Part shown: in pieces, positions 1-64,000 of the stretch
Layout: each line of letters starts with the position of its first letter
Position numbering within the stretch: position 1 is the first letter of the stretch
Assembly (NCBI RefSeq): GCF_002804065.1
Contig: NZ_CP024955.1
Coordinates: forward strand, 3,286,001 to 3,350,000
DNA length: 64,000 bases
Source: Kyrpidia spormannii
Lineage (GTDB): Bacteria > Bacillota > Bacilli > Kyrpidiales > Kyrpidiaceae
Reading direction: 5' to 3'
Program-made: the position numbers and the translations under genes
The notes under the pieces: model-generated
What the model was told of the DNA's origin: nothing
Seen by the model: the letters and a program-made list of their open reading frames with translations, nothing else
The model's database searches: none

Positions 1-659
1 CCGTCCCCGCCTCCGTCCAAGGCCGCCCGGGGTTCGAAACGGGCCACCTCGGGCTGCAGGCCCTCAATCTCCGCGGACGGAATATACGGAGGATTGGAGA
101 CGACGATATCCGCTCGCTGCTTATGGTCGAGCAACGGGAAGAGGAGATCCCCTTGTACCAGGGTGACCCGATCCGCCACCCCGTGCCGCCATATATTCCG
201 GGAAGCCACCTGAAACGCCCCGGGTGATACGTCGATGCCAACGATCCGGACCCCGGGCCAGTGGTGAGCCAGGGCCACAGCCAGGGCGCCGCTGCCTGTA
301 CCCACATCGGCGATCAGCGGGCGTTCCCACATGGAGCGCCACCCCAGAACCCGCTCCACCAGCCCTTCGGTCTCCGGGCGGGGAATGAGGACCTCGGGGC
401 CGACTTCGAGTTCCAACCCGTAAAACTCCACCACCCCGGTGATGTACTGCAGGGGCTCCCGACGGGCCCGGCGGCTGACACCTTCGGCAATCCGCCGCTC
501 CTCTTCCGGGGTGAGCACCCGGTCCGGATGAGCGTAGAGATACGCTTTGCCCACGCCCAGCACCCGCTGGATGAGCACCTCGGCGCTCAACCGAGCATCC
601 TCCACCCCGGCTTTTCGCAACTGCGCCACGGCCGCCTTCAATGCTTCGTGAACAGTCAC
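1..659 (-). CDS. prmC: Peptide chain release factor N5-glutamine methyltransferase PrmC (3' part cut by window edge)
   Basis: PrmC methylates the glutamine of the GGQ motif of release factors RF1 and RF2, using S-adenosylmethionine. The reading frame is open from a GTG at 659 to the left edge without a stop, so the C-terminal part lies outside the window. The translation carries the SAM-binding pattern DVGTGSGALAVALA and, near the edge, the NPPY signature of N5-glutamine methyltransferases. It lies 11 bases downstream of prfA, its substrate gene, on the same strand, as in many Firmicutes. A GGGGAGG-like stretch just 5' of the GTG fits a ribosome binding site. Confidence 0.9.
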   Translation of the reverse strand, partial: MTVHEALKAAVAQLRKAGVEDARLSAEVLIQRVLGVGKAYLYAHPDRVLTPEEERRIAEGVSRRARREPLQYITGVVEFYGLELEVGPEVLIPRPETEGLVERVLGWRSMWERPLIADVGTGSGALAVALAHHWPGVRIVGIDVSPGAFQVASRNIWRHGVADRVTLVQGDLLFPLLDHKQRADIVVSNPPYIPSAEIEGLQPEVARFEPRAALDGGGD

Positions 660-670
660 GGGGAGGTTCC

Positions 671-1738
671 TCACTGGGCAATGGATAATTTCTCCACTCG
701 ATCCGCGGCGATCAAGGCGTGGATGATCTCGTCCAAATCGCCGTCGAGCACGGCGTCAAGGCGGTGGAGGGTCAGGCCGATGCGGTGGTCGGTGACGCGA
801 TTCTGGGGAAAATTATACGTGCGAATCCGCTCGCTGCGGTCCCCGGTGCCCACCAGGCTTTTACGGGTTTGGGCCAGCTCCTCCTGCTGCTCCCGGTGAT
901 ATTTTTCGTACAACCGCGCCCGGAGGACCCGCATGGCTTTCTCCCGGTTTTTGAGCTGGGATTTCTCATCTTGGCAGGACACGACGATGCCGGTGGGAAG
1001 GTGGGTGATCCGCACCGCGGACTGGGTGGTGTTTACGCTCTGTCCCCCCGGACCCGTGGAACAAAATGTATCGATGCGAAGATCCTTCTCGTGGATCTCC
1101 ACCTCGACCTCTTCCACCTCGGGCATGACGGCCACGGTGGCCGTGGACGTGTGGATGCGGCCTCCGGATTCGGTGGTGGGCACCCGCTGGACCCGGTGGG
1201 CCCCGCTTTCAAATTTTAACCGGCTGTAAGCCCCCCGGCCCTGAACGCTGAAGACCACTTCTTTGAAGCCTCCAAGATCGGTGGGGTGAGAATCGATCAT
1301 CTCCACCCGCCATCCTTGGCGCTCCGCATATCGGGTGTACATGCGAAACAGGTCGGCGGCGAACAAAGAGGCCTCCTCGCCGCCGGCGGCGCCGCGGATC
1401 TCCACGATGACATTTTTATCGTCGTTGGGGTCCCTGGGCAAAAGAAGAATCTGGAGTTTGGCCTCCAGCTCTTCCCGCCGATGCCCCAGGGCGGCAATCT
1501 CCGATTTCACCCATTCCCGCATCTCCTCGTCCAGGCGCTCCTCAAACATCTCTTTGGCCTCGCGGAGAGCGGAAACCACCTGTTTATACTCCCGGTACGT
1601 TTGAACGGTCTCTTCGAGATCGGCCTGTTCCTTGGAATAGGTCCGCAGTTTCTCCGGATCGGCCAGGACGTCGGGGTCGCACAGGCGGCGGCTCAGATCC
1701 TCATAGCGTTCCTCGATCGCCTGAAGTTTGTCCCACAT
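671..1738 (-). CDS. prfA: Peptide chain release factor 1
   Basis: RF1 reads UAA and UAG stop codons and triggers peptide release on the ribosome. The 355-residue length is normal. The anticodon-like PxT element is seen as VPTTESGG and the catalytic GGQ loop as [10 protein letters not shown]. An in-frame extension upstream is open, but I chose the ATG opening MWDKLQ at 1738 because GGAGG lies about seven bases before it; another ATG six bases upstream is almost on top of the Shine-Dalgarno sequence. The gene is followed directly by prmC, so the factor and its modifying enzyme are probably co-transcribed from the promoter at 1794-1822. Confidence 0.95.
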
Positions 1739-1793
1739 GGTCATTCCTCCTTGACCGTATCGCCCAGCCGCACATAAACGATACCATTCTAAC

Positions 1794-1822
1794 ATTATAA
1801 AGGAATTCCCTGGCCGGGAAAA
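1794..1822 (-). promoter_or_regulatory. Candidate sigma-A promoter of prfA
   Basis: On the minus strand a perfect -10 hexamer TATAAT (1794-1799) is preceded after 17 bases by TTTTCC (1817-1822), a poor -35 match. It lies about 55 bases upstream of the prfA start. The -10 is convincing, the -35 weak. Confidence 0.45.
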
Positions 1823-1915
1823 CCGAAGGAGGCGAAAATGCGGGATTTTCCTCTTTCGTCCCCGGTCAATTGGTTGTACAATGGGGATCGGTGTTTCGAT
1901 TCGGGGGTGAGTAGG

Positions 1916-2149
1916 GTGAAACAGGCAGAACTTGATGAATGGGCCAAGGAGTTGGCACCGGAACTGGGGGAATCTCCGGCCCGCACCCGGGAGTTGGTGC
2001 AGGCGGTGTACGACGGGCTTGCCCGCTACAACGCTCTTGAATCTTTCCCCGCAGAGACGATCCGGACGACGATCCGCTGTCACCTCAAGGCCTTTTGGCC
2101 GCGGTTTCGCACGGCTTCGGGGCCTGGCGGACGGTCCATCAGCCGATAA
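1916..2149 (+). CDS. Small hypothetical protein (77 aa)
   Basis: I do not recognise the family. The GTG at 1916 follows a GGGGGTGAG-type ribosome binding site, and the product opens [18 protein letters not shown]. It is soluble, with charged amphipathic helices and no membrane segment, cysteine pair or signal peptide. It is divergent from prfA, and a stem-loop at 2156-2181 closes it. A longer reading from an ATG at 1838 is possible, but lacks a good ribosome binding site and has a less protein-like N-terminus. The reality of the gene rests on its start signals, its stop before a hairpin and helical composition. Confidence 0.5.
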
Positions 2150-2155
2150 ACGTTA

Positions 2156-2181
2156 CAAAGCCACCGACGCCGGTGGCTTTG
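2156..2181. terminator. Stem-loop between convergent genes
   Basis: CAAAGCCACCG and CGGTGGCTTTG form a perfect 11-base-pair stem around a 4-base loop. It sits between the convergent small ORF and the lipoprotein gene and could stop transcription from both sides. T-runs after the stem are short on both strands. Confidence 0.55.
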
Positions 2182-2211
2182 ATTGTGCATGTTCACGTTT
2201 TGAGTCCGGGG

Positions 2212-2886
2212 TCACGGGCCTCGAAAGGGAGGTGCCGGAGTGGGCGGTGTGTTGACCGAATTCCTGGCCGGGGAGGGCGCGGGGGGTTCGAGTTTGGGCT
2301 TGACCGCAGGAATCTGTCGCTGCCACTGGTCGATCCTCGACTGAAAATCGCTCACCGGTCTTCCCGCCCGCACGGCGTCGGCCACGTCTTCAATCTGCCG
2401 CAGCAAGGTCCGGTCTTCGGTGATATGCGCCTCGTTGATGACCGGCGCCGTGATCAGAAGCCGCTGGCGAATCTCGGTTTTCACTTGCTCCGTGCGCTCG
2501 GCGTCCCGAATGGGCATGGATACGCGAATTCCAATGAAAGCCCGGTGATTCCGGACCACTGCCGCCGCCGACTGCACCCCGGGTACCGAAGAGGCCACAT
2601 CCGCCAATCGGTCGGCCAAAGCCGCCTCTCCGCCAGCCACACCCGCACCGGAGCGGGGAGATGGCAGGGTCCCCAGACTAACCGGCGGGTTCAGGACGTC
2701 TTGTCCGTGTGCCCAACGGTTGCGGTCCCCGTCGCCGTCCACATCGATCCGCGACCGGTCCATCTTCGGCGCGGCGGGGGGTTGGGCCCCGGCACCGGGC
2801 TGCCCGATCCCGCATCCCGCGATCACCAGGACCGCCCCCACCGCCGCAGCGGCACCGCTCCGCCAATTTCTCCGCCTCTGCCTCAT
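2212..2886 (-). CDS. YhcN/YlaJ-type sporulation lipoprotein
   Basis: A 224-residue secreted lipoprotein. The N-terminus has a basic start, a hydrophobic stretch and the lipobox LVIAGC, so Cys25 is the expected lipidation site. A low-complexity linker rich in Ala, Pro, Gly and Asp follows, then a domain of about 100 residues. That domain contains LADRLADVASSVPGVQSAAA, a later RVSMPIRDAERTEQVKTEI segment and further helices, as in the YhcN/YlaJ family of Bacillus inner spore membrane lipoproteins. The C-terminal tail is Pro-rich. Its molecular job is not known in the family. It stands alone between rpmE and the convergent small ORF. Confidence 0.75.
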   Translation of the reverse strand: MRQRRRNWRSGAAAAVGAVLVIAGCGIGQPGAGAQPPAAPKMDRSRIDVDGDGDRNRWAHGQDVLNPPVSLGTLPSPRSGAGVAGGEAALADRLADVASSVPGVQSAAAVVRNHRAFIGIRVSMPIRDAERTEQVKTEIRQRLLITAPVINEAHITEDRTLLRQIEDVADAVRAGRPVSDFQSRIDQWQRQIPAVKPKLEPPAPSPARNSVNTPPTPAPPFRGP

Positions 2887-2937
2887 CGCGTCACCTCCTC
2901 ACCTCGGCTTTAATGTGCCCAGGTGAGAAAGGATTGA

Positions 2938-2987
2938 AACAACAAAGCCGACTCCCATCCTTCCGGAAGCGATCCGGGGAGCCGGCT
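2938..2987 (-). terminator. Intrinsic terminator of rpmE
   Basis: On the minus strand AGCCGGCTCCC (from 2987) pairs imperfectly with GGGAGTCGGCT (to 2946), followed by the T-rich TTGTTGTTT. It starts about 25 bases after the rpmE stop. Confidence 0.75.
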
Positions 2988-3012
2988 CATCGGCGGAATG
3001 CCGCATGGCCAT

Positions 3013-3210
3013 TCACATGTTGTATTTCTTCTTAAACCGCTCGACGCGCCCGCCGGTGTCGACAAACTTCTGCTTGCCGGTGAAAAACGGATGGCATTTC
3101 GAGCAGATCTCCACCCGCAGGTTCTCTTTTACCGAGCCGGTCTCAAAAGTTTCCCCGCAGGCACACGTCACTTTTGTAATCTTAAACTCCGGATGAATTC
3201 CAGCCTTCAC
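3013..3210 (-). CDS. rpmE: 50S ribosomal protein L31, zinc-binding type
   Basis: L31 is a small protein of the large ribosomal subunit. The 65-residue product keeps the four zinc cysteines of the C+ type: Cys16 and Cys18 (CAC) and Cys36 and Cys39 (CSKC), so it needs zinc. I preferred the GTG at 3210 (opening VKAGIHPEF) because AGGTG lies seven bases upstream and family members open with MKAGIHP; a GTG at 3216 would add two residues. It has its own strong promoter and a terminator, so it is probably monocistronic. Confidence 0.93.
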
Positions 3211-3266
3211 GAACACTCACCTGCCTTCCTCGGACACCTCCGCACAAAACGAAAGCGCCAAGGTAC

Positions 3267-3296
3267 ATTATATCGCCATCGCACCGTAGATCGCAA
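3267..3296 (-). promoter_or_regulatory. Sigma-A promoter of rpmE
   Basis: TTGCGA (3291-3296) and a perfect TATAAT (3267-3272) are 18 bases apart on the minus strand, about 57 bases before the start codon. No zinc-uptake-regulator box was recognised. Confidence 0.65.
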
Positions 3297-3318
3297 TGGA
3301 AAGTTCGCCCGCCGCCCC

Positions 3319-3615
3319 TCACCATTTTGGCCGATGCTCTTGGAGGTCTTTCATCATATTGGCAAAGGTTTCTCGGTCGATCTCTCCCCGGGCGTAGCGC
3401 TCGCGCAGCACCTGTTCCGCCCGGTCGCCGGACCACCCGCCCCCGGGAGCGGCGTGTCCACCGTACCGCCTGACCAAGAAAACGATAAACCAGATCACCA
3501 AGCCCACAATGATAATCCACAGGAGAAAGCCAAGTCCCATCATGCCAAACATGCCCATCGGCCACCACCCCCAATCTGTGCCCGGTCCGACACCAGGTCC
3601 ATATCCGTACATCAT
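3319..3615 (-). CDS. Small membrane protein with SHOCT domain
   Basis: A 98-residue protein. The N-terminus is rich in Gly, Tyr, Trp and Met. A strong transmembrane helix follows at about residues 24-50 (MGLGFLLWIIIVGLVIWFIV), then a basic loop. The C-terminal 30 residues, including AEQVLRERYARGEIDRETF, match the short C-terminal SHOCT domain, which is found at the ends of many bacterial membrane proteins and is thought to mediate oligomerisation. Function unknown. It lies upstream of rpmE on the same strand, 108 bases away, but rpmE has its own promoter. Confidence 0.75.
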   Translation of the reverse strand: MMYGYGPGVGPGTDWGWWPMGMFGMMGLGFLLWIIIVGLVIWFIVFLVRRYGGHAAPGGGWSGDRAEQVLRERYARGEIDRETFANMMKDLQEHRPKW

Positions 3616-3855
3616 TCACTCATCCCCCTTGCTTGGGCTGAGGGCACCAAAGGCATTGGGTCCGCGGCACCCTGCAATTTTATTGTATCATGAAGAAGGG
3701 ACGGCCAACACGTTACGGCTTGGAACAAAGGCGAATTCTTCGCATCTTTTGCCGGAAAACTCTTGTTCTTCCACTTCAACCCGTTATTCTCATGCTGAAC
3801 AAAATCCGCGGAGGCCGGGCTCCAGCGCCTCACCGTGCAGAAAGGGTGATCGTGT

Positions 3856-4998
3856 ATGAAAATTGTGATTGCTCCAGATTCGTATAAAGGTAGTCTAAGC
3901 GCCGTGAAGGTGGCGGCGGCCATGGCAAGGGCGGCCCGGGAGGTGTTCCCAGACGCCCAGGTGGAGGAGATCCCCATGGCCGATGGCGGCGAAGGCACGG
4001 TAGACGCACTGGCAGCCGCGACGGGGGGCCGGCGCGTGCAAACCCGGGTGACGGGCCCGCTCGGCGCCCCGGTTGAAGCCACCTTCGCCATCCTCGGGGA
4101 CAGCCGCACGGCGGTGATCGAGATGGCCCAAGCGTCGGGGCTGCCCTTGATCCCAAAGGATCGGCGGGATCCCGGCCGGGCGTCCACCTTCGGTACCGGC
4201 GAGTTAATCCGGGCAGCTCTGGACGAAGGATGTGATACACTCTTGATCGGCCTGGGGGGGTCGGCGACCAACGATGCCGGCGCGGGTATGTTGCAGGCTT
4301 TGGGAGCCCGGATCGTCGATGCGGAAGGCCAGGATCTCCCTCCCGGCGGTCTCGCCCTGGCCCGGGCAGCCCGGGTCGATCTTCAACACCTGGATCCCCG
4401 GCTGGCTGGCGTACGGGTCCGGGCCGCCTGCGACGTGGACAATCCCTTGATCGGCCCCCAGGGCGCCAGCGCAATATTCGGCCCACAGAAAGGCGCCACT
4501 CCCGAACTGGTACGGACGTTGGACGAGGCTCTGGAACATTTTGGCCGGTTGCTTGAGGCCGCCACCGGGCGGAGCGTCCTGGATCTGCCGGGGGCAGGCG
4601 CGGCGGGAGGACTCGGGGCCGGTCTAGTGGCCGGGCTCGGCGCCTCCCTGGAACGCGGCGTGGGCTTGGTGGCCGAAGCGGTCAAGCTTCCCGACCGAGT
4701 GCGGGACGCAGATTTGGTCCTGACAGGAGAAGGAAATACGGACCACCAGACCGCCCGCGGAAAAACGCCAATGGGCGTACTGGAGATCGCCGCTTCCCTG
4801 GGTGTGCCGGTCGTGATTTTGTCCGGTGGACTGGGGCCTGGATATGATGAGCTTCGCCGGATCGGGCCCGCGGCCTGTTTTAGCGCGGTACCCGGACCGT
4901 GCACATTGGATGAAGCCATTGCCGCCGGAGAAGCTGGGGTTTACCGTGCAGCCAAAGAGATCTTGCTCACCTGGCGAATGGCCAGGGGAATTCGCTGA
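3856..4998 (+). CDS. glxK: Glycerate 2-kinase
   Basis: Phosphorylates D-glycerate to 2-phosphoglycerate with ATP, feeding C2/C3 acids into lower glycolysis. The 380-residue length and motifs match the GlxK/GarK family: MKIVIAPDSYKGSLSA at the N-terminus, PMADGGEGT, the glycine-rich LLIGLGGSATNDAGAG, and LTGEGNTDHQTARGKTP near the C-terminus. ATG start at 3856 preceded by AAAGGGTG. It is transcribed opposite to its neighbours and seems a separate unit; no partner enzyme of glyoxylate or glycolate metabolism is adjacent. The 240 bases upstream, shared with the divergent SHOCT gene, hold no further gene that I can support. Confidence 0.92.
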   Translation: MKIVIAPDSYKGSLSAVKVAAAMARAAREVFPDAQVEEIPMADGGEGTVDALAAATGGRRVQTRVTGPLGAPVEATFAILGDSRTAVIEMAQASGLPLIPKDRRDPGRASTFGTGELIRAALDEGCDTLLIGLGGSATNDAGAGMLQALGARIVDAEGQDLPPGGLALARAARVDLQHLDPRLAGVRVRAACDVDNPLIGPQGASAIFGPQKGATPELVRTLDEALEHFGRLLEAATGRSVLDLPGAGAAGGLGAGLVAGLGASLERGVGLVAEAVKLPDRVRDADLVLTGEGNTDHQTARGKTPMGVLEIAASLGVPVVILSGGLGPGYDELRRIGPAACFSAVPGPCTLDEAIAAGEAGVYRAAKEILLTWRMARGIR

Positions 4999-5064
4999 GG
5001 CGATGAAACCCGTTCGCAATCTTCGGGGCGGTCGCGGGAGGTCTGGAAAAGTCTAAGGCCCCCT

Positions 5065-6321
5065 TTAAGCCCGGGCACTGCGCTCCCGCACATCCAGCGT
5101 AGCCAGAAACTCGGCGTTTGTCTTTGTCTCTTTCAGTTTCTTCAGGAATAGTTCGGTGAAGTCCGGGGTATCACTCATGGCCCGCCGCATGGCCCAAAGG
5201 CGGTCCAGTTGCTCCGGGGTGAGGAGCAACTCTTCCCGCCGGGTGCCCGAGCGCCGGATGTCGATGGCCGGGAAAATCCGCTTTTCGGCCAGGCGCCGAT
5301 CGAGGTGAAGTTCCATATTGCCGGTTCCCTTGAATTCTTCGTAGATCACATCGTCCATTCGAGATCCGGTGTCGATGAGGGCTGTGGCGAGGATGGTCAG
5401 GCTGCCGCCTTCCTCGATGTTCCGGGCGGCTCCGAAAAAGCGTTTGGGCCGGTGGAACGCGGCGGGGTCGATTCCGCCGGACAGAGTGCGGCCACTCGGG
5501 GGAATGACCAAATTGTACGCCCGGGCGAGGCGGGTAATGCTGTCCAGGAGAATGACCACGTCCCGCTTGTGCTCCACCAGGCGCTGGGCGCGTTCCAGAA
5601 CCAGCTCGGCCACCTTAATATGATTGTCGGGCACTTCGTCAAAGGTCGAGGCCACCACTTCGCCCTTGACAGAACGCTGCATATCGGTCACTTCTTCCGG
5701 CCGCTCGTCTATCAGCAGAATAAACAACTCGATCTCCGGATAGTTGGTGCCGATGCTGTTGGCGATCTCTTTGAGAAGAAGGGTCTTCCCGGCTTTGGGC
5801 GGCGCGACGATCAGCCCCCGCTGGCCGAGCCCCACCGGAGCGATCAGGTCGATGATTCGCGCCGACAGCCGGTCCGGAGTCGTTTCCAAGATGAGCTTTT
5901 TATTCGGAAAAAGCGGGGTCAGCGCGGCAAAATGCAGCCGTTCCGCGGCAGCTTCCGGGCTCGTGCCATTCACCGCCTCGACGTGCAGCAAACCGAAATA
6001 CCGCTCGTTGTCCTTGGGCGGCCGAACCTTTCCCGACACTCGGTCCCCGGTCCGCAAGTCAAACCGGCGAATCTGGGAAGCGGCCACATAGATGTCCTCG
6101 TTGCTGGGCAGATAGCCGATGGGCCGCAGAAATCCGTAGCCATCGGGCATGATCTCCAATACGCCCTCGGCAAACATGAACCCGTCCCGTTCGGCCAGCG
6201 CTTTCAAGATGGCAAAAATCAATTCTTTTTTCTTCATCTGGCCATAATGCTGAATTTGGTATTCTTTCGCCAGCTTATACAACTCGGTGAGTTTTTTCGA
6301 TTCCAATTCCCCAATGTGCAA
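5065..6321 (-). CDS. rho: Transcription termination factor Rho
   Basis: Rho is a hexameric RNA-dependent ATPase that terminates transcription, notably antisense and untranslated RNA. The 418 residues show the N-terminal helical domain ([24 protein letters not shown]), an OSB/CSD RNA-binding domain with DGYGFLR at about 60-66, Walker A APPKAGKT at 173-180, Walker B with [13 protein letters not shown] near 203-215, and the R-finger region near the C-terminus. The start is a TTG at 6321 with AGGTGA upstream; the local N-terminal alignment to Bacillus Rho supports it. It lies between glpX and the glycerate kinase, a common order near prfA-rpmE in Bacilli. Confidence 0.96.
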
Positions 6322-6482
6322 ATGCTGTCACCTGCATTTCGGATAATTTCATGCATAACCTGGCCCGGCCCGGGAACCCGGCCAACGTTGAACAAACGGC
6401 GAGCTTCGAAACGGTGAAACCTTATCAGGAAGGTGGAATGGAAGGAGGCAGTTGGGGCCGGTGCCAAACCGGCAGCCGGCCA

Positions 6483-7451
6483 TCAGCGAAGAACGAGATG
6501 AGGTTTGCGGTCCAACCGGTGTCTCGCTTCAATGAACCGGACGGTGCCCGTTCTCGCACGCATGACCAGCGAGTGTGTCTTGGCCGTGTTTTTCGACAAA
6601 AACCGCACGCCGTGAAGCAATTCCCCTTCGGTGACCCCGGTGGCGGCAAAGATCGCATCGTCCCCGCGCACCAAATCTTCCAGGGTTAGCACCTTCCGGG
6701 GATCACCGATCCCCATCGTCCGACAGCGTTCCCGCTCGGCATCGTCCTGGGGAACCAGGCGTCCTTGGAACTCACCGCCCAGACATTTTAACGCGGCGGC
6801 AGCCAGGACCCCCTCCGGAGCTCCGCCGGTCCCGAACATGATGTCCACTCCGACTTCCTCGAAAGCCGTATTGATGGCTGCCGCGACATCTCCGTCGGTG
6901 ATGAGTTTAATCCGCGCGCCGGCACTGCGGATCTCTTCAATCAAGGATTCGTGGCGCGGGCGATCGAGCAGGATGGCCACCACTTCACTGATATGTTTAT
7001 CATTGGCTTTGGCGACTTCCATCAAATTCTCTTTCACCGTGGCATCCAGGTGGATCCTTCCTTTGGCCCGGGGGCCCGCGGCGATCTTCTCCATGTACAT
7101 GTCCGGGGCGTGCAGCAGGGTTCCCCGGGGCGCCGCTGCCACCACCGTAATGGCGTTCCACAATCCCTTGGCGACGATGTTCGTGCCCTCCAAGGGATCC
7201 ACAGCCACATCGACCTCCGGGGCGCTCCCGGTTCCGAGGTGTTCCCCGATATACAACATCGGGGCCTCGTCCATCTCCCCTTCACCGATCACCACAATAC
7301 CGTTCATGTTCACCGTGTCAAACATGCGGCGCATCGCCGTGGTGGCGGCGTCATCGGCCTCCATCTTCTTGCCGGTGCCCATCCACCGCGCCGAGGCCAG
7401 GGCGGCCACCTCGGTCACCCGAACCAATTCCATGGCTAATTCCCGTTCCAC
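6483..7451 (-). CDS. glpX: Class II fructose-1,6-bisphosphatase
   Basis: Hydrolyses fructose 1,6-bisphosphate to fructose 6-phosphate, an irreversible gluconeogenic step. The product contains the metal-site segments [12 protein letters not shown] and DPLEGTN of class II enzymes, and [12 protein letters not shown] and [17 protein letters not shown]. The GTG at 7451 ([10 protein letters not shown]) has GGGAGG nine bases upstream and gives 322 residues, the usual length; an upstream in-frame start at 7481 would add ten. It is placed before rho, as in Bacillus. With fba and fsa nearby, it forms a cluster of sugar-phosphate genes, though not a single operon. Confidence 0.94.
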
Positions 7452-7608
7452 CCGGTCCGCCTCCCTACGATCACTCTCCACCTTTAACTATAGCACGACA
7501 AAGCCGTCTCCAAAAGCACGCCCAGGCAGGAAGCGACCCATACGATATGAATCTATCAAGTGACGGGTTCGATATTCGAGATGAATTTCGGGTACGGAGG
7601 TGGTCGGG

Positions 7609-9198
7609 GTGCGGAGGTGGATCGGCGTCGCTTTAGCCCTCTTGATCGCCCTGGGATCCACGTCCCTGGTGGTCAAGACCGCCGCTTATCCCGAACGCTC
7701 CTGGGTTCAATTGGCTGCAGCCGCCGCGCATTACGCGCATAGGACCTTTGAAAGCGAATGGGCCAAGGCCTTTGCCTCCCGGGAGGAGCCCGCTGCCCGG
7801 GATGTCGCTCCCGGAAAGCCGCAGACCGCTTCACCCATCACCTATGAGATCGAGGCCAAGTTAGACCCTCAACAACATCAGATCCGCGGCCGAGAAACCG
7901 TGGAATGGCGGGAGCCCTTGCCGAGCCCGGTCCACTTCTATCTCTATCCCCTAAATCCCGGCGGCATTCAGGTTCACGGGGTATACCGAGATGGAAAGAG
8001 CGTCCCCTATCAGGTGCTGGGGGAACAACTGCTGATACAAGTCGGGTCCGGGACTTCCAAACGGCTGACCCTGGAGTTTACCACAGACATCCCCAGCGGC
8101 GGGACCCGTTACGGGGAGCGGGACGGGGTATGGATTCTCGCCTATTGGTATCCCATCCTCGCATCCCTGGATCAAACAGGTTGGATCACTCCACCTCCGT
8201 CCAAGGGATTCGGTGAACCCTATATCGTCGACACCGCGGACTACCGGGTCACATGGACGGCACCGAAGGGGATGACTTGGTACGCCTCTGCCCCGGCGCA
8301 AAGCGCCGTGCCCTCGGGTGATGGGACGGTCACCGTCAAGATGGACGGACGCGCCCTGCGCAATTTTGCCCTGGTGGGGTCGGCGGGGTACCAGGACACA
8401 ACCCTGACTTTGGCTGACGGCTTGACGGTCCACCTCGGCCTCCTCGCCCCGGAACACCGCGTTGCACTTGAAGCCACGGCAACGGCGGCCTTGAACCTTT
8501 ACCGCGCCCGATTTGGCCCCTTGCCGACCCAGGCGGTGGCCTTGGTGGAGACTCCGCCCGGCACCACCTTCGCCCAGGAGCTGCCAAATTTAGCGCTGAT
8601 CGACGTTGACCTGTGGAACGGGCAGATGCCCGAGCAGGACGCCGACCGGTGGACGGCCCACGAACTCGCCCATCTGTGGTGGTATAGCGCCGTGGGCGAT
8701 TACGAAGGGCTGACGCCGTGGATGGATGAAGGGCTGGCGGATTACAGCTCCTATCTTTATGAAGAAAGCCGATACGGCCCGGAAGCGTACGAAGCGGCCA
8801 TGAATCGCCTGACGAGTTGGTTTCGGGAAGGTCGGTCTTATTCGCCGGGCCACCCGGGCGTTGCCCTTCCCACCCGGGACCTCGGGGCAACAGAGCGGCC
8901 CTATGAAGATTTTGACACCGAATGGCAGTATTACTTCCTCGAATATCTCCGCCCCGTCCTCATGTACCGGGATCTGCGCCAGGCCATGGGGGACGACCGG
9001 TTTTTCTCCTGGCTGCAAACCCTCTACCGTCAACACGTGGGCGAGGTCCTCACCGCGGACCGGTGGCGGGACAGCCTACAGCAGGCCGACCCCGCAGCCC
9101 TGGAGCGGGCAAACTTGTGGCTCGACGCCCCTTATCGCACTGTCCTTCGCCAGCTGGATCCGGGCGGCAATCTGCATCCTGCGAACGAGACACCGTGA
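7609..9198 (+). CDS. Secreted or anchored M1-like zinc metallopeptidase
   Basis: A 529-residue protein with an N-terminal hydrophobic segment (WIGVALALLIALGSTSLVV, about residues 4-23), so it is probably exported or membrane anchored. A beta-rich N-domain is followed by a gluzincin zinc site HELAHLWW (His351, Glu352, His355) and, 18 residues after the second His, the third ligand in WMDEGLADY. This HEXXH-18-E spacing defines M1 and related peptidases. The GAMEN exopeptidase motif is not seen; QELPNLALI occupies its expected place, so classical aminopeptidase activity is doubtful. GTG at 7609 chosen because GGAGG lies eight bases upstream. Divergent from glpX. Confidence 0.85.
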   Translation: MRRWIGVALALLIALGSTSLVVKTAAYPERSWVQLAAAAAHYAHRTFESEWAKAFASREEPAARDVAPGKPQTASPITYEIEAKLDPQQHQIRGRETVEWREPLPSPVHFYLYPLNPGGIQVHGVYRDGKSVPYQVLGEQLLIQVGSGTSKRLTLEFTTDIPSGGTRYGERDGVWILAYWYPILASLDQTGWITPPPSKGFGEPYIVDTADYRVTWTAPKGMTWYASAPAQSAVPSGDGTVTVKMDGRALRNFALVGSAGYQDTTLTLADGLTVHLGLLAPEHRVALEATATAALNLYRARFGPLPTQAVALVETPPGTTFAQELPNLALIDVDLWNGQMPEQDADRWTAHELAHLWWYSAVGDYEGLTPWMDEGLADYSSYLYEESRYGPEAYEAAMNRLTSWFREGRSYSPGHPGVALPTRDLGATERPYEDFDTEWQYYFLEYLRPVLMYRDLRQAMGDDRFFSWLQTLYRQHVGEVLTADRWRDSLQQADPAALERANLWLDAPYRTVLRQLDPGGNLHPANETP

Positions 9199-9237
9199 AA
9201 CACCGCCGGCCGGCTGTCGAGTCTCCGGACGATCGAC

Positions 9238-10383
9238 TTACACCGCGGCATCCCGTTCGATTTTCCATGTAAAATATCGGGTTAACAAGGAGACGGCAAT
9301 GTCGATGGCCCGTTCATCGGGGTTCATGCCGGCGCTGTGCAGCCCCTCGGGGCTGTCGACGCCGAGCCAAAACATAAATCCGGGAATCGTTTCGAGAAAA
9401 TACCCGAAATCTTCGCCCGTCATGGCGGGCTCGCAGGGTATGACCTTCACCCCGCCTTCCCGAGCGGCCCAATCCATGAACTCCCGGGCCAAATCCGGCG
9501 TGTTGTACACCTGCTGGTAGTTCGCTCCGTAGTCGATGGTCGCCCGACAGGAGAACCCCTCTTCAATGCCCCGGACCAGCGCCTCAATCCGCTCTTTCAT
9601 CTGGGAGAGGGACTCTGTGGAAAGCGCCCGGATCGTCCCCTCCAGGCGCGCCCGCTCGGCGATGATGTTCTGCTTCGTCCCGGCCTCCATCCTCCCGATG
9701 GTCACGACCCCCGCATCCAGAGGGTTGAGGTTCCGGGCCACCACGGTCTGCAGTTGAACGAGCAGATGGGCTGCCGCCACCGCCATATCCTTTGCCCGGT
9801 GGGGAAAGGCCGCGTGGCCGCCCTGGCCGATGAGGTCGATAAACAGCTCAGAGGTGCCCGCGAACAGCGTCCCTTCCCGGAGAGCGATAGTCCCCACGGG
9901 ATACTCCGGCGCCACGTGAAGGGCGATGATCCAGTCGGGCTTCCACCGCGAAAACTCCGGACTTTCCCGCATAGGCAGGGCACCTCCCGGCCCCTCTTCG
10001 GCAGGTTGGAACACCACCACCAGATCATCCCGCACAGGGTGGTGTACGAAGTGTTCCACCACTCCCAACGCCACGGTCATGTGGACATCGTGGCCGCAGG
10101 CGTGCATATAACCGGGACGCACAGAACGAAAGGCTAGGCCCGTGGCCTCCTCCACCGGAAGCCCGTCCATGTCCGCCCGGTAGCCAACCACCCGCCTGGG
10201 AGCCGTGCCTTTGATCCGCACCAACACCCCGGTGCGCCACGTCTTCACTTCGATTCGGGAGGCGGGCAGCCGGGCGAGAACATCGAGGATATAGCGCTGG
10301 GTTTCAAACTCCTGAAATCCGGGCTCGGGAATGCGGTGCAGATCCCGGCGGATCGCCTGCAGGTCGAGAGCCCCCGGGGTCAC
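9238..10383 (-). CDS. dapL: N-acetyldiaminopimelate deacetylase
   Basis: Removes the acetyl group from N-acetyl-L,L-diaminopimelate in the acetylase branch of lysine and peptidoglycan precursor synthesis. The 381-residue M20 amidohydrolase shows [10 protein letters not shown], the metal ligands in [21 protein letters not shown] and the late His in GLHSAGM. Its GTG start overlaps the dapH stop by GTGA, so the two are translationally coupled. Family resemblance alone could also fit amidohydrolases such as hippurate hydrolase, but adjacency to dapH makes the diaminopimelate role clear. B. subtilis names the gene ykuR/dapL. Confidence 0.92.
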
Positions 10384-11081
10384 AGTTGCCGCAGCTCCTG
10401 CTTGATCTCCGTTTTCGCCCGGGTTTGTTCGTCGATCCGCTTGATGACCCGGGCCGGAGTCCCCGCCACCACCGTGTAGGGCGGAACGTCTTCGATCACC
10501 ACCGCGCCGGCCGCCACCACCGCGCCCCGGCCCACCCGGATCCCCTCCAGAATCACGGCGTTCGCCCCGACCACTACATCATCCTCCACCACCACGGGCT
10601 TGGCGGATGGAGGTTCCACCACCCCGGCGATGACGGCACCGGCGCCGATGTGGCAGTTCTTTCCGATGATCCCTCGACCGCCCACCACGGCGTTCATGTC
10701 GATCATCGTACCCTCCCCGATGACCGCCCCAATGTTGATCACCGCGCCCATCATGATCACCGCCCGCTCCCCGATCTCCACCCGCTCCCGGATGATAGCT
10801 CCGGGCTCGATCCGCGCCTGGAGCCCCTTTGTGTCGAGGAGGGGAATCGCGGAATTCCGCCGATCACTTTCCACCACCCAATCGGTGATGCGTTCCCTGT
10901 GGGCAGCCAGCACTTCCCGAAGCTCGTCCCATTCGCCGAACACCACACCGACATCTCCGGAGATAAACGCTTTGGCCCCCGGCCCGAAATCGATTCCATC
11001 CAGCCGTCCTTTCAGGTAAATCTTGACTGGCGTCCGCTTTTTACTGTTCTGGATAAACGCGATGATTTCTTTCGCGTCCAT
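10380..11081 (-). CDS. dapH: Tetrahydrodipicolinate N-acetyltransferase
   Basis: Transfers acetyl from acetyl-CoA to 2,3,4,5-tetrahydrodipicolinate, committing it to diaminopimelate and lysine. The 233-residue product has the DapH N-domain ([21 protein letters not shown]) and then a left-handed beta-helix from about residue 90, made of hexapeptide repeats such as [20 protein letters not shown], with the [19 protein letters not shown] and [11 protein letters not shown] segments. It is first in a two-gene unit with dapL and probably transcribed with the membrane gene upstream, from which it is separated by 6 bases. In Bacillus this pair sits elsewhere, so here it was inserted between glpX and fsa. 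Confidence 0.95.
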
Positions 11082-11087
11082 GTCCGC

Positions 11088-11780
11088 TCACTCTCCTTTA
11101 CCGTCCGGCTGCTCCGTTCGCGGGGCGGACCCCGCCCGCATAACCCCAAGCCAAATAAGGAGGATGCCGACCAGTTCACTGATCGGGAGGAGGGCCGGGT
11201 ACCCGGTCTTGGCCGCCGACCCCGCGGCACTGAGGATAATTGCCCCGAAAGCGATTAAAAGCCCCGAAGGTTGCCGGGTCTCCCACCAAGACCACAGGGG
11301 GCCGACAATCAGGATCACTCCCCCCACCATGGACAAAAGCAAAGGATACCATGCCCGGACCAACCCCGGCATCGCCTCCCCGCCGATGGCCGTTCCCGCC
11401 CCGCGGAATCTGGTCATATCCAGGGGGCCTAAGCTGATGAGCTGCACCAAAAAGACCAGGGACACCACGACCACATACGCGGTGAAGGTCCACTGGGCCC
11501 ATCCCCGGCGGCCCCTTCCCAGCAAATCCACCTCGCCCGCCGCCATAGTCGCCACCAGCACCAAAGCCGCGTAGTAGTAAATTTTATAAATCGCAGAAGT
11601 CCATCCCCAAACCAAGGCGTACCCTTCTCCGAAGGCCGCCACGGTGTAGAGAAGGAACGAGGCCGCCCACCAAAAATGGTGGGCTCCGCCCCGCTTCGCC
11701 CACCGTTTGATCATCGAACCGGCAAGGCCCAGCGACACCACCGCCGCCGCCCACGCCACCCATGCGGTGATCGACAACAC
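11088..11780 (-). CDS. Integral membrane protein of unknown function
   Basis: A 230-residue protein with about seven hydrophobic helices separated by short loops, including AWVAWAAAVVSLGLAGSMI, VVVSLVFLVQLISL and LLLSMVGGVILIVGPLWSW. A basic short C-terminal tail follows the last helix. No catalytic or ligand motif is recognised. It lies six bases upstream of dapH and may be the first gene of that transcript, but nothing in the sequence ties it to lysine synthesis. The general pattern resembles small membrane proteins often found next to cell-envelope or sporulation genes; I cannot name a family. Confidence 0.7.
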   Translation of the reverse strand: MLSITAWVAWAAAVVSLGLAGSMIKRWAKRGGAHHFWWAASFLLYTVAAFGEGYALVWGWTSAIYKIYYYAALVLVATMAAGEVDLLGRGRRGWAQWTFTAYVVVVSLVFLVQLISLGPLDMTRFRGAGTAIGGEAMPGLVRAWYPLLLSMVGGVILIVGPLWSWWETRQPSGLLIAFGAIILSAAGSAAKTGYPALLPISELVGILLIWLGVMRAGSAPRTEQPDGKGE

Positions 11781-11891
11781 CGCCGCCTCCTTTGTGCTGG
11801 ATCCCGTTTCTTTTGTCGGCGCGAACCCGTACCTAAGGCGGAGGCCGCCCCGCCTCGCGGCCGGGGCGAGGAGAGGGGAGTCGGCCGGGAC

Positions 11892-12539
11892 TCAGGGAGT
11901 GGGGCGGTTCCCCCAGTCCGCGAGGAATCGCTCGATGCCGAGGTCGGTCAACGGATGTTTGACCATCCGCTCCAGCACGGTAAAGGGGACCGTGGCAATG
12001 TGAGCCCCGGCCAGGGCGGCTTGGGTCACATGCACGGGATGCCGAATGCTGGCGGCGATGATCTGCGCATCCAGGCCGTGAAGTCGGAAAATCTCCGCCA
12101 CTTCGCGGATAAGGGCGATTCCGTCGTACCCGATATCGTCCAGCCGGCCCACGAAAGGACTCACGTAGGACGCCCCGGCACGGGCGGCCAGAAGGGCCTG
12201 GTTGGTGGAGAAAACCAGCGTCACATTCGTCCGAATCCCTTCTTGGGCAAAGGCGTAGGCCGCTTTCAAACCTTCCGCGGTCATCGGCACCTTGATGACG
12301 ATGTTCGGGGCCACAGCCGCTAGCTTCCGCCCTTCCTCCAGCATACCCTCGGCATCCAGGGAGAGAACCTCCGCACTGATCGGGCCGGTCACCATCCCGG
12401 CGATTTCAACCAGGGTTTCGACAAAATCCCGGCCTTCTTTTGCGATGAGGCTGGGATTGGTGGTCACCCCGGACACCGCCCCCCAGGCGCTGACCCGGCG
12501 GATCTCTTCGACATTCGCACTGTCGATAAACAGCTGCAC
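11892..12539 (-). CDS. fsa: Fructose-6-phosphate aldolase / transaldolase-like protein
   Basis: A 215-residue TalC/FSA-type protein. The barrel shows [29 protein letters not shown], the Schiff-base lysine in [28 protein letters not shown] and SPFVGRLDD. Members cleave fructose 6-phosphate or act as transaldolases; the short form in Bacilli (YwjH) is called transaldolase or FSA by different authors, and sequence alone does not decide. It lies 45 bases downstream of fba on the same strand, the Bacillus order, and is probably co-transcribed with it. Confidence 0.9.
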
Positions 12540-12584
12540 CCGAATCCCCCCTCGATAATGGGCGGCACCGCATCGCCCCGGCGA

Positions 12585-13439
12585 TTACGCTTTGCCGTTA
12601 CTTCCGAACAGGCGAATCTTCGCCTTGACCGTGTCCTTAATGGCTTGGCGGGCGGGCCCCAGGTACTTGCGCGGATCGTAGACTTCCCGGTCCGCGGCGA
12701 AAATCTCCCGAACTTTGGCCGTAAAGGCTTCTTGGTTCTCGGTGTTCACGTTGATCTTGGCGACCCCGAGGCTGATCGCTTTCCGAATATCCTCGTCGGG
12801 AATCCCAGAACCTCCATGGAGGACAAGGGGCAGTTTGCACAGGTCCCGAACGGCGGCCAAACGGTCAAAATCCAGCTGGGGCTTGCCTTTGTACCGGCCA
12901 TGAGCCGATCCGATGGCCGGCGCCAAGGCGTCAATTCCTGTCTCCTCCACCAGCCGCTTGGCTTCCTCGGGGCGCACCAAACTCGCTTCCCGCTCGTCGA
13001 CGGTGAGCTCGTCTTCTGTTCCACCGATCCGCCCCAACTCCCCTTCCACCGACACTCCCAACACTTTACAGGCGTCCACGACCTGCTTGGTCAGGCGAAT
13101 ATTCTCCTCCAAAGGATGATGAGAACCATCAATCATGATGGAGGACCATCCCCGGCGCAAACACTTGAGTACCCACTCGTAGGAACTGCCGTGGTCGAGG
13201 TGAAGCACCACCGGAACCGTGGCATTGCGGGCAGCCGTCAAAGCGATGGCCGCCGTGTAGTCGATGCCCATGTACTTGATGGCCCCTTCACTGGTTCCCA
13301 AGATCACCGGAGACCGTTCCTCTTCGGCGGCCTCCATAATCGCCTGGGTGAACTCCAGGTTGTTGATGTTGAACTGGCCCACCGCGTACCCGTTGCGAAA
13401 CGCGTCGTCCAGCACTTCTTTCAATGTGGCCAGCGGCAC
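12585..13439 (-). CDS. fba: Class II fructose-1,6-bisphosphate aldolase
   Basis: Reversible cleavage of fructose 1,6-bisphosphate to dihydroxyacetone phosphate and glyceraldehyde 3-phosphate in glycolysis and gluconeogenesis. The 284-residue zinc enzyme shows AVGQFNINNLEF, the zinc segment VVLHLDHGSS, IDGSHHPLEEN, SVEGELGRIGG, the late His in LVLHGGSGIPDEDI, and AKINVNTENQ. The GTG at 13439 has GGAGGG upstream; the open frame continues to 13535, but family alignment (opening with MPL in Bacillus) supports this start. A good promoter lies at 13501-13530. Confidence 0.95.
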   Translation of the reverse strand: MPLATLKEVLDDAFRNGYAVGQFNINNLEFTQAIMEAAEEERSPVILGTSEGAIKYMGIDYTAAIALTAARNATVPVVLHLDHGSSYEWVLKCLRRGWSSIMIDGSHHPLEENIRLTKQVVDACKVLGVSVEGELGRIGGTEDELTVDEREASLVRPEEAKRLVEETGIDALAPAIGSAHGRYKGKPQLDFDRLAAVRDLCKLPLVLHGGSGIPDEDIRKAISLGVAKINVNTENQEAFTAKVREIFAADREVYDPRKYLGPARQAIKDTVKAKIRLFGSNGKA

Positions 13440-13500
13440 CGAACATCCCTCCAATGTAAAATATCGTCCAATCCATCGGCAGCCATGCCCGTTCCCTGCC

Positions 13501-13530
13501 ATTATATCACGGGAATTTTTCACCTGTCGC
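13501..13530 (-). promoter_or_regulatory. Sigma-A promoter of fba
   Basis: Perfect TATAAT (13501-13506) with GCGACA (13525-13530) 18 bases upstream on the minus strand. The predicted leader is about 55 bases. Confidence 0.6.
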
Positions 13531-13571
13531 GCCACGGCGAGCCCCGGCGCCGACGTATGTAGGGACGACCT

Positions 13572-13934
13572 TCAGCTCAACTGATCCCTGATCACCTGCC
13601 GGAGTACTTCGATGTCGAAGGGTTTGGTGAAATGCGCCACCACCCCCAACTCATCCGCCTCTCTCACCAGATCGAGTTCGCCGTACGCTGTCATCATGAT
13701 AACCTTCACCGCGGGGTCGATGTCGCGGATGTGGCGCAGGATCTCCAGTCCATCCATCCCCGGAATCTTCATATCGAGGATGATCAGATCCGGCCGCTCA
13801 TCTTGAACAATCTGCAAAGCCCCTGGTCCATTCGCCGCTTGATAAATGCTGTAGCCATCTTGTTCCAATAATTCCTTCAACAGTACTCGGATCCCGAATT
13901 GGTCGTCCACAACTAAAATTTTCTTTGAAGACAC
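13572..13934 (-). CDS. spo0F: Sporulation phosphorelay response regulator Spo0F
   Basis: Single-domain receiver that carries phosphate between sporulation kinases and Spo0B. The 120-residue product has the acidic pocket VVDDQ (Asp10, Asp11), the phospho-acceptor Asp54 in LIILDMKIPGMDG, the switch Thr in MMTAYGELD and the conserved Lys in FTKPFD. No output domain follows. The GTG at 13934 (opening VSSKKILVVDD) has a GGGGGA ribosome binding site; an ATG 24 bases upstream (MSKGGKA) is possible. The location between fba and pyrG is the Bacillus order and supports Spo0F over a CheY-type regulator. Confidence 0.9.
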   Translation of the reverse strand: MSSKKILVVDDQFGIRVLLKELLEQDGYSIYQAANGPGALQIVQDERPDLIILDMKIPGMDGLEILRHIRDIDPAVKVIMMTAYGELDLVREADELGVVAHFTKPFDIEVLRQVIRDQLS

Positions 13935-14074
13935 GGCCTTTCCCCCTTTCGACATCTCCCTCCTCGTCAATATTTCGCTTCTCAACTGTAAAATCCTCCA
14001 TGACACGATTCGACATCACATCTCCTTTTTCGACAATCGTGGTTGGACGAAAACCGGTTCCAATTAATTGTCCG

Positions 14075-14109
14075 AATAAAATATCCCCCTCCCGTTTTGG
14101 GAAGGGGAT
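14075..14109 (-). terminator. Intrinsic terminator of pyrG
   Basis: Minus strand ATCCCCTTCCC pairs with GGGAGGGGGAT around CAAAA-type loop bases (arms 14099-14109 and 14083-14093), then ATTTTATT. It starts 16 bases after the pyrG stop. Confidence 0.8.
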
Positions 14110-14124
14110 AGGGGTTCGGCAAGC

Positions 14125-15762
<1,638 letters not shown>

Positions 15763-15789
15763 TCATCCTCCCAGGCCGCACGGCACAGA

Positions 15790-15813
15790 GAAAAAGCCTG
15801 ATTTGCATCAGGC
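15790..15813 (-). terminator. Intrinsic terminator in the pyrG leader, possible attenuator
   Basis: Minus strand GCCTGAT-GCAA-ATCAGGC followed by TTTTTC. It lies about 30 bases before the pyrG start and 30 bases after a predicted pyrG promoter, so it is more likely a leader attenuator than the rpoE terminator. CTP-dependent poly-G attenuation is established for B. subtilis pyrG; the pyrimidine-rich 5' arm expected for that mechanism is only weakly visible here. Confidence 0.75.
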
Positions 15814-15843
15814 GTCGTCTCAACCGTTTCCCATACTTTACGT

Positions 15844-15872
15844 ATGGTATCCTCTCGCCCCCGCAGCGTCAA
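15844..15872 (-). promoter_or_regulatory. Promoter of pyrG
   Basis: TTGACG (15867-15872) and TACCAT (15844-15849) are separated by 17 bases on the minus strand. It lies just downstream of the rpoE stop, and a GGG run shortly after the -10 is where reiterative G addition could begin. Confidence 0.6.
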
Positions 15873-15889
15873 GTGAAATCGGGCGAAAT

Positions 15890-16393
15890 TCAATAATCAT
15901 CCTCACTGTCTTCAAAGTCCAAGTCATCACTGTCGTCGATCTCGTCGTCATCGGGTTCCAAATCATCCAGTTCCTCGAAGTCGTCCACATCTTCCTCGTC
16001 CACGACCTCATCTTCGGATTCCTCATCCTCGACTTCGTCGATCTCCACCAGTTCGAGATCTTCGTCCTCTTCTTCCTCGTCGTCCACGACCGCGGCCGCC
16101 TTCTTGCCAAGGCTGCGGTCTGCGGTCTTATCGGTGGGATACCAGCGTTTTAATCCCCAAACGTTGCCGCCCAAGTGGATAAACCGCCCGTCCACGTTGA
16201 TATCCGTGAACAAGCGGGCAATGACCTCATCCAGCTCCTCGTCGGAGAGGCCCTTCAATTGCGCCACGTCGGCCAACAAGTCGCGGTAGTGAGCCGGTGT
16301 GCCCCCTTCCCGCAGAACTTCGTACGCCAAGTCGACAAACGACGCTTCTTCCAGACGTTCGGGATCCCACCCCGCCACGGCTTCCCCCGCCAT
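15890..16393 (-). CDS. rpoE: RNA polymerase delta subunit
   Basis: Delta is a Firmicutes-specific RNA polymerase subunit that speeds recycling and tunes initiation selectivity. The 167-residue product has the folded HARE-HTH N-domain (SFVDLAYEVLREGGTP, LFTDINVDGRFIHLGGNVWGL) and, from about residue 100, a long run of Asp and Glu typical of delta. The acidic tail is repetitive, so the opposite strand shows spurious open frames. Position between pyrG and the acyl-CoA dehydrogenase cluster matches Bacillus. Confidence 0.95.
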   Translation of the reverse strand: MAGEAVAGWDPERLEEASFVDLAYEVLREGGTPAHYRDLLADVAQLKGLSDEELDEVIARLFTDINVDGRFIHLGGNVWGLKRWYPTDKTADRSLGKKAAAVVDDEEEEDEDLELVEIDEVEDEESEDEVVDEEDVDDFEELDDLEPDDDEIDDSDDLDFEDSEDDY

Positions 16394-16469
16394 CGGCGAT
16401 CCCCCTTTCCCATCGGAACTCTTGTAACCGAATTCGACGACTGGAACGGTTCACTGCATACAGAAGGGA

Positions 16470-16499
16470 ATTATAACACACCGCCCTCCGCCTTGCCAG
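16470..16499 (-). promoter_or_regulatory. Sigma-A promoter of rpoE
   Basis: Perfect TATAAT (16470-16475) with CTGGCA (16494-16499) 18 bases upstream, minus strand, overlapping the 3' end of the MeaB gene. This separates rpoE from the fatty-acid cluster transcript. Confidence 0.6.
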
Positions 16500-17478
16500 C
16501 GGAAAAGTCCACGGAATGAAGTATCTCGTCCACCACGTCCTCGAGGCCCCGCCTTCCGTTTGCCACTTCTTCCAAAACCCTTTCCCAATCCGGCCGCGCC
16601 GCTTTCCATTGTAGGAAAGCCCCCTGAACTCGGGCTAACACCTGGTCCCACACGGCGTCTTCCACGCGCCGCAACCGCCGTTTTCGGCCTTCCCCGCTCT
16701 CTTCCAAGTAGGTCCGGTGGCGAAGGATTTGTTCCCACAGGTCCTCCACCCCCCGGCCTTCCGATGCCGAAGCAGCGAGCACCGGGGGCCGCCACCCCCG
16801 GCGATGGGCGAGGTCCACCATGTAGCGAATGAGGCGGACCGTCCGATCGGCCCCGGGGAGGTCGGCCTTATTGACTACGAAAATGTCGGCAATCTCCATG
16901 ATCCCCGCCTTGAGCATCTGGACCTGGTCCCCCCCCGCCGGGCCCAGAGCGAGAATGACCGTGTCCACCGCATGAACCACGTCCAGTTCCGACTGCCCGA
17001 CCCCCACGGTCTCGGCGATGACCACATCGTAACCGGCAGCATCGAGAAGATCCAGTACATCTTTCGTTGATCGGGCCAATCCCCCGAGGCGGCCCCGGGT
17101 GCCCATGCTTCGGATAAAAACCCCCGGATCCAAGGCATGATCCACCATTCGAACCCGATCTCCCAGCAGTGCCCCTCCTGTAAACGGACTGGTGGGATCC
17201 ACCGCCACCACCCCGACCCGATGACCCAACCCCCGCAACAACCGGATCAAGCGGTCGGTCAGTGAACTTTTCCCCACCCCCGGGGGCCCCGTCAAACCGA
17301 TTCTGTACGCTCCCCCGGCCACCGGGCGGAGGGCGTTCAGAAGCGCCGCGGCCTCGGGAGCCTCATCCTCCACCCACGTGATCGCCCGGGCGATGGCCCG
17401 GGAATCCCCGGACCTTATCCGTTCAACCCATCGCTCCACACTTTGCGGCACCTTGGACACCCCTCGCCCCGGACTCAA
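16471..17478 (-). CDS. meaB: MeaB/ArgK-type GTPase (methylmalonyl-CoA mutase chaperone family)
   Basis: G3E-family P-loop GTPase. Motifs: Walker [10 protein letters not shown] near residue 64, [20 protein letters not shown], Walker B region [11 protein letters not shown], and the base-recognition VVNKADLPG. Characterised relatives gate and repair B12-dependent acyl-CoA mutases such as methylmalonyl-CoA mutase. No mutase subunit lies in this window, so its partner must be elsewhere. The TTG start at 17478 overlaps the acyl-CoA dehydrogenase stop as TTGA; a GTG at 17460 is an alternative. Last gene of the beta-oxidation cluster. Confidence 0.88.
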
Positions 17479-18617
17479 TCCCGCAACAGTTCCCTGGCCA
17501 CTACCATGCGCTGAACCTCGTTGGTCCCCTCGTAGATCTGAGTGATCTTCGCATCCCGCATAAACCGTTCCACGGGGTATTCGCGAATATACCCATACCC
17601 GCCGAAGATCTGGACCGCCTCGGTGGTCACGTACATGGCCGTATCGGACGCGTACATCTTCGCCATCGCCGAGGCCTTGCCGTAGGGCAGCCCCCGATCC
17701 TCCAGCCAGGCCGCCTGATAGGTCAGCAGCCGCGCCGCCTCCACCCGGGTGGCCATATCGGCCAGCTTAAACTGAATCGCCTGAAACTGTCCGATGGACT
17801 TGCCGAACTGCTCGCGTTCTTTCGCATGAGCGACGGCGGCCTCCAAGGCACCTTGAGCAATCCCCACCGCCTGGGCGGCGATTCCGTTTCTCCCACCATC
17901 CAGGGTCATCATGGCGATCTTGAATCCGAACCCTTCTTCGCCCAGCCGGTTCTCCGCCGGGACGATGCAATTCTCGAACACCAACTCCATCGTTGGAGAG
18001 GACCTTAAGCCCATTTTCTTTTCTTTTTTGCCAAAATGAAACCCGGGCATCCCTTTTTCTAGGATAAATGCCGAAATTCCCCGGTGGCGCTTTTCCCGGT
18101 CGGTGGTGGCAAATACCACGTAAATATCCGCTTCCCCGCCGTTGGTGATGAAAATTTTGCTCCCGTTCAGTACGTAGTGGTCTCCTTCGCGGACGGCGGT
18201 GGTCCGCAAATTGGCCGCATCGGTGCCCGCTCCGGGTTCGGTCAACCCATAGGCCCCGATCTTCGTCCCTTCAGCCAGGGGGCGCAGATACTTCCGCTTT
18301 TGCTCCTCCGTCCCAAAGCGATAGATGGGCCACGAAGCCAAACTGGTGTGCGCCGAGATGGTCACCCCGGCCGACGCATCTACCCGAGATAGCTCCTCAA
18401 CGGTAATCACGTAGGTCAACATGTCGAGACCGGCGCCGCCGTACTCCTCCGGCCAGGGGATACCCGCCAATCCCAACTCCGCCATCTTGTCAAAAATTCC
18501 TCGATCAAAGCTCTCCTGTTCATCCCGTTCCGCCGCCCCAGGTGCCACCACTTCCTCAGCAAAGGCCCGGACTGCTTCCCTCATCTGTTCTTGTTCCTTG
18601 GTCAGAACAAACTCCAT
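17475..18617 (-). CDS. acdA: Acyl-CoA dehydrogenase (first copy)
   Basis: FAD enzyme that oxidises acyl-CoA to trans-2-enoyl-CoA, passing electrons to electron-transfer flavoprotein. The 380 residues include [13 protein letters not shown] and [15 protein letters not shown] (FAD and substrate region), the middle beta domain, and the C-terminal catalytic base Glu in [13 protein letters not shown]. It belongs to the short/branched chain type. About half identical by eye to its upstream neighbour, so the pair arose by duplication or serves different chain lengths. Separated from it by 19 bases and overlapping the MeaB gene. Confidence 0.93.
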
Positions 18618-18636
18618 CTCTCCATCCCCCTTGCGA

Positions 18637-19785
18637 TCATTGCGCCGACCCGAGCACGTGTTTGGCCACGACCATGCGCTGGATCTGGTTCGTCCCCTCG
18701 TAGATCTGGGTCACTTTCGCATCCCGCATGTAGCGCTCCACGGCGTAATCTTTGATATAGCCGTACCCTCCGTGAAGTTGCACCGCGTCGACAGTCACAC
18801 GCATCGCCGTATCCGAAGCGTACAATTTCGCCATCGCCGCTTCTTTGGCGCAGGGCAGTCCCTTGGCCCGCATGGTCGCCGCCCGGTATACCATTAGCCG
18901 CGCCGCTTCGATCTCTGCAGCCCGGTCCGCGAGGATAAATTGCACCCCCTGAAAATCCCCGATTCTCCGGCCGAATTGTTGTCTCTCCTTGACATAGGCC
19001 CGGGCGAGTTCCAAGGCTCCTTCTGCAATACCCAGAGCTTGCGCGGCAATGCCGATCCGCCCGCCGTCCAACAACGACATGGCTACGCGATACCCCTCCC
19101 CTTCACCGCCGAGGCGAGCACTGTCGGGAACCCGACAATCTTCAAAGATGAGTTCCGTGGTCGCTGACCCATTCAGTCCCATCTTGCGCTCTTTTTTACC
19201 GATAATCAATCCCTGATTGTCCGCTTCGACCAAAAATGCGGTGATCCCCCGCCGCCCGGCTTCGGGGTTGAGATTCGCAAAGACGAGGTACAGATCGGCC
19301 TCGCCGCCATTGGTGATAAATACTTTTCGTCCGTCAATCCGATACCCTCCCGGTTCTCGACGGGCCCGGGTTTGAAGAGAGGCGGCGTCTGAACCCGCCT
19401 GGGGCTCGGTCAAGGCGAAAGCGCCGAGAAGCCGCCCTGAGGCCAACCCCCGGAGGTATTTATCTTTCTGGTCCTCTGAGCCGTGGTATAACACGGACAG
19501 GGCCCCCAAAGAGGTGTGCACCGCCAGGATGACGGCAACCGCCGCGGATACTTTTGCCACCTCCTCGATGGCCAGCACGTAGGAGACAAAATCCGCCCCC
19601 ACGCCTCCCCATTCTTCCGGGATCGGAATCCCGAGAAAGCCAAGATCTGCCATCTTCTGGATGATATCCCGGGGAAACCGGTCTTCTTCGTCGATTTGCG
19701 GGGCCCTGGGGCGAATCACCTCTTCGGCAAACCGCCGAACGGCGTCCCGGATTTCCCGCTGTTCCTCGGTCAGTAAAAGGTTCAT
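18637..19785 (-). CDS. Acyl-CoA dehydrogenase (second copy)
   Basis: Second FAD acyl-CoA dehydrogenase of the cluster, 382 residues. It shows [42 protein letters not shown] and the catalytic Glu in [13 protein letters not shown]. The ATG at 19785 follows GAGGGGGATCGGGC. Upstream, two palindromes (GATTCA-TT-TGAATC and TGAACG-CT-CGTTCA) lie where a fatty-acid repressor could bind. The 245 bases between it and hbd suggest a separate transcription start for acd2-acdA-meaB. Substrate chain length cannot be read from the sequence. Confidence 0.92.
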
Positions 19786-19820
19786 GCCCGATCCCCCTCT
19801 CTCTGTAGGTCACATTTTCC

Positions 19821-19834
19821 GATTCATTTGAATC
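19821..19834. promoter_or_regulatory. Palindrome upstream of acd2 (first)
   Basis: GATTCA and TGAATC are perfect inverted arms around TT. It lies 36-49 bases before the acd2 start, next to the second palindrome. It may be an operator or only a chance symmetry. Confidence 0.35.
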
Positions 19835-19839
19835 CTGAC

Positions 19840-19853
19840 TGAACGCTCGTTCA
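19840..19853. promoter_or_regulatory. Operator-like palindrome TGAACGCTCGTTCA upstream of acd2
   Basis: Perfect palindrome with six-base arms around CT, 55-68 bases before the acd2 start. Its AACGnnCGTT core recurs at 24230-24239 before fadF, the other likely transcription start of the beta-oxidation cluster. TetR-type fatty-acid or acyl-CoA repressors use sites of this size. The regulator is not in the window. Confidence 0.55.
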
Positions 19854-20030
19854 CTTTGCCGGTGCAATCGGTTTTTGCGGCCTTCCCGCAGCTGGTTCCC
19901 TACCCTAACAGTCGGAAAAAGGGCGCCCCGGTCCGGGTCCCGGTGGCCCGGAGGTCCCCAGGGTCAGCGGTACCGCCCCGCCGAACCCCGAGGGCCCTCA
20001 AGGTCTGACCGGATCGCATCCCGTTTCAAT

Positions 20031-20888
20031 TTACTGATCGTATCGATAGAATCCCCGGCCGCTCTTCTTTCCCAGCCACCCGGCGTTGACATATTTTCGC
20101 AACAGGGGGCATGGCCGGTACTTCGGATCCCCGAGACCTTCATGAAGGACTTCCAGGATGGCTAAACATGTATCCAGGCCGATAAAGTCTGCGAGCTGCA
20201 GGGGCCCCATCGGGTGGTTGGCCCCGAGTTTCATGACCGTATCCACATCCTCGGGGGCCGCTACCCCTTCATATACGCAGTAGATCGCCTCGTTGATCAT
20301 GGGAAGGAGGATACGGTTCGCGACAAAGCCGGGGTAATCGTTCACTTCCACAGGAACTTTCCCCATCTGCTCAGCAAGCTCTTTCACCGCGGCAAAGACA
20401 TCATCCCGGGTGGCGAGTCCCCGGATGACCTCCACCAGTTTCATCACCGGGACGGGGTTCATAAAATGCATCCCGATCACTTGTTCGGGCCGCTTTGTGA
20501 CGGCGGCGAGCTCGGTAATCGGCAGGGAAGACGTGTTCGAGGCGAGAATCGCCCCAGGTGGGCACAGCCGGTCGAGGGTTTCAAAGATGCCCTTTTTGAT
20601 CGTGAGGTTTTCCGTCGCCGCCTCCACGACGATGTCCACCTGAGCCCCGTCCTCCAGCCGGACGACGGGGTGAATCCGATCCAGGACCCCCTGGTGCTGA
20701 TCCGCCGTCATGCGCCCCTTTTCCACCTGGCGATCCAAGTTGGCGCGAATCCGCCCGACCCCTTTTTCCACCAGGGCTTCAGAAATATCCTGCAGCCAGA
20801 CTTCGAGTCCCGACTGGGCTGCCACTTGGGCGATTCCGCTGCCCATCTGCCCGGCTCCAACCACCAGCATTCGCCCGATATTCGCCAT
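20031..20888 (-). CDS. 3-hydroxyacyl-CoA (3-hydroxybutyryl-CoA) dehydrogenase
   Basis: NAD-dependent oxidation of 3-hydroxyacyl-CoA to 3-ketoacyl-CoA. The 285-residue single-domain-pair enzyme shows the Rossmann motif [25 protein letters not shown], the catalytic His in [15 protein letters not shown], and the C-terminal helical domain with [20 protein letters not shown] chose the ATG at 20888 (MANIGRML); an ATG nine bases upstream is only two bases from AAGGAG. Lies 19 bases downstream of the thiolase. A B. subtilis counterpart is MmgB. Confidence 0.93.
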
Positions 20889-20907
20889 GAATCCCATTAC
20901 TCCTTTC

Positions 20908-22098
20908 TCAAACCTCGATCAGAATGGCGTCTCCTTGGGCCGCCCCGCTGCAGATCGCGGCAATGCCAAGGCCCCCACCCCTGCGCCGAAGTTCATAAAT
21001 GAGGGTCATGAGAATCCGCGCCCCACTGGCTCCGATGGGATGCCCGAGGGCCACGGCGCCGCCATTGACATTGACCTTTTCTTCCAGGGCTTCCGGGGAC
21101 ATCTCCAAAAGCTTGGCGCTTGTCAACACCACCGCCGCAAAAGCCTCATTGAGTTCGAACAGCCGGATGTCCTCCAAGCGCCGCCCGGTTTTTTTCAGCA
21201 ACTTCTGGATTGCCAGCGCCGGGGTGGTGGCAATGTACGCCGCTTCCGCCCCGACTTCAGCGTGGCCATGGATCACGGCGAGCACTTCTTTGCCTTCCGA
21301 CCGGGCTGTCTCCTCGTCCATCAAAACCAGAGCTCCGGCCCCGTCGTTCACCCCCGGGGCATTGCCCGCCGTCACCGTCCCGTCCTTGGTGAAGACCGGC
21401 GGCAGAGCCGCCAGTTGTTCCAGGCTGGTGTTTCTCCGGGGCGCTTCATCCTGTTCCACCCGGCGGACACTCCGCTTCTCCTGAACCTCCACAGGTACGA
21501 TCTCCTCGCCCAGCCGGCCGGCGTCCATGGCAGCCACCGCCCGGCGGTGGCTGCGCAGCGCCCAGCGATCCTGGTCTTCCCGGGAGATCCCGTACTCACC
21601 GGCCACTCGGCTGCCCAGGGCCGCCATGTGCACGTCGTGAAAGGCGCACCAGAGTCCATCGTACATCATGAGATCCACCATCCGGCCGTGACCCATGCGC
21701 AACCCTTCCCGGGCTCCGAAAACGGCATAAGGAGCCTGGGACATGCTCTCCATCCCTCCGGCCACCACGGTGCGGGCGTCCCCGGCCCGGATGATCTGGT
21801 CCCCGAGGGTCACCGCCCGGAGTCCCGAAGCGCACACTTTATTGATCGTCTCCGTCGGGAGGTCCCAAGGAAGTCCCGCCAGCCGGGCCGCCTGTCGGGA
21901 CGGGATCTGGCCCGCCCCGCCCTGAAGCACCATCCCCATGATTAGTTCGTCCACCTCATCCGGGCCCACCCCTGCCCGGTCCATCGCCCCGCGAATCGCC
22001 GTGGCGCCGAGCTCCACCGCTTTTTTCGCCGCCAGTGCCCCGCCGAGCTTGCCAAAGGGCGTCCGAGCCGCCCCCACCACCGCTGTTCGCCGTGCCAC
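20908..22098 (-). CDS. Acetyl-CoA acyltransferase (thiolase)
   Basis: Thiolytic cleavage of 3-ketoacyl-CoA, or the reverse condensation of two acetyl-CoA. The 396 residues carry the acylated Cys in [12 protein letters not shown], the [15 protein letters not shown] segment, the His in [10 protein letters not shown] and the second Cys in [13 protein letters not shown]. The GTG at 22098 (VARRTAVVG) has GGGAGG about eight bases upstream; the open frame extends 41 codons further without a fitting start. Between fadF and hbd, so it acts in the same beta-oxidation route. Confidence 0.93.
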
Positions 22099-22177
22099 CC
22101 GCCATCCTCCCTCTCCGAAACGCAAACGGACCCGGGCAGGCCTTGACGTGCGCCCGCCCGGGAACCCCCGCGCGTTC

Positions 22178-24199
22178 TTAAGATTTACCGTTGACCGACT
22201 GGTCCAGCATCTCCACCACATCGAAGGTTTTCATTTCGTCGGCGACGCCCTTAGCTTTGGTCCCGTCTTCCATCATAATCAGGCAGTACGGGCAAGCGGA
22301 CGCAATGGCCTGGGCGCCGGTTTCCATCGCCTGTTCGGTGCGCATGACATTGATGCGGTTTCCATGTTTCTCTTCTTTCCACATGCCGCCGCCCCCGCCG
22401 CCGCAGCACATGCCCCGCTCCCGGCTGCGCTCCATCTCTACGAGATGGACGCCGGGGATCGATTCGAGGATAAACCTCGGGGCGTCGTACTCGCCGTTGT
22501 ACCGCCCCAGGTAGCAGGAGTCGTGGTAGGTCACGTCCATGTCCAGCTCTTTTTCCGGCTTGAGCTTTCCTTCCCGAACGAGGTCCGCCAGGAGTTGGGT
22601 GTGATGGATCACCGGCACCTCAAGGCCGAATTCCGGGTACTCGTTCTTCAAGGTGTTGAAGCAATGAGGATCTGCCGTGATGATCTTTTTGAACTTATAG
22701 TTCTTCAGAGATTCCACGTTCTGCTCGGCCATCTGTTGGAAGAGAAACTCGTTGCCGAGCCGCCGGGCCGATTCGCCGCAACATTCTTCGGCGCTGCCGA
22801 GGATGGCAAAATCCACCCCGGCTTTCTGCAGGAGACCCACCAGGGTCCGGGCCACCTTGTTGTTTCGGTCGTCGTAAGAGGCGGCACACCCTGCATAGTA
22901 CAGGTATTCCACCTCTTCCCCTTCTTCAAGGACTCGCACGTCGAGACCTTCCGCCCAATCCCCCCGGCTGGAGCGGCTGCGCCCCCAAGGGTTCCCTTGG
23001 CGCTCGAGGTTGTTCAGGGCCCGGCTGACCTCCGGTTCCATTTTACCTTCTGTGAGCACCAGATACCGACGCAGGTCGATGATTTTATCGACGTGCTCGT
23101 TGAAGACCGGGCAGGCTTCCTCACAAGCCCGGCAGGTGGTACAAGCCCAGATCTCGTCCTCGGTGTACACGTCCCCGATTAGAGACGGAATCTCGGTGGC
23201 CACCGCCACTTCGGCGTCCCCCGCCCCGGCCCCGGCTGCAGCCATCTGCCGCTGGGCCAAAAGGGTGTCCCCGACCTGCACAAGATGATCCCTCATCTTG
23301 AGAATCAGATATTTTGGCGACAAGGGTTTGCCGCTGAGCGTAGCCGGGCAATTGACGTGACACCGGCCGCACTCGGTACAAGCGTACCCGTCGAGGAGCT
23401 GCTTCCACGTGAACTGGTCCACCCGGCCGACCCCGAACTCCTCCACCGACTCGTCCTCCAGGTCGAGGGTCTTCAACTTGCCCGGCGAGCGGAGTTTGCG
23501 AAAATAGACATTAAACGGCGCCGCGATCATATGGAGGTGCTTGGACCGGGGAATATACACGAGAAACCCGAGCAAGGTCAGAATGTGCACCCAGACGAAG
23601 ACCTCGTGGAATCCCCGCAACACACCCGGCGACCCGCCGGCAAATACGGTCCCAAGCCACGTGGCGATGGGAATCGCCGCACTCGGAGCCTCTTCATGGA
23701 GGGCGATCTGAAGGCCGCTCACCAGCAGATCCGAGATCACCAATATCGTGATGAGTCCGAGAATCACCCCGGCCTCAATGGAAATGTCGAGGCGCATGGG
23801 CTGCAATACGTACCGGCGATAGAAAGCCACGCCGATGGCCGCCAGCACCAATAAGGAGAACAGTTCGTGCAAAAACGCAAACCAAGACCATTCCCCATAG
23901 GGCAAGTGCACGCCAAAGTACTGATAGGCGATAAAATCCAAGGTGCCAAAGGAAAGGATGATAAATCCCCAGAAAATCACAAAATGCCCCAGCCCCGCCG
24001 GTTCGGCGATCACCTTCCCCTGGGCGAGGACGTACTTCAGAAAACTCTTGATGCGTTCTCCCGTGTTATCCGTCCGGTCCTCCTCGGCGCCCAAACGAAG
24101 ATACCGATAGCGCTTCGAGAAAGCCGTCCAAAAGAGGTACACGGAGGTCACGAGGAGCGCCAGAAAGATCACGATGCGCAGGACCGCTAACGCTGCCAC
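22178..24199 (-). CDS. fadF: FadF-type membrane Fe-S oxidoreductase (electron-transfer flavoprotein:menaquinone)
   Basis: A 673-residue respiratory protein. Residues 1-215 hold about six transmembrane helices like the NarI cytochrome b subunit, with candidate heme histidines at 72, 111, 201 and 205. Two ferredoxin-type 4Fe-4S motifs follow: Cys274, 277, 280, 284 and Cys353, 356, 359, 363. Then two CCG domains, around Cys438/473/474 and Cys562/598/599, as in heterodisulfide reductase HdrB. B. subtilis FadF (YwjF) beside acdA has this design. The family is thought to pass electrons from acyl-CoA dehydrogenases through ETF to menaquinone. First gene of the cluster. Confidence 0.92.
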
Positions 24200-24229
24200 A
24201 TCTCAACCCCCCTATAATCAACGGCCTGT

Positions 24230-24239
24230 AACGACCGTT
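24230..24239. promoter_or_regulatory. Operator-like core AACGACCGTT upstream of fadF
   Basis: Ten-base AACG-AC-CGTT palindrome core, 31-40 bases before the fadF start. It shares the AACGnnCGTT form with 19842-19851 before acd2. The flanks here are less symmetric. Confidence 0.45.
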
Positions 24240-24266
24240 CGTTTTCTTCCCTTCAACACTTTGCCT

Positions 24267-24300
24267 GGTTAAAATGAATGATTCACCATTCATTTTAACC
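24267..24300. promoter_or_regulatory. FadR-like operator upstream of fadF (14-bp perfect inverted repeat)
   Basis: GGTTAAAATGAATG and CATTCATTTTAACC are perfect 14-base arms around ATTCAC. The inner 18 bases, TGAATGATTCACCATTCA, follow the outer halves of the B. subtilis FadR box (TGAATGA...CATTCA). Located 68-101 bases before fadF. FadR is a TetR-family repressor released by long-chain acyl-CoA. Confidence 0.65.
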
Positions 24301-24418
24301 GTCCCCTCACTTTTGGGCAATGGGTTGTCTTGGAACAAGCCAGAAAAAACCGAGGTGTCGGTCCCGGCCCGATGTGCGGAAACAGTTCGGCAATTCACGC
24401 ACATGGCCCTGCTCCCGC

Positions 24419-24751
24419 TCAGCGAGAAGATCCCCGGCGGCGGGTCTTCGGCGCCCCCTGAGCGGAACCTCCCACGCCCCGGGATGACCCTCCCGCCTCC
24501 CGACGCGGGTTCGATCCGGGACCCGGTGGCGACCCGGAGGAAGCCGGCTTTTTCCCCGACGGTCCTTCTTCGGTCAATACCCGGATGCGCTGCCGGAGCC
24601 GCCCGCCGATCTGCCCGCACACCTTGGACGGAAATCCTCCCCAGTAGCCATCCACCGGAGGTTTCACCCCGAGTTCCCGGGCCAACTCCCACTTCATCCG
24701 CTCCATCATTTGCCGCCGCCGAAGCTCGTCCGGGTCGCGTGATGGATCCAC
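24419..24751 (-). CDS. Small acid-soluble spore protein, alpha/beta-like, with long basic tail
   Basis: A 110-residue product. Its core (about residues 8-58) has MKWELARELGV, a DGYWGG turn, and IGGRLRQRIRVL, the two-helix pattern of alpha/beta-type SASPs that coat and protect spore DNA. From about residue 62 a tail rich in Gly, Ser, Pro, Lys and Arg follows, absent from usual SASPs of 60-95 residues. GTG start at 24751 with GAAGGAGG upstream. It lies 13 bases after the argS stop, so a forespore promoter would have to be inside argS. The tail could be real or reflect a frame change near the 3' end. Confidence 0.7.
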   Translation of the reverse strand: MDPSRDPDELRRRQMMERMKWELARELGVKPPVDGYWGGFPSKVCGQIGGRLRQRIRVLTEEGPSGKKPASSGSPPGPGSNPRREAGGSSRGVGGSAQGAPKTRRRGSSR

Positions 24752-24764
24752 CCCGATCCCTCCT

Positions 24765-26438
24765 TCACATCTGTTCCGGCGCCGCCACGCCCAGAAGATC
24801 GAGCCCCACCCGGAGAGTCCATTGAACGCCACGCACCAGCGCCAGCCGGGCCACCTCGATCTCCGGCGCCTCGCCGAGGACCCGGCAGCTCGTATAAAAA
24901 CTGTGGAATCTCTTTGCCAGTTCCTCCAGGTAGTGCACAATATGGTGGGGCGCATAAGCCGCAGCGGCGCCTTCCACCTCGGCGGGAAAGTTGCCCAGCC
25001 ATTTGAGGAGATCCACCTCCGGCTCCCTGCGCAACACCTGAAGGTTCGCCGATTCCGCCGCCTGGTCCACATCCGGGTACCCCCGTTCGGAGGCTTGGCG
25101 CAAGATCGAACAGATTCGGGCGTGGGCGTACTGGACATAATACACCGGATTCTCGTTCGATTGGGACACCGCTAAATCGAGGTCAAAGTCGATGTGGCTG
25201 TCATTGCTGCGGCGCAGGAGAAAATACCGGGCCGCATCCACCCCCACTTCGTCCATGAGTTCCGCCATCGTCACCGCGTTTCCCGTCCGCTTGGACATGC
25301 GCACCTGTTCCCCGTTGCGGTAGAGGGCCACCAATTGGCACAGCCGCACCACCAGCCGTTCCGGATCCCCGCCCAGGGCGGCCACCGCCGCCTTCATCCG
25401 ACCGACATAGCCGTGGTGATCCTGTCCCCAGACGTCGATCAACCGGTCAAATCCCCTTTCCAATTTGTCCCGGTGGTACGCGATATCCGGTGTCAAATAC
25501 GTATAGGACCCGTCCGATTTGATCAAAACCCGGTCTTTGTCGTCCCCGAAGGCTGCGGAACGGAACCACAGAGCCCCATCCGCCTCGTACACCCACCCCC
25601 GGCGCCGGAGCTCTTCGACAGTTTCCTCCACCGCACCCGATTCGTAAAGCGAACGTTCGCTAAACCAGCGGTCAAAGCGCACCCGGAATCGGGCCAAATC
25701 ATCCCGAATCTGCTGCAACATCGCTTCGAGGCCCTTTTGTTTCAGCGCCTCATATCGCTTCTCCTCCGACATCTTGGCGTATCGATCGCCCTCCTCCCGA
25801 ACCAGCCGTTCGGCCAGCTCCACCACGTCCCGGCCATAATACCCATCTTCCGGCATGGGCACGTCCCGCCCCAATGCTTGAAAATACCGGGCCTCCAGGG
25901 ATTTGGCGAGATTGTGCACCTGATTTCCCGCATCGTTAATGTAATATTCCCGCTGGACCTCGTATCCGTCCCATTCGAGAATTCGGCAGAGGGCGTCGCC
26001 GTAGGCTGCTCCCCGGGCGTGGCCGATGTGCAGCCGGCCGGTGGGGTTGGCGCTGACAAACTCCACCTGCACCCGGCTCCCCCGGGGTACGGCCCTGCGG
26101 CCGTAGGCGCCCTTCTCCTTTAGCACCTCCCGCAAGATGTCGTCCAAATACCCGGTGTCCAGGTAAAAATTCAAAAATCCCGGCCCGGCCACCTCCACCC
26201 GCTCTACCCCGGCAGCCCGACAGTCCAGGGTTTCGGCCAATTGCTGGGCCAACGCCCTCGGTGGCTGCCGCACCTCCTTGGCGAGCTGCATGGCCGTATT
26301 CGAAGAATAGTCGCCGTGACGCTTGTCCCGGGGCACCTCAAGATGCACCAGGTCCGCCTCTACGGAGAGACCGCAGCGACCGGCGGCGGCGGCCAACTCC
26401 CGGCGCAGTTTCTCTTGCACGTTGTGTAGGGTCGACAT
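24765..26438 (-). CDS. argS: Arginyl-tRNA synthetase
   Basis: Class I synthetase that charges tRNA-Arg in the cytoplasm. The 557 residues include the N-terminal Add-1 domain, VEFVSANPTGRLHIGHARGA with the HIGH motif, the KMSKS variant VRMSKRTGNAVT and the C-terminal DALR anticodon-binding domain. ATG start with AAAGGAG upstream. Located between speB and the SASP gene, all on the minus strand. No T-box leader was recognised upstream. Confidence 0.96.
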   Translation of the reverse strand: MSTLHNVQEKLRRELAAAAGRCGLSVEADLVHLEVPRDKRHGDYSSNTAMQLAKEVRQPPRALAQQLAETLDCRAAGVERVEVAGPGFLNFYLDTGYLDDILREVLKEKGAYGRRAVPRGSRVQVEFVSANPTGRLHIGHARGAAYGDALCRILEWDGYEVQREYYINDAGNQVHNLAKSLEARYFQALGRDVPMPEDGYYGRDVVELAERLVREEGDRYAKMSEEKRYEALKQKGLEAMLQQIRDDLARFRVRFDRWFSERSLYESGAVEETVEELRRRGWVYEADGALWFRSAAFGDDKDRVLIKSDGSYTYLTPDIAYHRDKLERGFDRLIDVWGQDHHGYVGRMKAAVAALGGDPERLVVRLCQLVALYRNGEQVRMSKRTGNAVTMAELMDEVGVDAARYFLLRRSNDSHIDFDLDLAVSQSNENPVYYVQYAHARICSILRQASERGYPDVDQAAESANLQVLRREPEVDLLKWLGNFPAEVEGAAAAYAPHHIVHYLEELAKRFHSFYTSCRVLGEAPEIEVARLALVRGVQWTLRVGLDLLGVAAPEQM

Positions 26439-26478
26439 GTCGCAAACTCCTTTCCTTCCTCCCGGCCGCCGACAGTTC

Positions 26479-27360
26479 TCAGCGGGTCGCCGGAACCACC
26501 GTGAGAAGAACCTCTCGAATCACTTTGGCCGCCAGGATCTGGGTCTGCTCCGTCGGATCCAGGGGCGGGGAGACCTCGACCAAGTCGAAGCCCACCACCT
26601 TCAACCCAGCTAGATAGTGGATCGCTCTCAGCAATTCAGACGAAGAGATCCCTCCGGGCTCCGCGGTGCCCGTCCCTGGAGCAAAAGCCGGGTCGACGAC
26701 ATCAATGTCCACGGTGACGTAGATCGGCCGGTCCACCCATTGCTCCCGGGCTTCGGTCAAACCCGGGAGCACTTCGAACGGATAAAAATGGGTATGGTTT
26801 CTGGCAAACTCGAATTCTTCTCTCGGGCCCGACCGAATCCCGAACTGCCACACCCGCTCCCCGCCCAGCCGTTCCACCGCCCTGCGCATCACCGAAGCGT
26901 GAGAAAAGCGTTGTCCCTCGTACTCCTCCCGGAGATCCCCATGGGCGTCCAGTTGAACGAGCACGAGATCGGGATATCGATCGGCCGCCGCTTGAATGGC
27001 GCCCCAGCTAACCAGGTGTTCCCCGCCGAGCCCCACAGCGATCTTCTCATCCGCCAGGATCCGCCCCACCGTTTCGCGAATTCTCTCCAGGCTCTGGGCG
27101 GCATTGCCAAATGGGAGGGGAATGTCTCCGGCATCGTAGTAAAGGATCTCTCCTAAATCGCGGTTCAGATAAGGAGAGTACTCTTCCAGCCCGACGGACA
27201 CCTCCCGAATCCGCCGGGGTCCCAGTCTCGCCCCGGGTCGGAAGGACACGGTCCAGTCCATGGGCATGCCGTAGATAACCGCCCTGGCCTCGGTGTAGTC
27301 CGGGCTCGCCCCCAGAAACGCCTCTCCGCTGAATGCCGGGTCAAAGCGGATCGCTTTCAT
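26479..27360 (-). CDS. speB: Agmatinase
   Basis: Mn-dependent ureohydrolase that turns agmatine into putrescine and urea. The 293-residue product has the metal ligands in [19 protein letters not shown] and [20 protein letters not shown]. The start ATG overlaps the speE stop (ATGA), so translation is coupled. With speE this gives the arginine-decarboxylase route to spermidine; the decarboxylase speA is not in the window. Confidence 0.93.
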
Positions 27361-28187
27361 CGGGCAAGCAGCTCCTCGACAAAGCGAGGCAGGGCAAAAG
27401 ACGCCCCGTGAACCTCCGGGGTGTAGTACCGGGTTTCGATGGCCGTTTCGTCTTGCCCTTCCGCCTGCAGGGGATCAGGCCCCTTTGATCCCAATGTAAA
27501 ACTCCACATCCCCGTGGGATAGGTGGGCACCGGCGCCAGATAAAGCCGCGTCACCGGATAGATCGAAGCAATATCCCGCCAGACCCGGGAAATCAGGGCC
27601 GCGTTGAAAAGCGGGGACTCCGTCTGGGCCACAAACACCCCTCCGGGCCGAAGCGCCTCATAGATTCCCTCGTAAAATTCCCGGGCAAACAACCCTTCCG
27701 CCGGCCCAATGGGTTCTGTGGAATCCACGAGAATCACGTCGTAGGTGTCCTTGTTGGCCTTGACGTGGGCGATCCCATCCCCCACCTCGATCTCCACCCG
27801 GGGATCGGCGAACCCTCGAGAAAGTGCCGGAAAATATTCTTTGGATACGGCAATAACCCGCTCGTCAATTTCCGCCAGCACAGCCCTCTCCACCCGGGGA
27901 TGTTTCACCACCTCGCGAATCGTACCCCCATCTCCCCCGCCGATCACCAACACTTGCTTCGGATCGGGGTGGGTAAACAGCGGTACATGGGCGATCATTT
28001 CATGGTAGATAAATTCATCCCGGTCGGTGCACATCACCATGCCATCCAATACCAGCATTCTTCCGTATTCCACCGTCTCAAGCACATCGATTCGCTGATA
28101 CGGAGTCCGCTCGGTATGCAAAGTCCTGGACACCTTGGCGGTAATCCCGAAGTTTTCCGTTTGTTTTTCGGTAAACCAGAGCTCCAT
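27357..28187 (-). CDS. speE: Spermidine synthase
   Basis: Aminopropyltransferase making spermidine from putrescine and decarboxylated S-adenosylmethionine. The 276 residues show [18 protein letters not shown], the SAM-like-cofactor site [13 protein letters not shown], the acidic [14 protein letters not shown], and the catalytic Asp in [16 protein letters not shown]. It is first in the speE-speB pair. A -10 TATAAT lies upstream at 28239-28244, in the intergenic region shared with the divergent PBP gene. Confidence 0.95.
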
Positions 28188-28238
28188 GGGACACGTCCTT
28201 TCCGGGGCACCCCCCGCTGACCCTTGTTAGACGTAGGT

Positions 28239-28244
28239 ATTATA
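28239..28244 (-). promoter_or_regulatory. -10 element of a speE promoter
   Basis: Perfect TATAAT on the minus strand, with ACC extending the symmetry (GGTATAATACC). Upstream TTGTCC is 15 bases away, a short spacer. The leader to speE would be about 45 bases. Confidence 0.45.
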
Positions 28245-28372
28245 CCAGAACACAGGCGCGGACAACGCATTCTCCCCCGCCGAGGCCAGGTTCTGAATGA
28301 TGGGACGGTAATGACAGTTTGCACCGGCGATACGGCGCCCATACTGGGAATATGGAAAGGCGGGGAGGCGTT

Positions 28373-30463
28373 GTGAATCGTTTATCCGATCTTCCTGTTC
28401 CCTCGAATTCTTCCGCGCCGTCCCCGGGGTCCCTGCCTCCCCTGGGGCGGCCTGGCCGCAATCCGATCAGACGAACGTGGAGAATATGGTTGGCCGCGGC
28501 CGTCATGGGAATCGGCCTGGCCGGCTTGGCGGTGCTTTACCTGCGTTTCGCACCCCTGCCCCCGGGCGGGGATACGCGCCCGACGGTGGTCTACGGGGCG
28601 GACGGATCGGTTATCGCACAGTTGTACGGCGGGACGGACCAACGAGACTATGTGCCCTTAACCCGCATTCCCACGGCGATGAAAGAAGCGGTCATCGCCT
28701 CGGAAGACGCCCAGTTCTATCAACACGGAGGCCTCAACTGGCGGGGTATCCTCCGGGCGCTTTGGGTCGACATCCGGGAAGGGGCGACCGTCCAAGGCGG
28801 TTCCACCATCACCCAACAGTTGGTCAAGAACCTGTATCTTACCCAGGACCGCACGTGGACCCGAAAGATCCACGAAGCCATCCTGGCCCTGCAGTTTGAG
28901 ATGCACGCCTCCAAGGATGAGATCCTGGAACGCTACCTCAATTCCATCTATTTTGGTCACGGCGCCACGGGGGTGGGGGAGGCTTCTTTGACGTATTTTG
29001 GCAAGCCCGTGGGGTCCCTGGATCTGGCCCAGTGTGCCCTGTTGGCGGGGCTGCCCCGGGGACCGAGTGTGTACGATCCGATCCAGCATTTTCAAGCGGC
29101 GAAAGAACGGCAAAAGCAGGTACTGGACGCGATGGTGCGGGCGGGGATGATCAGTCAGGCGGAGGCGGACCGGGCTTGGCGAGAACCCCTTGCGTTGGCC
29201 CGGCAGCCCGCCCCGGACCGGCCTGCGCCGTATTTTCTGGATGATGTCAGCCGGGAGCTCAGCTCTGGGTACGATGTGCCGGAATCGGCCTTGGCCAAAG
29301 GGGGGCTCTCCATCTACGCCACACTGGACCCGAAGCTTCAGCGCCTGGCGGAGGAAGCTGTAGCCCGGGCGATTCCAAAGGGAAGTGGCCTTCAAGCCGC
29401 CTTCGTGGCATTGGATCCCCACACCGGGGACGTCAAGGCCTGGGTGGGAGGAACAGATTATAGAACCAGCTCCTATGACCGAGTACTCGCCCGGAGGCAG
29501 CCGGGCTCGTCCTTTAAGCCCATTTTGTATCTCACGGCTCTGCATCGGGGGATGACCCCCACCACGTCCTTTGTCAGCGAACCGACGACGGTCACCTACG
29601 GACATGGGCAAACCTACGAGGTACACAACTATGCCAATCATTATTTATATCGCCCGGTGGCGATGAGAGAGGCCATCGCCCGGTCGGACAATGTGTACGC
29701 CGTAGACACCATCATGAAAGTGGGCCCCCAAGCCGTGGTGGAGATGGCCCGGCAACTCGGCATCACCGAGCCTTTGAAGCCCTATCCATCCTTGGCGCTC
29801 GGCACACTCCCGGTGTCTCCCCTGGACTTGGCCCGGGCGTACGCGGCGATTGCCAACGGAGGAGTGCAGGTGACGCCCCGGATGGTTCGGGAAGTGCTGG
29901 ATTCCCAAGGCCGGGTTCTGGAGGTGATCGATCCGAAGACCACCCCGGTCACCGATCCCCAGCGGACGTTCATTCTGACGGATCTCATGAAAAGCGTATT
30001 CGGGCCGGAGGGAACCGGGGCGCGGGTGGCCCGGGAACTGGAGGGCCGGCCCCTGGCGGCAAAAACCGGATCCACGGATACCGACGCCTGGATGGCGGGA
30101 TTCTCTCCGAATCTGGTGGCAGTGGCCTGGGTGGGGTACGACAAGGACCGGCTCCTTTCCCCCGCGGAATCGACCCTGGCTTCCCAAATCTGGGCGGATT
30201 TTATGAGCAAAGCTGTGGCGCCGGGAACCCCGGATTTTCCGGTTCCCCCCGGGTTGGTCCGGGCGGCGGTGGATCCCCTGTCCGGTGAGTTGGCCACCGA
30301 AAACTGCCCCAGGGTGGAGTGGGATTATTTTGTAAAAGGGACAGAGCCCATGGAGGTGTGCTCTTTGCACGGAAGTCCACCTCACCCACCAGGGTCCCAA
30401 GGGGAAACGAGAACGCCCTTTGATCACTTGTGGGATTGGTTTCAGGGCCGCTCCCGCCGGTGA
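28373..30463 (+). CDS. Class A penicillin-binding protein (transglycosylase-transpeptidase)
   Basis: A 696-residue membrane-anchored peptidoglycan synthase. After a Pro/Ser-rich start and one transmembrane helix (about 37-57), the GT51 domain shows the catalytic Glu111 in SEDAQFYQHGG, GGSTITQQLVKNL and RKIHEAILALQFE. The transpeptidase domain has the acyl-serine S379-SFK, ARSDNVYA and KTGST at about 564. GTG start with GGGGAGG upstream. Size and context resemble PbpG/PBP2d, a sporulation-related PBP of Bacillus next to speE-speB (ywhE-speE-speB), so a role in spore germ-cell wall is likely but inferred. Confidence 0.93.
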   Translation: MNRLSDLPVPSNSSAPSPGSLPPLGRPGRNPIRRTWRIWLAAAVMGIGLAGLAVLYLRFAPLPPGGDTRPTVVYGADGSVIAQLYGGTDQRDYVPLTRIPTAMKEAVIASEDAQFYQHGGLNWRGILRALWVDIREGATVQGGSTITQQLVKNLYLTQDRTWTRKIHEAILALQFEMHASKDEILERYLNSIYFGHGATGVGEASLTYFGKPVGSLDLAQCALLAGLPRGPSVYDPIQHFQAAKERQKQVLDAMVRAGMISQAEADRAWREPLALARQPAPDRPAPYFLDDVSRELSSGYDVPESALAKGGLSIYATLDPKLQRLAEEAVARAIPKGSGLQAAFVALDPHTGDVKAWVGGTDYRTSSYDRVLARRQPGSSFKPILYLTALHRGMTPTTSFVSEPTTVTYGHGQTYEVHNYANHYLYRPVAMREAIARSDNVYAVDTIMKVGPQAVVEMARQLGITEPLKPYPSLALGTLPVSPLDLARAYAAIANGGVQVTPRMVREVLDSQGRVLEVIDPKTTPVTDPQRTFILTDLMKSVFGPEGTGARVARELEGRPLAAKTGSTDTDAWMAGFSPNLVAVAWVGYDKDRLLSPAESTLASQIWADFMSKAVAPGTPDFPVPPGLVRAAVDPLSGELATENCPRVEWDYFVKGTEPMEVCSLHGSPPHPPGSQGETRTPFDHLWDWFQGRSRR

Positions 30464-30466
30464 TTG

Positions 30467-30495
30467 TTGACGCAAGTCGCCGGTTCCAGTATGGT
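30467..30495 (+). promoter_or_regulatory. Promoter of the aminotransferase gene
   Basis: TTGACG and TATGGT separated by 17 bases, immediately after the PBP stop. About 57 bases before the start codon. Confidence 0.55.
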
Positions 30496-30510
30496 AAGGG
30501 CAAAGAAGCA

Positions 30511-30527
30511 CGGGCAATCATTGCCCG
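30511..30527. promoter_or_regulatory. Palindrome CGGGCAATCATTGCCCG in the aminotransferase leader
   Basis: Perfect eight-base arms around a single C, about 15 bases downstream of the -10 box. Its place fits an operator that would block transcription, or a leader hairpin. No regulator can be named. Confidence 0.4.
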
Positions 30528-30551
30528 CCGAGCTAGGGGGGGCCTAAACAG

Positions 30552-31742
30552 ATGGGTTTGTCGTTGTCGGCGAGGGCCCGGGGAATTGCTCCTTCTCCGA
30601 CGTTGTCCATTGATGCGAAGACCAAGGCGATGGTCAGCCGCGGTGAACAGGTGATCAACCTCAGCGTGGGGGAACCGGATTTTCAGACCCCTCCCGAAGC
30701 CTCTTTGGCGGCGGTGGGGGCGATCGCGGCAGGGTTCACGAAGTACACGGCGGTGGCCGGCATTATGGAGCTGCGCCGGCGGATCATCCAGAAGTTGGAA
30801 CAGGAAAATGGCCTGCGGTATGAGCCGGACGAGATTCTCGTCTCGGTGGGGGCGAAACATTCTTTATTTAACATTATGCTTACCCTGGTGGACCCTGGGG
30901 ACGAGGTGATTATACCTGCTCCCTATTGGGTGACGTATCCCGAGCAAGTCCGACTGGCCGGAGGAGTCCCGGTGATCTTGCCGACTGATGAGTCCACCGG
31001 TTTTAAGGTGACGCCGGACCAATTGAAAGAAGCTTTGGGGCCAAAAACGAAGGCGGTGATCCTCAACAGCCCCAGCAATCCCACCGGAGCCGTGTATCGC
31101 CGGGAGGAACTGGAGGCTTTGGCGGAGGTTCTGCGCCCGGCCGATTGTTACGTGATCAGCGACGAGATTTATGAGAAGCTGATCTACGGCGTGGAGCACG
31201 TGAGTATCGCATCTTTGGACGAACAGATTTTTCGGAAGACCTTGGTGGTCAACGGCTTCTCGAAAGCCTTTTCGATGACCGGGTGGCGGCTCGGTTACAC
31301 CGCCGGGCCGAAAGATGTGATCAAGGCCATGACCAGCCTGCAGAGCCAGAGCACGTCAAATCCCACATCCATCGCGCAAAAGGCGGGGGTGGTGGCCCTG
31401 GACCATTTTGATCCCGATGTGGTGGAGGAATTCCGAGCTCGGCGGGATTATGTGTTGGAGCGGCTCAGGGGGATGCCTTACATCTCCTGCGCGGAGCCGG
31501 AGGGGGCATTCTACTTGTTCCCGAACGTGTCGCGGCTGCTGGGGGGCCGGTATCGGGGTCAGACGATCGATACGTCGGACCGGTTGTGCGAATTGCTGCT
31601 GGAGGAGGCCCGGGTTTCCCTGGTCCCGGGTTCGGGATTCGGAGCGCCGAACAATATTCGGCTCTCTTACGCGGTGTCCCGGGTGGATCTGGAGATCGCC
31701 ATGGAAAGGATGGAGGCGTTCCTCGGGGAAGTGGAGCACTAG
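30552..31742 (+). CDS. Pyridoxal-phosphate aspartate/aromatic aminotransferase
   Basis: Class I fold-type I aminotransferase of 396 residues. It shows INLSVGEPDFQTP, YTAVAGIMELRR, NSPSNPTGAVY, ISDEIYEKLIYG and the PLP-lysine in NGFSKAFSMTGWRLGY; the substrate-carboxylate Arg is in NNIRLSYAVS. The subgroup (AspC/PatA of Bacilli) uses aspartate or aromatic/branched donors; sequence does not fix the substrate. ATG start at 30552 with GGGGGGCC upstream. Own promoter; terminator at 31800-31840. Confidence 0.92.
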   Translation: MGLSLSARARGIAPSPTLSIDAKTKAMVSRGEQVINLSVGEPDFQTPPEASLAAVGAIAAGFTKYTAVAGIMELRRRIIQKLEQENGLRYEPDEILVSVGAKHSLFNIMLTLVDPGDEVIIPAPYWVTYPEQVRLAGGVPVILPTDESTGFKVTPDQLKEALGPKTKAVILNSPSNPTGAVYRREELEALAEVLRPADCYVISDEIYEKLIYGVEHVSIASLDEQIFRKTLVVNGFSKAFSMTGWRLGYTAGPKDVIKAMTSLQSQSTSNPTSIAQKAGVVALDHFDPDVVEEFRARRDYVLERLRGMPYISCAEPEGAFYLFPNVSRLLGGRYRGQTIDTSDRLCELLLEEARVSLVPGSGFGAPNNIRLSYAVSRVDLEIAMERMEAFLGEVEH

Positions 31743-31799
31743 AAAGAGGGGTTCGCCGGGAAAGAACCTTTGGCCCGGCGGAGATAGAACGGAACATGG

Positions 31800-31840
31800 G
31801 GCGCCCCGGAGCGGCACAGCCGTTTGCGGGGCGCCGTTTT
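31800..31840 (+). terminator. Intrinsic terminator of the aminotransferase gene
   Basis: GGCGCCCCG (31800-31808) pairs with CGGGGCGCC (31827-31835), followed by GTTTT. It lies 57 bases after the stop. Confidence 0.8.
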
Positions 31841-32049
31841 AACACTGGTCGGAGCCCCCGATCCGCTCCTCGCCGTCCGCCCATAAGCCGTCTTGCCGAA
31901 GGTGGATCAATCCGGCCTGGTCCAGGGCTTTGCCCTCCATGCCGGGCGAAAAGGCCTTCCCTCCCCGGCGCCGCTGCCGTTGTGCCGTCAAGGGAACCCT
32001 CGACTCCCCGCCGCCCGTCTGTGCCTTCCGGATGATGGGTCTCCTGCAT
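31839..32049 (-). pseudogene. Possible small broken gene (frameshift suspected)
   Basis: On the minus strand an ATG at 32049 is preceded by a perfect GGAGGTG five bases upstream and opens MQETHHPEGTDGRRG. Its frame, however, runs through the terminator and antisense to the aminotransferase gene. In a neighbouring frame a plausible C-terminus (AGLIHLRQDGLWADGEERIG) ends with TAA at 31839, right beside the hairpin where a gene should end. A single-base shift would join the two into about 70 residues. I recognise no family. It may be a real small gene with a frameshift, a sequencing error or chance. Confidence 0.3.
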
Positions 32050-32184
32050 ATTGACACCTCCGCCTTTAGAATCCCCCGGGAAAAGCGGGTGCATGTGCCA
32101 AAGGTTGGGCGGACAGTCCAGCACCCCAGGTCGCCTCCACCCATAGGATGGTGAGAGAAGCTGCGGGAAAGGGAGGTGGCGGTC

Positions 32185-32625
32185 GTGAAAAGTAGTCCTC
32201 GGTCGTCCAGGGTGCCGGCACCGCGCAGTCGGACGCCATCTCCGGCGCGCAAGTCGGGCCAAAGCCCCGGGACGGCGAAAAAATCGCTTAAAGCAGACCC
32301 GCCAGCCACATTGCCCTCCGTACGCCTGTCCCCTCGGTTTATCCAGGATTCGATCAACTCCCTTGGAAACCTGCGGAAGCTCACCAAGCAGGCGCTTCAG
32401 TATGTCCAGCAGGCCGATACGATGATCGAAACCCTGTTTTCCACAGCCAACTCGTTGAATGAATCTGGGATTCTGCAAAAATTGATCCAACACCGGGGGC
32501 GAAATTTGAGTACGGCGGATTTAGCCGCGATTCTCGGGGCACTGCTCAACTCCCCCATTGGAAACCGCTTGTTCGAGCGAATCGGCGGGGACGGTCAAGC
32601 CCCACCCCCGTCGGAGGGCTCGTGA
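32185..32625 (+). CDS. Hypothetical protein with basic Ser/Pro/Ala-rich N-terminus
   Basis: A 146-residue product, family not recognised. Residues 1-50 are low complexity and basic (Lys, Arg, Ser, Pro, Ala), probably disordered. Residues about 55-130 form predicted helices: FIQDSINSLGNLRKLTKQAL, then ADTMIETLFSTANSLN and LAAILGALLNSPIGNRLF. No signal peptide or membrane helix. GTG at 32185 with GGGAGG eight bases upstream; an overlapping GTG nine bases earlier is inside the ribosome binding site. The tail-plus-helix design suggests a spore-coat or DNA-associated protein, but that is a guess. Confidence 0.6.
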   Translation: MKSSPRSSRVPAPRSRTPSPARKSGQSPGTAKKSLKADPPATLPSVRLSPRFIQDSINSLGNLRKLTKQALQYVQQADTMIETLFSTANSLNESGILQKLIQHRGRNLSTADLAAILGALLNSPIGNRLFERIGGDGQAPPPSEGS

Positions 32626-32726
32626 GGAAAGAGAAACCCGGCCCAGGCCCTGGGCCTGGCACCGCCGCCGTGCTGTTCGGGAGACCGCGGCCGGAGATCG
32701 CCGGGGCTGCAAAGGACTTGGATCCA

Positions 32727-32764
32727 TAAAACGAGGGTTGCACCCGTTGGGCGGGGCAACCCTC
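32727..32764 (-). terminator. Intrinsic terminator of the 32774-33208 gene
   Basis: GAGGGTTGC and GCAACCCTC arms (32756-32764 and 32733-32741 on the minus strand) followed by GTTTTAT. Starts 10 bases after the stop. Confidence 0.75.
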
Positions 32765-32773
32765 CTCGCATGA

Positions 32774-33208
32774 TTACGGGACTTTCGGGATATATTTTTT
32801 CATTTCTTTGATGGTCGCGTCATCCACCCGATCGCCTCCGTATTTTTTCGCCAACTCTTCAACGGTCACCGGACGTCCGGTCCGGGTGGCGTCCTGGAAG
32901 GCTTTCGCAAAGGCATTGAGGCGGTCTTCGGACACCGGGATGTGGAACTGCTGGGCAAAACGCCGGGCCATTTCTTTGACGCGTTCGGGGTTCTGCCAGT
33001 CCTCGGGGCGGGCATTCTTCACGTCGTGGAGCATGTTGATCAGCCCGTCTTTGCCGACGCGCTTAATGTTTTCCTTGAGGATGTCAATCCCGTTTTTTGG
33101 GGCAGCCGCCTGCGTTGTCGGACCTGGACCTGGTGCCGGTGCCGGACCACGTCCCGCCGCCGATTTCCCTTGAGTTTTGGAATGGGTGGACTTCTTTCCT
33201 TTGGCCAC
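32774..33208 (-). CDS. Hypothetical protein with Pro/Ala/Gly linker and helical domain
   Basis: A 144-residue product, family not recognised. It begins MAKGKKSTHSKTQGKS, continues with a Pro-Gly-Ala-rich linker to about residue 37, then a compact helical domain with IDILKENIKRVGKDGLINML and PERVKEMARRFAQQFHIPV, ending EEMKKYIPKVP-like. ATG start with AAAGGAGG upstream. It is convergent with the 32185-32625 gene, which has the same layout (basic linker then about 80 helical residues), but the helical parts do not look homologous by eye. Soluble; function unknown. Confidence 0.65.
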   Translation of the reverse strand: MAKGKKSTHSKTQGKSAAGRGPAPAPGPGPTTQAAAPKNGIDILKENIKRVGKDGLINMLHDVKNARPEDWQNPERVKEMARRFAQQFHIPVSEDRLNAFAKAFQDATRTGRPVTVEELAKKYGGDRVDDATIKEMKKYIPKVP

Positions 33209-33409
33209 GATGGTTCCTCCTTTCCGGGGCCACGGTTCATCTTCAATCTATGGGAACGAGAAGCGATTGGACTCGCATAAACGCCCGAGTTTTTGGAGCA
33301 CAAGATCACAAACCACAGCCCGTCCTTGGGAGTCCGTCGTGCCATCCTCGCAGGCGGCATCATACAACGGAAAAGAACTGTGGGACGAGAAGTACAGGGG
33401 GCGAAAAGG

Positions 33410-34108
33410 ATGGACACGTCGATTCCGGAGGTCTTGTTGGCAATGGGGGATTCGATCACCGCAGGAGTGGGAGCCGGGCGTCCTGACCGAAGCTACGTCG
33501 GTCAGTTAACGCGCTGCCTGCACGAGGCCACCGCAAAACCGTGGAGAACCTGGATGCTGGCCCGCCCGGGAATGCGGACCATCGACTTGATGCACCAGAC
33601 CCGCCTGGAACCGCTCCCCCAAGCAAACATCGTGGTGATGACGATCGGAGGGAACGACCTATTGTGGAGGGCGGGGACGGTCATCGTCCGCCCGGACCGC
33701 CTGCCTGCACTCCTGGAGCAATCCCGCCGGAATCTGGCCGTGGCACTGGCGAGGGTGAAAACCCAGACAAGCGGTTGGGTGTTCCTGGGATCGGTGTACA
33801 ACCCGTATCCTGAAAGTCATCTCGCCTCCTGGGCGGTGGCCGAATTCAATGAGCGCGTGATTTTTCCCCAGGCGGGCGGGCGCACAGTGATCGTGCCTCT
33901 GCACCTGTTGTTTGAAGGGCGGCAGCCCGAGTGGATTGAGGGTTATCGCCGGGGCCGGCTCGGAGATCGGCAACGCATCCCGTGGCGTCGCCCGGTGCAC
34001 CCAAACCCTGCGGGCCATCGGGCGATCGCCGGGGCGTTCCTCAAGGCGATGGCTACGTCCGGGGCCATCCAACCGGCGCGGAATCCGGGGCGGCTGCATC
34101 CGGCATGA
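33410..34108 (+). CDS. SGNH/GDSL-family hydrolase
   Basis: A 232-residue esterase-like protein. Block I LLAMGDSITAGVG has the nucleophile Ser15, block III is TIGGNDLLW with the oxyanion Asn, and block V RPVHPNPAGHRAIA has the catalytic Asp/His region. Family members hydrolyse acyl esters of lipids, sugars or thioesters; the substrate cannot be read. No signal peptide is evident in this start. ATG at 33410 follows GGGGG; an upstream in-frame ATG at 33293 would add 39 non-conserved residues. The 3' end overlaps the opposing TOBE-domain frame. Confidence 0.88.
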   Translation: MDTSIPEVLLAMGDSITAGVGAGRPDRSYVGQLTRCLHEATAKPWRTWMLARPGMRTIDLMHQTRLEPLPQANIVVMTIGGNDLLWRAGTVIVRPDRLPALLEQSRRNLAVALARVKTQTSGWVFLGSVYNPYPESHLASWAVAEFNERVIFPQAGGRTVIVPLHLLFEGRQPEWIEGYRRGRLGDRQRIPWRRPVHPNPAGHRAIAGAFLKAMATSGAIQPARNPGRLHPA

Positions 34109-34322
34109 TCCAGGCGTCGTGGATGCGGAGGGAGACGGCCTGCCCGGGGTGGAAACGGGGTTCTCCCAGGTCTATGATGGTAAATGTGCGATTTTGCCGG
34201 GCAATGGTGTAGGTGGAGGTCTGCCCGAGATAGCGAATCGACGTGACGACCGCCGGAGAGCTTTGGGTGCAAGTTGCTAACCAGCCCACCTTCCTCCCAT
34301 GGCAGGACAAGAACATGAACAC
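34053..34322 (-). pseudogene. Orphan TOBE domain, probable remnant of an ABC-transporter ATPase
   Basis: The translation AVVTSIRYLGQTSTYTIAR, then FTIIDLGEPRFHPGQAVSLR and HDAWIMPD, matches the C-terminal TOBE_2 domain of PotA/CysA-type ABC ATPases. No Walker A, signature or Walker B is present, and the gene upstream is an unrelated signalling protein. Thus either a decayed transporter gene or a rare stand-alone TOBE protein. The start is uncertain: an ATG at 34322 lacks a clear ribosome binding site. Its 3' end overlaps the convergent SGNH gene by 56 bases. Confidence 0.5.
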
Positions 34323-34373
34323 CCCGTTGAAGTTCGGTCAAGATCACGTGTAGAAATTCAAAAAAGGGGTAAA

Positions 34374-37301
34374 TCAGGACAGGTCCCTGGGCGCATGAAG
34401 GCATTGCTGCAATAGAGGCACCAGGTCTCCCGGATCCACGGGCCGGCTAAACACATACCCTTGGTATTCATCACAACCGATGGAACGCAGAGCATCGCGC
34501 TGGGCGTCCGTTTCCACTCCTTCCGCCAGAACCCGCAGCCTCAGATGGTGAGCGAGGGTCACAATGGCCGTGACTATAGCCACATCGGCCGAATCGACGG
34601 GCATGTTCCGGATGAATGACCGGTCGATTTTCACTCGGTCCACGGGCAACTGTTTGAGGTAGTTTAAAGAGGAATGGCCGATTCCAAAGTCATCCAGAGC
34701 AATTTGGATCCCCGCGTCCCGAAGTTCACTCAGGATGCGGATGGCCGTCCCCGGATTGCGCATCACTGCACTCTCGGTGAGTTCCAACTCGAGGAATCGC
34801 GGTTCCAGCCGGGTCCTTTGCAGAATCTCCTGGACCATCTCCAGCAGGTCTTTTTGATGAAATTGCACCATCGATAAGTTGACGGCCACTTTCAAATGTT
34901 TAAACCCTTGTTCGTGCCACCTCTTCGTTTGCGCGCATGCCTGCTCGAGCACCCATCGGCCCAAAGGAAGAATCAGGCCTGTTTCTTCCGCCAAAGGGAT
35001 AAAAGTCCCGGGCAGGATCACGCCTTCCTCCGGATCCAGCCAGCGGACCAGAGCTTCTACCCCCGTGATGCGACCGGAGCGAAAATCCACCTGAGGTTGA
35101 TACGCCAAGGTGAACTCGTGCCGCTCTAGAGCCCGGCGAAGGCGATTTTCAAGGTTCAGCCGTTTCGCCGTCGCCGCATTCATCTCCGGGCGGTAGAATT
35201 GGTACGTCTCCCCGCTTTCTTTGGCCTGATACATGGCCGCATCTGCATTCTTGACCAGGATTTCCCCCCCCAGTCCGTCCCGGGGATATACACTGATGCC
35301 TACGCTGGCCGTGACGTACAGTTCGTGGCCGTCCAGCCGGAAAGGCTCCCGGAAAACGCCGGCAATGCGCTCTGCCACCTCCGCCACCTCTCGCTCTTCT
35401 CCCGACCTTCGAACCAGTACAATAAACTCGTCCCCTCCGAGCCTGGCCACCACATCTCCCGGACGCATGATCGCCACCAGACGCCCGGCCGCTTCCTGAA
35501 GCAGCCGATCCCCGACCCCGTGCCCAAGGGTGTCGTTAATAAATTTAAACCGGTCTAGGTCGAGAAAGAGCACGGCCAGATGGCCAGTATCCCCGGCTTC
35601 GTCAATGGCGGATTGCAACAAAGCCTTGAACCGGTTTCGGTTAAAGAGGCCCGTCAGAGGATCGTGATCCGCTTGATAACGAATCTGCTCCTCCATCTGC
35701 CTTCGCTGGGTGATATCTTGAAAAATGCCGACAAACTGAGTGGTATTCCCGGAGTCGTCCTTCACCGCACTGATCGCAATCTCTTCGAGATAGAAACGGC
35801 CATCCTTACGCCGATTCCAAATCTCCCCCCGCCAAAAACCGCTTTCTGTCAAGCTCTTCCACATCTTTTCATAAAATGCGCGGTCGTGGCGGCCCGAACT
35901 GAAGACATGGGGGGTCTGTCCAATCAACTCGGGCAAGGTGTATCCGGTGATTTCCGAAGCTCTGGGATTCACCGAAACAATTCGCCCGGTGGGATCGGTG
36001 ATCACCACCCCCTGGGAAATGCTTTCCAGTACCCGGGAGGCCAGTCGATCCCGTTCTTCCGACATCCTCTTGGCAGAGATGTCGCGAAAAACAAGGACCA
36101 CCCCCTGTATCCGTCCGTGATCATCCCGAATCGGGGCGGCACTGTCGTCGATAGGTACAGGGCTTCCATATCTCGGGATGAGCAAGGTGTGGTTGGCCAG
36201 CCCGATCTGCACCCCTTCTTGGAGAACCTTTGTGACGGGAACTTCCACCGGCAGGCGGGTCTGTTCGTTCAAAATGTCAAACACCTCGTGAATCGGACGT
36301 CCGACGGCCTCGGCAGAAGACCAGCCCGTGAGGGACTCCGCCACTGCGTTCATAAATTTGACCCGGCCCCCTTCGTCTGTGGCAATGACGGCATCCCCGA
36401 TACTTTTTAGCGTGGTGAAAAGCCACTCCCGACTCTCGAAGAGCTCAGATTGAGAGCGTTGCAATTGACGAAACGGGGCATGAACGTTCTGGATAAAAAT
36501 CGCCCGATAAAAAAAACCGTAACCCAGCACTTTGTAGATATGCCCGAGCAGGTTGTAAATATCTGTCACCTGAACGTAGCGGGTAAAAAAAAGCTCGCCC
36601 AGGGCCACGGCGACCAGCCCCACCATCATTCCTCCGCGGTCGATTGGATCCAGCTTTCCGGGGAGGCGAGCAATGGCGGCCATCGTGGCGATGTGCACCA
36701 CCACAACTCCATATTCGAGGCCTATTTTCAACGGGGTCAAACCTTGTCCCGGTATGTATAAAGCAGGCAATTGATCCAGGCGAGTTGTAATTGCCCATGC
36801 AATCAGAAAAACAGAGAGAATTGCGCCCGTCGCCAATCCCCGTCTCACCCAGCGCCGGTACGGCCGCCCGGGCAACAAAGTGGCGATTAGAATCCCCACC
36901 GCTTCGATCAGGCGGGCCGCCATCCAGTAAGCAGTGGCCACCGGAGCGGCGCTCGGGCCGATGAAGTCGGGCATACCTTGATAGGTCAGCGTGTGCAGGA
37001 CGTCCAACAGCCCAACGGCCAAGAATACGGAACCGAGAAATGCCATACTGCCGATACCATTCTCTCCCACACCGTGCCATCCTACGGAAAAAATCATCCA
37101 ACTGATGGCGATTGATGATAGCTCAAGAAGAAAGTGCACGGAAATATACGGAAGCTTGTCAGGAAGATGGAAGGTGTCCGGGCAATGCCACATCGCGAAA
37201 AAGCCCAGAAGCATACTGCCCACCACCGCGATCAGAAGGGGTCTCGACAGCGGTTCAAGGGCGCTGCTCGCACCCCCTGTTGGTTCACCGTCGATCCTCA
37301 T
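34374..37301 (-). CDS. Membrane MASE3-PAS-PAS-GGDEF-EAL cyclic-di-GMP enzyme
   Basis: A 975-residue signalling protein. Residues about 20-275 contain seven or eight transmembrane helices of MASE3 type. Two PAS domains follow (about 295-410 and 425-545), then GGDEF (about 550-710) and EAL (about 725-970). The GGDEF active site RLGGDEF is intact and an inhibitory-site RPGD lies five residues before it. EAL motifs are intact: EALVRW, ELTESAVM, DDFGIGHSSLNYLK, LAEGVET. It could therefore both make and degrade c-di-GMP in response to a membrane or PAS-sensed signal. Ligand unknown. It is the only c-di-GMP gene in the window. Confidence 0.93.
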   Translation of the reverse strand: MRIDGEPTGGASSALEPLSRPLLIAVVGSMLLGFFAMWHCPDTFHLPDKLPYISVHFLLELSSIAISWMIFSVGWHGVGENGIGSMAFLGSVFLAVGLLDVLHTLTYQGMPDFIGPSAAPVATAYWMAARLIEAVGILIATLLPGRPYRRWVRRGLATGAILSVFLIAWAITTRLDQLPALYIPGQGLTPLKIGLEYGVVVVHIATMAAIARLPGKLDPIDRGGMMVGLVAVALGELFFTRYVQVTDIYNLLGHIYKVLGYGFFYRAIFIQNVHAPFRQLQRSQSELFESREWLFTTLKSIGDAVIATDEGGRVKFMNAVAESLTGWSSAEAVGRPIHEVFDILNEQTRLPVEVPVTKVLQEGVQIGLANHTLLIPRYGSPVPIDDSAAPIRDDHGRIQGVVLVFRDISAKRMSEERDRLASRVLESISQGVVITDPTGRIVSVNPRASEITGYTLPELIGQTPHVFSSGRHDRAFYEKMWKSLTESGFWRGEIWNRRKDGRFYLEEIAISAVKDDSGNTTQFVGIFQDITQRRQMEEQIRYQADHDPLTGLFNRNRFKALLQSAIDEAGDTGHLAVLFLDLDRFKFINDTLGHGVGDRLLQEAAGRLVAIMRPGDVVARLGGDEFIVLVRRSGEEREVAEVAERIAGVFREPFRLDGHELYVTASVGISVYPRDGLGGEILVKNADAAMYQAKESGETYQFYRPEMNAATAKRLNLENRLRRALERHEFTLAYQPQVDFRSGRITGVEALVRWLDPEEGVILPGTFIPLAEETGLILPLGRWVLEQACAQTKRWHEQGFKHLKVAVNLSMVQFHQKDLLEMVQEILQRTRLEPRFLELELTESAVMRNPGTAIRILSELRDAGIQIALDDFGIGHSSLNYLKQLPVDRVKIDRSFIRNMPVDSADVAIVTAIVTLAHHLRLRVLAEGVETDAQRDALRSIGCDEYQGYVFSRPVDPGDLVPLLQQCLHAPRDLS

Positions 37302-37429
37302 CTCCTCGCCACCCCCGTCTCTACCGTGGCATTGGCTCCTGTATATGTAGTTTTCATATCATTGCGTCCGAATCCCTGTTGTCGAATCGTGTCGAAGCTG
37401 TGAACGTTTTTAAAGCCAAAGGCTGCTGA

Positions 37430-37918
37430 TCATCGGTGATAAGTGCCACCCCGAAGGATTTGGAAGGCCCTGTAGAGCTGCTCCAGGACGATCACCCGGG
37501 CCATTTGGTGGGGAAAGGTGAGGGGAGATAAAGACCAGAGGGCGTCTGCCCGCCGGGTGACCCGGAAGTGGAGGCCCAGAGTCCCTCCGACGACAAAGAC
37601 ATATCGAGCAGCCCCGCGGCTCATCCAGCCCTGCCATTGTTCCGCAAATTGTTCGGACGTCCAACGTCGGCCGTCCAAAGTCAACGCGGTCACCCAATCC
37701 CGATCCTTGATTCGCCCGAGAAGCGCCTCCCCCTCCGCGGCCAACACCCCATCGCGTTCGCCTGGACTGGGGGTTTTGGGCACGGGCTGGTCGGGCACTT
37801 CGTCGAGATAGACATCCGCATAAAAGGAAAGGCGCTTCAGGTAAGCCTGAGCGGCTTCCGCCCAGTATCGCTCTTTGAGTTTACCAACGGCGAGGATGTG
37901 GATCTGGATCGATGACAC
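37430..37918 (-). CDS. rlmH: 23S rRNA pseudouridine-1915 N3-methyltransferase RlmH
   Basis: SPOUT-class enzyme that methylates pseudouridine 1915 in helix 69 of 23S rRNA. The 162 residues show IHILAVGKLKERYW at the start, VFVVGGTLGLHFRV (SAM knot), LSLSPLTFPHQMARVIVLEQ and RAFQILRGGTYHR at the end, all hallmarks. The GTG at 37918 fits the family start but its AGGGG signal is very close; upstream in-frame starts exist. The 5' end overlaps the upstream YyzF-like gene by 38 bases, so coupled translation is likely. Confidence 0.94.
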   Translation of the reverse strand: MSSIQIHILAVGKLKERYWAEAAQAYLKRLSFYADVYLDEVPDQPVPKTPSPGERDGVLAAEGEALLGRIKDRDWVTALTLDGRRWTSEQFAEQWQGWMSRGAARYVFVVGGTLGLHFRVTRRADALWSLSPLTFPHQMARVIVLEQLYRAFQILRGGTYHR

Positions 37919-38147
37919 CCCCTGGCGTAAGCAGATAATCGGCCGCATCCCCACACCGCACACAGAGTGGCTTGGGGTTCGGAGTCAAGGAAATCGGTTC
38001 GAGGTTCGGCACATAACCGGTTTCCTCCAGGTATTCGTCGAGGACGTAATCCACGCATTCCCCACAAGCTGCCCAAGGGCGGGAGCCCGGGTCCTCCGTC
38101 GGCCCCGGAGAAACCCGGAGTCCGTCAGAATGGGACCGTCGGTTCAT
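37881..38147 (-). CDS. YyzF-like small zinc-ribbon protein (CxxH/CxxC family variant)
   Basis: An 88-residue product. The core has CGECVDYVLDEYLEETGYVP, a spacer, then CVRCGDAADYLL, as in the BA_5709 CxxH/CxxC family (YyzF) always found between htrA and rlmH in Bacilli. Here the first pair is CxxC rather than CxxH, a possible four-cysteine site. The N-terminal 33 residues are an extra charged extension. ATG at 38147 with AGGTG upstream. Overlaps rlmH by 38 bases. Function unknown. Confidence 0.75.
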   Translation of the reverse strand: MNRRSHSDGLRVSPGPTEDPGSRPWAACGECVDYVLDEYLEETGYVPNLEPISLTPNPKPLCVRCGDAADYLLTPGGVIDPDPHPRRW

Positions 38148-38230
38148 CGCTCCATCACCTACCAAGATTGTCGATTTGACCTCCCGGGATCAATGAAACC
38201 CGGGAAAGAAGACGGGTTGAAAATGGTGAA

Positions 38231-38250
38231 GGCCGGCACGAGCCGGCCTC
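38231..38250 (-). terminator. Terminator-like hairpin after htrA
   Basis: AGGCCGGC and GCCGGCCT form a perfect eight-base stem with an ACGA/TCGT loop, 36 bases after the htrA stop. The T-run is poor, so termination strength is uncertain. Confidence 0.5.
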
Positions 38251-38285
38251 TGTATACCAGGATGCAGACGATCACACTCCGCCTT

Positions 38286-39473
38286 CTATGAGGCAGCGGA
38301 CAATTTCACATTCACCGTAAGCTTTTGCTGTCCGCGATAGAAGGTCACCGATACGGTATCTCCCGGCTTTTTCACAAACAGTGCCTTGCGCAAATCAGAG
38401 ACGTTGTGCACAGGGGTGTTGTCGACCTGCACGATCACATCTCCCTCTTGCAGGCCCGCCGCAGCTGCTCCAGCGGTTGGCTGGCCGACGACCACGCCAT
38501 AATCCACCGGGACCTGAGGCCGACTCTCAAGGGGCAACTCTTGCAGGGATACGGCAGTAATACCGAGGACCGGGCGGATCACCTTGCCATTGGTGATCAG
38601 TTGCTGAATGATGGGTTTCGCTTCGTTAATCGGGATCGCGAATCCCAATCCTTCCACCGGCCCCTGGGCGGTTTGGGTAATCTTCGAACTGTTGATGCCG
38701 ATCACCTGACCTTCGATGTTGCACAGCGCTCCACCGCTGTTGCCCGGATTGATGGCCGCATCCGTTTGAATGACATCTTGCTCCCACACTACCTGGCCTT
38801 GACTATCGGTAATGGGCAAGGTTCGACCCGTGGCGCTGATCACCCCCACGGTCACTGTTTGACGAAACTCCAGACCCAGGGGATTGCCAATGGCGATCGC
38901 CGGTTCACCGGGCTGAAGCGTATCGGAATTCCCAAAGGTAGCCACCATATCCGCCTTGACCTGGTCAGCGGGGATGCGGAGAACGGCCAGATCGGTCAGC
39001 GGATCTGTGCCCACAATGGAGGCTTTCACTCGCTGTCCGTTCGCCAGCACCACCTCCACGGCGCTGGCACCTTCTACCACATGGTTATTCGTGACCACAT
39101 AGCCCCGGGGGTCAAAAATCACCCCTGACCCCACCCCTTGGTCCTTTTGCACCATTTGACCACGCCAGAAGTCGGGCACCTTGGCCACGTTGACAACTCC
39201 GACAATGGCTGGCTTTACTTTATTCACCGCTTGAACGATCCCCGTGTCGACAGTATAACTCACGGTCTGTTGTACACCGGAAGGCGGTGCGAGATTCGTC
39301 CCGGGCGCTTGGGCGACCGGCAAATTCACTAGATGACTCCGTATCATCGCTGGAAGGAAAAGCATGGTCACAATCGACCCGATCATCGCGGACACCACGA
39401 TCACGGCTAGCCACGACAGCGGCCCACGACGTCTGGGCCTCATGCCTTCTGCATCCGTATCGTAGAAACCCAT
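38286..39473 (-). CDS. htrA: HtrA/DegP-type S1C serine protease
   Basis: Membrane-anchored quality-control protease of the cell envelope. The 395 residues start with a cytoplasmic basic segment, one transmembrane helix (SWLAVIVVSAMIGSIVTMLF, about 22-41), the trypsin-like domain with VTNNHVVEGA, DLAVLRI and NPGNSGGALCN for the His-Asp-Ser triad, and one C-terminal PDZ domain. ATG at 39473 with GGAGG seven bases upstream was preferred over the TTG six bases earlier. Stands in the Bacillus-like walJ-htrA-yyzF-rlmH order; own promoter at 39528-39557. Confidence 0.95.
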   Translation of the reverse strand: MGFYDTDAEGMRPRRRGPLSWLAVIVVSAMIGSIVTMLFLPAMIRSHLVNLPVAQAPGTNLAPPSGVQQTVSYTVDTGIVQAVNKVKPAIVGVVNVAKVPDFWRGQMVQKDQGVGSGVIFDPRGYVVTNNHVVEGASAVEVVLANGQRVKASIVGTDPLTDLAVLRIPADQVKADMVATFGNSDTLQPGEPAIAIGNPLGLEFRQTVTVGVISATGRTLPITDSQGQVVWEQDVIQTDAAINPGNSGGALCNIEGQVIGINSSKITQTAQGPVEGLGFAIPINEAKPIIQQLITNGKVIRPVLGITAVSLQELPLESRPQVPVDYGVVVGQPTAGAAAAGLQEGDVIVQVDNTPVHNVSDLRKALFVKKPGDTVSVTFYRGQQKLTVNVKLSAAS

Positions 39474-39527
39474 CGTCAAACCTCCTTATCCCGAGCCGAG
39501 CATGCCCTTGACAGCCCGACTGCCTCC

Positions 39528-39557
39528 ATTATACCGACTGGGAGCGCCCTTTCTCAA
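39528..39557 (-). promoter_or_regulatory. Sigma-A promoter of htrA
   Basis: TTGAGA (39552-39557) and TATAAT (39528-39533) with an 18-base spacer on the minus strand, 55 bases before the start. No CssR box recognised. Confidence 0.7.
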
Positions 39558-39689
39558 TGAAAGAACGCATTCGTCGGCGAAGATTCAGTCCTTTGGAAAA
39601 CCGATGGAGATCTGGTGGATTTGTTGTGTATAGAACCATCTGTCATGGACGACAATGCTGGTGTACGGGACTGAGAGGGGGAAACAAGT

Positions 39690-39908
39690 GTGGCGACACA
39701 ACCAGCGCCCGACTGGGCGGCCCTGATTGCCGATCTCAAGGAAACAGAGTACCAGAATACCTTGTTATTGACCGCTTTATTGGAATGGTTGATCGAGTCG
39801 GGAGTGGCACAACGAGAGGAAATCCTTCGCAAGGTTCGGGAGTTGGACACCCGGGTCGGCCACGGCAGACCGAAGGCCCTCCAATCCGGAGATCACCCTA
39901 CGGCATAA
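39690..39908 (+). CDS. Small hypothetical protein (72 aa)
   Basis: GTG start at 39690 after GAGAGGGGGAAACAA. The product, opening MATQPAPDWAALIADLKETE, is mostly helical and acidic in the middle (EYQNTLLLTALLEWLIESG) with a basic end. No membrane segment, cysteine pair or known motif. It lies divergent from htrA and overlaps the convergent walJ 3' end by 16 bases. Family not recognised. Confidence 0.55.
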   Translation: MATQPAPDWAALIADLKETEYQNTLLLTALLEWLIESGVAQREEILRKVRELDTRVGHGRPKALQSGDHPTA

Positions 39909-40678
39909 AGAGGCGTCGACTCGTGTCTCGGAGCCACCTCAATCGGAAGATGCTCCAGACCTTCCTGCATCAAAATGGCTCGTACCGCGGTTTTTGCGAC
40001 TTCCGGCGCATTGTTTTCTTCACTCAGGTGGGCCAACACCACCCGGGTTGTCCGGTTGCCGATCACTTCGGCTAGGGTCTCCCCCGCCGCTTCGTTGGAC
40101 AGGTGCCCTTTGTCCCCCAGGATTCGCCGCTTCAGGTGCCACGGATAAGTACCGGCCCGCAACATCCCGACATCGTGGTTGGACTCGAGAATATACGCAT
40201 CCGCGTCGGCGATGGCGCCGCGCAAGCGGTCCCCGACAAAACCCAGGTCTGTGGCCAGCACGAGCTTTTTCCCGCCGTGGTGAAAGCAAAACATCACGGG
40301 TTCCCGGGCGTCATGGGAGACAGCGACGGGTTCCGCAGCAACCCCGCCAAAATAAACCACCTTTCCCGCAGTGAGCGTAAAACAGCGTTCACTGCCGACC
40401 TCGGTGGAAAGATCACCGAGTTCCGTCCAGGTCCCTCCGGTGGCCCAGATCGGCACCGCATGGCGCCGGGCAAACACCCGCAATCCATGGACGTGGTCCC
40501 GGTGTTCGTGGGTCACCACCACCGCCGTCAACTGGTCCGGGTTCACCCCGTGCTGCTGCAAAGAGCGGTCCAATCGCCGAGCGCTGATCCCCGCATCGAT
40601 CAGGAGGCGCACATCGTCCGCCCAAACCAGTACCGCATTTCCAGAACTTCCGCTCGCCAGCACACTGAAAGAAAACAC
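39893..40678 (-). CDS. walJ: WalJ/YycJ metallo-beta-lactamase-fold protein
   Basis: A 261-residue MBL-fold exonuclease-like protein. It opens VFSFSVLASGSSGNAV and has the di-metal motif THEHRDHVHG, later ESNHDVGMLR, and HLSNEAAGE. WalJ of Bacillus helps coordinate cell division with replication and is normally the last gene of walRKHIJ. Here walR, walK, walH and walI are absent upstream. GTG at 40678 with GGAGGAGG ten bases upstream; the open frame extends to 40819 without support. Confidence 0.92.
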   Translation of the reverse strand: MFSFSVLASGSSGNAVLVWADDVRLLIDAGISARRLDRSLQQHGVNPDQLTAVVVTHEHRDHVHGLRVFARRHAVPIWATGGTWTELGDLSTEVGSERCFTLTAGKVVYFGGVAAEPVAVSHDAREPVMFCFHHGGKKLVLATDLGFVGDRLRGAIADADAYILESNHDVGMLRAGTYPWHLKRRILGDKGHLSNEAAGETLAEVIGNRTTRVVLAHLSEENNAPEVAKTAVRAILMQEGLEHLPIEVAPRHESTPLYAVG

Positions 40679-40887
40679 GCCTTCGACGCCTCCTCCGAAA
40701 ACCTCACCCACGTCCCCTTCTATTGTGCCGGCGGGGGTCCGATTTGGCAACCCGTGCCGGGCAAGTCTTTGCAGTTGCGGACACCGTAATGTGGCCAGAG
40801 TCCCTAAAATACAGCTCAACGGGGAACACTGTGGTTGTAAGGGCAGGAAGTTTCGGCTTGACCACCCTTAGATCGGAGGGGGACACC

Positions 40888-41259
40888 ATGGGCGAGCGAT
40901 CGATCCTCGCATACTTTCGTTCTTTTGCAAGGGCTTCTCACGCGGCGAATACCCTGCGGCAACGAGGATTCTCAGAGGTGCAGCTAGCTTCCGTCAGCTC
41001 CTTTCCCGAAGGGCCGGCTCCTCTGCATCACACCACGATCTCTGGGCACATCCCTAGCCTCGCCAACCTCACCCTCGGAAACGGAGTTATCGACCGGGAC
41101 GAAAGCCCTCTGGCGGCGGTCCATCCGTCGGCCTCGGGCATGGCGGACCAAGAGGACCCCGATGCCATCGGGACCAACTGGTTGGTCACCGCCGTCGTTC
41201 CCGACAATGAAACCGAAGGGGTGCTCAACCTACTGCGAAGTTTCGGGGCAAAAGTTTGA
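40888..41259 (+). CDS. Hypothetical protein, possibly general-stress like
   Basis: A 123-residue product opening MGERSILAYFRSFARASHAA. A short alpha/beta sandwich pattern is suggested by ILAYF, HAANTLRQRGFSEVQLAS and, at the end, WLVTAVVPDNETEGVLNLLR, with a polar middle. It vaguely recalls heat-induced/general stress (YflT-like) proteins, but I cannot confirm a family. ATG at 40888 with GGAGG nine bases upstream. It lies between walJ (divergent) and the tRNA cluster (opposite strand). Confidence 0.6.
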   Translation: MGERSILAYFRSFARASHAANTLRQRGFSEVQLASVSSFPEGPAPLHHTTISGHIPSLANLTLGNGVIDRDESPLAAVHPSASGMADQEDPDAIGTNWLVTAVVPDNETEGVLNLLRSFGAKV

Positions 41260-41331
41260 TCAACCCAGCACCTCCTAGAAAAAAGGCCACCCTCCAGGAC
41301 GGAGAGGTGGCTTTTCAATCGATTCAACCAA

Positions 41332-41408
<77 letters not shown>

Positions 41409-41437
41409 CAAAGGTCGACCCCGCGTCGACCCGGCGT

Positions 41438-41514
41438 TGGCGGAGCTGACGGGATTCGAACCCGCGATCTCCTGCGTGACAGGCAGGCGTGATGGGCCTC
41501 TACACTACAGCTCC
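41438..41514 (-). tRNA. tRNA-Asp (GTC)
   Basis: Acceptor GGAGCTG/CAGCTCC with encoded GCCA end, anticodon loop CTGTCAC between CCTGC and GCAGG, T arm GGGTTCGAATCCC. Confidence 0.97.
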
Positions 41515-41526
41515 AAGACATAAAAA

Positions 41527-41601
41527 TGGTGGGCGGTACTGGGATCGAACCAGTGACCCCTCGCGTGTGAAGCGAGTGCTCTCCCGCTGAGCTAACCGCC
41601 C
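41527..41601 (-). tRNA. tRNA-Val (CAC)
   Basis: Acceptor GGGCGGT/ACCGCCC with encoded ACCA, anticodon loop TTCACAC between CTCGC and GCGAG, so the anticodon is CAC. Confidence 0.96.
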
Positions 41602-41666
41602 ATCCCGATCTCCTGTTATCGCCGCACCATTGGTGGCGACGGTGCCGGTTCGGCACAGTCCGGTGT

Positions 41667-41742
41667 TGGTGAGCCATGCAGGACTCGAACCTGCGACACC
41701 CTGATTAAAAGTCAGGTGCTCTACCATCTGAGCTAATGGCTC
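41667..41742 (-). tRNA. tRNA-Lys (TTT)
   Basis: Acceptor GAGCCAT/ATGGCTC with encoded ACCA, anticodon loop CTTTTAA between CCTGA and TCAGG. First of the cluster in transcription order, about 50 bases after the promoter. Confidence 0.97.
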
Positions 41743-41792
41743 TCATGCCCCGCAACCACCCAGCAGAGTGGCGGACGTCGACGACGGTTTAT

Positions 41793-41821
41793 ACTATACC
41801 ACGCCCCCGGCTCAGATGCAA
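41793..41821 (-). promoter_or_regulatory. Promoter of the tRNA cluster
   Basis: TTGCAT (41816-41821) and TATAGT (41793-41798) with a 17-base spacer on the minus strand, upstream of tRNA-Lys. It lies between purA and the tRNAs, so they can be made independently of purA. Confidence 0.65.
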
Positions 41822-41875
41822 GACCCCAAGAGGATTTTTTGACTCCCTCGGGGTCTCCCATACCGACCGAAAAGG

Positions 41876-43219
<1,344 letters not shown>

Positions 43220-43239
43220 TCAGAGCGGTCACCGCCCCC

Positions 43240-43268
43240 AGTCTATCAGCCCCCGGCGTGCGTGTCAA
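43240..43268 (-). promoter_or_regulatory. Sigma-A promoter of purA
   Basis: Consensus TTGACA (43263-43268) and TAGACT (43240-43245) with a 17-base spacer on the minus strand, about 70 bases before the start. No PurR box was recognised. Confidence 0.75.
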
Positions 43269-43402
43269 CGGAAGACCGAACGTTTCCCCATCATGCGCCG
43301 TCAATCGTTCGGGTTAAAGGGAGGCACGCCCAAGGCGACGAATGTAATAGAAGGGTAAATTACAGCTATGCGCCCATCTGCGGCCGCAGAGGGGGGAGCA
43401 TT

Positions 43403-45550
43403 GTGGTTTCGGAAAAGTCGGAGCCATTGTTTGCGCTGGACATTGGGACGAGAACTGTCGTCGGGCTCACCGCCATTCCCGGAACAAAGGGATTAACGAT
43501 CAAGGCGGTCGAAATTCTTGAGCATCAAACTCGTTCTATGTTGGACGGACAAATTCACGATATACCCCGGGTAGCCGAGCTGATCCGGCGTCTCAAGGCG
43601 CGGTTGGAGAAAAAGGTCGGTCCCCTTCGGGACGTGGCGGTGGCCGCCGCCGGTCGAGCGCTGAAAACCTGCCGGGGAAAGGCTGTTCGCGCTGTGAACG
43701 GTTCCCGGTTAGAGGCGGACGCGGTTCGCGGATTAGAATTAGAAGCGTTGGAGCAGGCTCGCCGAGAATTGGCGGGGGACGAAGAGTCTGCCGGCCGTTA
43801 TCATTGTGTAGGTTATTCCGTCGTCGAATACAAACTCGATGGGACGACGATCGGCAATCTCCTCGGGCAGAGAGGACAGGAGGCCAGCACCGAAGTCATC
43901 GGTACCTTTTTGCCAAAGGTGGTGGTCGAATCGTTGGCTGCGGCCTTGGAAGCCGCAGATCTGCAGATGCGCGCCCTGACCTTGGAGCCTATCGCCGCGA
44001 TCCACGCCCTCATCCCGGCCTCCATGCGAAAGCTGAACTTGGCTCTGGTGGACGTGGGAGCCGGAACCTCCGACATCGCCTTGACTGCAGAGGGTACGGT
44101 CGTCGCCTACGGAATGGTTCCCAGTGCAGGGGACGAAATTACTGAGGCTCTGGCGGAAACCTGGCTGCTGGACTTTGATACGGCAGAGACAGCAAAGCGG
44201 AACTGGCGAGATGCGGAGATCCGCTTTACCGACGTCCTGGGTCATAGCCGAAAAGTGCCGGGCCCGGAATTCGTTCAGTCTATGGCCCCCGCCGTGGACG
44301 GACTTTCAGAACTTATTGCCCGGGAAATTCTCAGCCTGAACGGCCGGCCCCCCGCAGCAGTGCTCTTGATCGGAGGAGGCAGCCTGACACCGGGGCTGCC
44401 GGAGAGTCTGGCCCGGAAGTTGGGCCTTCCCCAGGACCGCGTCGCTGTCCGGTCCGTGGATCATGTGGCAGGATTCGCCAGGATCCCGCCGAGACTCAAG
44501 GGGCCGGACGGTGTAACGCCCCTGGGAATCGCCCTGGCTGCCCTGGAACACCCGGTTCAGACCGCCACAGTTCGGGTCGGCAGTACGGAGGTACACCTGT
44601 TCGACTTTCGAGATCTCACGGTCGGGGATGCGTTGATTCAAGCGGGTATTCACATCCGTTCTCTATTCGGTCGCCCTGGCGCCGCGTTGACGGTGACCAT
44701 CGGAGGAGAGAGGCGCGTTGTTCCTGGCTCACCGGGGTCGGGGCCGGAGATCCGGTTGAATGGTTCACCTGCCACGCTGGACTCGCCGGTCACAAGCGGG
44801 GATCATATCGAGGTACGACCCGGACAAAACGGGAAAGACGCTCGGTGCCGAATCGAAGATTTGATCCCGCCCCTACAAAGTTTGTCGGTGTACGTGAATG
44901 GTGTATCCCAGCCCGTGCCGCCGCGCGTGTTCATGAACGGACACCGGGTCAAACCGGACACCCAAGTGGTAGATCGGGCAATGATCGAGGCGTACATCCC
45001 CGAGCAGTTGCGGGATGTGCTTGAAGATGTCGGGAGACCCGAAGCGTTCTCCCAGCGAGAAATTCATTTTACATGGAATGGCAGGTCCGTTCAGTACGTT
45101 CATCCCAACTGGATCGTGACATTGAACGGGGTGGCGGCCGAACCGGGAACTGTCGTGGCCGCGGGGGATCGGATCGAGATTGTGGAAGCCCCGCCTCCGG
45201 TATTGGCGGATTGGCTCGTCACGAACCCGGAACGCAGTCCCGGGCGGCCGGCCCTCACGGTCACCGTCAACGGCCAGTTGGTACGATTGGACGGGGAAGA
45301 TTATAGGGCGTTCCGGTGCAACGGGCGCCCGGCTGATCCCGGGACGCCGCTTCAAGACGGCGACGACTGGGTGGAGGTCTGGGACGAACAAGTTGGCGAA
45401 TGGATCATCAGCGACCTGTTTCGAGTGATCGATCCCGAGGGGTTGCGACCTGCCGATGCCCGGTCGTTTCACGTGGAGGTCAATGGTGCCGAAGCGACAT
45501 TCACCACGCCCCTTCACACCGGGGACAACGTGCGGCTCTACTGGAGATAG
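43403..45550 (+). CDS. FtsA/PilM-like ATPase with tandem C-terminal beta-grasp-like repeats
   Basis: A 715-residue protein. Residues 1-385 have the actin-like ATPase fold: FALDIGTRTVVGL (phosphate 1), a 1C-type insert, LALVDVGAGTSDIAL (phosphate 2) and LLIGGGSLTPGL (adenosine). From about 385 to the end, five units of 60-70 residues share a pattern with VxVNG, then NGxPAxPxTPVxxGDxIEV and a helix (starting near 429, 494, 554, 618, 689). Such repeats are unlike FtsA or PilM tails. GTG at 43403 with GGGGGGAG upstream. It lies divergent from purA, convergent with dnaB. Likely a cell-surface, division or wall-linked ATPase; role unknown. Confidence 0.8.
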   Translation: MVSEKSEPLFALDIGTRTVVGLTAIPGTKGLTIKAVEILEHQTRSMLDGQIHDIPRVAELIRRLKARLEKKVGPLRDVAVAAAGRALKTCRGKAVRAVNGSRLEADAVRGLELEALEQARRELAGDEESAGRYHCVGYSVVEYKLDGTTIGNLLGQRGQEASTEVIGTFLPKVVVESLAAALEAADLQMRALTLEPIAAIHALIPASMRKLNLALVDVGAGTSDIALTAEGTVVAYGMVPSAGDEITEALAETWLLDFDTAETAKRNWRDAEIRFTDVLGHSRKVPGPEFVQSMAPAVDGLSELIAREILSLNGRPPAAVLLIGGGSLTPGLPESLARKLGLPQDRVAVRSVDHVAGFARIPPRLKGPDGVTPLGIALAALEHPVQTATVRVGSTEVHLFDFRDLTVGDALIQAGIHIRSLFGRPGAALTVTIGGERRVVPGSPGSGPEIRLNGSPATLDSPVTSGDHIEVRPGQNGKDARCRIEDLIPPLQSLSVYVNGVSQPVPPRVFMNGHRVKPDTQVVDRAMIEAYIPEQLRDVLEDVGRPEAFSQREIHFTWNGRSVQYVHPNWIVTLNGVAAEPGTVVAAGDRIEIVEAPPPVLADWLVTNPERSPGRPALTVTVNGQLVRLDGEDYRAFRCNGRPADPGTPLQDGDDWVEVWDEQVGEWIISDLFRVIDPEGLRPADARSFHVEVNGAEATFTTPLHTGDNVRLYWR

Positions 45551-45577
45551 GCGTTTCCCCTCGCCGGGGTCCCCCGG

Positions 45578-46930
45578 TCAAGGGGTCCCCTCTCCCGCGG
45601 ACACCCGTTCGAGGTTGACAAATTTATTGAAGTTCTTGAGGAATACCATCTCGACTTTACCTGTCGGCCCGTTTCGCTGTTTGGCAATGATGACTTCAAT
45701 CACATTTTTGCGATCCGTATCTGGATCGTAGTAATCCTCGCGATAGAGAAACGCCACGAGGTCCGCATCCTGCTCGATCGATCCCGATTCGCGAATGTCA
45801 GACAAAAGAGGGCGTTTGTCTTGGCGCTGTTCTACAGACCTGGATAACTGGGAAAGGGCGATCACCGGTACCTCCAGTTCCCTCGCCAATGCTTTTAAAC
45901 CCCGGGATATCTCGGAAATCTCCTGTTGACGATTGTCCGCCCGCCCCCTTCCTTGCATCAACTGCAGGTAGTCCACTACGATTAACCCCAATCCCCGTTC
46001 CGCCTTGAGCCGTCGACATTTTGACCGCATCTCCGCAATGGTGATTCCCGGGGTGTCGTCTACATAGATCGGCGCCTCAGATAGATTGGCCACGGCCATC
46101 GTGAGTTTCGGCCAATCTTGTTCATCCAGAAAGCCTGTCCGCAGCTTGTGAGCATCGAGATTGGCTTCGGCTGAAAGCATCCGCTGCACCAACTGCTCCT
46201 TGGACATTTCCAAACTGAGAATCGCCACGGGCAAACCGTAACGAACCCCGACATTCTGGGCAATGTTCAAAGCGAAGGCCGTCTTCCCCACGCTGGGCCG
46301 GGCCGCAACGATGATCAGGTCCGATTTTTGAAACCCAGAGGTCAGGCGGTCCAAGTCGGGAAACCCCGATGGGACGCCGGTGACTTGACCCTTATTGGCA
46401 TATAGATACTCAATGCGCTCAAAAGCCTGTTCCAGAATATCCCGAATCGGAATGAAGCCGCGGACCACCCGGGACTGGGTGATTTCAAAAATCCGTTGTT
46501 CCGCTTCGTCCAGAAGGCCGGCGACATCTTCGGCGGGTTCGTACCCTTTCGCCGCGATTTGGGTCGCCGTACGAATGAGCTGGCGCAACACCGATTTGTC
46601 GTGCACCAGGTCGATGTAATGTTCAACATTTCCCGTCGCTGGTACAATATGGGCCAATTCGGCGAGGTAAGAAGCTCCCCCGCATTCATCCAGTTGGCCC
46701 GCATCCTGAAGGCGGGCAGTAACTGTAACGAGATCCACAGGGTCCCCGTGAGAGGACACCTCCGCCATCGCCCGAAAAATCTTTTGATGGGCCGAGCGGT
46801 AAAAATCCTCAGGTGTCAAGCGCTCCAGAGCCAAGTGAAAGGCGGCCCCGTCCAACAGAGCCGCACCGAGGACCGCTTGTTCCGCTTCAACGCTTTGGGG
46901 AGGAACCCGGTCTTGCATGCTGTCGCTCAC
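45578..46930 (-). CDS. dnaB: Replicative DNA helicase
   Basis: Hexameric helicase that unwinds DNA at the fork (called dnaC in B. subtilis). The 450 residues have the N-terminal DnaG-interacting domain (PPQSVEAEQAVLGAAL), the linker helix and the RecA-like domain with Walker A ARPSVGKTAFALN, LSLEMSKEQL and SDIRESGSIEQDADLV. GTG start at 46930 (MSDSMQD); the GAGGG signal is about eight bases upstream. Directly downstream of rplI with 16 bases between them, as usual. No intein is seen. Confidence 0.96.
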   Translation of the reverse strand: MSDSMQDRVPPQSVEAEQAVLGAALLDGAAFHLALERLTPEDFYRSAHQKIFRAMAEVSSHGDPVDLVTVTARLQDAGQLDECGGASYLAELAHIVPATGNVEHYIDLVHDKSVLRQLIRTATQIAAKGYEPAEDVAGLLDEAEQRIFEITQSRVVRGFIPIRDILEQAFERIEYLYANKGQVTGVPSGFPDLDRLTSGFQKSDLIIVAARPSVGKTAFALNIAQNVGVRYGLPVAILSLEMSKEQLVQRMLSAEANLDAHKLRTGFLDEQDWPKLTMAVANLSEAPIYVDDTPGITIAEMRSKCRRLKAERGLGLIVVDYLQLMQGRGRADNRQQEISEISRGLKALARELEVPVIALSQLSRSVEQRQDKRPLLSDIRESGSIEQDADLVAFLYREDYYDPDTDRKNVIEVIIAKQRNGPTGKVEMVFLKNFNKFVNLERVSAGEGTP

Positions 46931-46946
46931 CGTTCATCCCTCGCCG

Positions 46947-47390
46947 TTACACGGGAAGCACGCGAACCCGAATATCCGCAGTCACTTCAGGATGAAGCCG
47001 AACCCGCACCGTCACTGTGCCCGGGTGGCGAATCGGCTCCTCCAGTTCAATTTTGCGCTTATCCACCTTGAGGCCTTGCGCCGCCAGAGCTTCGGCGATT
47101 TGCTTCCCGGTGACGGCACCGAAAAGTCGACCGTTTTCGCCAGACTTGGCCGTAATCTCCACGACGAGGCCGCTTAGTTTGTCCGCGGTTTCTTTAGCTT
47201 GGCGCAGACGTTCGGCCTCCTGCGCCTTTCTATGCTCCACCCGGGTCTGTAAAGCGCGGAGATTCGCTTCCGTCGCCTCCACTGCCAGTTTTCGCGGAAG
47301 GAGATAGTTGCGGGCATACCCTTCGGACACGTCTTTGACATCCCCAGCGTTGCCCTGGCCTTTGACGTCTTGCAGAAAAATAACCTTCAC
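46947..47390 (-). CDS. rplI: 50S ribosomal protein L9
   Basis: L9 binds near the L1 stalk base and helps hold frame. The 147 residues show [21 protein letters not shown] and [17 protein letters not shown], then a long linker helix and the C-domain ending [13 protein letters not shown] at 47390 preferred because GGGGGG lies six bases upstream; a GTG three bases earlier is equally open. It precedes dnaB. In Bacillus, gdpP and yybS lie upstream of rplI; they are absent here. Confidence 0.95.
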
Positions 47391-47421
47391 CACTGACCCC
47401 CCATTCGCCGCTTCCGGAAAA

Positions 47422-47733
47422 TTAACGGCCTCTCAAGTGATTTTCAACCGCCCCGAGGTCTCCGAACCAGGTTTCAGCCTCGTGACCGATTTCCTTTGTT
47501 TTTGTTAACTTTTCCAGTGCTTTACGATCAATCTCCCCAGGGGAGAGGCCAACCCGACGCGCCAGGATATAAACACTGATCAATATGCCCGACAAAGCGT
47601 CGGCGATCAGCCCCTCAGCCCCAGTATGACATGCCCGAAACAGAGCTGACACCTGGTCGAGTAACTCAATCTTTATCCATTCCATCAACTTCACTTGTCG
47701 ACCGATGTCCACGTCCCGGCGAAAGGTCGCCAC
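47422..47733 (-). CDS. MazG-like family protein
   Basis: A 103-residue helical product. [43 protein letters not shown] and the polar end follow the MazG-like (short) helix pattern, which in true MazG coordinates magnesium to hydrolyse nucleoside triphosphates. Here the EXXE-type acidic pairs are not clear, so pyrophosphohydrolase activity is unproven. GTG at 47733 with GGGGAGG upstream. The open frame continues 127 codons further but its extension is low complexity and antisense-like. It lies 31 bases upstream of rplI, probably first gene of that unit. Confidence 0.7.
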
Positions 47734-47900
47734 GGGTGCCCCTCCCCTCTCAAGCCTCAGATAAAAGGATTCAACATCGCCCCCTGAATTCCTCCTGCAT
47801 CCGCGAAGGCCGACCTGACACGAGCGCCGCCCCGGCATATCTTGAGTTTCCGCGTACATGCTAGGGGTGTACACGGAGATCCCTGAAAGGAGCGGGAAAT

Positions 47901-49631
47901 GTGTTCCATGACTTTCTGACACCTTCGCGATATCCAGCAGACTCGATGGGACGTGCGGTCGCCGAGGCACCATCCCCCCGCCCCACTCCTCAACAGGCCG
48001 ACCCCTCCTTGACCGTAGCCGAAGTGTTGCTGCAAGAACTATCTTTGTGGGGGGTCGAGCGGATTTATGGTGTGGCCGGAGACGCTGTCCTCGGGTTTTT
48101 GGACGCGGTTTCAAAACAGGCGCAGGTTCGCGTCATCCCTGTCAAGCATGAATTCCACGCAGGGATCATGGCCTCGGCCGAGGCCAAACTCACCGGTAAG
48201 GTTGGTGTGTGCTTCGCCACCATGGGACCCGGGTTCATGAATCTCCTGAACGGGTTGGCGGACGCGCATTTGGACCGTACGCCGGTTGTGGCCATCACCG
48301 GCCAGGCTCCGGTCAAGCAAATCGGCGGCGACGAGAATCAAGTCATTGACCAACAGGTCGCCATTCAGCCAATCGCCCGGTATAGTTCACTGATCGTCCA
48401 TCCCGATGCCGCCGTCGATAGAATGTACAAAGCCCTTCACCTCGCCAGAACCCATGGCGTCGTCACCCATTTGTCGGTCCCCTCCGACCTTTTTGAGCAG
48501 TCACAGGCCCAACCCCTGCGTCCCCCGGTTCCGTGGATTCACGGTCAGGTGGCCTTTTCTCGGGATTTGCTTGAGCCGGTGCTCGGGGTTATGCGGAGTT
48601 GCCGCCGTCCGATGATCGTCGCCGGCGAGGGCGCATGGTCCGCTCGCCCAGATCTTCCCCGGCTCACACAGCGATGGGGCGGCGGCTTGGTGACCACTCT
48701 AGGGGGCAAAGGTGTCGTGGATGAAGGATTTCCCTTTCACGTCGGCGGCCTCGGGGAAGGAGGAAGCCCGGAGGTGCCTTGGCTTCTTCAGGAGTCTGAT
48801 CTCATTCTTCTGATCGGGAGCACCTATTGGCCGGAAGGATTCGTCCCTCGCCAGCCCAGGGCCATCCAAGTGGACACGGCCCCCGAGAATCTGGGACAGC
48901 GGGTGCAGGTCGAGTACGGAATTGTCGGGGATGCCGGATCGGTGGTGGCTTTATTGGCCGACGCCCTGTCTGACCATCGGCCGGATCAGGAGTGGATCGA
49001 CCGCGTCCAGGCGGCTCACCGGCAGTGGAAGGAAACGGTGGAACGGGAAAGCGAGTTTGATGGAAACCCCTTGCCACCCCAACGAGTAATGGGGGCACTG
49101 TCTACACATATCCCTCCCGATGCGATCATCACTGTGGACACCGGTGATCACACCGTCTGGTTCAACCGAAATTTTCGTTCCCGGGGCCAGACTTTGTTGT
49201 ATTCCGGGGATTGGAGAACGATGGGCTTTGGCCTACCCGCAGCTTTGGCAGCCAAATTAAGCCAACCTCACCGGCCCGTCGTTGCTGTGGTGGGAGACGG
49301 TGGGCTGGCCATGGGGTTGGGGGAGTTGACGACCGCGGTCCAGGAAGGAACCCCCATCACTGTGGTTCTGATGAACAACGGTTCTCTTCAGATGGAAAAA
49401 AGCAAGATGATCATGCGCGGATATGGCCAGGCGGGCGTCGACCTGACCAATCCCGATTTCGTCAAAGTCGCCGAAGCCTCGGGATGGCGAGCTGAACGCG
49501 TCCGGGATGCCACTCAGTTAGAAAGGGCCCTGGTCGACTCCCTCGCTGATCCAAAGCCCACTCTTCTCGATATACCGGTTCAAGGTGTCGTCCCGCCCCT
49601 AACCGGGCAGAAACCCCTTGGCTCATCGTAG
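47901..49631 (+). CDS. Thiamine-diphosphate enzyme, pyruvate oxidase-like
   Basis: A 576-residue ThDP enzyme of the POX/acetolactate synthase superfamily. The Pyr domain has the activating Glu in PVKHEFHAGIMASAEAKLTG, ATMGPGFMNLLNGLADAHLD; the PP domain has GDGGLAMGLGELTTAVQEG with the GDG...NN cofactor motif. The middle FAD/R domain is present. B. subtilis YdaP is the closest type I recall: pyruvate to acetyl-phosphate or acetate plus CO2. Substrate cannot be fixed. GTG at 47901 with AAAGGAG eight bases upstream. Between rpsR and the MazG gene, transcribed opposite to both. Confidence 0.88.
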   Translation: MFHDFLTPSRYPADSMGRAVAEAPSPRPTPQQADPSLTVAEVLLQELSLWGVERIYGVAGDAVLGFLDAVSKQAQVRVIPVKHEFHAGIMASAEAKLTGKVGVCFATMGPGFMNLLNGLADAHLDRTPVVAITGQAPVKQIGGDENQVIDQQVAIQPIARYSSLIVHPDAAVDRMYKALHLARTHGVVTHLSVPSDLFEQSQAQPLRPPVPWIHGQVAFSRDLLEPVLGVMRSCRRPMIVAGEGAWSARPDLPRLTQRWGGGLVTTLGGKGVVDEGFPFHVGGLGEGGSPEVPWLLQESDLILLIGSTYWPEGFVPRQPRAIQVDTAPENLGQRVQVEYGIVGDAGSVVALLADALSDHRPDQEWIDRVQAAHRQWKETVERESEFDGNPLPPQRVMGALSTHIPPDAIITVDTGDHTVWFNRNFRSRGQTLLYSGDWRTMGFGLPAALAAKLSQPHRPVVAVVGDGGLAMGLGELTTAVQEGTPITVVLMNNGSLQMEKSKMIMRGYGQAGVDLTNPDFVKVAEASGWRAERVRDATQLERALVDSLADPKPTLLDIPVQGVVPPLTGQKPLGSS

Positions 49632-49657
49632 AGCCTTGCTCGTACGCATTCCCTGCG

Positions 49658-49693
49658 AGAAGGGGCGCCCGGATCAGCCCGCACGCCCCTTCT
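49658..49693. terminator. Bidirectional intrinsic terminator
   Basis: AGAAGGGGCG and CGCCCCTTCT arms around a 16-base loop, with TGTCT on the plus side and TCGCAGG on the minus side. Sits between the convergent pyruvate-oxidase-like gene and rpsR. Confidence 0.75.
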
Positions 49694-49715
49694 TGTCTGT
49701 ATGGATCCTGATGCG

Positions 49716-49946
49716 TTATTCCACCGTGTAAGGCAAAAGCGCAACCTGCCGGGCCCGCTTTACAGCCACAGTCACCTGACGTTGGTGACGAGCACAATTG
49801 CCCGAGATCCTCCGAGGGAGAATCTTGCCGCGCTCAGTCATGTATTTCCGCAGCCGGTCGGCATCCTTGTAATCCACCCGATCGATCTTGTCCACACAAA
49901 AATTACATACGCGTCGCCGCTTACCTCCTCGGCCCTTGCGCGCCAT
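49716..49946 (-). CDS. rpsR: 30S ribosomal protein S18
   Basis: S18 pairs with S6 in the small subunit platform. The 76 residues show [10 protein letters not shown] with a CxxC and a later GNCARHQRQ, so this is the zinc-binding S18 form. ATG start with AGGGAGG upstream. Last gene of rpsF-ssb-rpsR. Confidence 0.97.
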
Positions 49947-49991
49947 CGCAAAACCTCCCTTCTCTTAATTCGTCTTAGCCGTTTCCTCCAT

Positions 49992-50456
49992 TTAGAAGGG
50001 GAGATCATCTTCAGAAATATCGATCCGCGTGGCGTCTCCCTCGAACGGATCATCCATGCCCGTGCTCCGGGTACGGGCCTCCTCCGGCCACCCGCTGCCT
50101 GAGGCCGGTGGGGCACTCGGCCCGCCCTCCCGATCACCCGCACGGTCCAGGAAACGAACATTGTCGGCCACCACTTCCGCCACCCGCACGCGTTGCCCTT
50201 CGCGATTCTCGTAGCTGCGAATCTGCAATCGGCCTTCCACCGCAGCCAGTCGTCCTTTGCGTAGGTACTGGGCGCAGAGTTCGCCGAGTTTCTGCCAAAC
50301 CACAATGTTAATAAAATCTGTCTCCCGCTCTCCCATCTGGTTGAGGCGAGGCCGGTCGACAGCCAACGTAAAATGGGCCACCGGTGTCCCTGATGGCGTG
50401 TACCGCAACTCCGGATCCTGGGTTAGGCGGCCAATCAGAATGATGCGGTTGAGCAT
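49992..50456 (-). CDS. ssb: Single-stranded DNA-binding protein
   Basis: Essential ssDNA-binding protein in replication and repair. The 154-residue product opens MLNRIILIGRLTQDPELRYT, has the OB fold with VVWQKLGELCAQYL and ends in the acidic tip DISEDDLPF that recruits partner proteins. A Gly/Pro/Ser-rich linker is between. Start ATG with GGGGG upstream; lies 16 bases after rpsF and 45 before rpsR. Confidence 0.97.
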   Translation of the reverse strand: MLNRIILIGRLTQDPELRYTPSGTPVAHFTLAVDRPRLNQMGERETDFINIVVWQKLGELCAQYLRKGRLAAVEGRLQIRSYENREGQRVRVAEVVADNVRFLDRAGDREGGPSAPPASGSGWPEEARTRSTGMDDPFEGDATRIDISEDDLPF

Positions 50457-50472
50457 GGGAGATCCCCCCGTG

Positions 50473-50760
50473 TCACTCGTCCTCGCGTACGACGATGTAC
50501 CGGAGCACTGGCTCGGAGATGCGGAGCACTCTCTCCAACTCCTTCGGCACTTCGGTATCCGACGCGAACTTCATGAGCACATAATATCCTTCCCGGTGGC
50601 CTTCAATCTCGTAAGCCATGCGGCGTTTGCCCCAGGTATTGACTTCCTGGAGTTCCCCCCCGGCCGCGGTGACCACCTCAGCAAGCCGCTTGACCTGGTC
50701 CGCTGTCACTTCTTCCTCCAAGTCAGGGCGAAGGATATACAGTGTCTCGTAGTTACGCAT
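50473..50760 (-). CDS. rpsF: 30S ribosomal protein S6
   Basis: S6 of the small subunit, 95 residues, opening MRNYETLYILRPDLEEE and carrying the conserved NTWGKRRMAYEI and EGYYVLMKF segments. ATG start with AAGGAGG upstream. First of rpsF-ssb-rpsR, with a clear promoter and an 89-base structured leader in which S6:S18 feedback could act. Confidence 0.97.
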   Translation of the reverse strand: MRNYETLYILRPDLEEEVTADQVKRLAEVVTAAGGELQEVNTWGKRRMAYEIEGHREGYYVLMKFASDTEVPKELERVLRISEPVLRYIVVREDE

Positions 50761-50848
50761 AGTCAGTCACCTCCTTGTGGACAATGGCCCCCGTGGGAGC
50801 AAGGAGGATTGGGCGAATCAATCCGCCACAAAAACCCTCTGATCATCT

Positions 50849-50877
50849 AGTCTACCACGTCAGACACACGGTCGCAA
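50849..50877 (-). promoter_or_regulatory. Sigma-A promoter of rpsF-ssb-rpsR
   Basis: TTGCGA (50872-50877) and TAGACT (50849-50854) with a 17-base spacer on the minus strand. Confidence 0.7.
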
Positions 50878-50922
50878 CCGCCGGGGTTTTCTTTTTCTAA
50901 CACAACCTGTGGATCGGATCTT

Positions 50923-52023
50923 TCAGACATTGAAGCGAAAATGCATCACATCTCCGTCCTGAACCACGTAATCTTTCCCCTCCAGCCGAAGGAGACCCTG
51001 TTCCCGGGCCGCCACTGTGGACCCGGCTCGGACGAGGTCCTCGTAGGAAACGACCTCTGCTCGAATAAACCCGCGTTCAAAGTCGGAATGGATCACGCCC
51101 GCCGCTTGGGGCGCTTTTGTCCCTTTCACGATGGTCCAGGCTTTCACTTCTTTTTCTCCAGCGGTAAAATACGTGATCAACCCCAACAGCTTATACGCCG
51201 CCCGAGTGATGCGGTCAAGGCCGGACTCTTGTAATCCCGCCTCGGCGAGGAAAAGATCCCGGTCTTCACCTTCAAGTTCCGCGATCTCTGCTTCTAGCCG
51301 AGCACTGACGGGAATCACCTCCGCCCCTTCCACCCGGGCGCGCCGGCGCACTTCCTGGACCATCGGATGCTCCCAGGCCGTGGCCACATCCTGTTCATGC
51401 ACATTGGCGACATAAAGGACGGGTTTGGCCGTTAGAAGATGAAGATCGCTCAAAAACTTGCTTTCTTCCTCAGACCAGGCTTGTCCCCGGACGCCTTTTC
51501 CCTCTTCCAGGAGGCGCTGAATTCTTTCAAGTAGCGCCAACTCCCAATCATACCGTTTATCGCCGCTTTTCCTCAATCGCCGAGTTTTCTCGATCCGGCG
51601 TTCAACCGTCTCCAGGTCGGCCAAATTGAGTTCAACATTGATCGTCTCGATATCGTCAACGGGGGAAACGCGGCCGGCGACATGGGTGATGTCCGGGTCT
51701 TCAAAACACCGGACGACATGGACAATGGCGTCAACCTCTCGGATATGAGAGAGAAACTGGTTTCCAAGGCCTTCCCCATGGCTGGCCCCTTTCACGAGCC
51801 CCGCAATATCGACAAATTCAAAAACCGCAGGCACAACTCTGCCCGGATGGAACAACTCCGCCAGGCGCACCAGGCGTCCATCGGGAACCTGGACCACCCC
51901 GACGTTGGGATCGATCGTACAGAATGGATAGTTCGCCGTTTCTGCGCCAGCGCGGGTGATGGCGTTGAACAACGTTGATTTGCCTACGTTCGGTAAACCC
52001 ACAATTCCTGCTTGTAATGGCAT
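50923..52023 (-). CDS. ychF: Redox-regulated ATPase YchF
   Basis: Obg-family P-loop protein that prefers ATP and binds ribosomes. The 366 residues have G1 [14 protein letters not shown], the G3 [14 protein letters not shown], a coiled helical insert and the C-terminal TGS domain ([20 protein letters not shown]). The guanine-recognition NKxD is replaced by VANVHEQD, usual for YchF. ATG at 52023 with GGAAG upstream. 31 codons of open frame upstream were rejected. Confidence 0.95.
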
Positions 52024-52148
52024 CTTTACGCTTCCGGCCGCTCTCCGGCCGGCCCCCTTTCTCAGACCCATGGTAATGAGCGTATCCGTCCAGCTTGGCC
52101 GGGGCGTTCTGATCAATAAGCCCCAAGGGCCGACTCCGCTCGGATCAG

Positions 52149-52385
52149 TCAGTCTCCGGTTTTCGCACTCAAACCCGGTCCACCCGGGCTGTCGAGTTGT
52201 TCCGTGCGAATCACGCGTTTCAGGTTTCGCTCAAACTTCGCTCGGGGCAACAAAACGCTTCTCCCGCAGTGTACACATTTGATCCGGATGTCCATCCCCA
52301 TGCGGATAATGGTCCAGGCGTTTGTTCCACAGGGGTGGGTCCGTCTCATTTCAACGACATCGCCGAGCTGATACTTCTTTTCCAT
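52149..52385 (-). CDS. DUF951 family small zinc-ribbon-like protein
   Basis: A 78-residue protein opening MEKKYQLGDVVEMRRTHPCG, with THPCGTNAWTI and IKCVHCGRSVLLPRAKFER, the standard DUF951 pattern (Bacillus YyzM). The Cys residues suggest metal or nucleic-acid binding. Function not established. ATG at 52385 with GGAGGGG upstream. Usually next to ychF, as here. Confidence 0.88.
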   Translation of the reverse strand: MEKKYQLGDVVEMRRTHPCGTNAWTIIRMGMDIRIKCVHCGRSVLLPRAKFERNLKRVIRTEQLDSPGGPGLSAKTGD

Positions 52386-52476
52386 GGTCCCTGCACCCCT
52401 CCGGCACCTCGGCATCCGCTTCGTATTCAGTCTACTGTTTCTAGGCTTCCCTGTCCATGGGAAGTGGACCCCATAG

Positions 52477-53016
52477 TTACCCGCCAAAAGGTGAGGGCGA
52501 GCCCAATAGGGTGAACCATACGCTATTTTTCACCCACGGAAGGAGGGCTGCAAACTCCGGGTTGCGAGTGAGACGAAAGGCTATCCGCCATAGGCCGTAG
52601 TAGATCCCCGTATAGCCCGCAAGAGAAAGGAGAGCGCCAATCAGATTAGGATGGATGGCACCCGATCGCGGACGCTCAATGGCCCCAAGTGCGACGTGAA
52701 TGGCGGAAACAATCAGAAGCGCGGCAAGGAAGATGGTCAGCCCACCGGCGATGAAGGTTGCGCTTTCACGCAGAGACGGGAGGGGGTTTGCGGCAGTTCC
52801 GGAGCCTGCCGGCCAGGCGGTGCCCGGAATCGCAGTGAGATTTGCCGCCCATGCTCCGATGGCCTCGACGGTGCGCCGATCGAGGTGAAGCCACGTCCAA
52901 CCTCCGGTGACGAGCAAAGCGGCCGTAGAGGCCATCTCCAGAAGGATGCGCTTGGTACTAACCCCCAGCCCACGCATTGTCACCCATGCCATAGCAATCC
53001 ACAGAGGCGCGTCCAT
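52477..53016 (-). CDS. Membrane protein, CvpA-like (tentative)
   Basis: A 179-residue protein with about four transmembrane helices, including ILLEMASTAALLVTGGWTWL, FIAGGLTIFLAALLIVSAIHV and LIGALLSLAGYTGIYYGLW, and an extracellular loop rich in Thr, Ala, Pro and Gly. It could be a CvpA-type protein by helix spacing and the opening RG...STKRILLEMAS pattern, but I am not certain. ATG at 53016. Divergent from yyaC; lies upstream of DUF951. Confidence 0.65.
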   Translation of the reverse strand: MDAPLWIAMAWVTMRGLGVSTKRILLEMASTAALLVTGGWTWLHLDRRTVEAIGAWAANLTAIPGTAWPAGSGTAANPLPSLRESATFIAGGLTIFLAALLIVSAIHVALGAIERPRSGAIHPNLIGALLSLAGYTGIYYGLWRIAFRLTRNPEFAALLPWVKNSVWFTLLGSPSPFGG

Positions 53017-53048
53017 CCAAGTCCCCCCGACATTCCCTGTCGTCCTAT

Positions 53049-53079
53049 GTATATTCCCCGCGCCGCGAACCGTATACTG
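53049..53079 (+). promoter_or_regulatory. Possible forespore-type promoter of yyaC
   Basis: GTATA (53049-53053), 16 bases, then CCGTATACTG (53070-53079). This follows the sigma-F outline GYWTA-N16-GGNNANANTW except for the CC. B. subtilis yyaC is forespore expressed. Confidence 0.3.
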
Positions 53080-53108
53080 AGATGAATCTATATTCCGGAG
53101 GTTCTCTT

Positions 53109-53741
53109 ATGAGGTTCCTTCGCCAGGATGAACATCTGCCGCGTTATCCTATCCGCGTGGCCTACAATGATCCAAACGCCGCTGGAGTTCTGGCCCAAGG
53201 AGTGTGGGAGACGGTTCGCCTAAAGGCCCGGGACCGCAATGTGGCCATTATTTGCGTGGGCACCGACCGCTCCACCGGCGACGCATTGGGGCCTCTGGTG
53301 GGAAGCCGGCTTGCCGAGGCGCTGCAATCCACCGAGATCCAAATCTTCGGTACGTTGGACGAGCCCGTTCACGCCGTAAACTTGACCGAAACCCTCACAA
53401 GACTGGACCGCATGTCACCGGCTCCCTTTGTCATCGCGGTAGACGCCTGCCTGGGGCAGGTCAACAGCATTGGTCAGATCTCTCTTCATGACGGTCCCCT
53501 TCGTCCCGGAGCGGGAGTGAACAAGCAACTTCCTGCAGTGGGGGACATCCATGTCACCGGCATCGTGAATGTCGGGGGCTACATGGAATACTTCGTCCTT
53601 CAGAATACCCGCCTTCAGCTTGTATTTCGCATGGCCCGTATCATCGCTGACGGGCTCGCAGAAGGGTTGGATCGCCGTCTCCGGGCGGGAGGCGAGGTTC
53701 TGCCGTTTCCCGTGCGCCGCCCCGCCCCGGGTGGACCTTAA
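53109..53741 (+). CDS. yyaC: YyaC-type spore protease-related protein (DUF1256)
   Basis: A 210-residue protein of the family of GPR-related spore proteins. It has NVAIICVGTDRSTGDALGPLVG, GTLDEPVHAVNL, VIAVDACLGQ and DIHVTGIVNVGGYMEYF, matching YyaC. The fold is phosphorylase/hydrolase-like and related to the germination protease GPR; activity of YyaC itself is unproven. ATG at 53109 with GGAGG seven bases upstream. Divergent from the membrane gene. Confidence 0.9.
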   Translation: MRFLRQDEHLPRYPIRVAYNDPNAAGVLAQGVWETVRLKARDRNVAIICVGTDRSTGDALGPLVGSRLAEALQSTEIQIFGTLDEPVHAVNLTETLTRLDRMSPAPFVIAVDACLGQVNSIGQISLHDGPLRPGAGVNKQLPAVGDIHVTGIVNVGGYMEYFVLQNTRLQLVFRMARIIADGLAEGLDRRLRAGGEVLPFPVRRPAPGGP

Positions 53742-53766
53742 AAAACCAACCCCGGTCAATGTAAGG

Positions 53767-54660
53767 TCAGGGTGCGGGACAGAGGACAGTCAGAGAACCG
53801 GGCCACACCATCGCCTCCATCGTTTCTTGGGGCAATACTTCCCCATCTGCGTGAACCGGCCATGGTGTCGCCGGATGAATGCAGATCCGTTTTCCCCGGT
53901 GAAGGTGAACAGACGGGTGACCGACATGTTTCCCGGTGAATACTTTCGGAAAGATCAAGCAGAACTCTGGTTTTGAGAGGCCATCCACCACACATAGATC
54001 CAGTTCGCCGTCTTCCATGGTCGCGTGGGGCAGGATGCGCATCCCGCCGGCGTAGGTCGATCCGTTTCCCAACGCCACCAGCCAGGCTGAGCGATAGGTG
54101 TAAAGGGCCCCGTCCACTTCAATATCCACCCGCTGGGGCCTGAAGAACAGTAACTGAATAGCAACACCCACCACATATCCGAAAGGTCCCCATCGCTTCA
54201 GCCACACCGAGTTGTTCACATGCCGCGCCACCCAGGCATCAAAGCCCGTGCCAGCAATGTTAATAAAAACGCCGTTTTGTGTTTGCACGAGGTCAACTTG
54301 ACGTTTGATGGCACCTTGGAGTTGTCGGATAGCCCGCAATCCTTTTTTGATCCCAAAATAGCGTGCCAGATCATTTCCGGTACCCGCCGGGAGAATTCCG
54401 AGGGCAATGGAGCTTCCAGCCAGGCCTTGGATCACTTCATGGATCGTTCCGTCGCCTCCAACGGCCACGACAACGTCCGCCGCCCGGTCTTCTACCGTTT
54501 TCTTCGCAATCCATGTGGCATCTCCGGGGGATTTCGTATGATACACGTCCCAATGCTTGCCGAGCGTTGCCAGATGACGATAATAACGATTCCAACGGCG
54601 AGCGGCCTTTCCTTTACCAGCAACGGGATTAACAACAAACAACCATCTTTCCATGACCAT
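53767..54660 (-). CDS. Diacylglycerol kinase-family lipid kinase
   Basis: A 297-residue DgkB/YegS-type lipid kinase. It opens with ERWLFVVNPVAGKGKA, has the nucleotide loop VVAVGGDGTIHEVIQGL, LPAGTGNDLARYFG, and FINIAGTGFDAWVARH, all diagnostic. Substrate is likely diacylglycerol or another undecaprenyl/lipid diol; the sequence cannot decide. The DUF4446 stop TAA abuts this ATG, so translation is coupled. An ATG six bases downstream is a second option. Confidence 0.9.
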   Translation of the reverse strand: MVMERWLFVVNPVAGKGKAARRWNRYYRHLATLGKHWDVYHTKSPGDATWIAKKTVEDRAADVVVAVGGDGTIHEVIQGLAGSSIALGILPAGTGNDLARYFGIKKGLRAIRQLQGAIKRQVDLVQTQNGVFINIAGTGFDAWVARHVNNSVWLKRWGPFGYVVGVAIQLLFFRPQRVDIEVDGALYTYRSAWLVALGNGSTYAGGMRILPHATMEDGELDLCVVDGLSKPEFCLIFPKVFTGKHVGHPSVHLHRGKRICIHPATPWPVHADGEVLPQETMEAMVWPGSLTVLCPAP

Positions 54661-55206
54661 TTACGACCTTTCTTCAAGCGGCCGCAAAGCAGAGGATACC
54701 GGCGAGTCGGAGGCACCACTAAACTGGATGGCTTCAGCCAGGACCCGTTTTTCTTCTTCACTGAGGGGATAGGTCGAGGTGCCATTTTGGACCGGTTTTG
54801 CGTAGATCCTCGATTCATCTCGGCCGTAGATACTCGATAAAATGACGCCGTTGCCACTGCCGTCGAGCCAGGCGGCGGAGAAACTCAGATCACTGCCGAA
54901 ATCGGAAAACGCGTTGTAGCGGACGACCCGGGCAGTGCGTAATGTTGCCCGGAGACTTTTTTCCAAGTAGTCGATTCGTGCTTCAAGACGGCGTACTTCT
55001 TCGCTCAGTTGTTGTATCCGCTCTAAGGTTTGTGGCAGCAGCTTTTCCACGTCTGTCCCCGAGCGGCCCACCCATTGCCGATAGCGCTTCTGAGTCTTGC
55101 GGAGTCCAGCCCCCTGGATAAGGACGGTCAGCCACAGCAAGACAACCAGAATGCCGATGGCGGCAACCCAATACCATAGGGGAATGGCTGCAATCGAGGA
55201 ATACAT
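54661..55206 (-). CDS. DUF4446 family membrane-anchored protein
   Basis: A 181-residue protein: an N-terminal transmembrane helix (WYWVAAIGILVVLLWLTVLI, about 10-29), a coiled coil (LLPQTLERIQQLSEEVRRLE), then a compact beta domain with VRYNAFSDFGSDLSFSAAWL and GVILSSIYGRDESR. This is the DUF4446 layout; function unknown. ATG at 55206 with AAAGGAGG upstream. Typical of the par region in Bacilli. Confidence 0.85.
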   Translation of the reverse strand: MYSSIAAIPLWYWVAAIGILVVLLWLTVLIQGAGLRKTQKRYRQWVGRSGTDVEKLLPQTLERIQQLSEEVRRLEARIDYLEKSLRATLRTARVVRYNAFSDFGSDLSFSAAWLDGSGNGVILSSIYGRDESRIYAKPVQNGTSTYPLSEEEKRVLAEAIQFSGASDSPVSSALRPLEERS

Positions 55207-55235
55207 GGTTCTGCCTCCTTTAAGTGTTCCCTCAT

Positions 55236-55958
55236 TTATGCGCCTAAAACCAGGATCAGAATTGCTCGAATCAATGCTGCTACAAGCAGCGCTGGCAATA
55301 GATTGCCCACCCGAATCGCCGTGATTCGCAGGAGGTTGACACCAATGCCAAGGATCATCAAGCCCCCCGCCGCATTGATCATGCTCAAGATCGGCGGTTG
55401 AAGCCATTGATGGAGCCATCCTGCAAGGAGGGCGATGGCTCCTTGATAGACAAAGACGGGCAGGGCAGCAAGAACCACCCCAGGCCCCATGGTGGACGTA
55501 AACAGAATGGATGAAACGCCATCCAAAAGGGATTTAGTAAAGAGAATATCATGTTTATCTTCCAGGCCACTTTGCAAGCCGCCGAGAATGGACATGGCCC
55601 CAACGCAGAAGACCAGGGTAGCCGTGAGAAAGGCTTGACCCGCCTGTCCCCGGCCGCGCAGCCATGTCCACTTCTTTTCTGCGCTTCGACCCGCACGTTC
55701 AAGAAACCCTTCGATGTTGAGCCATTCGCCCAAGGCGCCGCCGACAACCAAACTGACGATGACAATCAGAAAATCGTATTCATGACCTGGGCCGTTGACG
55801 TTGTTCAGGGTCATCGAGATCCCCATGACCATGACGGCTAGCCCAATCCCCTGTTGCATGAGCGTCCGGATTCTTTCCGGAATGCCGTTAAATAAAAGTC
55901 CGAGTAACGTTCCAATGATGATGGCAGCCACATTCACGAGTGTGCCTTCAAGTACCAC
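55236..55958 (-). CDS. DUF554 family membrane protein
   Basis: A 240-residue integral membrane protein with about seven helices: GTLVNVAAIIIGTLLGLLF, IRTLMQQGIGLAVMVMG, FLIVIVSLVVGGALGEWL and others. Conserved segments GALGEW and GVSSILFTSTMGPGV match DUF554 (Bacillus YdfK/YqgA-type). A transport role is assumed by the family name only. GTG start at 55958; its ribosome binding site is poor, so the exact start is uncertain. Upstream lies the desulfurase terminator. Confidence 0.82.
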   Translation of the reverse strand: MVLEGTLVNVAAIIIGTLLGLLFNGIPERIRTLMQQGIGLAVMVMGISMTLNNVNGPGHEYDFLIVIVSLVVGGALGEWLNIEGFLERAGRSAEKKWTWLRGRGQAGQAFLTATLVFCVGAMSILGGLQSGLEDKHDILFTKSLLDGVSSILFTSTMGPGVVLAALPVFVYQGAIALLAGWLHQWLQPPILSMINAAGGLMILGIGVNLLRITAIRVGNLLPALLVAALIRAILILVLGA

Positions 55959-56058
55959 GATCTGGCCGGCTGTGTTCCGCGTGGGTGGAACCCTGCAAAA
56001 CGGCCTTCCCCCCTTTCAACGGTGTTCGATTGGACGCCGCCATTTCAGCGCAAAGTGC

Positions 56059-56089
56059 AAAAACAGTCCTGCGCCATTCCCGCAGGACT
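56059..56089 (-). terminator. Intrinsic terminator of the cysteine desulfurase gene
   Basis: Minus strand AGTCCTGCG-GGAATGG-CGCAGGACT then GTTTTTGC. Arms 56081-56089 and 56065-56073. Starts four bases after the stop at 56094. Confidence 0.85.
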
Positions 56090-56093
56090 CTGG

Positions 56094-57245
56094 TCATCCA
56101 TCCCGGAGAAAGTCTGCCAGTTCTCGGATCGCAGCTACGCACTCCCGGATGTCGTTTTCCGTGTTAAACCAGCTGACGCTCACCCGCACTAGCCCTTCGT
56201 CCAGTGTCCCCGCAACCTGGTGAGCAAGGGGGGAACAGTGAAGTCCCGAGCGGACGGCGATTTCGTATTGGTCCGACAGAAGGACAGCCAATTCTGTACT
56301 ATCCACTCCCCGCAACGAGAAAGCAAGCAGGTCGGCTCGGGGCTCACCCCGGCCGGGGCCGGTGAACTTGATGCCCGGGAGGGATTCAAGACCTTCCCGG
56401 AGAGACTGGATAAGGGCCTGGTTGTGTTGCCCAATGGCACTGGGCCCAATTTGGCTGACAAACTCTGCCCCCACCGCAAGGCCCGCCAACCCCGGCGTAT
56501 TGAGGGTGCCGCTTTCGTATCGGATCGGCCGCTCCAACGGCTGATCGGGTTCTTCAGAGTGGCTCCCGGTCCCTCCATACAAAAACGGCTCGAGTTCCAG
56601 ACCCGGGCGGATATAAAGGGCTCCAGTCCCCTGGGGACCGAATAGCCCCTTATGCCCCGGAACTGCCAGCAGGTCAATTTCAGAACGGGTTACATCAATG
56701 GGGAAGCTCCCCGCCGTTTGGGCGGCGTCCACCAAACAAAAGGCACCGTTCGCGTGGGCGATCTCTGTCATGGCATCGATGTCCACAAGCGTGCCGAGTA
56801 CATTGGACGCGTGGGTCACCGCGAGCAGACGAGTATCGGAGCGAAAAGCCGCACGTACTTTTTCGGGCTCAATGCCGTTCTCCGTGCTTTGTACATAAGT
56901 CACTTCGATCCAACCCCGCCGGCGCAAAGCCTCCAGGGGTCGGCGCACCGAATTGTGTTCCAGCATGGTGGTGACGACGTGGTCCCCCGGCTTTAACAAG
57001 CCAAATATGGCCATGTTGAGGGCCTCAGTCGCATTATGGGTAAAGATGAGGTCCTCGGGGTTGCGCACCCCGAAAAGCGTCGCCACGGCACTGCGGGCTC
57101 GGGCTACAACCCTTGCTGCTTGCATCGCCATTTTGTGGGTGCCTCGGCCCGGGTTTGCGCCGTTGTTGGCAACCATTTCTTTCACCGCTTCCGCAACACC
57201 AGGCGGTTTGGGCCAAGTAGATGCGGCATTATCGAGGTAGATCAT
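56094..57245 (-). CDS. Cysteine desulfurase-like aminotransferase class V protein
   Basis: PLP enzyme that removes sulfur from cysteine as a persulfide. The 383 residues open MIYLDNAASTWPKP and show FTHNATEALNMAIFGL, AVTHASNVLGT, the PLP lysine in AVPGHKGLFGPQGTGAL and SGLHCSPLAHQ with the catalytic Cys. ATG at 57245 with GGGGAGG upstream. It lies 44 bases after parB, an unusual neighbour. Group II (SufS/Csd) type by the loop. Could serve Fe-S, thio-tRNA or other sulfur needs; no partner is adjacent. Confidence 0.88.
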   Translation of the reverse strand: MIYLDNAASTWPKPPGVAEAVKEMVANNGANPGRGTHKMAMQAARVVARARSAVATLFGVRNPEDLIFTHNATEALNMAIFGLLKPGDHVVTTMLEHNSVRRPLEALRRRGWIEVTYVQSTENGIEPEKVRAAFRSDTRLLAVTHASNVLGTLVDIDAMTEIAHANGAFCLVDAAQTAGSFPIDVTRSEIDLLAVPGHKGLFGPQGTGALYIRPGLELEPFLYGGTGSHSEEPDQPLERPIRYESGTLNTPGLAGLAVGAEFVSQIGPSAIGQHNQALIQSLREGLESLPGIKFTGPGRGEPRADLLAFSLRGVDSTELAVLLSDQYEIAVRSGLHCSPLAHQVAGTLDEGLVRVSVSWFNTENDIRECVAAIRELADFLRDG

Positions 57246-57289
57246 GCCCCAGCCTCCCCTTGGAGCCATGCGGCCCCTGGATACACCCG

Positions 57290-58153
57290 TCACTCCGCGC
57301 CGGGCGCCAGGAGCGCCAAAAGCCGCTGAAGGTCATCATTCGAGTAGTATTCGATTTCGATTTTTCCTCGTTTCTTCCCCTGATATATTTTCACACCTGT
57401 CCCCAGCGAAACCCGAAGAACTTCTTCATAATGGCGCAGGGTCGGGTTTTCCCGGGGAACCGGTTTTCGTGTTTCACGTGAAACAAACGAGTTGAGCCGA
57501 TGAACGAGGTGCTCAACCGCCCTCACACTTAAATCTTCTTCAACAATGCGCTCTGCCAGCTTGGTTTGTTGGTCGGGATCATTCAGGGCCAACAGCGCCC
57601 GAGCGTGACCCATCGTCAGTGTTCCACGTGAAACACTCTCCCGCACCTCACTGGGCAAATTCAACAAACGCAACATGTTTGCCACGTGGGATCGACTTTG
57701 CCCGACTCGTTCAGCGACCATCTCCTGAGTCATCGAGAACTCCCTCATCAATGTTGCATAGGCTTCCGCCACTTCAATGGGATTGAGATCCTCCCGCTGA
57801 AGATTCTCGATCAGCGCGATCTCCATAACCTCTCGATCCGAAAGATTGCGCACAACAACGGGAACTTCCGCCAATCCGGCACGCTCCGCCGCCCGAAATC
57901 GCCGCTCACCGGCGACAATCTCATATCCACTCAGCGACTGTCGAACCACCAGGGGTTGCAGAATTCCATACTCCCGCACAGACTCCACCAGTTCCGCCAG
58001 CTTTTCCTCGGCAAAATCCCGCCGCGGCTGGTACGGATTCGGCCTAAGCTCCTCAAGGGGAACACTGGACACCGGGTCATCAGGAGTCACATTGATCTGC
58101 GGGATCAGTGCGCCCAGCCCTTTACCCAAAGATGGTCCCTTACCCTTGGCCAT
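57290..58153 (-). CDS. parB: Chromosome partitioning protein ParB (Spo0J)
   Basis: CTP-dependent DNA clamp that loads at parS and spreads. The 287 residues have the N-domain EELRPNPYQPRR and IVAGERRFRAAERAG (CTPase motif), the HTH region with EMVAERVGQSRSHVANMLRLL and a C-terminal dimerisation domain. ATG at 58153 (MAKGKGPSLGKGLGALI); parA ends in the overlapping sequence (14 bases). Two parS sites lie in its coding region. 22 codons of upstream open frame are rejected. Confidence 0.95.
   Translation of the reverse strand: MAKGKGPSLGKGLGALIPQINVTPDDPVSSVPLEELRPNPYQPRRDFAEEKLAELVESVREYGILQPLVVRQSLSGYEIVAGERRFRAAERAGLAEVPVVVRNLSDREVMEIALIENLQREDLNPIEVAEAYATLMREFSMTQEMVAERVGQSRSHVANMLRLLNLPSEVRESVSRGTLTMGHARALLALNDPDQQTKLAERIVEEDLSVRAVEHLVHRLNSFVSRETRKPVPRENPTLRHYEEVLRVSLGTGVKIYQGKKRGKIEIEYYSNDDLQRLLALLAPGAE
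57470..57485. other. parS site (TGTTTCACGTGAAACA)
   Basis: Perfect 16-base palindrome identical to the conserved parS consensus, inside the parB coding region. It nucleates ParB spreading and condensin loading near oriC. Confidence 0.95.
57620..57635. other. parS site, one-base variant (TGTTCCACGTGAAACA)
   Basis: Differs from the perfect palindrome at one position. The same variant occurs as a natural parS in Bacillus. It is 150 bases from the first site, both within parB. Confidence 0.9.
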
Positions 58154-58907
58154 GAGACACCACTTCCCTAGCCAAATCCATGTAAACCTCCGCCCCCCGA
58201 GATCGCGGGTCGTATTCAATGACAGGCATACCGTGGCTCGGGGCTTCGCTCAAACGGACGTTCCGAGGAATAATCGTCTTGTAGACCTTTTCACGAAAAT
58301 ATTTTTTTACATCCTCCACCACCTGCACCCCTAAATTTGTCCGGGCGTCAAACATCGTCAATAAAACCCCTTCCACCTGCAAGCGGCTGTTGAGGTGTTT
58401 CTGCACCAAACGAATCGTATTCAACAGTTGGCTGAGTCCTTCCAACGCATAGTACTCGCATTGAATGGGGATCAAAACCGAATCCGCCGCAGTGAGTGCG
58501 TTTACCGTCAATAAGCCGAGGGAAGGAGGACAATCAATCAGGATATAGTCGAAACTCCCGCGTAAACTTTGGATCGCCCGCCGCAACCGCACCTCCCGGG
58601 ACATAATGGGCACGAGCTCGATTTCCGCCCCTGCCAACTGAATCGTCGCTGGAATGATCGACAGATTCTCTGTCCGGGTTGGCAGAATCGCATCCACCGC
58701 ACTCACATCGTTAATCACCACATCGTAGATGCAGTGTTTCACATCCGCTTTATTGATGCCTATCCCGCTCGTGGTGTTGCCCTGGGGATCGATATCAATC
58801 AACAACACCCGCCGACCGAGGCTCGCCAAGGCCGCTCCGAGATTGACCGATGTGGTCGTCTTCCCCACTCCGCCCTTCTGGTTGGTCACAGCAATGACCC
58901 TTGCCAA
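58140..58907 (-). CDS. parA: Chromosome partitioning ATPase ParA (Soj)
   Basis: Walker-type ATPase that positions origins and regulates DnaA. The 255 residues from a TTG at 58907 (opening LARVIAVTNQ) include the deviant Walker A QKGGVGKTTTSVNLGA, IDIDPQGNTTSG and ILIDCPPSLGLLTVNAL. This start fits the usual 253-residue Soj and has AGGTGG upstream. The frame stays open 40 codons further (TTG at 59027, overlapping the noc stop as TTGA; or ATG at 59015), giving an acidic-basic N-terminal extension that cannot be excluded. Overlaps parB by 14 bases. Confidence 0.93.
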   Translation of the reverse strand: MARVIAVTNQKGGVGKTTTSVNLGAALASLGRRVLLIDIDPQGNTTSGIGINKADVKHCIYDVVINDVSAVDAILPTRTENLSIIPATIQLAGAEIELVPIMSREVRLRRAIQSLRGSFDYILIDCPPSLGLLTVNALTAADSVLIPIQCEYYALEGLSQLLNTIRLVQKHLNSRLQVEGVLLTMFDARTNLGVQVVEDVKKYFREKVYKTIIPRNVRLSEAPSHGMPVIEYDPRSRGAEVYMDLAREVVSHGQG

Positions 58908-59023
58908 CGGAACCACCTCAATCCCTTCTCCTCGCTCATCTATGGCGACCTTTCCTCCGTTCGTCCATCCGCCTTTCTCCTGCTCCACTTTTTCGAGCTC
59001 CAGTCCTTGCCTCATCCTCTTAC

Positions 59024-59878
59024 TCAACCGCCCTGTTTTGCCGACCGCTTGGGCACCCGAATGATGAACTCATAAAACTCCTCACCATCCTCTTCTTTCG
59101 CCTCGACAGGTACCCCGGACTTCTGAATCATGTCGATGGATTGACGAATCGTGTTCAGAGCGATCCGCACATCTTTTGAAATCCCCGTCCTGCGGCTCCG
59201 GGGCTTTCTCACCCGCGCTTCCAACAACTGTTTGATTCTCGCCTCGGTCTGTTTGACACTCCACTCATTCGAAACGATCTCGCTCAACACTTTCACTTGT
59301 GTCTCCCCGTCGGAGAGGGCCAATAAAGCCCGAGCATGACGTTCGGAGATTGTTCGGTCCATAAGTGCCGCTTGGACCGCCTCAGGAAGTTGCAACAACC
59401 GCAACTTGTTCGCGATCGTGGACTGCCCGCGGCCAAGACGCTGGGCCAAACTTTCTTGGGTCAACCCGTGCAGTTCCATCAACTGCCGATACGCCCACGC
59501 TTCTTCCACCGGCGAAAGGCTCTCCCGCTGCAAATTCTCAATCAACGCGGCCGTCGCCGCCTGGGAATCGGACATCGCCCTCACAATGGCCGGCACGGTG
59601 ATCATGCCAATGCGCTTCGCAGCCCGTAACCGCCGTTCTCCAGCAATCAGCTCGTACTTCCCATCCTTCTCACGCACTACTAGCGGCTGAATCATCCCGT
59701 GGGTCCGAATCGTTCGGCTCAGTTCCTCCAGCCCTTGTTCATCGAATGCCACCCGCGGCTGGTACGGGCTCGGTACAATGAGTTCGATGGCAATCTCCCG
59801 CACCTGCTCCCCCGCTTCCTTACCGTCGGGCTCCCGTTCGCCTGCGTGGAAAAAACGGATCCACGGGTCTTTTCCCAT
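59024..59878 (-). CDS. noc: Nucleoid occlusion protein Noc
   Basis: ParB-paralogue that binds Noc boxes and prevents septation over the nucleoid. The 284 residues show the N-terminal amphipathic membrane helix (GKDPWIRFFHAG), VPSPYQPRV, IAGERRLRAAKRIG and the HTH QESLAQRLGRGQSTIANKL. ATG at 59878 with GGGAGG. It differs from ParB in its N-terminus and position. Overlaps the extended parA frame. Confidence 0.92.
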   Translation of the reverse strand: MGKDPWIRFFHAGEREPDGKEAGEQVREIAIELIVPSPYQPRVAFDEQGLEELSRTIRTHGMIQPLVVREKDGKYELIAGERRLRAAKRIGMITVPAIVRAMSDSQAATAALIENLQRESLSPVEEAWAYRQLMELHGLTQESLAQRLGRGQSTIANKLRLLQLPEAVQAALMDRTISERHARALLALSDGETQVKVLSEIVSNEWSVKQTEARIKQLLEARVRKPRSRRTGISKDVRIALNTIRQSIDMIQKSGVPVEAKEEDGEEFYEFIIRVPKRSAKQGG

Positions 59879-59958
59879 GTGACCTCCCACCTTTACCCCG
59901 ACCTAACCTCCTACCCCATTTCATTTCGCCATCGATAGGATCGACTCCTGCAACGTCC

Positions 59959-60696
59959 CTACGTGAGAGGACGCTTTTCCGGAACCCCGGGACGCCGGGG
60001 GTACTCTTTTGGCGTTGCAGAGATTTTGCGTACAATCACCAGGCTTCTGCCCCCCATCCCGTGAGGCAGTTCATACATATGCACCGCCTCCACTTCCCCG
60101 CCGAGACGACGAATTGCACCCCGGGCCCCTTCCAGTTCCTCCTTGACATCCGGACCCTTCCAGGCCACAGCCACGCCGCCCACCCGAACGAAAGGGAGCA
60201 GCAGCTCTGCCAACACCGACATCTCCGCCACCGCCCTGGCCGTCGCTATATCGAAACTTTCCCTCCAGCCTGGGCGCCGCCCATACTCCTCAGCCCGCCC
60301 GTGAACCACCCGAACCCTGGTCAAACCTAATTCCCCGCTCACCTCTTCTAAAAACCAAACACGTTTTCGCAACGCATCTAATAAAGATACCGAAAAATCC
60401 GGACGTGCCAATGCCAACACTAAACCGGGAAAACCCGCCCCAGTCCCGACATCGACGAGAGAACCGGCCTGAGGCACCTCCGGAAAGCCCAGGACCACCA
60501 AACTATCATAAAAATGCTTCCAGTATACTCCCTCCGCGTCGGTCACCGCGGTCAAATTCACTTCCCGGTTCCGCTCCACCAGCCGCCGATCATAAACCTC
60601 CAACCCGCGCCAAACCTCGGTCTCCAGCATAACTCCCTGCGCTTCCAGCGCTTCTTGTACCTGCCGTACGAGTTCCCCCCTGGAACCATCGGCCAT
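59959..60696 (-). CDS. rsmG: 16S rRNA G527 N7-methyltransferase RsmG
   Basis: SAM-dependent methylation of G527 of 16S rRNA. The 245-residue enzyme has EVNLTAVTDAEGVYWKHFYDS, the SAM loop VDVGTGAGFPGLVLAL and DIATARAVAEMSVLAELLLPF. ATG at 60696 with AAAGGGAG upstream. Overlaps nothing; four bases after mnmG. Confidence 0.95.
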   Translation of the reverse strand: MADGSRGELVRQVQEALEAQGVMLETEVWRGLEVYDRRLVERNREVNLTAVTDAEGVYWKHFYDSLVVLGFPEVPQAGSLVDVGTGAGFPGLVLALARPDFSVSLLDALRKRVWFLEEVSGELGLTRVRVVHGRAEEYGRRPGWRESFDIATARAVAEMSVLAELLLPFVRVGGVAVAWKGPDVKEELEGARGAIRRLGGEVEAVHMYELPHGMGGRSLVIVRKISATPKEYPRRPGVPEKRPLT

Positions 60697-60700
60697 CGCT

Positions 60701-62587
60701 TTATCTCCCTTTCGCCTGGGCCCTGTTTTGCCCCTCAAGATACACCAGTAAAATCGCGATGTCCGCCGGGCTCACCCCTGAGATTCGGGAAGCCTGGCCG
60801 ACCGAGCGAGGCTGGACAAGACTCAATTTTTCCCGCCCTTCATGGGACAGTCCCCGAACCTTCCCATAATCCAGACCTTCTGGAATACGCTTTTCCTCCA
60901 TCCTTCGCATATGCTCCACAGTTTGTTGCTCTTTCGCCATGTACCCCGCATATTTCACCGCAATCTCCACTTGTTCCACCACCTCCGGGTCCAACGCCTC
61001 CCGAGGCGGAGCCACCGCCTGAACCAAGGAATAGTCCAATTCTGGCCGCCGCAACAACTGATCCAGCGCCACCGACCCGGACACCGGTGCCGATCCTCGT
61101 TCTCGCAACAAAGGCTCCACATCCTCACCCCGAACCCGGGTGCCGCTCAGCCGATCCAACTCTTTTTCAATCCGCTCCCGTTTTTTCATCAGGCGCTCGT
61201 ATTCCCTCTCGGGCACAAGACCCAATCGGTATCCTTTCTCCATCAGCCGCAAATCCGCATTGTCATGGCGTAACAACAAACGATGTTCTGCCCGGGACGT
61301 CAACAAACGGTAAGGCTCGTTGGTCCCTTTGGTCACCAAATCGTCGATCATCACCCCAATGTAACCCTCCGCCCGGCTCAACACCAAGGGTTCACGAGCG
61401 AGGACCTTCAAAGCCGCATTAATTCCGGCTACAATCCCTTGCCCTGCCGCCTCCTCATAACCCGAGGTCCCGTTGATCTGACCGGCGGTGAATAGCCCCG
61501 GCACCGCCTTCGTCTCCAACGTCGGCCACAACTGAGTGGGTACCAACGCGTCATACTCGATGGCATACCCCGGCCGTAAGATCTCCGCGTTCTCCAATCC
61601 CCGGATGGTGTGCAACATCTCCACCTGAATGTCCTCCGGCAAACTGGTGGACATTCCTTGGACGTACCATTCCGCCGTGAAAAGCCCCTCCGGCTCCAAA
61701 AACACTTGGTGTGCCGGACGATCGCTAAACCGCACCACCTTGTCTTCAATGGAAGGACAGTAGCGAGGCCCCCGGCCCTTGATTTCACCGGAATACATGG
61801 GTGCACGATCCAGGTTGTCCATGATAATTGCATGGGTCCGTTCGTTCGTATAGGTTAGCCAACAGGGCACTTGCGGCCGCCTCGGCAATCGGTCTTCATG
61901 AGAAAAATGCAGCCACTGGTCGTCTCCAGGTTGTACCATCAATTTGGTGAAATCAATGGAACGCCGGTTCACCCGAGGCGGCGTCCCCGTTTTGAACCGC
62001 ACCAACTGGAACCCCAAGTCTCTTAGATTGTCGCTCAACGCCAAAGCGGGCATCTGACCCGCAGGTCCACTGCTGTAACTGACGTCCCCGATGATCACCC
62101 GGCCCCGAAGATACGTTCCGGTCGTCAGCACCACTGCCTGGGCCAGGTACTCCGCTCCGGTATTCGTCCGGACCCCCACTGCGCGACCGCCCCGTACCAA
62201 GATCTCTTCAACCAAACCTTGGCGCAAAGTCAGACCAGGAGTATATTCCAAGACCTCTTTCATGCGTCGTCCATACAGCACTTTATCCGCTTGAGCCCGG
62301 AGCGCACGAACCGCGGGCCCCTTTCCAGTATTCAGCATCCGCATCTGAATATGGGTTCGGTCCGCGTTGCGCGCCATCTCTCCCCCCAGCGCATCGATCT
62401 CCCGCACCACAATCCCCTTGGCCGGCCCGCCTACCGAAGGATTGCACGGCATATATGCCACCGCATCCACGTTAATCGTCAGCAACAAAGTCCGGCACCC
62501 GAGCCTCGCCGCCGCTAACGCCGCCTCAGATCCGGCGTGCCCGGCACCCACCACCACCACGTCGTACTCCCCGGCCCGATACCGCAC
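60701..62587 (-). CDS. mnmG: tRNA uridine-5-carboxymethylaminomethyl modification enzyme MnmG (GidA)
   Basis: FAD protein that with MnmE modifies the wobble uridine of several tRNAs. The 628 residues show the Rossmann motif [73 protein letters not shown], and the C-terminal helical domain. GTG at 62587 with GGGAGGAAC. Ten bases after mnmE. Confidence 0.97.
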
Positions 62588-62596
62588 GTTCCTCCC

Positions 62597-63982
62597 TCAC
62601 TTCCCTAGACAAAATTGTGAAAAAATCCGATTCAACAGCTCTTCCCCCGCTCGCTCTCCGAGGATATCTCCCAGATGCTCCCATGCCGCCCGCAAATCCA
62701 CGGCTGCCACGTCGACGGTCCAGCCTTCGGAAACGGCCCGTTCCGCCGCATCCAGATCTTCCCGGGCCTCCTTTAGAAGAGCCATATGCCGCACATTCGT
62801 GACCATGCACGAAGAAGCCGAAACACCCTCGCCCCCCAGCACCACCCGAGCCATTCGATCGGCAAGCTCTTGTACTCCGTCCCCGGTTCGGGCAGATACT
62901 CGCACAATCCTGTGCTGAGGCAGCTCCTCAAGACGTCCGTCGCATGTTAGCCGTTGTGGAAGATCGATTTTGTTCACGACCAATAAAAATGGACGGTCCT
63001 TGATTCTTTCCAACAATTCCAGATCCTCTTTTTCCCACGGAGAACTGCCGTCCAGCACACATAAGACAAGATCTGCCTCTTCCACCCACTTCAGGCTTCT
63101 CTCCACCCCGATGCGCTCCACCTCGTCCTCGGTAGTGCGAATCCCCGCTGTATCCAGTATCTGAAACGCCACACCGCGAACGTGAATCCACTCATCCACC
63201 ACATCCCGGGTGGTGCCAGGGATGGCCGTCACAATCGCCCGCTCCCGGCCAGCCAGCGCATTCAACAACGACGATTTTCCAACGTTCGGACGTCCGACAA
63301 TGGCGGTGCGCACTCCCTCGCGCACCAACCTTCCAACCCGGGATGACGCAAGTAATTCATCGATCTGTTCCCGAACTTGATCCACAGCCTCCCGAATTTG
63401 TTCGATGGTCACGTCCTCCACGTCGTGTTCGGGATAGTCGATGGTCACTTCAATTTGGGCCATAACATCTAATAAGATCTCCCTCATCTGTTTTACCCGG
63501 GCGGACAATCCACCCTTCAACTGTTCTAACGCCAGCCGGCGGGCGGCGTCGGTTTTCGAGCGAATTAAATCGATCACCGCTTCCGCTTGACTGAGATCCA
63601 ACCGGCCGTTGAGAAATGCCCGCTTCGTGAATTCTCCAGGTTCTGCCGGTCGGGCCCCGGCCCGAACGACAGCATTGAGCACCCTACCCACCACCGCCGA
63701 ACCGCCGTGCGTGTGGATTTCAACAACATCTTCTCCGGTATAACTTCTGGGCGCCTGCATCCGCACCACAAGCACCTCATCCAGGACCTCTGCGGTATCG
63801 GGATCCACCACTGCACCATAGACCATCCGGTGGCTCGGTGCATCTTTTAATGACTGGCGACCCCGAAAAATCTGCTCCACCACCTGGACACACCCAGGAC
63901 CACTGACGCGAATCACGGCGATGCCCGCCTCTCCCGGCGCCGTACCAACCGCTGCAATCACATCTTCCGCAACCGTTGCCAT
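62597..63982 (-). CDS. mnmE: tRNA modification GTPase MnmE (TrmE)
   Basis: GTPase partner of MnmG. The 461 residues have the N-terminal formyl-THF-binding domain ([23 protein letters not shown]), the helical domain, the G domain with [22 protein letters not shown] and [16 protein letters not shown], and the C-terminal CLGK motif. ATG at 63982 with GGAGGTG upstream. It is the first of this origin-flanking operon in the window; the promoter is beyond the right edge. Confidence 0.97.
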
Positions 63983-64000
63983 GCCGATCACCTCCGCAAA

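Follow-up and report, generated by a model that had tools for sequence, protein, structure and literature searches.

A FadR box and a second, PfmR-type operator-like site upstream of fadF in Kyrpidia spormannii and its relatives

Two operator-type palindromes precede a fadF-type gene of Kyrpidia spormannii, and we asked whether this gene answers to FadR alone or to a second repressor as well. The window analysed is a 64-kb stretch, positions 3286001-3350000 of the 3.35-Mb genome under study (G000), and coordinates below are those of the window unless they carry the genome prefix or are given as genome positions. The gene, on the minus strand (22178..24199, GTG start at 24199), encodes a 673-aa Fe-S oxidoreductase with two CCG stretches (4Fe-4S); it is called fadF on the grounds of its domains and of synteny with rpoE. 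Further down the same strand lie genes for an acetyl-CoA acyltransferase (thiolase, 20908..22221), a 3-hydroxybutyryl-CoA dehydrogenase (hbd, 20031..20897), two acyl-CoA dehydrogenases (18637..19785 and 17475..18617), a MeaB-type GTPase (16471..17478) and the RNA polymerase delta subunit (rpoE, 15890..16393). The profile match of the thiolase starts at residue 44, so its true start is probably inside the listed open reading frame. According to the available part of the source, rpoE is the last gene of the Bacillus subtilis fadF-acdA-rpoE operon (PMC4525379).

The first-pass annotation had described a perfect 14-base inverted repeat at 24267-24300, and this was confirmed: the arms (24267-24280 and 24287-24300) are 100% complementary around a 6-nt loop, and apart from this 14-6-14 repeat (no strand assigned) the window has no perfect 14-bp inverted repeat with a loop of 3-12; 40 dinucleotide shuffles of the window gave a mean of 0.025. 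Its inner part had been likened to the B. subtilis FadR box, a resemblance that the comparison bears out, as the core at 24275-24292 (no strand assigned), TGAATGATTCACCATTCA, has a single mismatch to the FadR box TGAATGANNNNTCATTCA (13/14 fixed bases) and is kept upstream of fadF in relatives. The outer arm bases are changed in the sister species while the TGAATGA/TCATTCA core is kept in relatives, and we therefore regard the core as the operator. The GTG start of fadF lies 75 bp beyond the end of this core on the minus strand. A fadF promoter predicted by consensus scan alone (24292..24320, minus strand, 9/12 matches) comprises a -35 element TTGCCC (24320-24315) and a -10 element TAAAAT (24297-24292), the latter inside the promoter-side arm (24287-24300). 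The roughly 460 bp separating the palindrome from argS (24301-24764) gave no Rfam matches.

A repressor for this box is encoded in the genome. Nine TetR_N matches were found, and among the four on which the FadR model was run one passes, so that the fadR homologue whose presence had been proposed as a check does exist: the gene at 742 kb (G000:742480-743124) reaches 263.6 bits with NCBIfam NF053878 (cut-off 200). The protein carries a TetR_C_4 domain, and its best solved relatives are 1vi0 (E 1.1e-58) and 3whb (E 1.4e-57), the latter deposited under the title 'Fatty acid metabolism regulator protein'. Behind fadR lie etfB and then etfA. Genome-wide, TGAATGANNNNTCATTCA occurs with at most one mismatch at three places, namely fadF, fadR and 2291803 (shortly before a homoserine dehydrogenase gene), and the best palindromic copies are those of the fadR-etfB-etfA and fadF promoters, with 13/14 fixed bases each. 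Two mismatches add five further places; the one at window position 19836 precedes an acyl-CoA gene, and 1107688 and 3143322, the two looked at of the other four, are within genes that by eye are not fatty-acid genes. The expected clustering of FadR boxes at beta-oxidation genes thus holds only at high stringency, with two of three places at one mismatch or fewer; at two mismatches one of five places precedes an acyl-CoA gene. The strict FadR regulon of G000 looks small, with two fatty-acid promoters at one mismatch or fewer, and so the gene cluster thought to be fatty-acid-induced narrows, as far as FadR is concerned, to fadF-thiolase-hbd; the next acyl-CoA dehydrogenase operon has a different box.

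To place the FadR box in a wider setting, we sampled fadF upstream regions from 90 of the 111 same-class genomes in which FadF was matched (the 30 with the best matches and 60 hand-picked across families; one copy was used where a genome has two). A FadR box of at least 16/18, a score that counts N positions as matching and equals at least 12 of 14 fixed bases, was present upstream of fadF in 63 of the 90, compared with 0.22% of shuffled upstreams. Such a box was found in 62/82 genomes with a FadR match and in 1/8 without (G083), and a box of even 15/18 was absent from fadF in 12 of the 82. Before fadR itself, a box of at least 15/18 occurs within 200 bp in 30/30 loci (the best 30 of 104 genomes with a match), and in two genomes (G048 and G007) fadR precedes fadF by at most 3 kb, the two genes sharing a strand. 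FadR control of fadF here is ordinary and well supported.

The second motif that had been pointed out, AACGACCGTT at 24230-24239, is real and forms part of a longer site, AACGACCGTTCGTT (24230-24243, no strand assigned; minus strand AACGAACGGTCGTT), hereafter box B. This PfmR-type operator-like site lies in the fadF leader, downstream of the predicted promoter, and is an imperfect 14-bp palindrome (12/14 positions palindromic by hand count). It is the sole exact match to AACGANCGTTCGTT in the genome; at up to three mismatches this pattern was seen 15 times in the window against 16.8 expected, no more often than by chance, so the motif alone is weak, and what support there is comes from relatives. 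A stricter own-genome pattern, written after some of the sites had been seen, matches exactly at seven places, including fadF, fadR, a site upstream of a TetR gene next to icmF and an enoyl-CoA hydratase gene (2871094); the remaining three are 62542 (by eye in a purR-like gene), 961603 and 1265586 (by eye just behind an acyl-CoA dehydrogenase gene). With one mismatch it is moderately commoner than its reversed control (65 vs 43 on the forward strand, 61 vs 37 on the reverse), and the proposed genome scan is accordingly weak evidence for box B. Box-B-like sites lie at the start of the enoyl-CoA hydratase gene (2871094), before a thiolase gene (837739) and upstream of the icmF-linked TetR gene (2159514). 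CGGTC forms the centre of the box at fadF and fadR as well as in the site ahead of the icmF-linked TetR. Both boxes are present in the fadF promoter and in the fadR promoter, though in different geometry; the order at fadR is TTGACA, box B (AGCGAACGGTCGGT) in the 18-bp spacer, TAGAAT and the FadR box. Compared with the published PfmR operator of Thermus thermophilus, box B at fadF has 11/13 fixed bases; the 74 sampled upstreams from genomes lacking a PfmR-like TetR score no higher than 10.

The protein we call PfmR-like (this and 'icmF-linked TetR' are working names) is encoded at G000:112711-113286; it is of the TetR_C_24 kind, is not FadR, and has as its best solved relative 3vpr (E 6.1e-32), which we take to be PfmR. 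Of 26 genomes with a match at E <=1e-35, the sixteen reaching 47% identity or more were classed as having it, an identity cut set after the list had been seen; the ten weaker ones (35-41%) were taken as PaaR-like by assumption and counted as lacking it, and in one of the sixteen (G079) the match covers the first 141 residues only. Box B of at least 12/14 stands at fadF in 13/16 genomes with this TetR and in 5/74 without (Fisher 2.4e-9, a value that is too small, as the consensus was written after several sites had been seen and the genomes are not independent). The five carriers without it are three members of family f21, G071 and G065 (family f13, whose other genomes have the TetR), and box B of 12/14 is absent at fadF in G014, G092 and G034 (11/14) despite the TetR. 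Before fadR, box B of at least 12/14 was found in 8/14 loci from genomes with the PfmR-like TetR and 1/16 from genomes without.

Since our own consensus had been written after looking, the fadF comparison was repeated with the published Thermus PfmR operator, whose best upstream scores averaged 11.0 of 13 in genomes with the TetR and 8.3 in those without (Mann-Whitney 4.6e-8; because the genomes are related, both tests overstate significance). The published REPSA consensus for PfmR, which is very degenerate, did not separate the two groups at fadF (p 0.61). Several box-B-like sites in relatives fall within genes and were excluded from support. The guess that two regulators might act here thus gains support from an independently published motif and from co-occurrence with a second TetR: fadF likely has a second repressor, for which the PfmR-like TetR would be the best candidate. 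A literature search of partial coverage found no account of PfmR-like control of fadF in Bacillus relatives.

The balance between the two boxes differs among lineages. In families f1, f7, f13 and f35, fadF is preceded by a box of the form ACCGACCGGTCGGT, either alongside the FadR box or in its stead. Two of the three genus members and family f35 have the two boxes together at fadF; box B without a FadR box was found there in two genera of f7 and in the third genus member (G040, 86% complete). The own fadR gene of G040 (L066) does have a FadR box. Within f7, fadF is preceded by box B but by no FadR box in the three genomes with the PfmR-like TetR (two genera); the two sampled genomes lacking this TetR show the reverse, a FadR box without box B. 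In G014, a PfmR-like TetR (47% identity), etfB (by eye), etfA and fadF follow each other on one strand, ATCGACCGGTTGGT lies just before the TetR, and no FadR match was found at E<=1e-40; the PfmR-like TetR here appears to occupy FadR's place in a TetR-etfB-etfA-fadF operon. This operon (L273, G014:C45:1-12000) is near genes that by eye encode a thiolase, an SDR and a metallo-hydrolase. These genomes form a natural series along which the repressor of a given promoter seems to be exchanged for another. Whether control of the ETF/fadF electron-transfer branch is passing, or has already passed, from FadR to a PfmR-like repressor in this lineage is a matter on which we lean somewhat towards doubt, offering it as a tentative possibility. 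Also in f7, ACCGACTGGTCGGT precedes a 3-hydroxyacyl-CoA dehydrogenase gene in three genomes (one protein of the three was checked). Upstream of the PfmR-like TetR itself, 3/16 regions reach 11/14 of ACCGACCGGTCGGT (two from f7, one from f15), the sites seen by eye in G000 (f1; AACGAACGATTGGT) and in f34 are looser matches, and all five f35 upstreams have no box-B-type site; autoregulation is poorly supported.

A third type of site, box C (TGACTGAACGCTCGTTCA, 19836..19853, no strand assigned), precedes the acyl-CoA dehydrogenase operon of the window and contains ACTGAACGCTCGTT. It is operator-like and of the type seen with the icmF-linked TetR (G000:2158699-2159349), whose gene adjoins the fused mutase gene icmF: CGCTC-centred sites such as AACGAGCGCTCGGT or ACCAAACGCTCAGT lie close before this TetR in 15/23 upstreams viewed (30 loci fetched), and in the other 8/23 no site close to the gene was seen. 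Box-C-like sites also precede an acyl-CoA dehydrogenase gene (1081632) and an HMG-CoA lyase gene (1389880) in G000. The icmF-linked TetR probably controls the acyl-CoA dehydrogenase operon adjacent to fadF-thiolase-hbd, and the box-C sites would, by inference, fit branched-chain or short-chain acyl-CoA control. An 18-mer identical to box C lies upstream of fadF in G018. The region upstream of the icmF-linked TetR (L059, G000:C1:2158699-2159527) holds two different boxes, ACCAAACGGTCGTT and ATCGAACGCTCGCT, which suggests that two TetR repressors may control it.

Taken as a working model, the fadF-thiolase-hbd operon probably has a double operator, with FadR at the 18-bp box and a second TetR, most likely the PfmR-like one, at box B. 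The model builds on the observed sequences and positions of the boxes, their conservation, the orthology of FadR and the co-occurrence with the second TetR. FadR would bind its box over the predicted -10 element and the likely start point and so block transcription, until long-chain acyl-CoA released it, as in B. subtilis. Box B, 31 bases further into the leader, would be bound by the second repressor, which probably brings in a further signal, acyl-CoA or related, and also acts on fadR-etfB-etfA, where box B lies in the -35/-10 spacer. Binding, repression, effectors and the choice of the second TetR at box B are what we infer from these observations.

The FadR-box, box-B and box-C sequences are alike, so that box B can be assigned in more than one way. 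The fadF site (24230-24243) reaches 12/14 as a box B and 11/14 as a box C, and the icmF-linked TetR is also present in G000. That this protein, rather than the PfmR-like TetR, binds box B is an unlikely alternative, to which several observations nonetheless lend some weight: G054, G129, G010 and G102 are among the relatives whose fadF is followed, several kb downstream and on one contig, by the gene for this TetR, box C-type sites occur upstream of fadF in families f19, f20, f21 and f31, and in two f35 genomes (G147 and G103) the fadF box reads CGCTC on the other strand. However, sites of the icmF-linked TetR centre on CGCTC (the 15/23 upstreams above) whereas box B in G000 centres on CGGTC, and in f7 no match to this TetR at E<=1e-25 was seen in two of the three box-B genomes.

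It is considerably less probable that FadR alone binds both boxes with different affinity. Both are TetR-type palindromes present at both promoters, as such a scheme would have it, but box B at fadF is rare without the PfmR-like TetR (the 5/74 above), and 15/16 fadR upstreams from genomes without that TetR have no box B of 12/14. We give next to no credence to the palindrome being a terminator or RNA element instead of an operator: the 131-nt leader RNA does fold better than its shuffles (z -4.63), the palindrome forming a hairpin, yet no terminator was called at the palindrome, an Rfam search up to E 1 gave no match, and relatives with altered outer arms retain the core. The terminator and riboswitch readings were rejected on the absence of a terminator call and of an Rfam match. 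A PaaR-like TetR was also considered as the box-B binder and rejected, the sites before it being of the ANCAAGCG type.

FadR control of fadF is already known from B. subtilis, and the second site is a modest new twist. It suggests that FadR, the PfmR-like TetR and the icmF-linked TetR may divide acyl-CoA catabolism among them in these bacteria. Box B is of a similar 14-bp operator type to that of T. thermophilus TTHA0973, which we take to be PaaR. In the accessible part of its description, the TTHA0973 operator is AACnAACGTTnGTT (PMC6651687). A difference is that the PaaR-like TetR of G000 sits in a phenylacetate-like cluster (by eye), with AGCAAGCGATTGTT before it.

The closest parallel for the FadR side is B. 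subtilis, for which the part of the source available gives FadR boxes both at fadF-acdA-rpoE and at the operon containing fadR (PMC4525379). As there, G000 has a repressor above the FadR cut-off, the same box and the same target gene fadF, with rpoE further down the same strand, and its fadR is preceded by a box and followed by etfBA. FadR, the delta subunit and the gene order point to a Bacillus relative. Unlike in B. subtilis, lcfA or fadB was not seen by eye beside fadR, and the stretch from fadF to rpoE also holds a thiolase gene, hbd, a second acyl-CoA dehydrogenase gene and meaB. A separate site, box C, precedes the acyl-CoA dehydrogenases, and strong FadR boxes at fatty-acid genes number just two in G000, both with box B beside them. 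For the second site, the parallel is T. thermophilus PfmR (TTHB023), whose operator TACCGACCGNTNGGTN and targets in fatty-acid metabolism are reported in the part of the source at hand (PMC7022988). Like that system, G000 has a box matching the operator at 11/13 fixed bases and a candidate TetR with 3vpr as its best solved relative; unlike in that distant bacterium, the candidate targets in G000 include fadF and fadR-etfBA.

Follow-up and report, generated by a model that had tools for sequence, protein, structure and literature searches.

The described proteins closest to the one treated here differ for its two halves. The N-terminal half resembles the actin-fold proteins FtsA (TIGR01174; PDB 7q6g, 7q6i and 4a2a) and PilM (TIGR01175; PDB 2ych and 5eou), and the C-terminal tail resembles the β-grasp proteins ThiS, MoaD and TGS, SAMP1 and Urm1, as well as the bacterial multi-ubiquitin proteins (PDB 9cd2 and 9d5a). 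The protein is encoded in the genome of Kyrpidia spormannii, on a stretch of 64,000 nucleotides that was analysed as a whole and that we call the window. With FtsA it shares the actin fold with a 1C subdomain, the residues of the nucleotide site and the length of the N-terminal half. Unlike the window protein, FtsA scores above the TIGR01174 cut-off, has an arginine at the position of E. coli R300 and possesses a C-terminal membrane helix, whereas the window protein belongs to a separate clade, carries a β-grasp tail of ca. 330 residues and is not encoded beside ftsZ. PilM belongs to the same actin subclass and its name is used by RefSeq for a member of the family, but the window protein stays below the PilM cut-off, has a long tail and lies in no recognised pilus operon. 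Each tail domain shares the fold and the NG...GDxIxV signature with the ThiS/MoaD/TGS and SAMP1/Urm1 proteins; unlike these, the tail has no C-terminal Gly-Gly, most probably is an interleaved chain and is fused to an actin-like ATPase. The multi-ubiquitin proteins likewise contain several ubiquitin-like domains per bacterial chain and gave the top Foldseek match for the tail (9cd2, E 7e-5), but TM-scores are low (0.14-0.24) and the window protein differs by the ATPase fusion and the probable interleaving. The literature searched, with partly noisy results and thin coverage of subscription journals, contained no description of an FtsA/β-grasp fusion, and two β-grasp surveys (PMC1949818 and PMC1779556) do not mention the term FtsA at all. 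No described function for the protein was found there either, in agreement with a reading of the window made earlier from the sequence alone (the sequence-only reading).

The gene covers positions 43403..45550 of the plus strand, stop codon included, and encodes a polypeptide of 715 amino acids. It starts with GTG at 43403, with a purine-rich GGGGGGAG close 5' of the start, and ends with a stop codon at 45548-45550; a scan for promoters and terminators gave nothing useful for this gene. That the open reading frame is real follows from these start and upstream signals and from an orthologue in a genome of the same genus, which is 94% identical to the window protein. The dN/dS values against this orthologue are well below 1 (0.14 for the N-terminal half and 0.22 for the tail), which indicates that both halves are under purifying selection. 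The Kyrpidia genome harbors one copy of the gene and one true FtsA, encoded at C1:1410616 at a locus that also bears an FtsZ-like open reading frame; this FtsA reaches 390 bits with TIGR01174 and shows 27% identity to the window protein. Downstream of purA, the minus strand of the window carries four clustered tRNA genes (for Phe, Asp, Val and Lys) at 41332-41742, an ordinary arrangement.

An AlphaFold2 model of the protein, computed with 67 homologues as input, had a mean pLDDT of 91. Residues 7-383 (43421..44551, plus strand) form an FtsA-class actin-like module in the profile, AlphaFold2, Foldseek, VIA and alignment results. TIGR01174 matched residues 10-273 with 79.8 bits, which is below the cut-off of 175.85, and FtsA ranked first in Foldseek (7q6g, E 4e-27). 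For residues 7-383, VIA gave Z-scores of 35.4 for FtsA, 30.3 for PilM and 26.1 for MreB, and the FtsA- or PilM-like actin module recognised in the sequence-only reading was borne out. The VIA and Foldseek alignments to FtsA pair 346-364 residues; since the VIA alignment spans ca. 350-360 of 370-390 residues, the FtsA-type 1C subdomain is included. The model and the matches show or at least strongly indicate that the N-terminal half is an FtsA-type nucleotide-binding module with a 1C subdomain. We regard the fold and family assignment as firm, and infer the function, as discussed below.

Several residues of the nucleotide site (D13, G15, T16, D217, G219, G221, G324 and G325) are conserved in FtsA and in the family alike, and an RxMxDGQxH motif is specific to the family, with several further positions that differ from FtsA. 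Arginine 300 of E. coli FtsA, which lies in a helix, is a contact for the FtsZ tail. The aligned position is arginine in all 16 true FtsA sequences aligned, and alanine, cysteine or valine in the six family members displayed. The modelled C-terminus is a β-strand (residues 709-714), and the predicted model of the window protein contains no C-terminal membrane or amphipathic helix. In a phylogenetic tree whose root is not fixed, the family and FtsA form separate clades with support values of 100/99 and 97/98.

The tail, residues 384-715 (44552..45547, plus strand), was assigned to five ubiquitin-like (β-grasp) domains from the model, Pfam, Foldseek, VIA and HHalign. Modelled alone it gave a confident fold (pLDDT 95). 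Profile-profile comparison of the repeat units with HHalign yielded probabilities of 98.0-98.7% among the four full units and of 95.8-97.6% where the short last one was involved, which indicates that the repeats exceed chance similarity and that the units are homologous to one another. Among 67 members searched against Pfam at E-values up to 0.1, ThiS was matched in 58, the Mut7-C ubiquitin domain in 46 and TGS in 32. With VIA, tail residues 1-92 aligned to SAMP1 (Z 8.5, rmsd 3.0, 67 residues aligned) and to TGS (Z 8.0). According to profile and predicted fold, the tail is a repetitive member of the ThiS/TGS/ubiquitin-like fold class. The C-terminal Gly-Gly that is a trait of ThiS/MoaD carriers and conjugated modifiers is absent, the protein ending in ...NVRLYWR. 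The sequence-only reading had named profile matches to a well-described family as a point against an undescribed function; such matches do exist at the level of the fold class, but they give no function. Within the family the number of tail domains is 3, 4 or 5 depending on the clade, and tail lengths climb in steps of ca. 64 residues; the short clostridial tails of ca. 202 residues contain three of each element and can be read in the interleaved way described below. One genome (G529) gave two matches, on contigs C87 and C51, one of which is full-length while the other is an open frame of 428 amino acids that covers residues 290-714 only, i.e. a tail from which the ATPase module is largely missing.

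In canonical β-grasp domains the order of elements is hairpin (h), helix (a), β3-5 (b). The predicted order in the tail is hA aA hB bA aB hC bB aC hD bC aD hE bD aE bE, so that hairpins, helices and β-triplets number five each once the first hairpin and helix are counted. All elements were taken from the model and lie on the plus strand. Domain A starts with a hairpin at residues 386-401 (44558..44605) and a helix at 407-413 (44621..44641); the hairpin of domain B at 429-440 (44687..44722) is placed within it, followed by the β3-5 segment of A at 449-472 (44747..44818), which Pfam and VIA also detect. The helix of B (484-487, 44852..44863) precedes the inserted hairpin of domain C (494-505, 44882..44917) and the β3-5 segment of B (508-531, 44924..44995), helix and β3-5 having additional support from coevolution. 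Domain C continues with its helix (536-542, 45008..45028), the hairpin of domain D (551-568, 45053..45106, seen also with VIA) and its own β3-5 segment (570-595, 45110..45187). The helix of D (601-607, 45203..45223) is followed by the hairpin of domain E (617-630, 45251..45292) and the β3-5 segment of D (635-660, 45305..45382, also supported by VIA). Domain E is completed by a helix (669-672, 45407..45418, supported by coevolution) and a β3-5 segment (689-714, 45467..45544), with which the protein ends without an amphipathic helix. The β3-5 segments of C and E were also covered by ThiS matches of spliced domains, and the pairing of all five hairpins was supported by coevolution.

These assignments point to five interleaved domains in which the hairpin of each following domain lies inside the preceding one. 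We consider this highly probable, since the interleaved assignment is the only one that uses every element while keeping the canonical order, and rate it no higher because the units are homologous and the pairings derive from predicted elements rather than contacts. Mean-field coevolution with 159 sequences was used as a test of INTERLEAVING, with own pairing defined as that of hairpin, helix and β3-5 of one domain. Own pairing had a mean z of 0.92 and the four other circular shifts were at -0.14 or lower; pooled own pairs exceeded non-own pairs with p=2e-6 (1.6e-5 for domains B-E only). With 232 sequences the values were 2e-6 and, for own over adjacent pairs, 2e-4, and with 194 long-form sequences 6e-5 and 3e-3. 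In smaller subsets own pairing still ranked first at a significance of ca. 0.01, with own over adjacent mostly not significant. These p-values are guides, because block scores were taken as independent and residual phylogeny was ignored. The spliced interleaved domain C of a homologue (L024) matched positions 1-69 of the 76 in the ThiS profile (E 3.3e-7), and spliced domain E of the window protein matched positions 1-68, i.e. nearly end to end, whereas a contiguous repeat unit matched the second half of the profile only. As the pieces are homologous, this supports the canonical element order and leaves the choice of pairing undecided.

The alternative is a tail of five ordinary head-to-tail domains in which a helix ends each unit, as in a permuted β-grasp, without interleaving. 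Every sequence repeat does read hairpin, β3-5 and helix contiguously; yet this layout, which we judge unlikely, has no partners for the first hairpin and helix or for the final triplet, contiguous pairing did not rise above background in the coevolution tests, and VIA lined up canonical ubiquitin-like folds across spans that contain the inserted elements, for example Urm1 over tail residues 169-282, where domain D is expected. The interleaved arrangement modifies the sequence-only reading of five tandem β-grasp-like repeats, of which the repeats and their β-grasp-like character (HHalign, ThiS) stand while the head-to-tail layout most probably does not. The unit starts given there (residues 429, 494, 554, 618 and 689) all fall on predicted strands and a repetitive tail of ca. 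330 residues is present, but the tail begins near residue 384 instead of 429, the hairpin at 386-401 and the helix at 407-413 having been missed. The last unit is indeed short, because it corresponds to no more than the C-terminal half of a fifth domain. Interleaving accounts both for this short unit and for the overlooked leading elements. That the tail is unlike those of FtsA or PilM proved correct: it has no PilM counterpart and no FtsA-type membrane helix.

A genome scan detected at least 585 relatives, the best 80 of which are full-length. Nearly all records with relatives are from Bacillota; one is labelled Pseudomonas and has a Bacillaceae-type gene order. Of 299 genomes sampled from the phylum, 171 carried the gene, with rare exceptions as a single copy; in the class Bacilli it was present in 92 of 259. 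By these counts it is a member of a widespread, uncharacterised and nearly always single-copy Bacillota family and not a Kyrpidia oddity. Unannotated full-length homologues also occur in 'Bacteriophage sp.' contigs from human faeces (MT835753, MT839800, MT838807, MT838720, MT835512 and others), which probably represent bacterial DNA included in a phage collection rather than phage genes.

The gene order purA-gene-dnaB-rplI-ssb is specific to the Kyrpidia family. The significance that the sequence-only reading gave to the dnaB-purA locus finds no support, since elsewhere the gene occupies many other sites; the reading was right that the gene does not belong to the Bacillus order at this locus, although Bacillaceae often carry it at a different conserved position. 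There, and in Brevibacillus, it is usually flanked by the gene for DAHP synthase (aroA) and by ytxJ, both of which are encoded on the other strand; in Bacillaceae, murC and a gene for an FtsK-like translocase are close by. In four clostridial genomes of three families the order is mreC-mreD-PBP2-minC-minD-minE-gene-rodA on one strand, and in two genomes of another family the gene follows mbl-flgG-tagA. Neighbours in other clades vary and include hemL, cheR and pfkA-lgt. Many of these names were assigned by eye from the sequences; those in Bacillaceae were confirmed by RefSeq annotation, while for MinE and MreC family searches gave confirmation solely in other genomes. As to co-occurrence with MinE, the gene was present in 38 of 57 MinE-positive and 3 of 14 MinE-negative genomes (Fisher p=0.005, uncorrected for phylogeny), a figure on which we do not rely. 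MinE is absent from the Kyrpidia genome of the window, and MreC is universal in the sampled genomes and uninformative.

Additionally, the gene adjoins ytxH in Bacillaceae, and PDB 9a51 is an integrative crosslinking model of Mbl with YtxH; this neighbourhood may link the locus indirectly to the MreB-type cytoskeleton. In Anoxybacillus amylolyticus (NZ_CP015439.1:127665-141785) the block acsA-acuABC-ccpA-aroA-(gene)-ytxJHG-murC-ftsK, which is usually chromosomal, is found on a 258-kb record called a plasmid, so that either core genes are located on a plasmid or the record is a second chromosome-like replicon. At four loci of one clade (L120, L180, L189 and L191) the gene is immediately preceded, at a distance of 7-63 bases and in the same orientation, by one for a predicted membrane protein of ca. 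313-344 amino acids. By eye this protein resembles the UPF0104/flippase-like family, and it is a candidate membrane partner in that clade.

We tentatively propose, by analogy, that this FtsA-class actin with a ubiquitin-like tail acts as an ATP-switched scaffold for envelope assembly. ATP binding would toggle the actin module between assembly states or drive its oligomerisation, and the interlocked domains would together make up a rather stiff rod with surfaces for protein binding, which replaces the membrane anchor of FtsA and docks the actin module onto an envelope-assembly partner. The sequence-only reading had likewise suggested that the repeats may bind a partner or form filaments. The protein would then work like FtsA or PilM, as a cytoplasmic actin-fold adaptor, and be a member of neither. 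Clade-limited gene order and the analogy to FtsA and PilM suggest the envelope setting; the machinery for elongation and division (Mre, RodA, Min) would be the most likely context, as in some clades the gene is inside an Mre/Min/RodA cluster. The mreC...rodA cluster, the mbl-flgG-tagA context and the murC and FtsK-like neighbours in Bacillaceae speak for such a scaffold. Against it, most genomes place the gene away from Mre/Min/Rod genes (near hemL, cheR, pfkA-lgt, DAHP synthase or purA-dnaB), and it is missing from 167 of the 259 sampled Bacilli. A wider version, in which the ATP-switched protein, with a tail rod of interlocked ubiquitin-like domains that donate hairpins to their neighbours, would link the MreB/RodA/Min machinery to a membrane partner and thereby form a new cytoskeletal or scaffold system of Bacillota, is doubtful.

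Of the other functions considered, a divergent FtsA or FtsA substitute acting directly on FtsZ is suggested by FtsA being the top fold and top profile match, and, in a sample of 71 genomes, 12 of the 41 that contain the family have no FtsA over the model cut-off. The other 29, however, also hold a true FtsA, so the gene is no simple FtsA substitute and replacement as a rule was rejected; with the arginine at the R300 position replaced, the amphipathic helix absent and a separate clade, such a role seems quite improbable. Less probable again is a reactivase- or chaperone-like ATPase of the EutJ or diol-dehydratase-reactivase type, with the ubiquitin-like tail recognising a metabolic enzyme. EutJ (3h1q) is a good fold match (VIA Z 25.7) and several clades have metabolic neighbours (hemL, pfkA), but the profile matches, weak for the diol-dehydratase reactivase, missed their cut-offs (EutJ 46.1 vs 182 and 38.8 vs 152.1 bits; reactivase 16.9 vs 24.6), the 1C subdomain is of FtsA type, and no partner enzyme conserved across clades was found. 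The least likely of these is a PilM-type protein that serves a pilus, competence or secretion machine as its platform in the cytoplasm: PilM ranks second among the folds and the Anoxybacillus copy is named 'pilus assembly protein PilM' in RefSeq, but this name is not supported by the TIGR01175 score of the window protein (47.5 bits, far under the cut-off of 133), no protein of the Kyrpidia genome exceeds this PilM cut-off, neither the window nor the related loci examined, where neighbours were judged by eye, showed a recognisable pilNOPQ-like operon beside the gene, and the tail is foreign to PilM. Sporulation as the sole role was rejected, since some genomes with the family have no strong Spo0A match and many with strong Spo0A matches do not have the gene.

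Over half of the genomes sampled from the phylum carry this gene, nearly always in single copy, and RefSeq labels one member as PilM. If our proposal is right, many Bacillota have, in addition to FtsA and PilM, a third actin of the FtsA class, and an interlocked ubiquitin-like rod, if true, would represent an uncommon design for a stiff adaptor with several binding sites. The clades that have the gene between minE and rodA offer a concrete starting point for examining its role.
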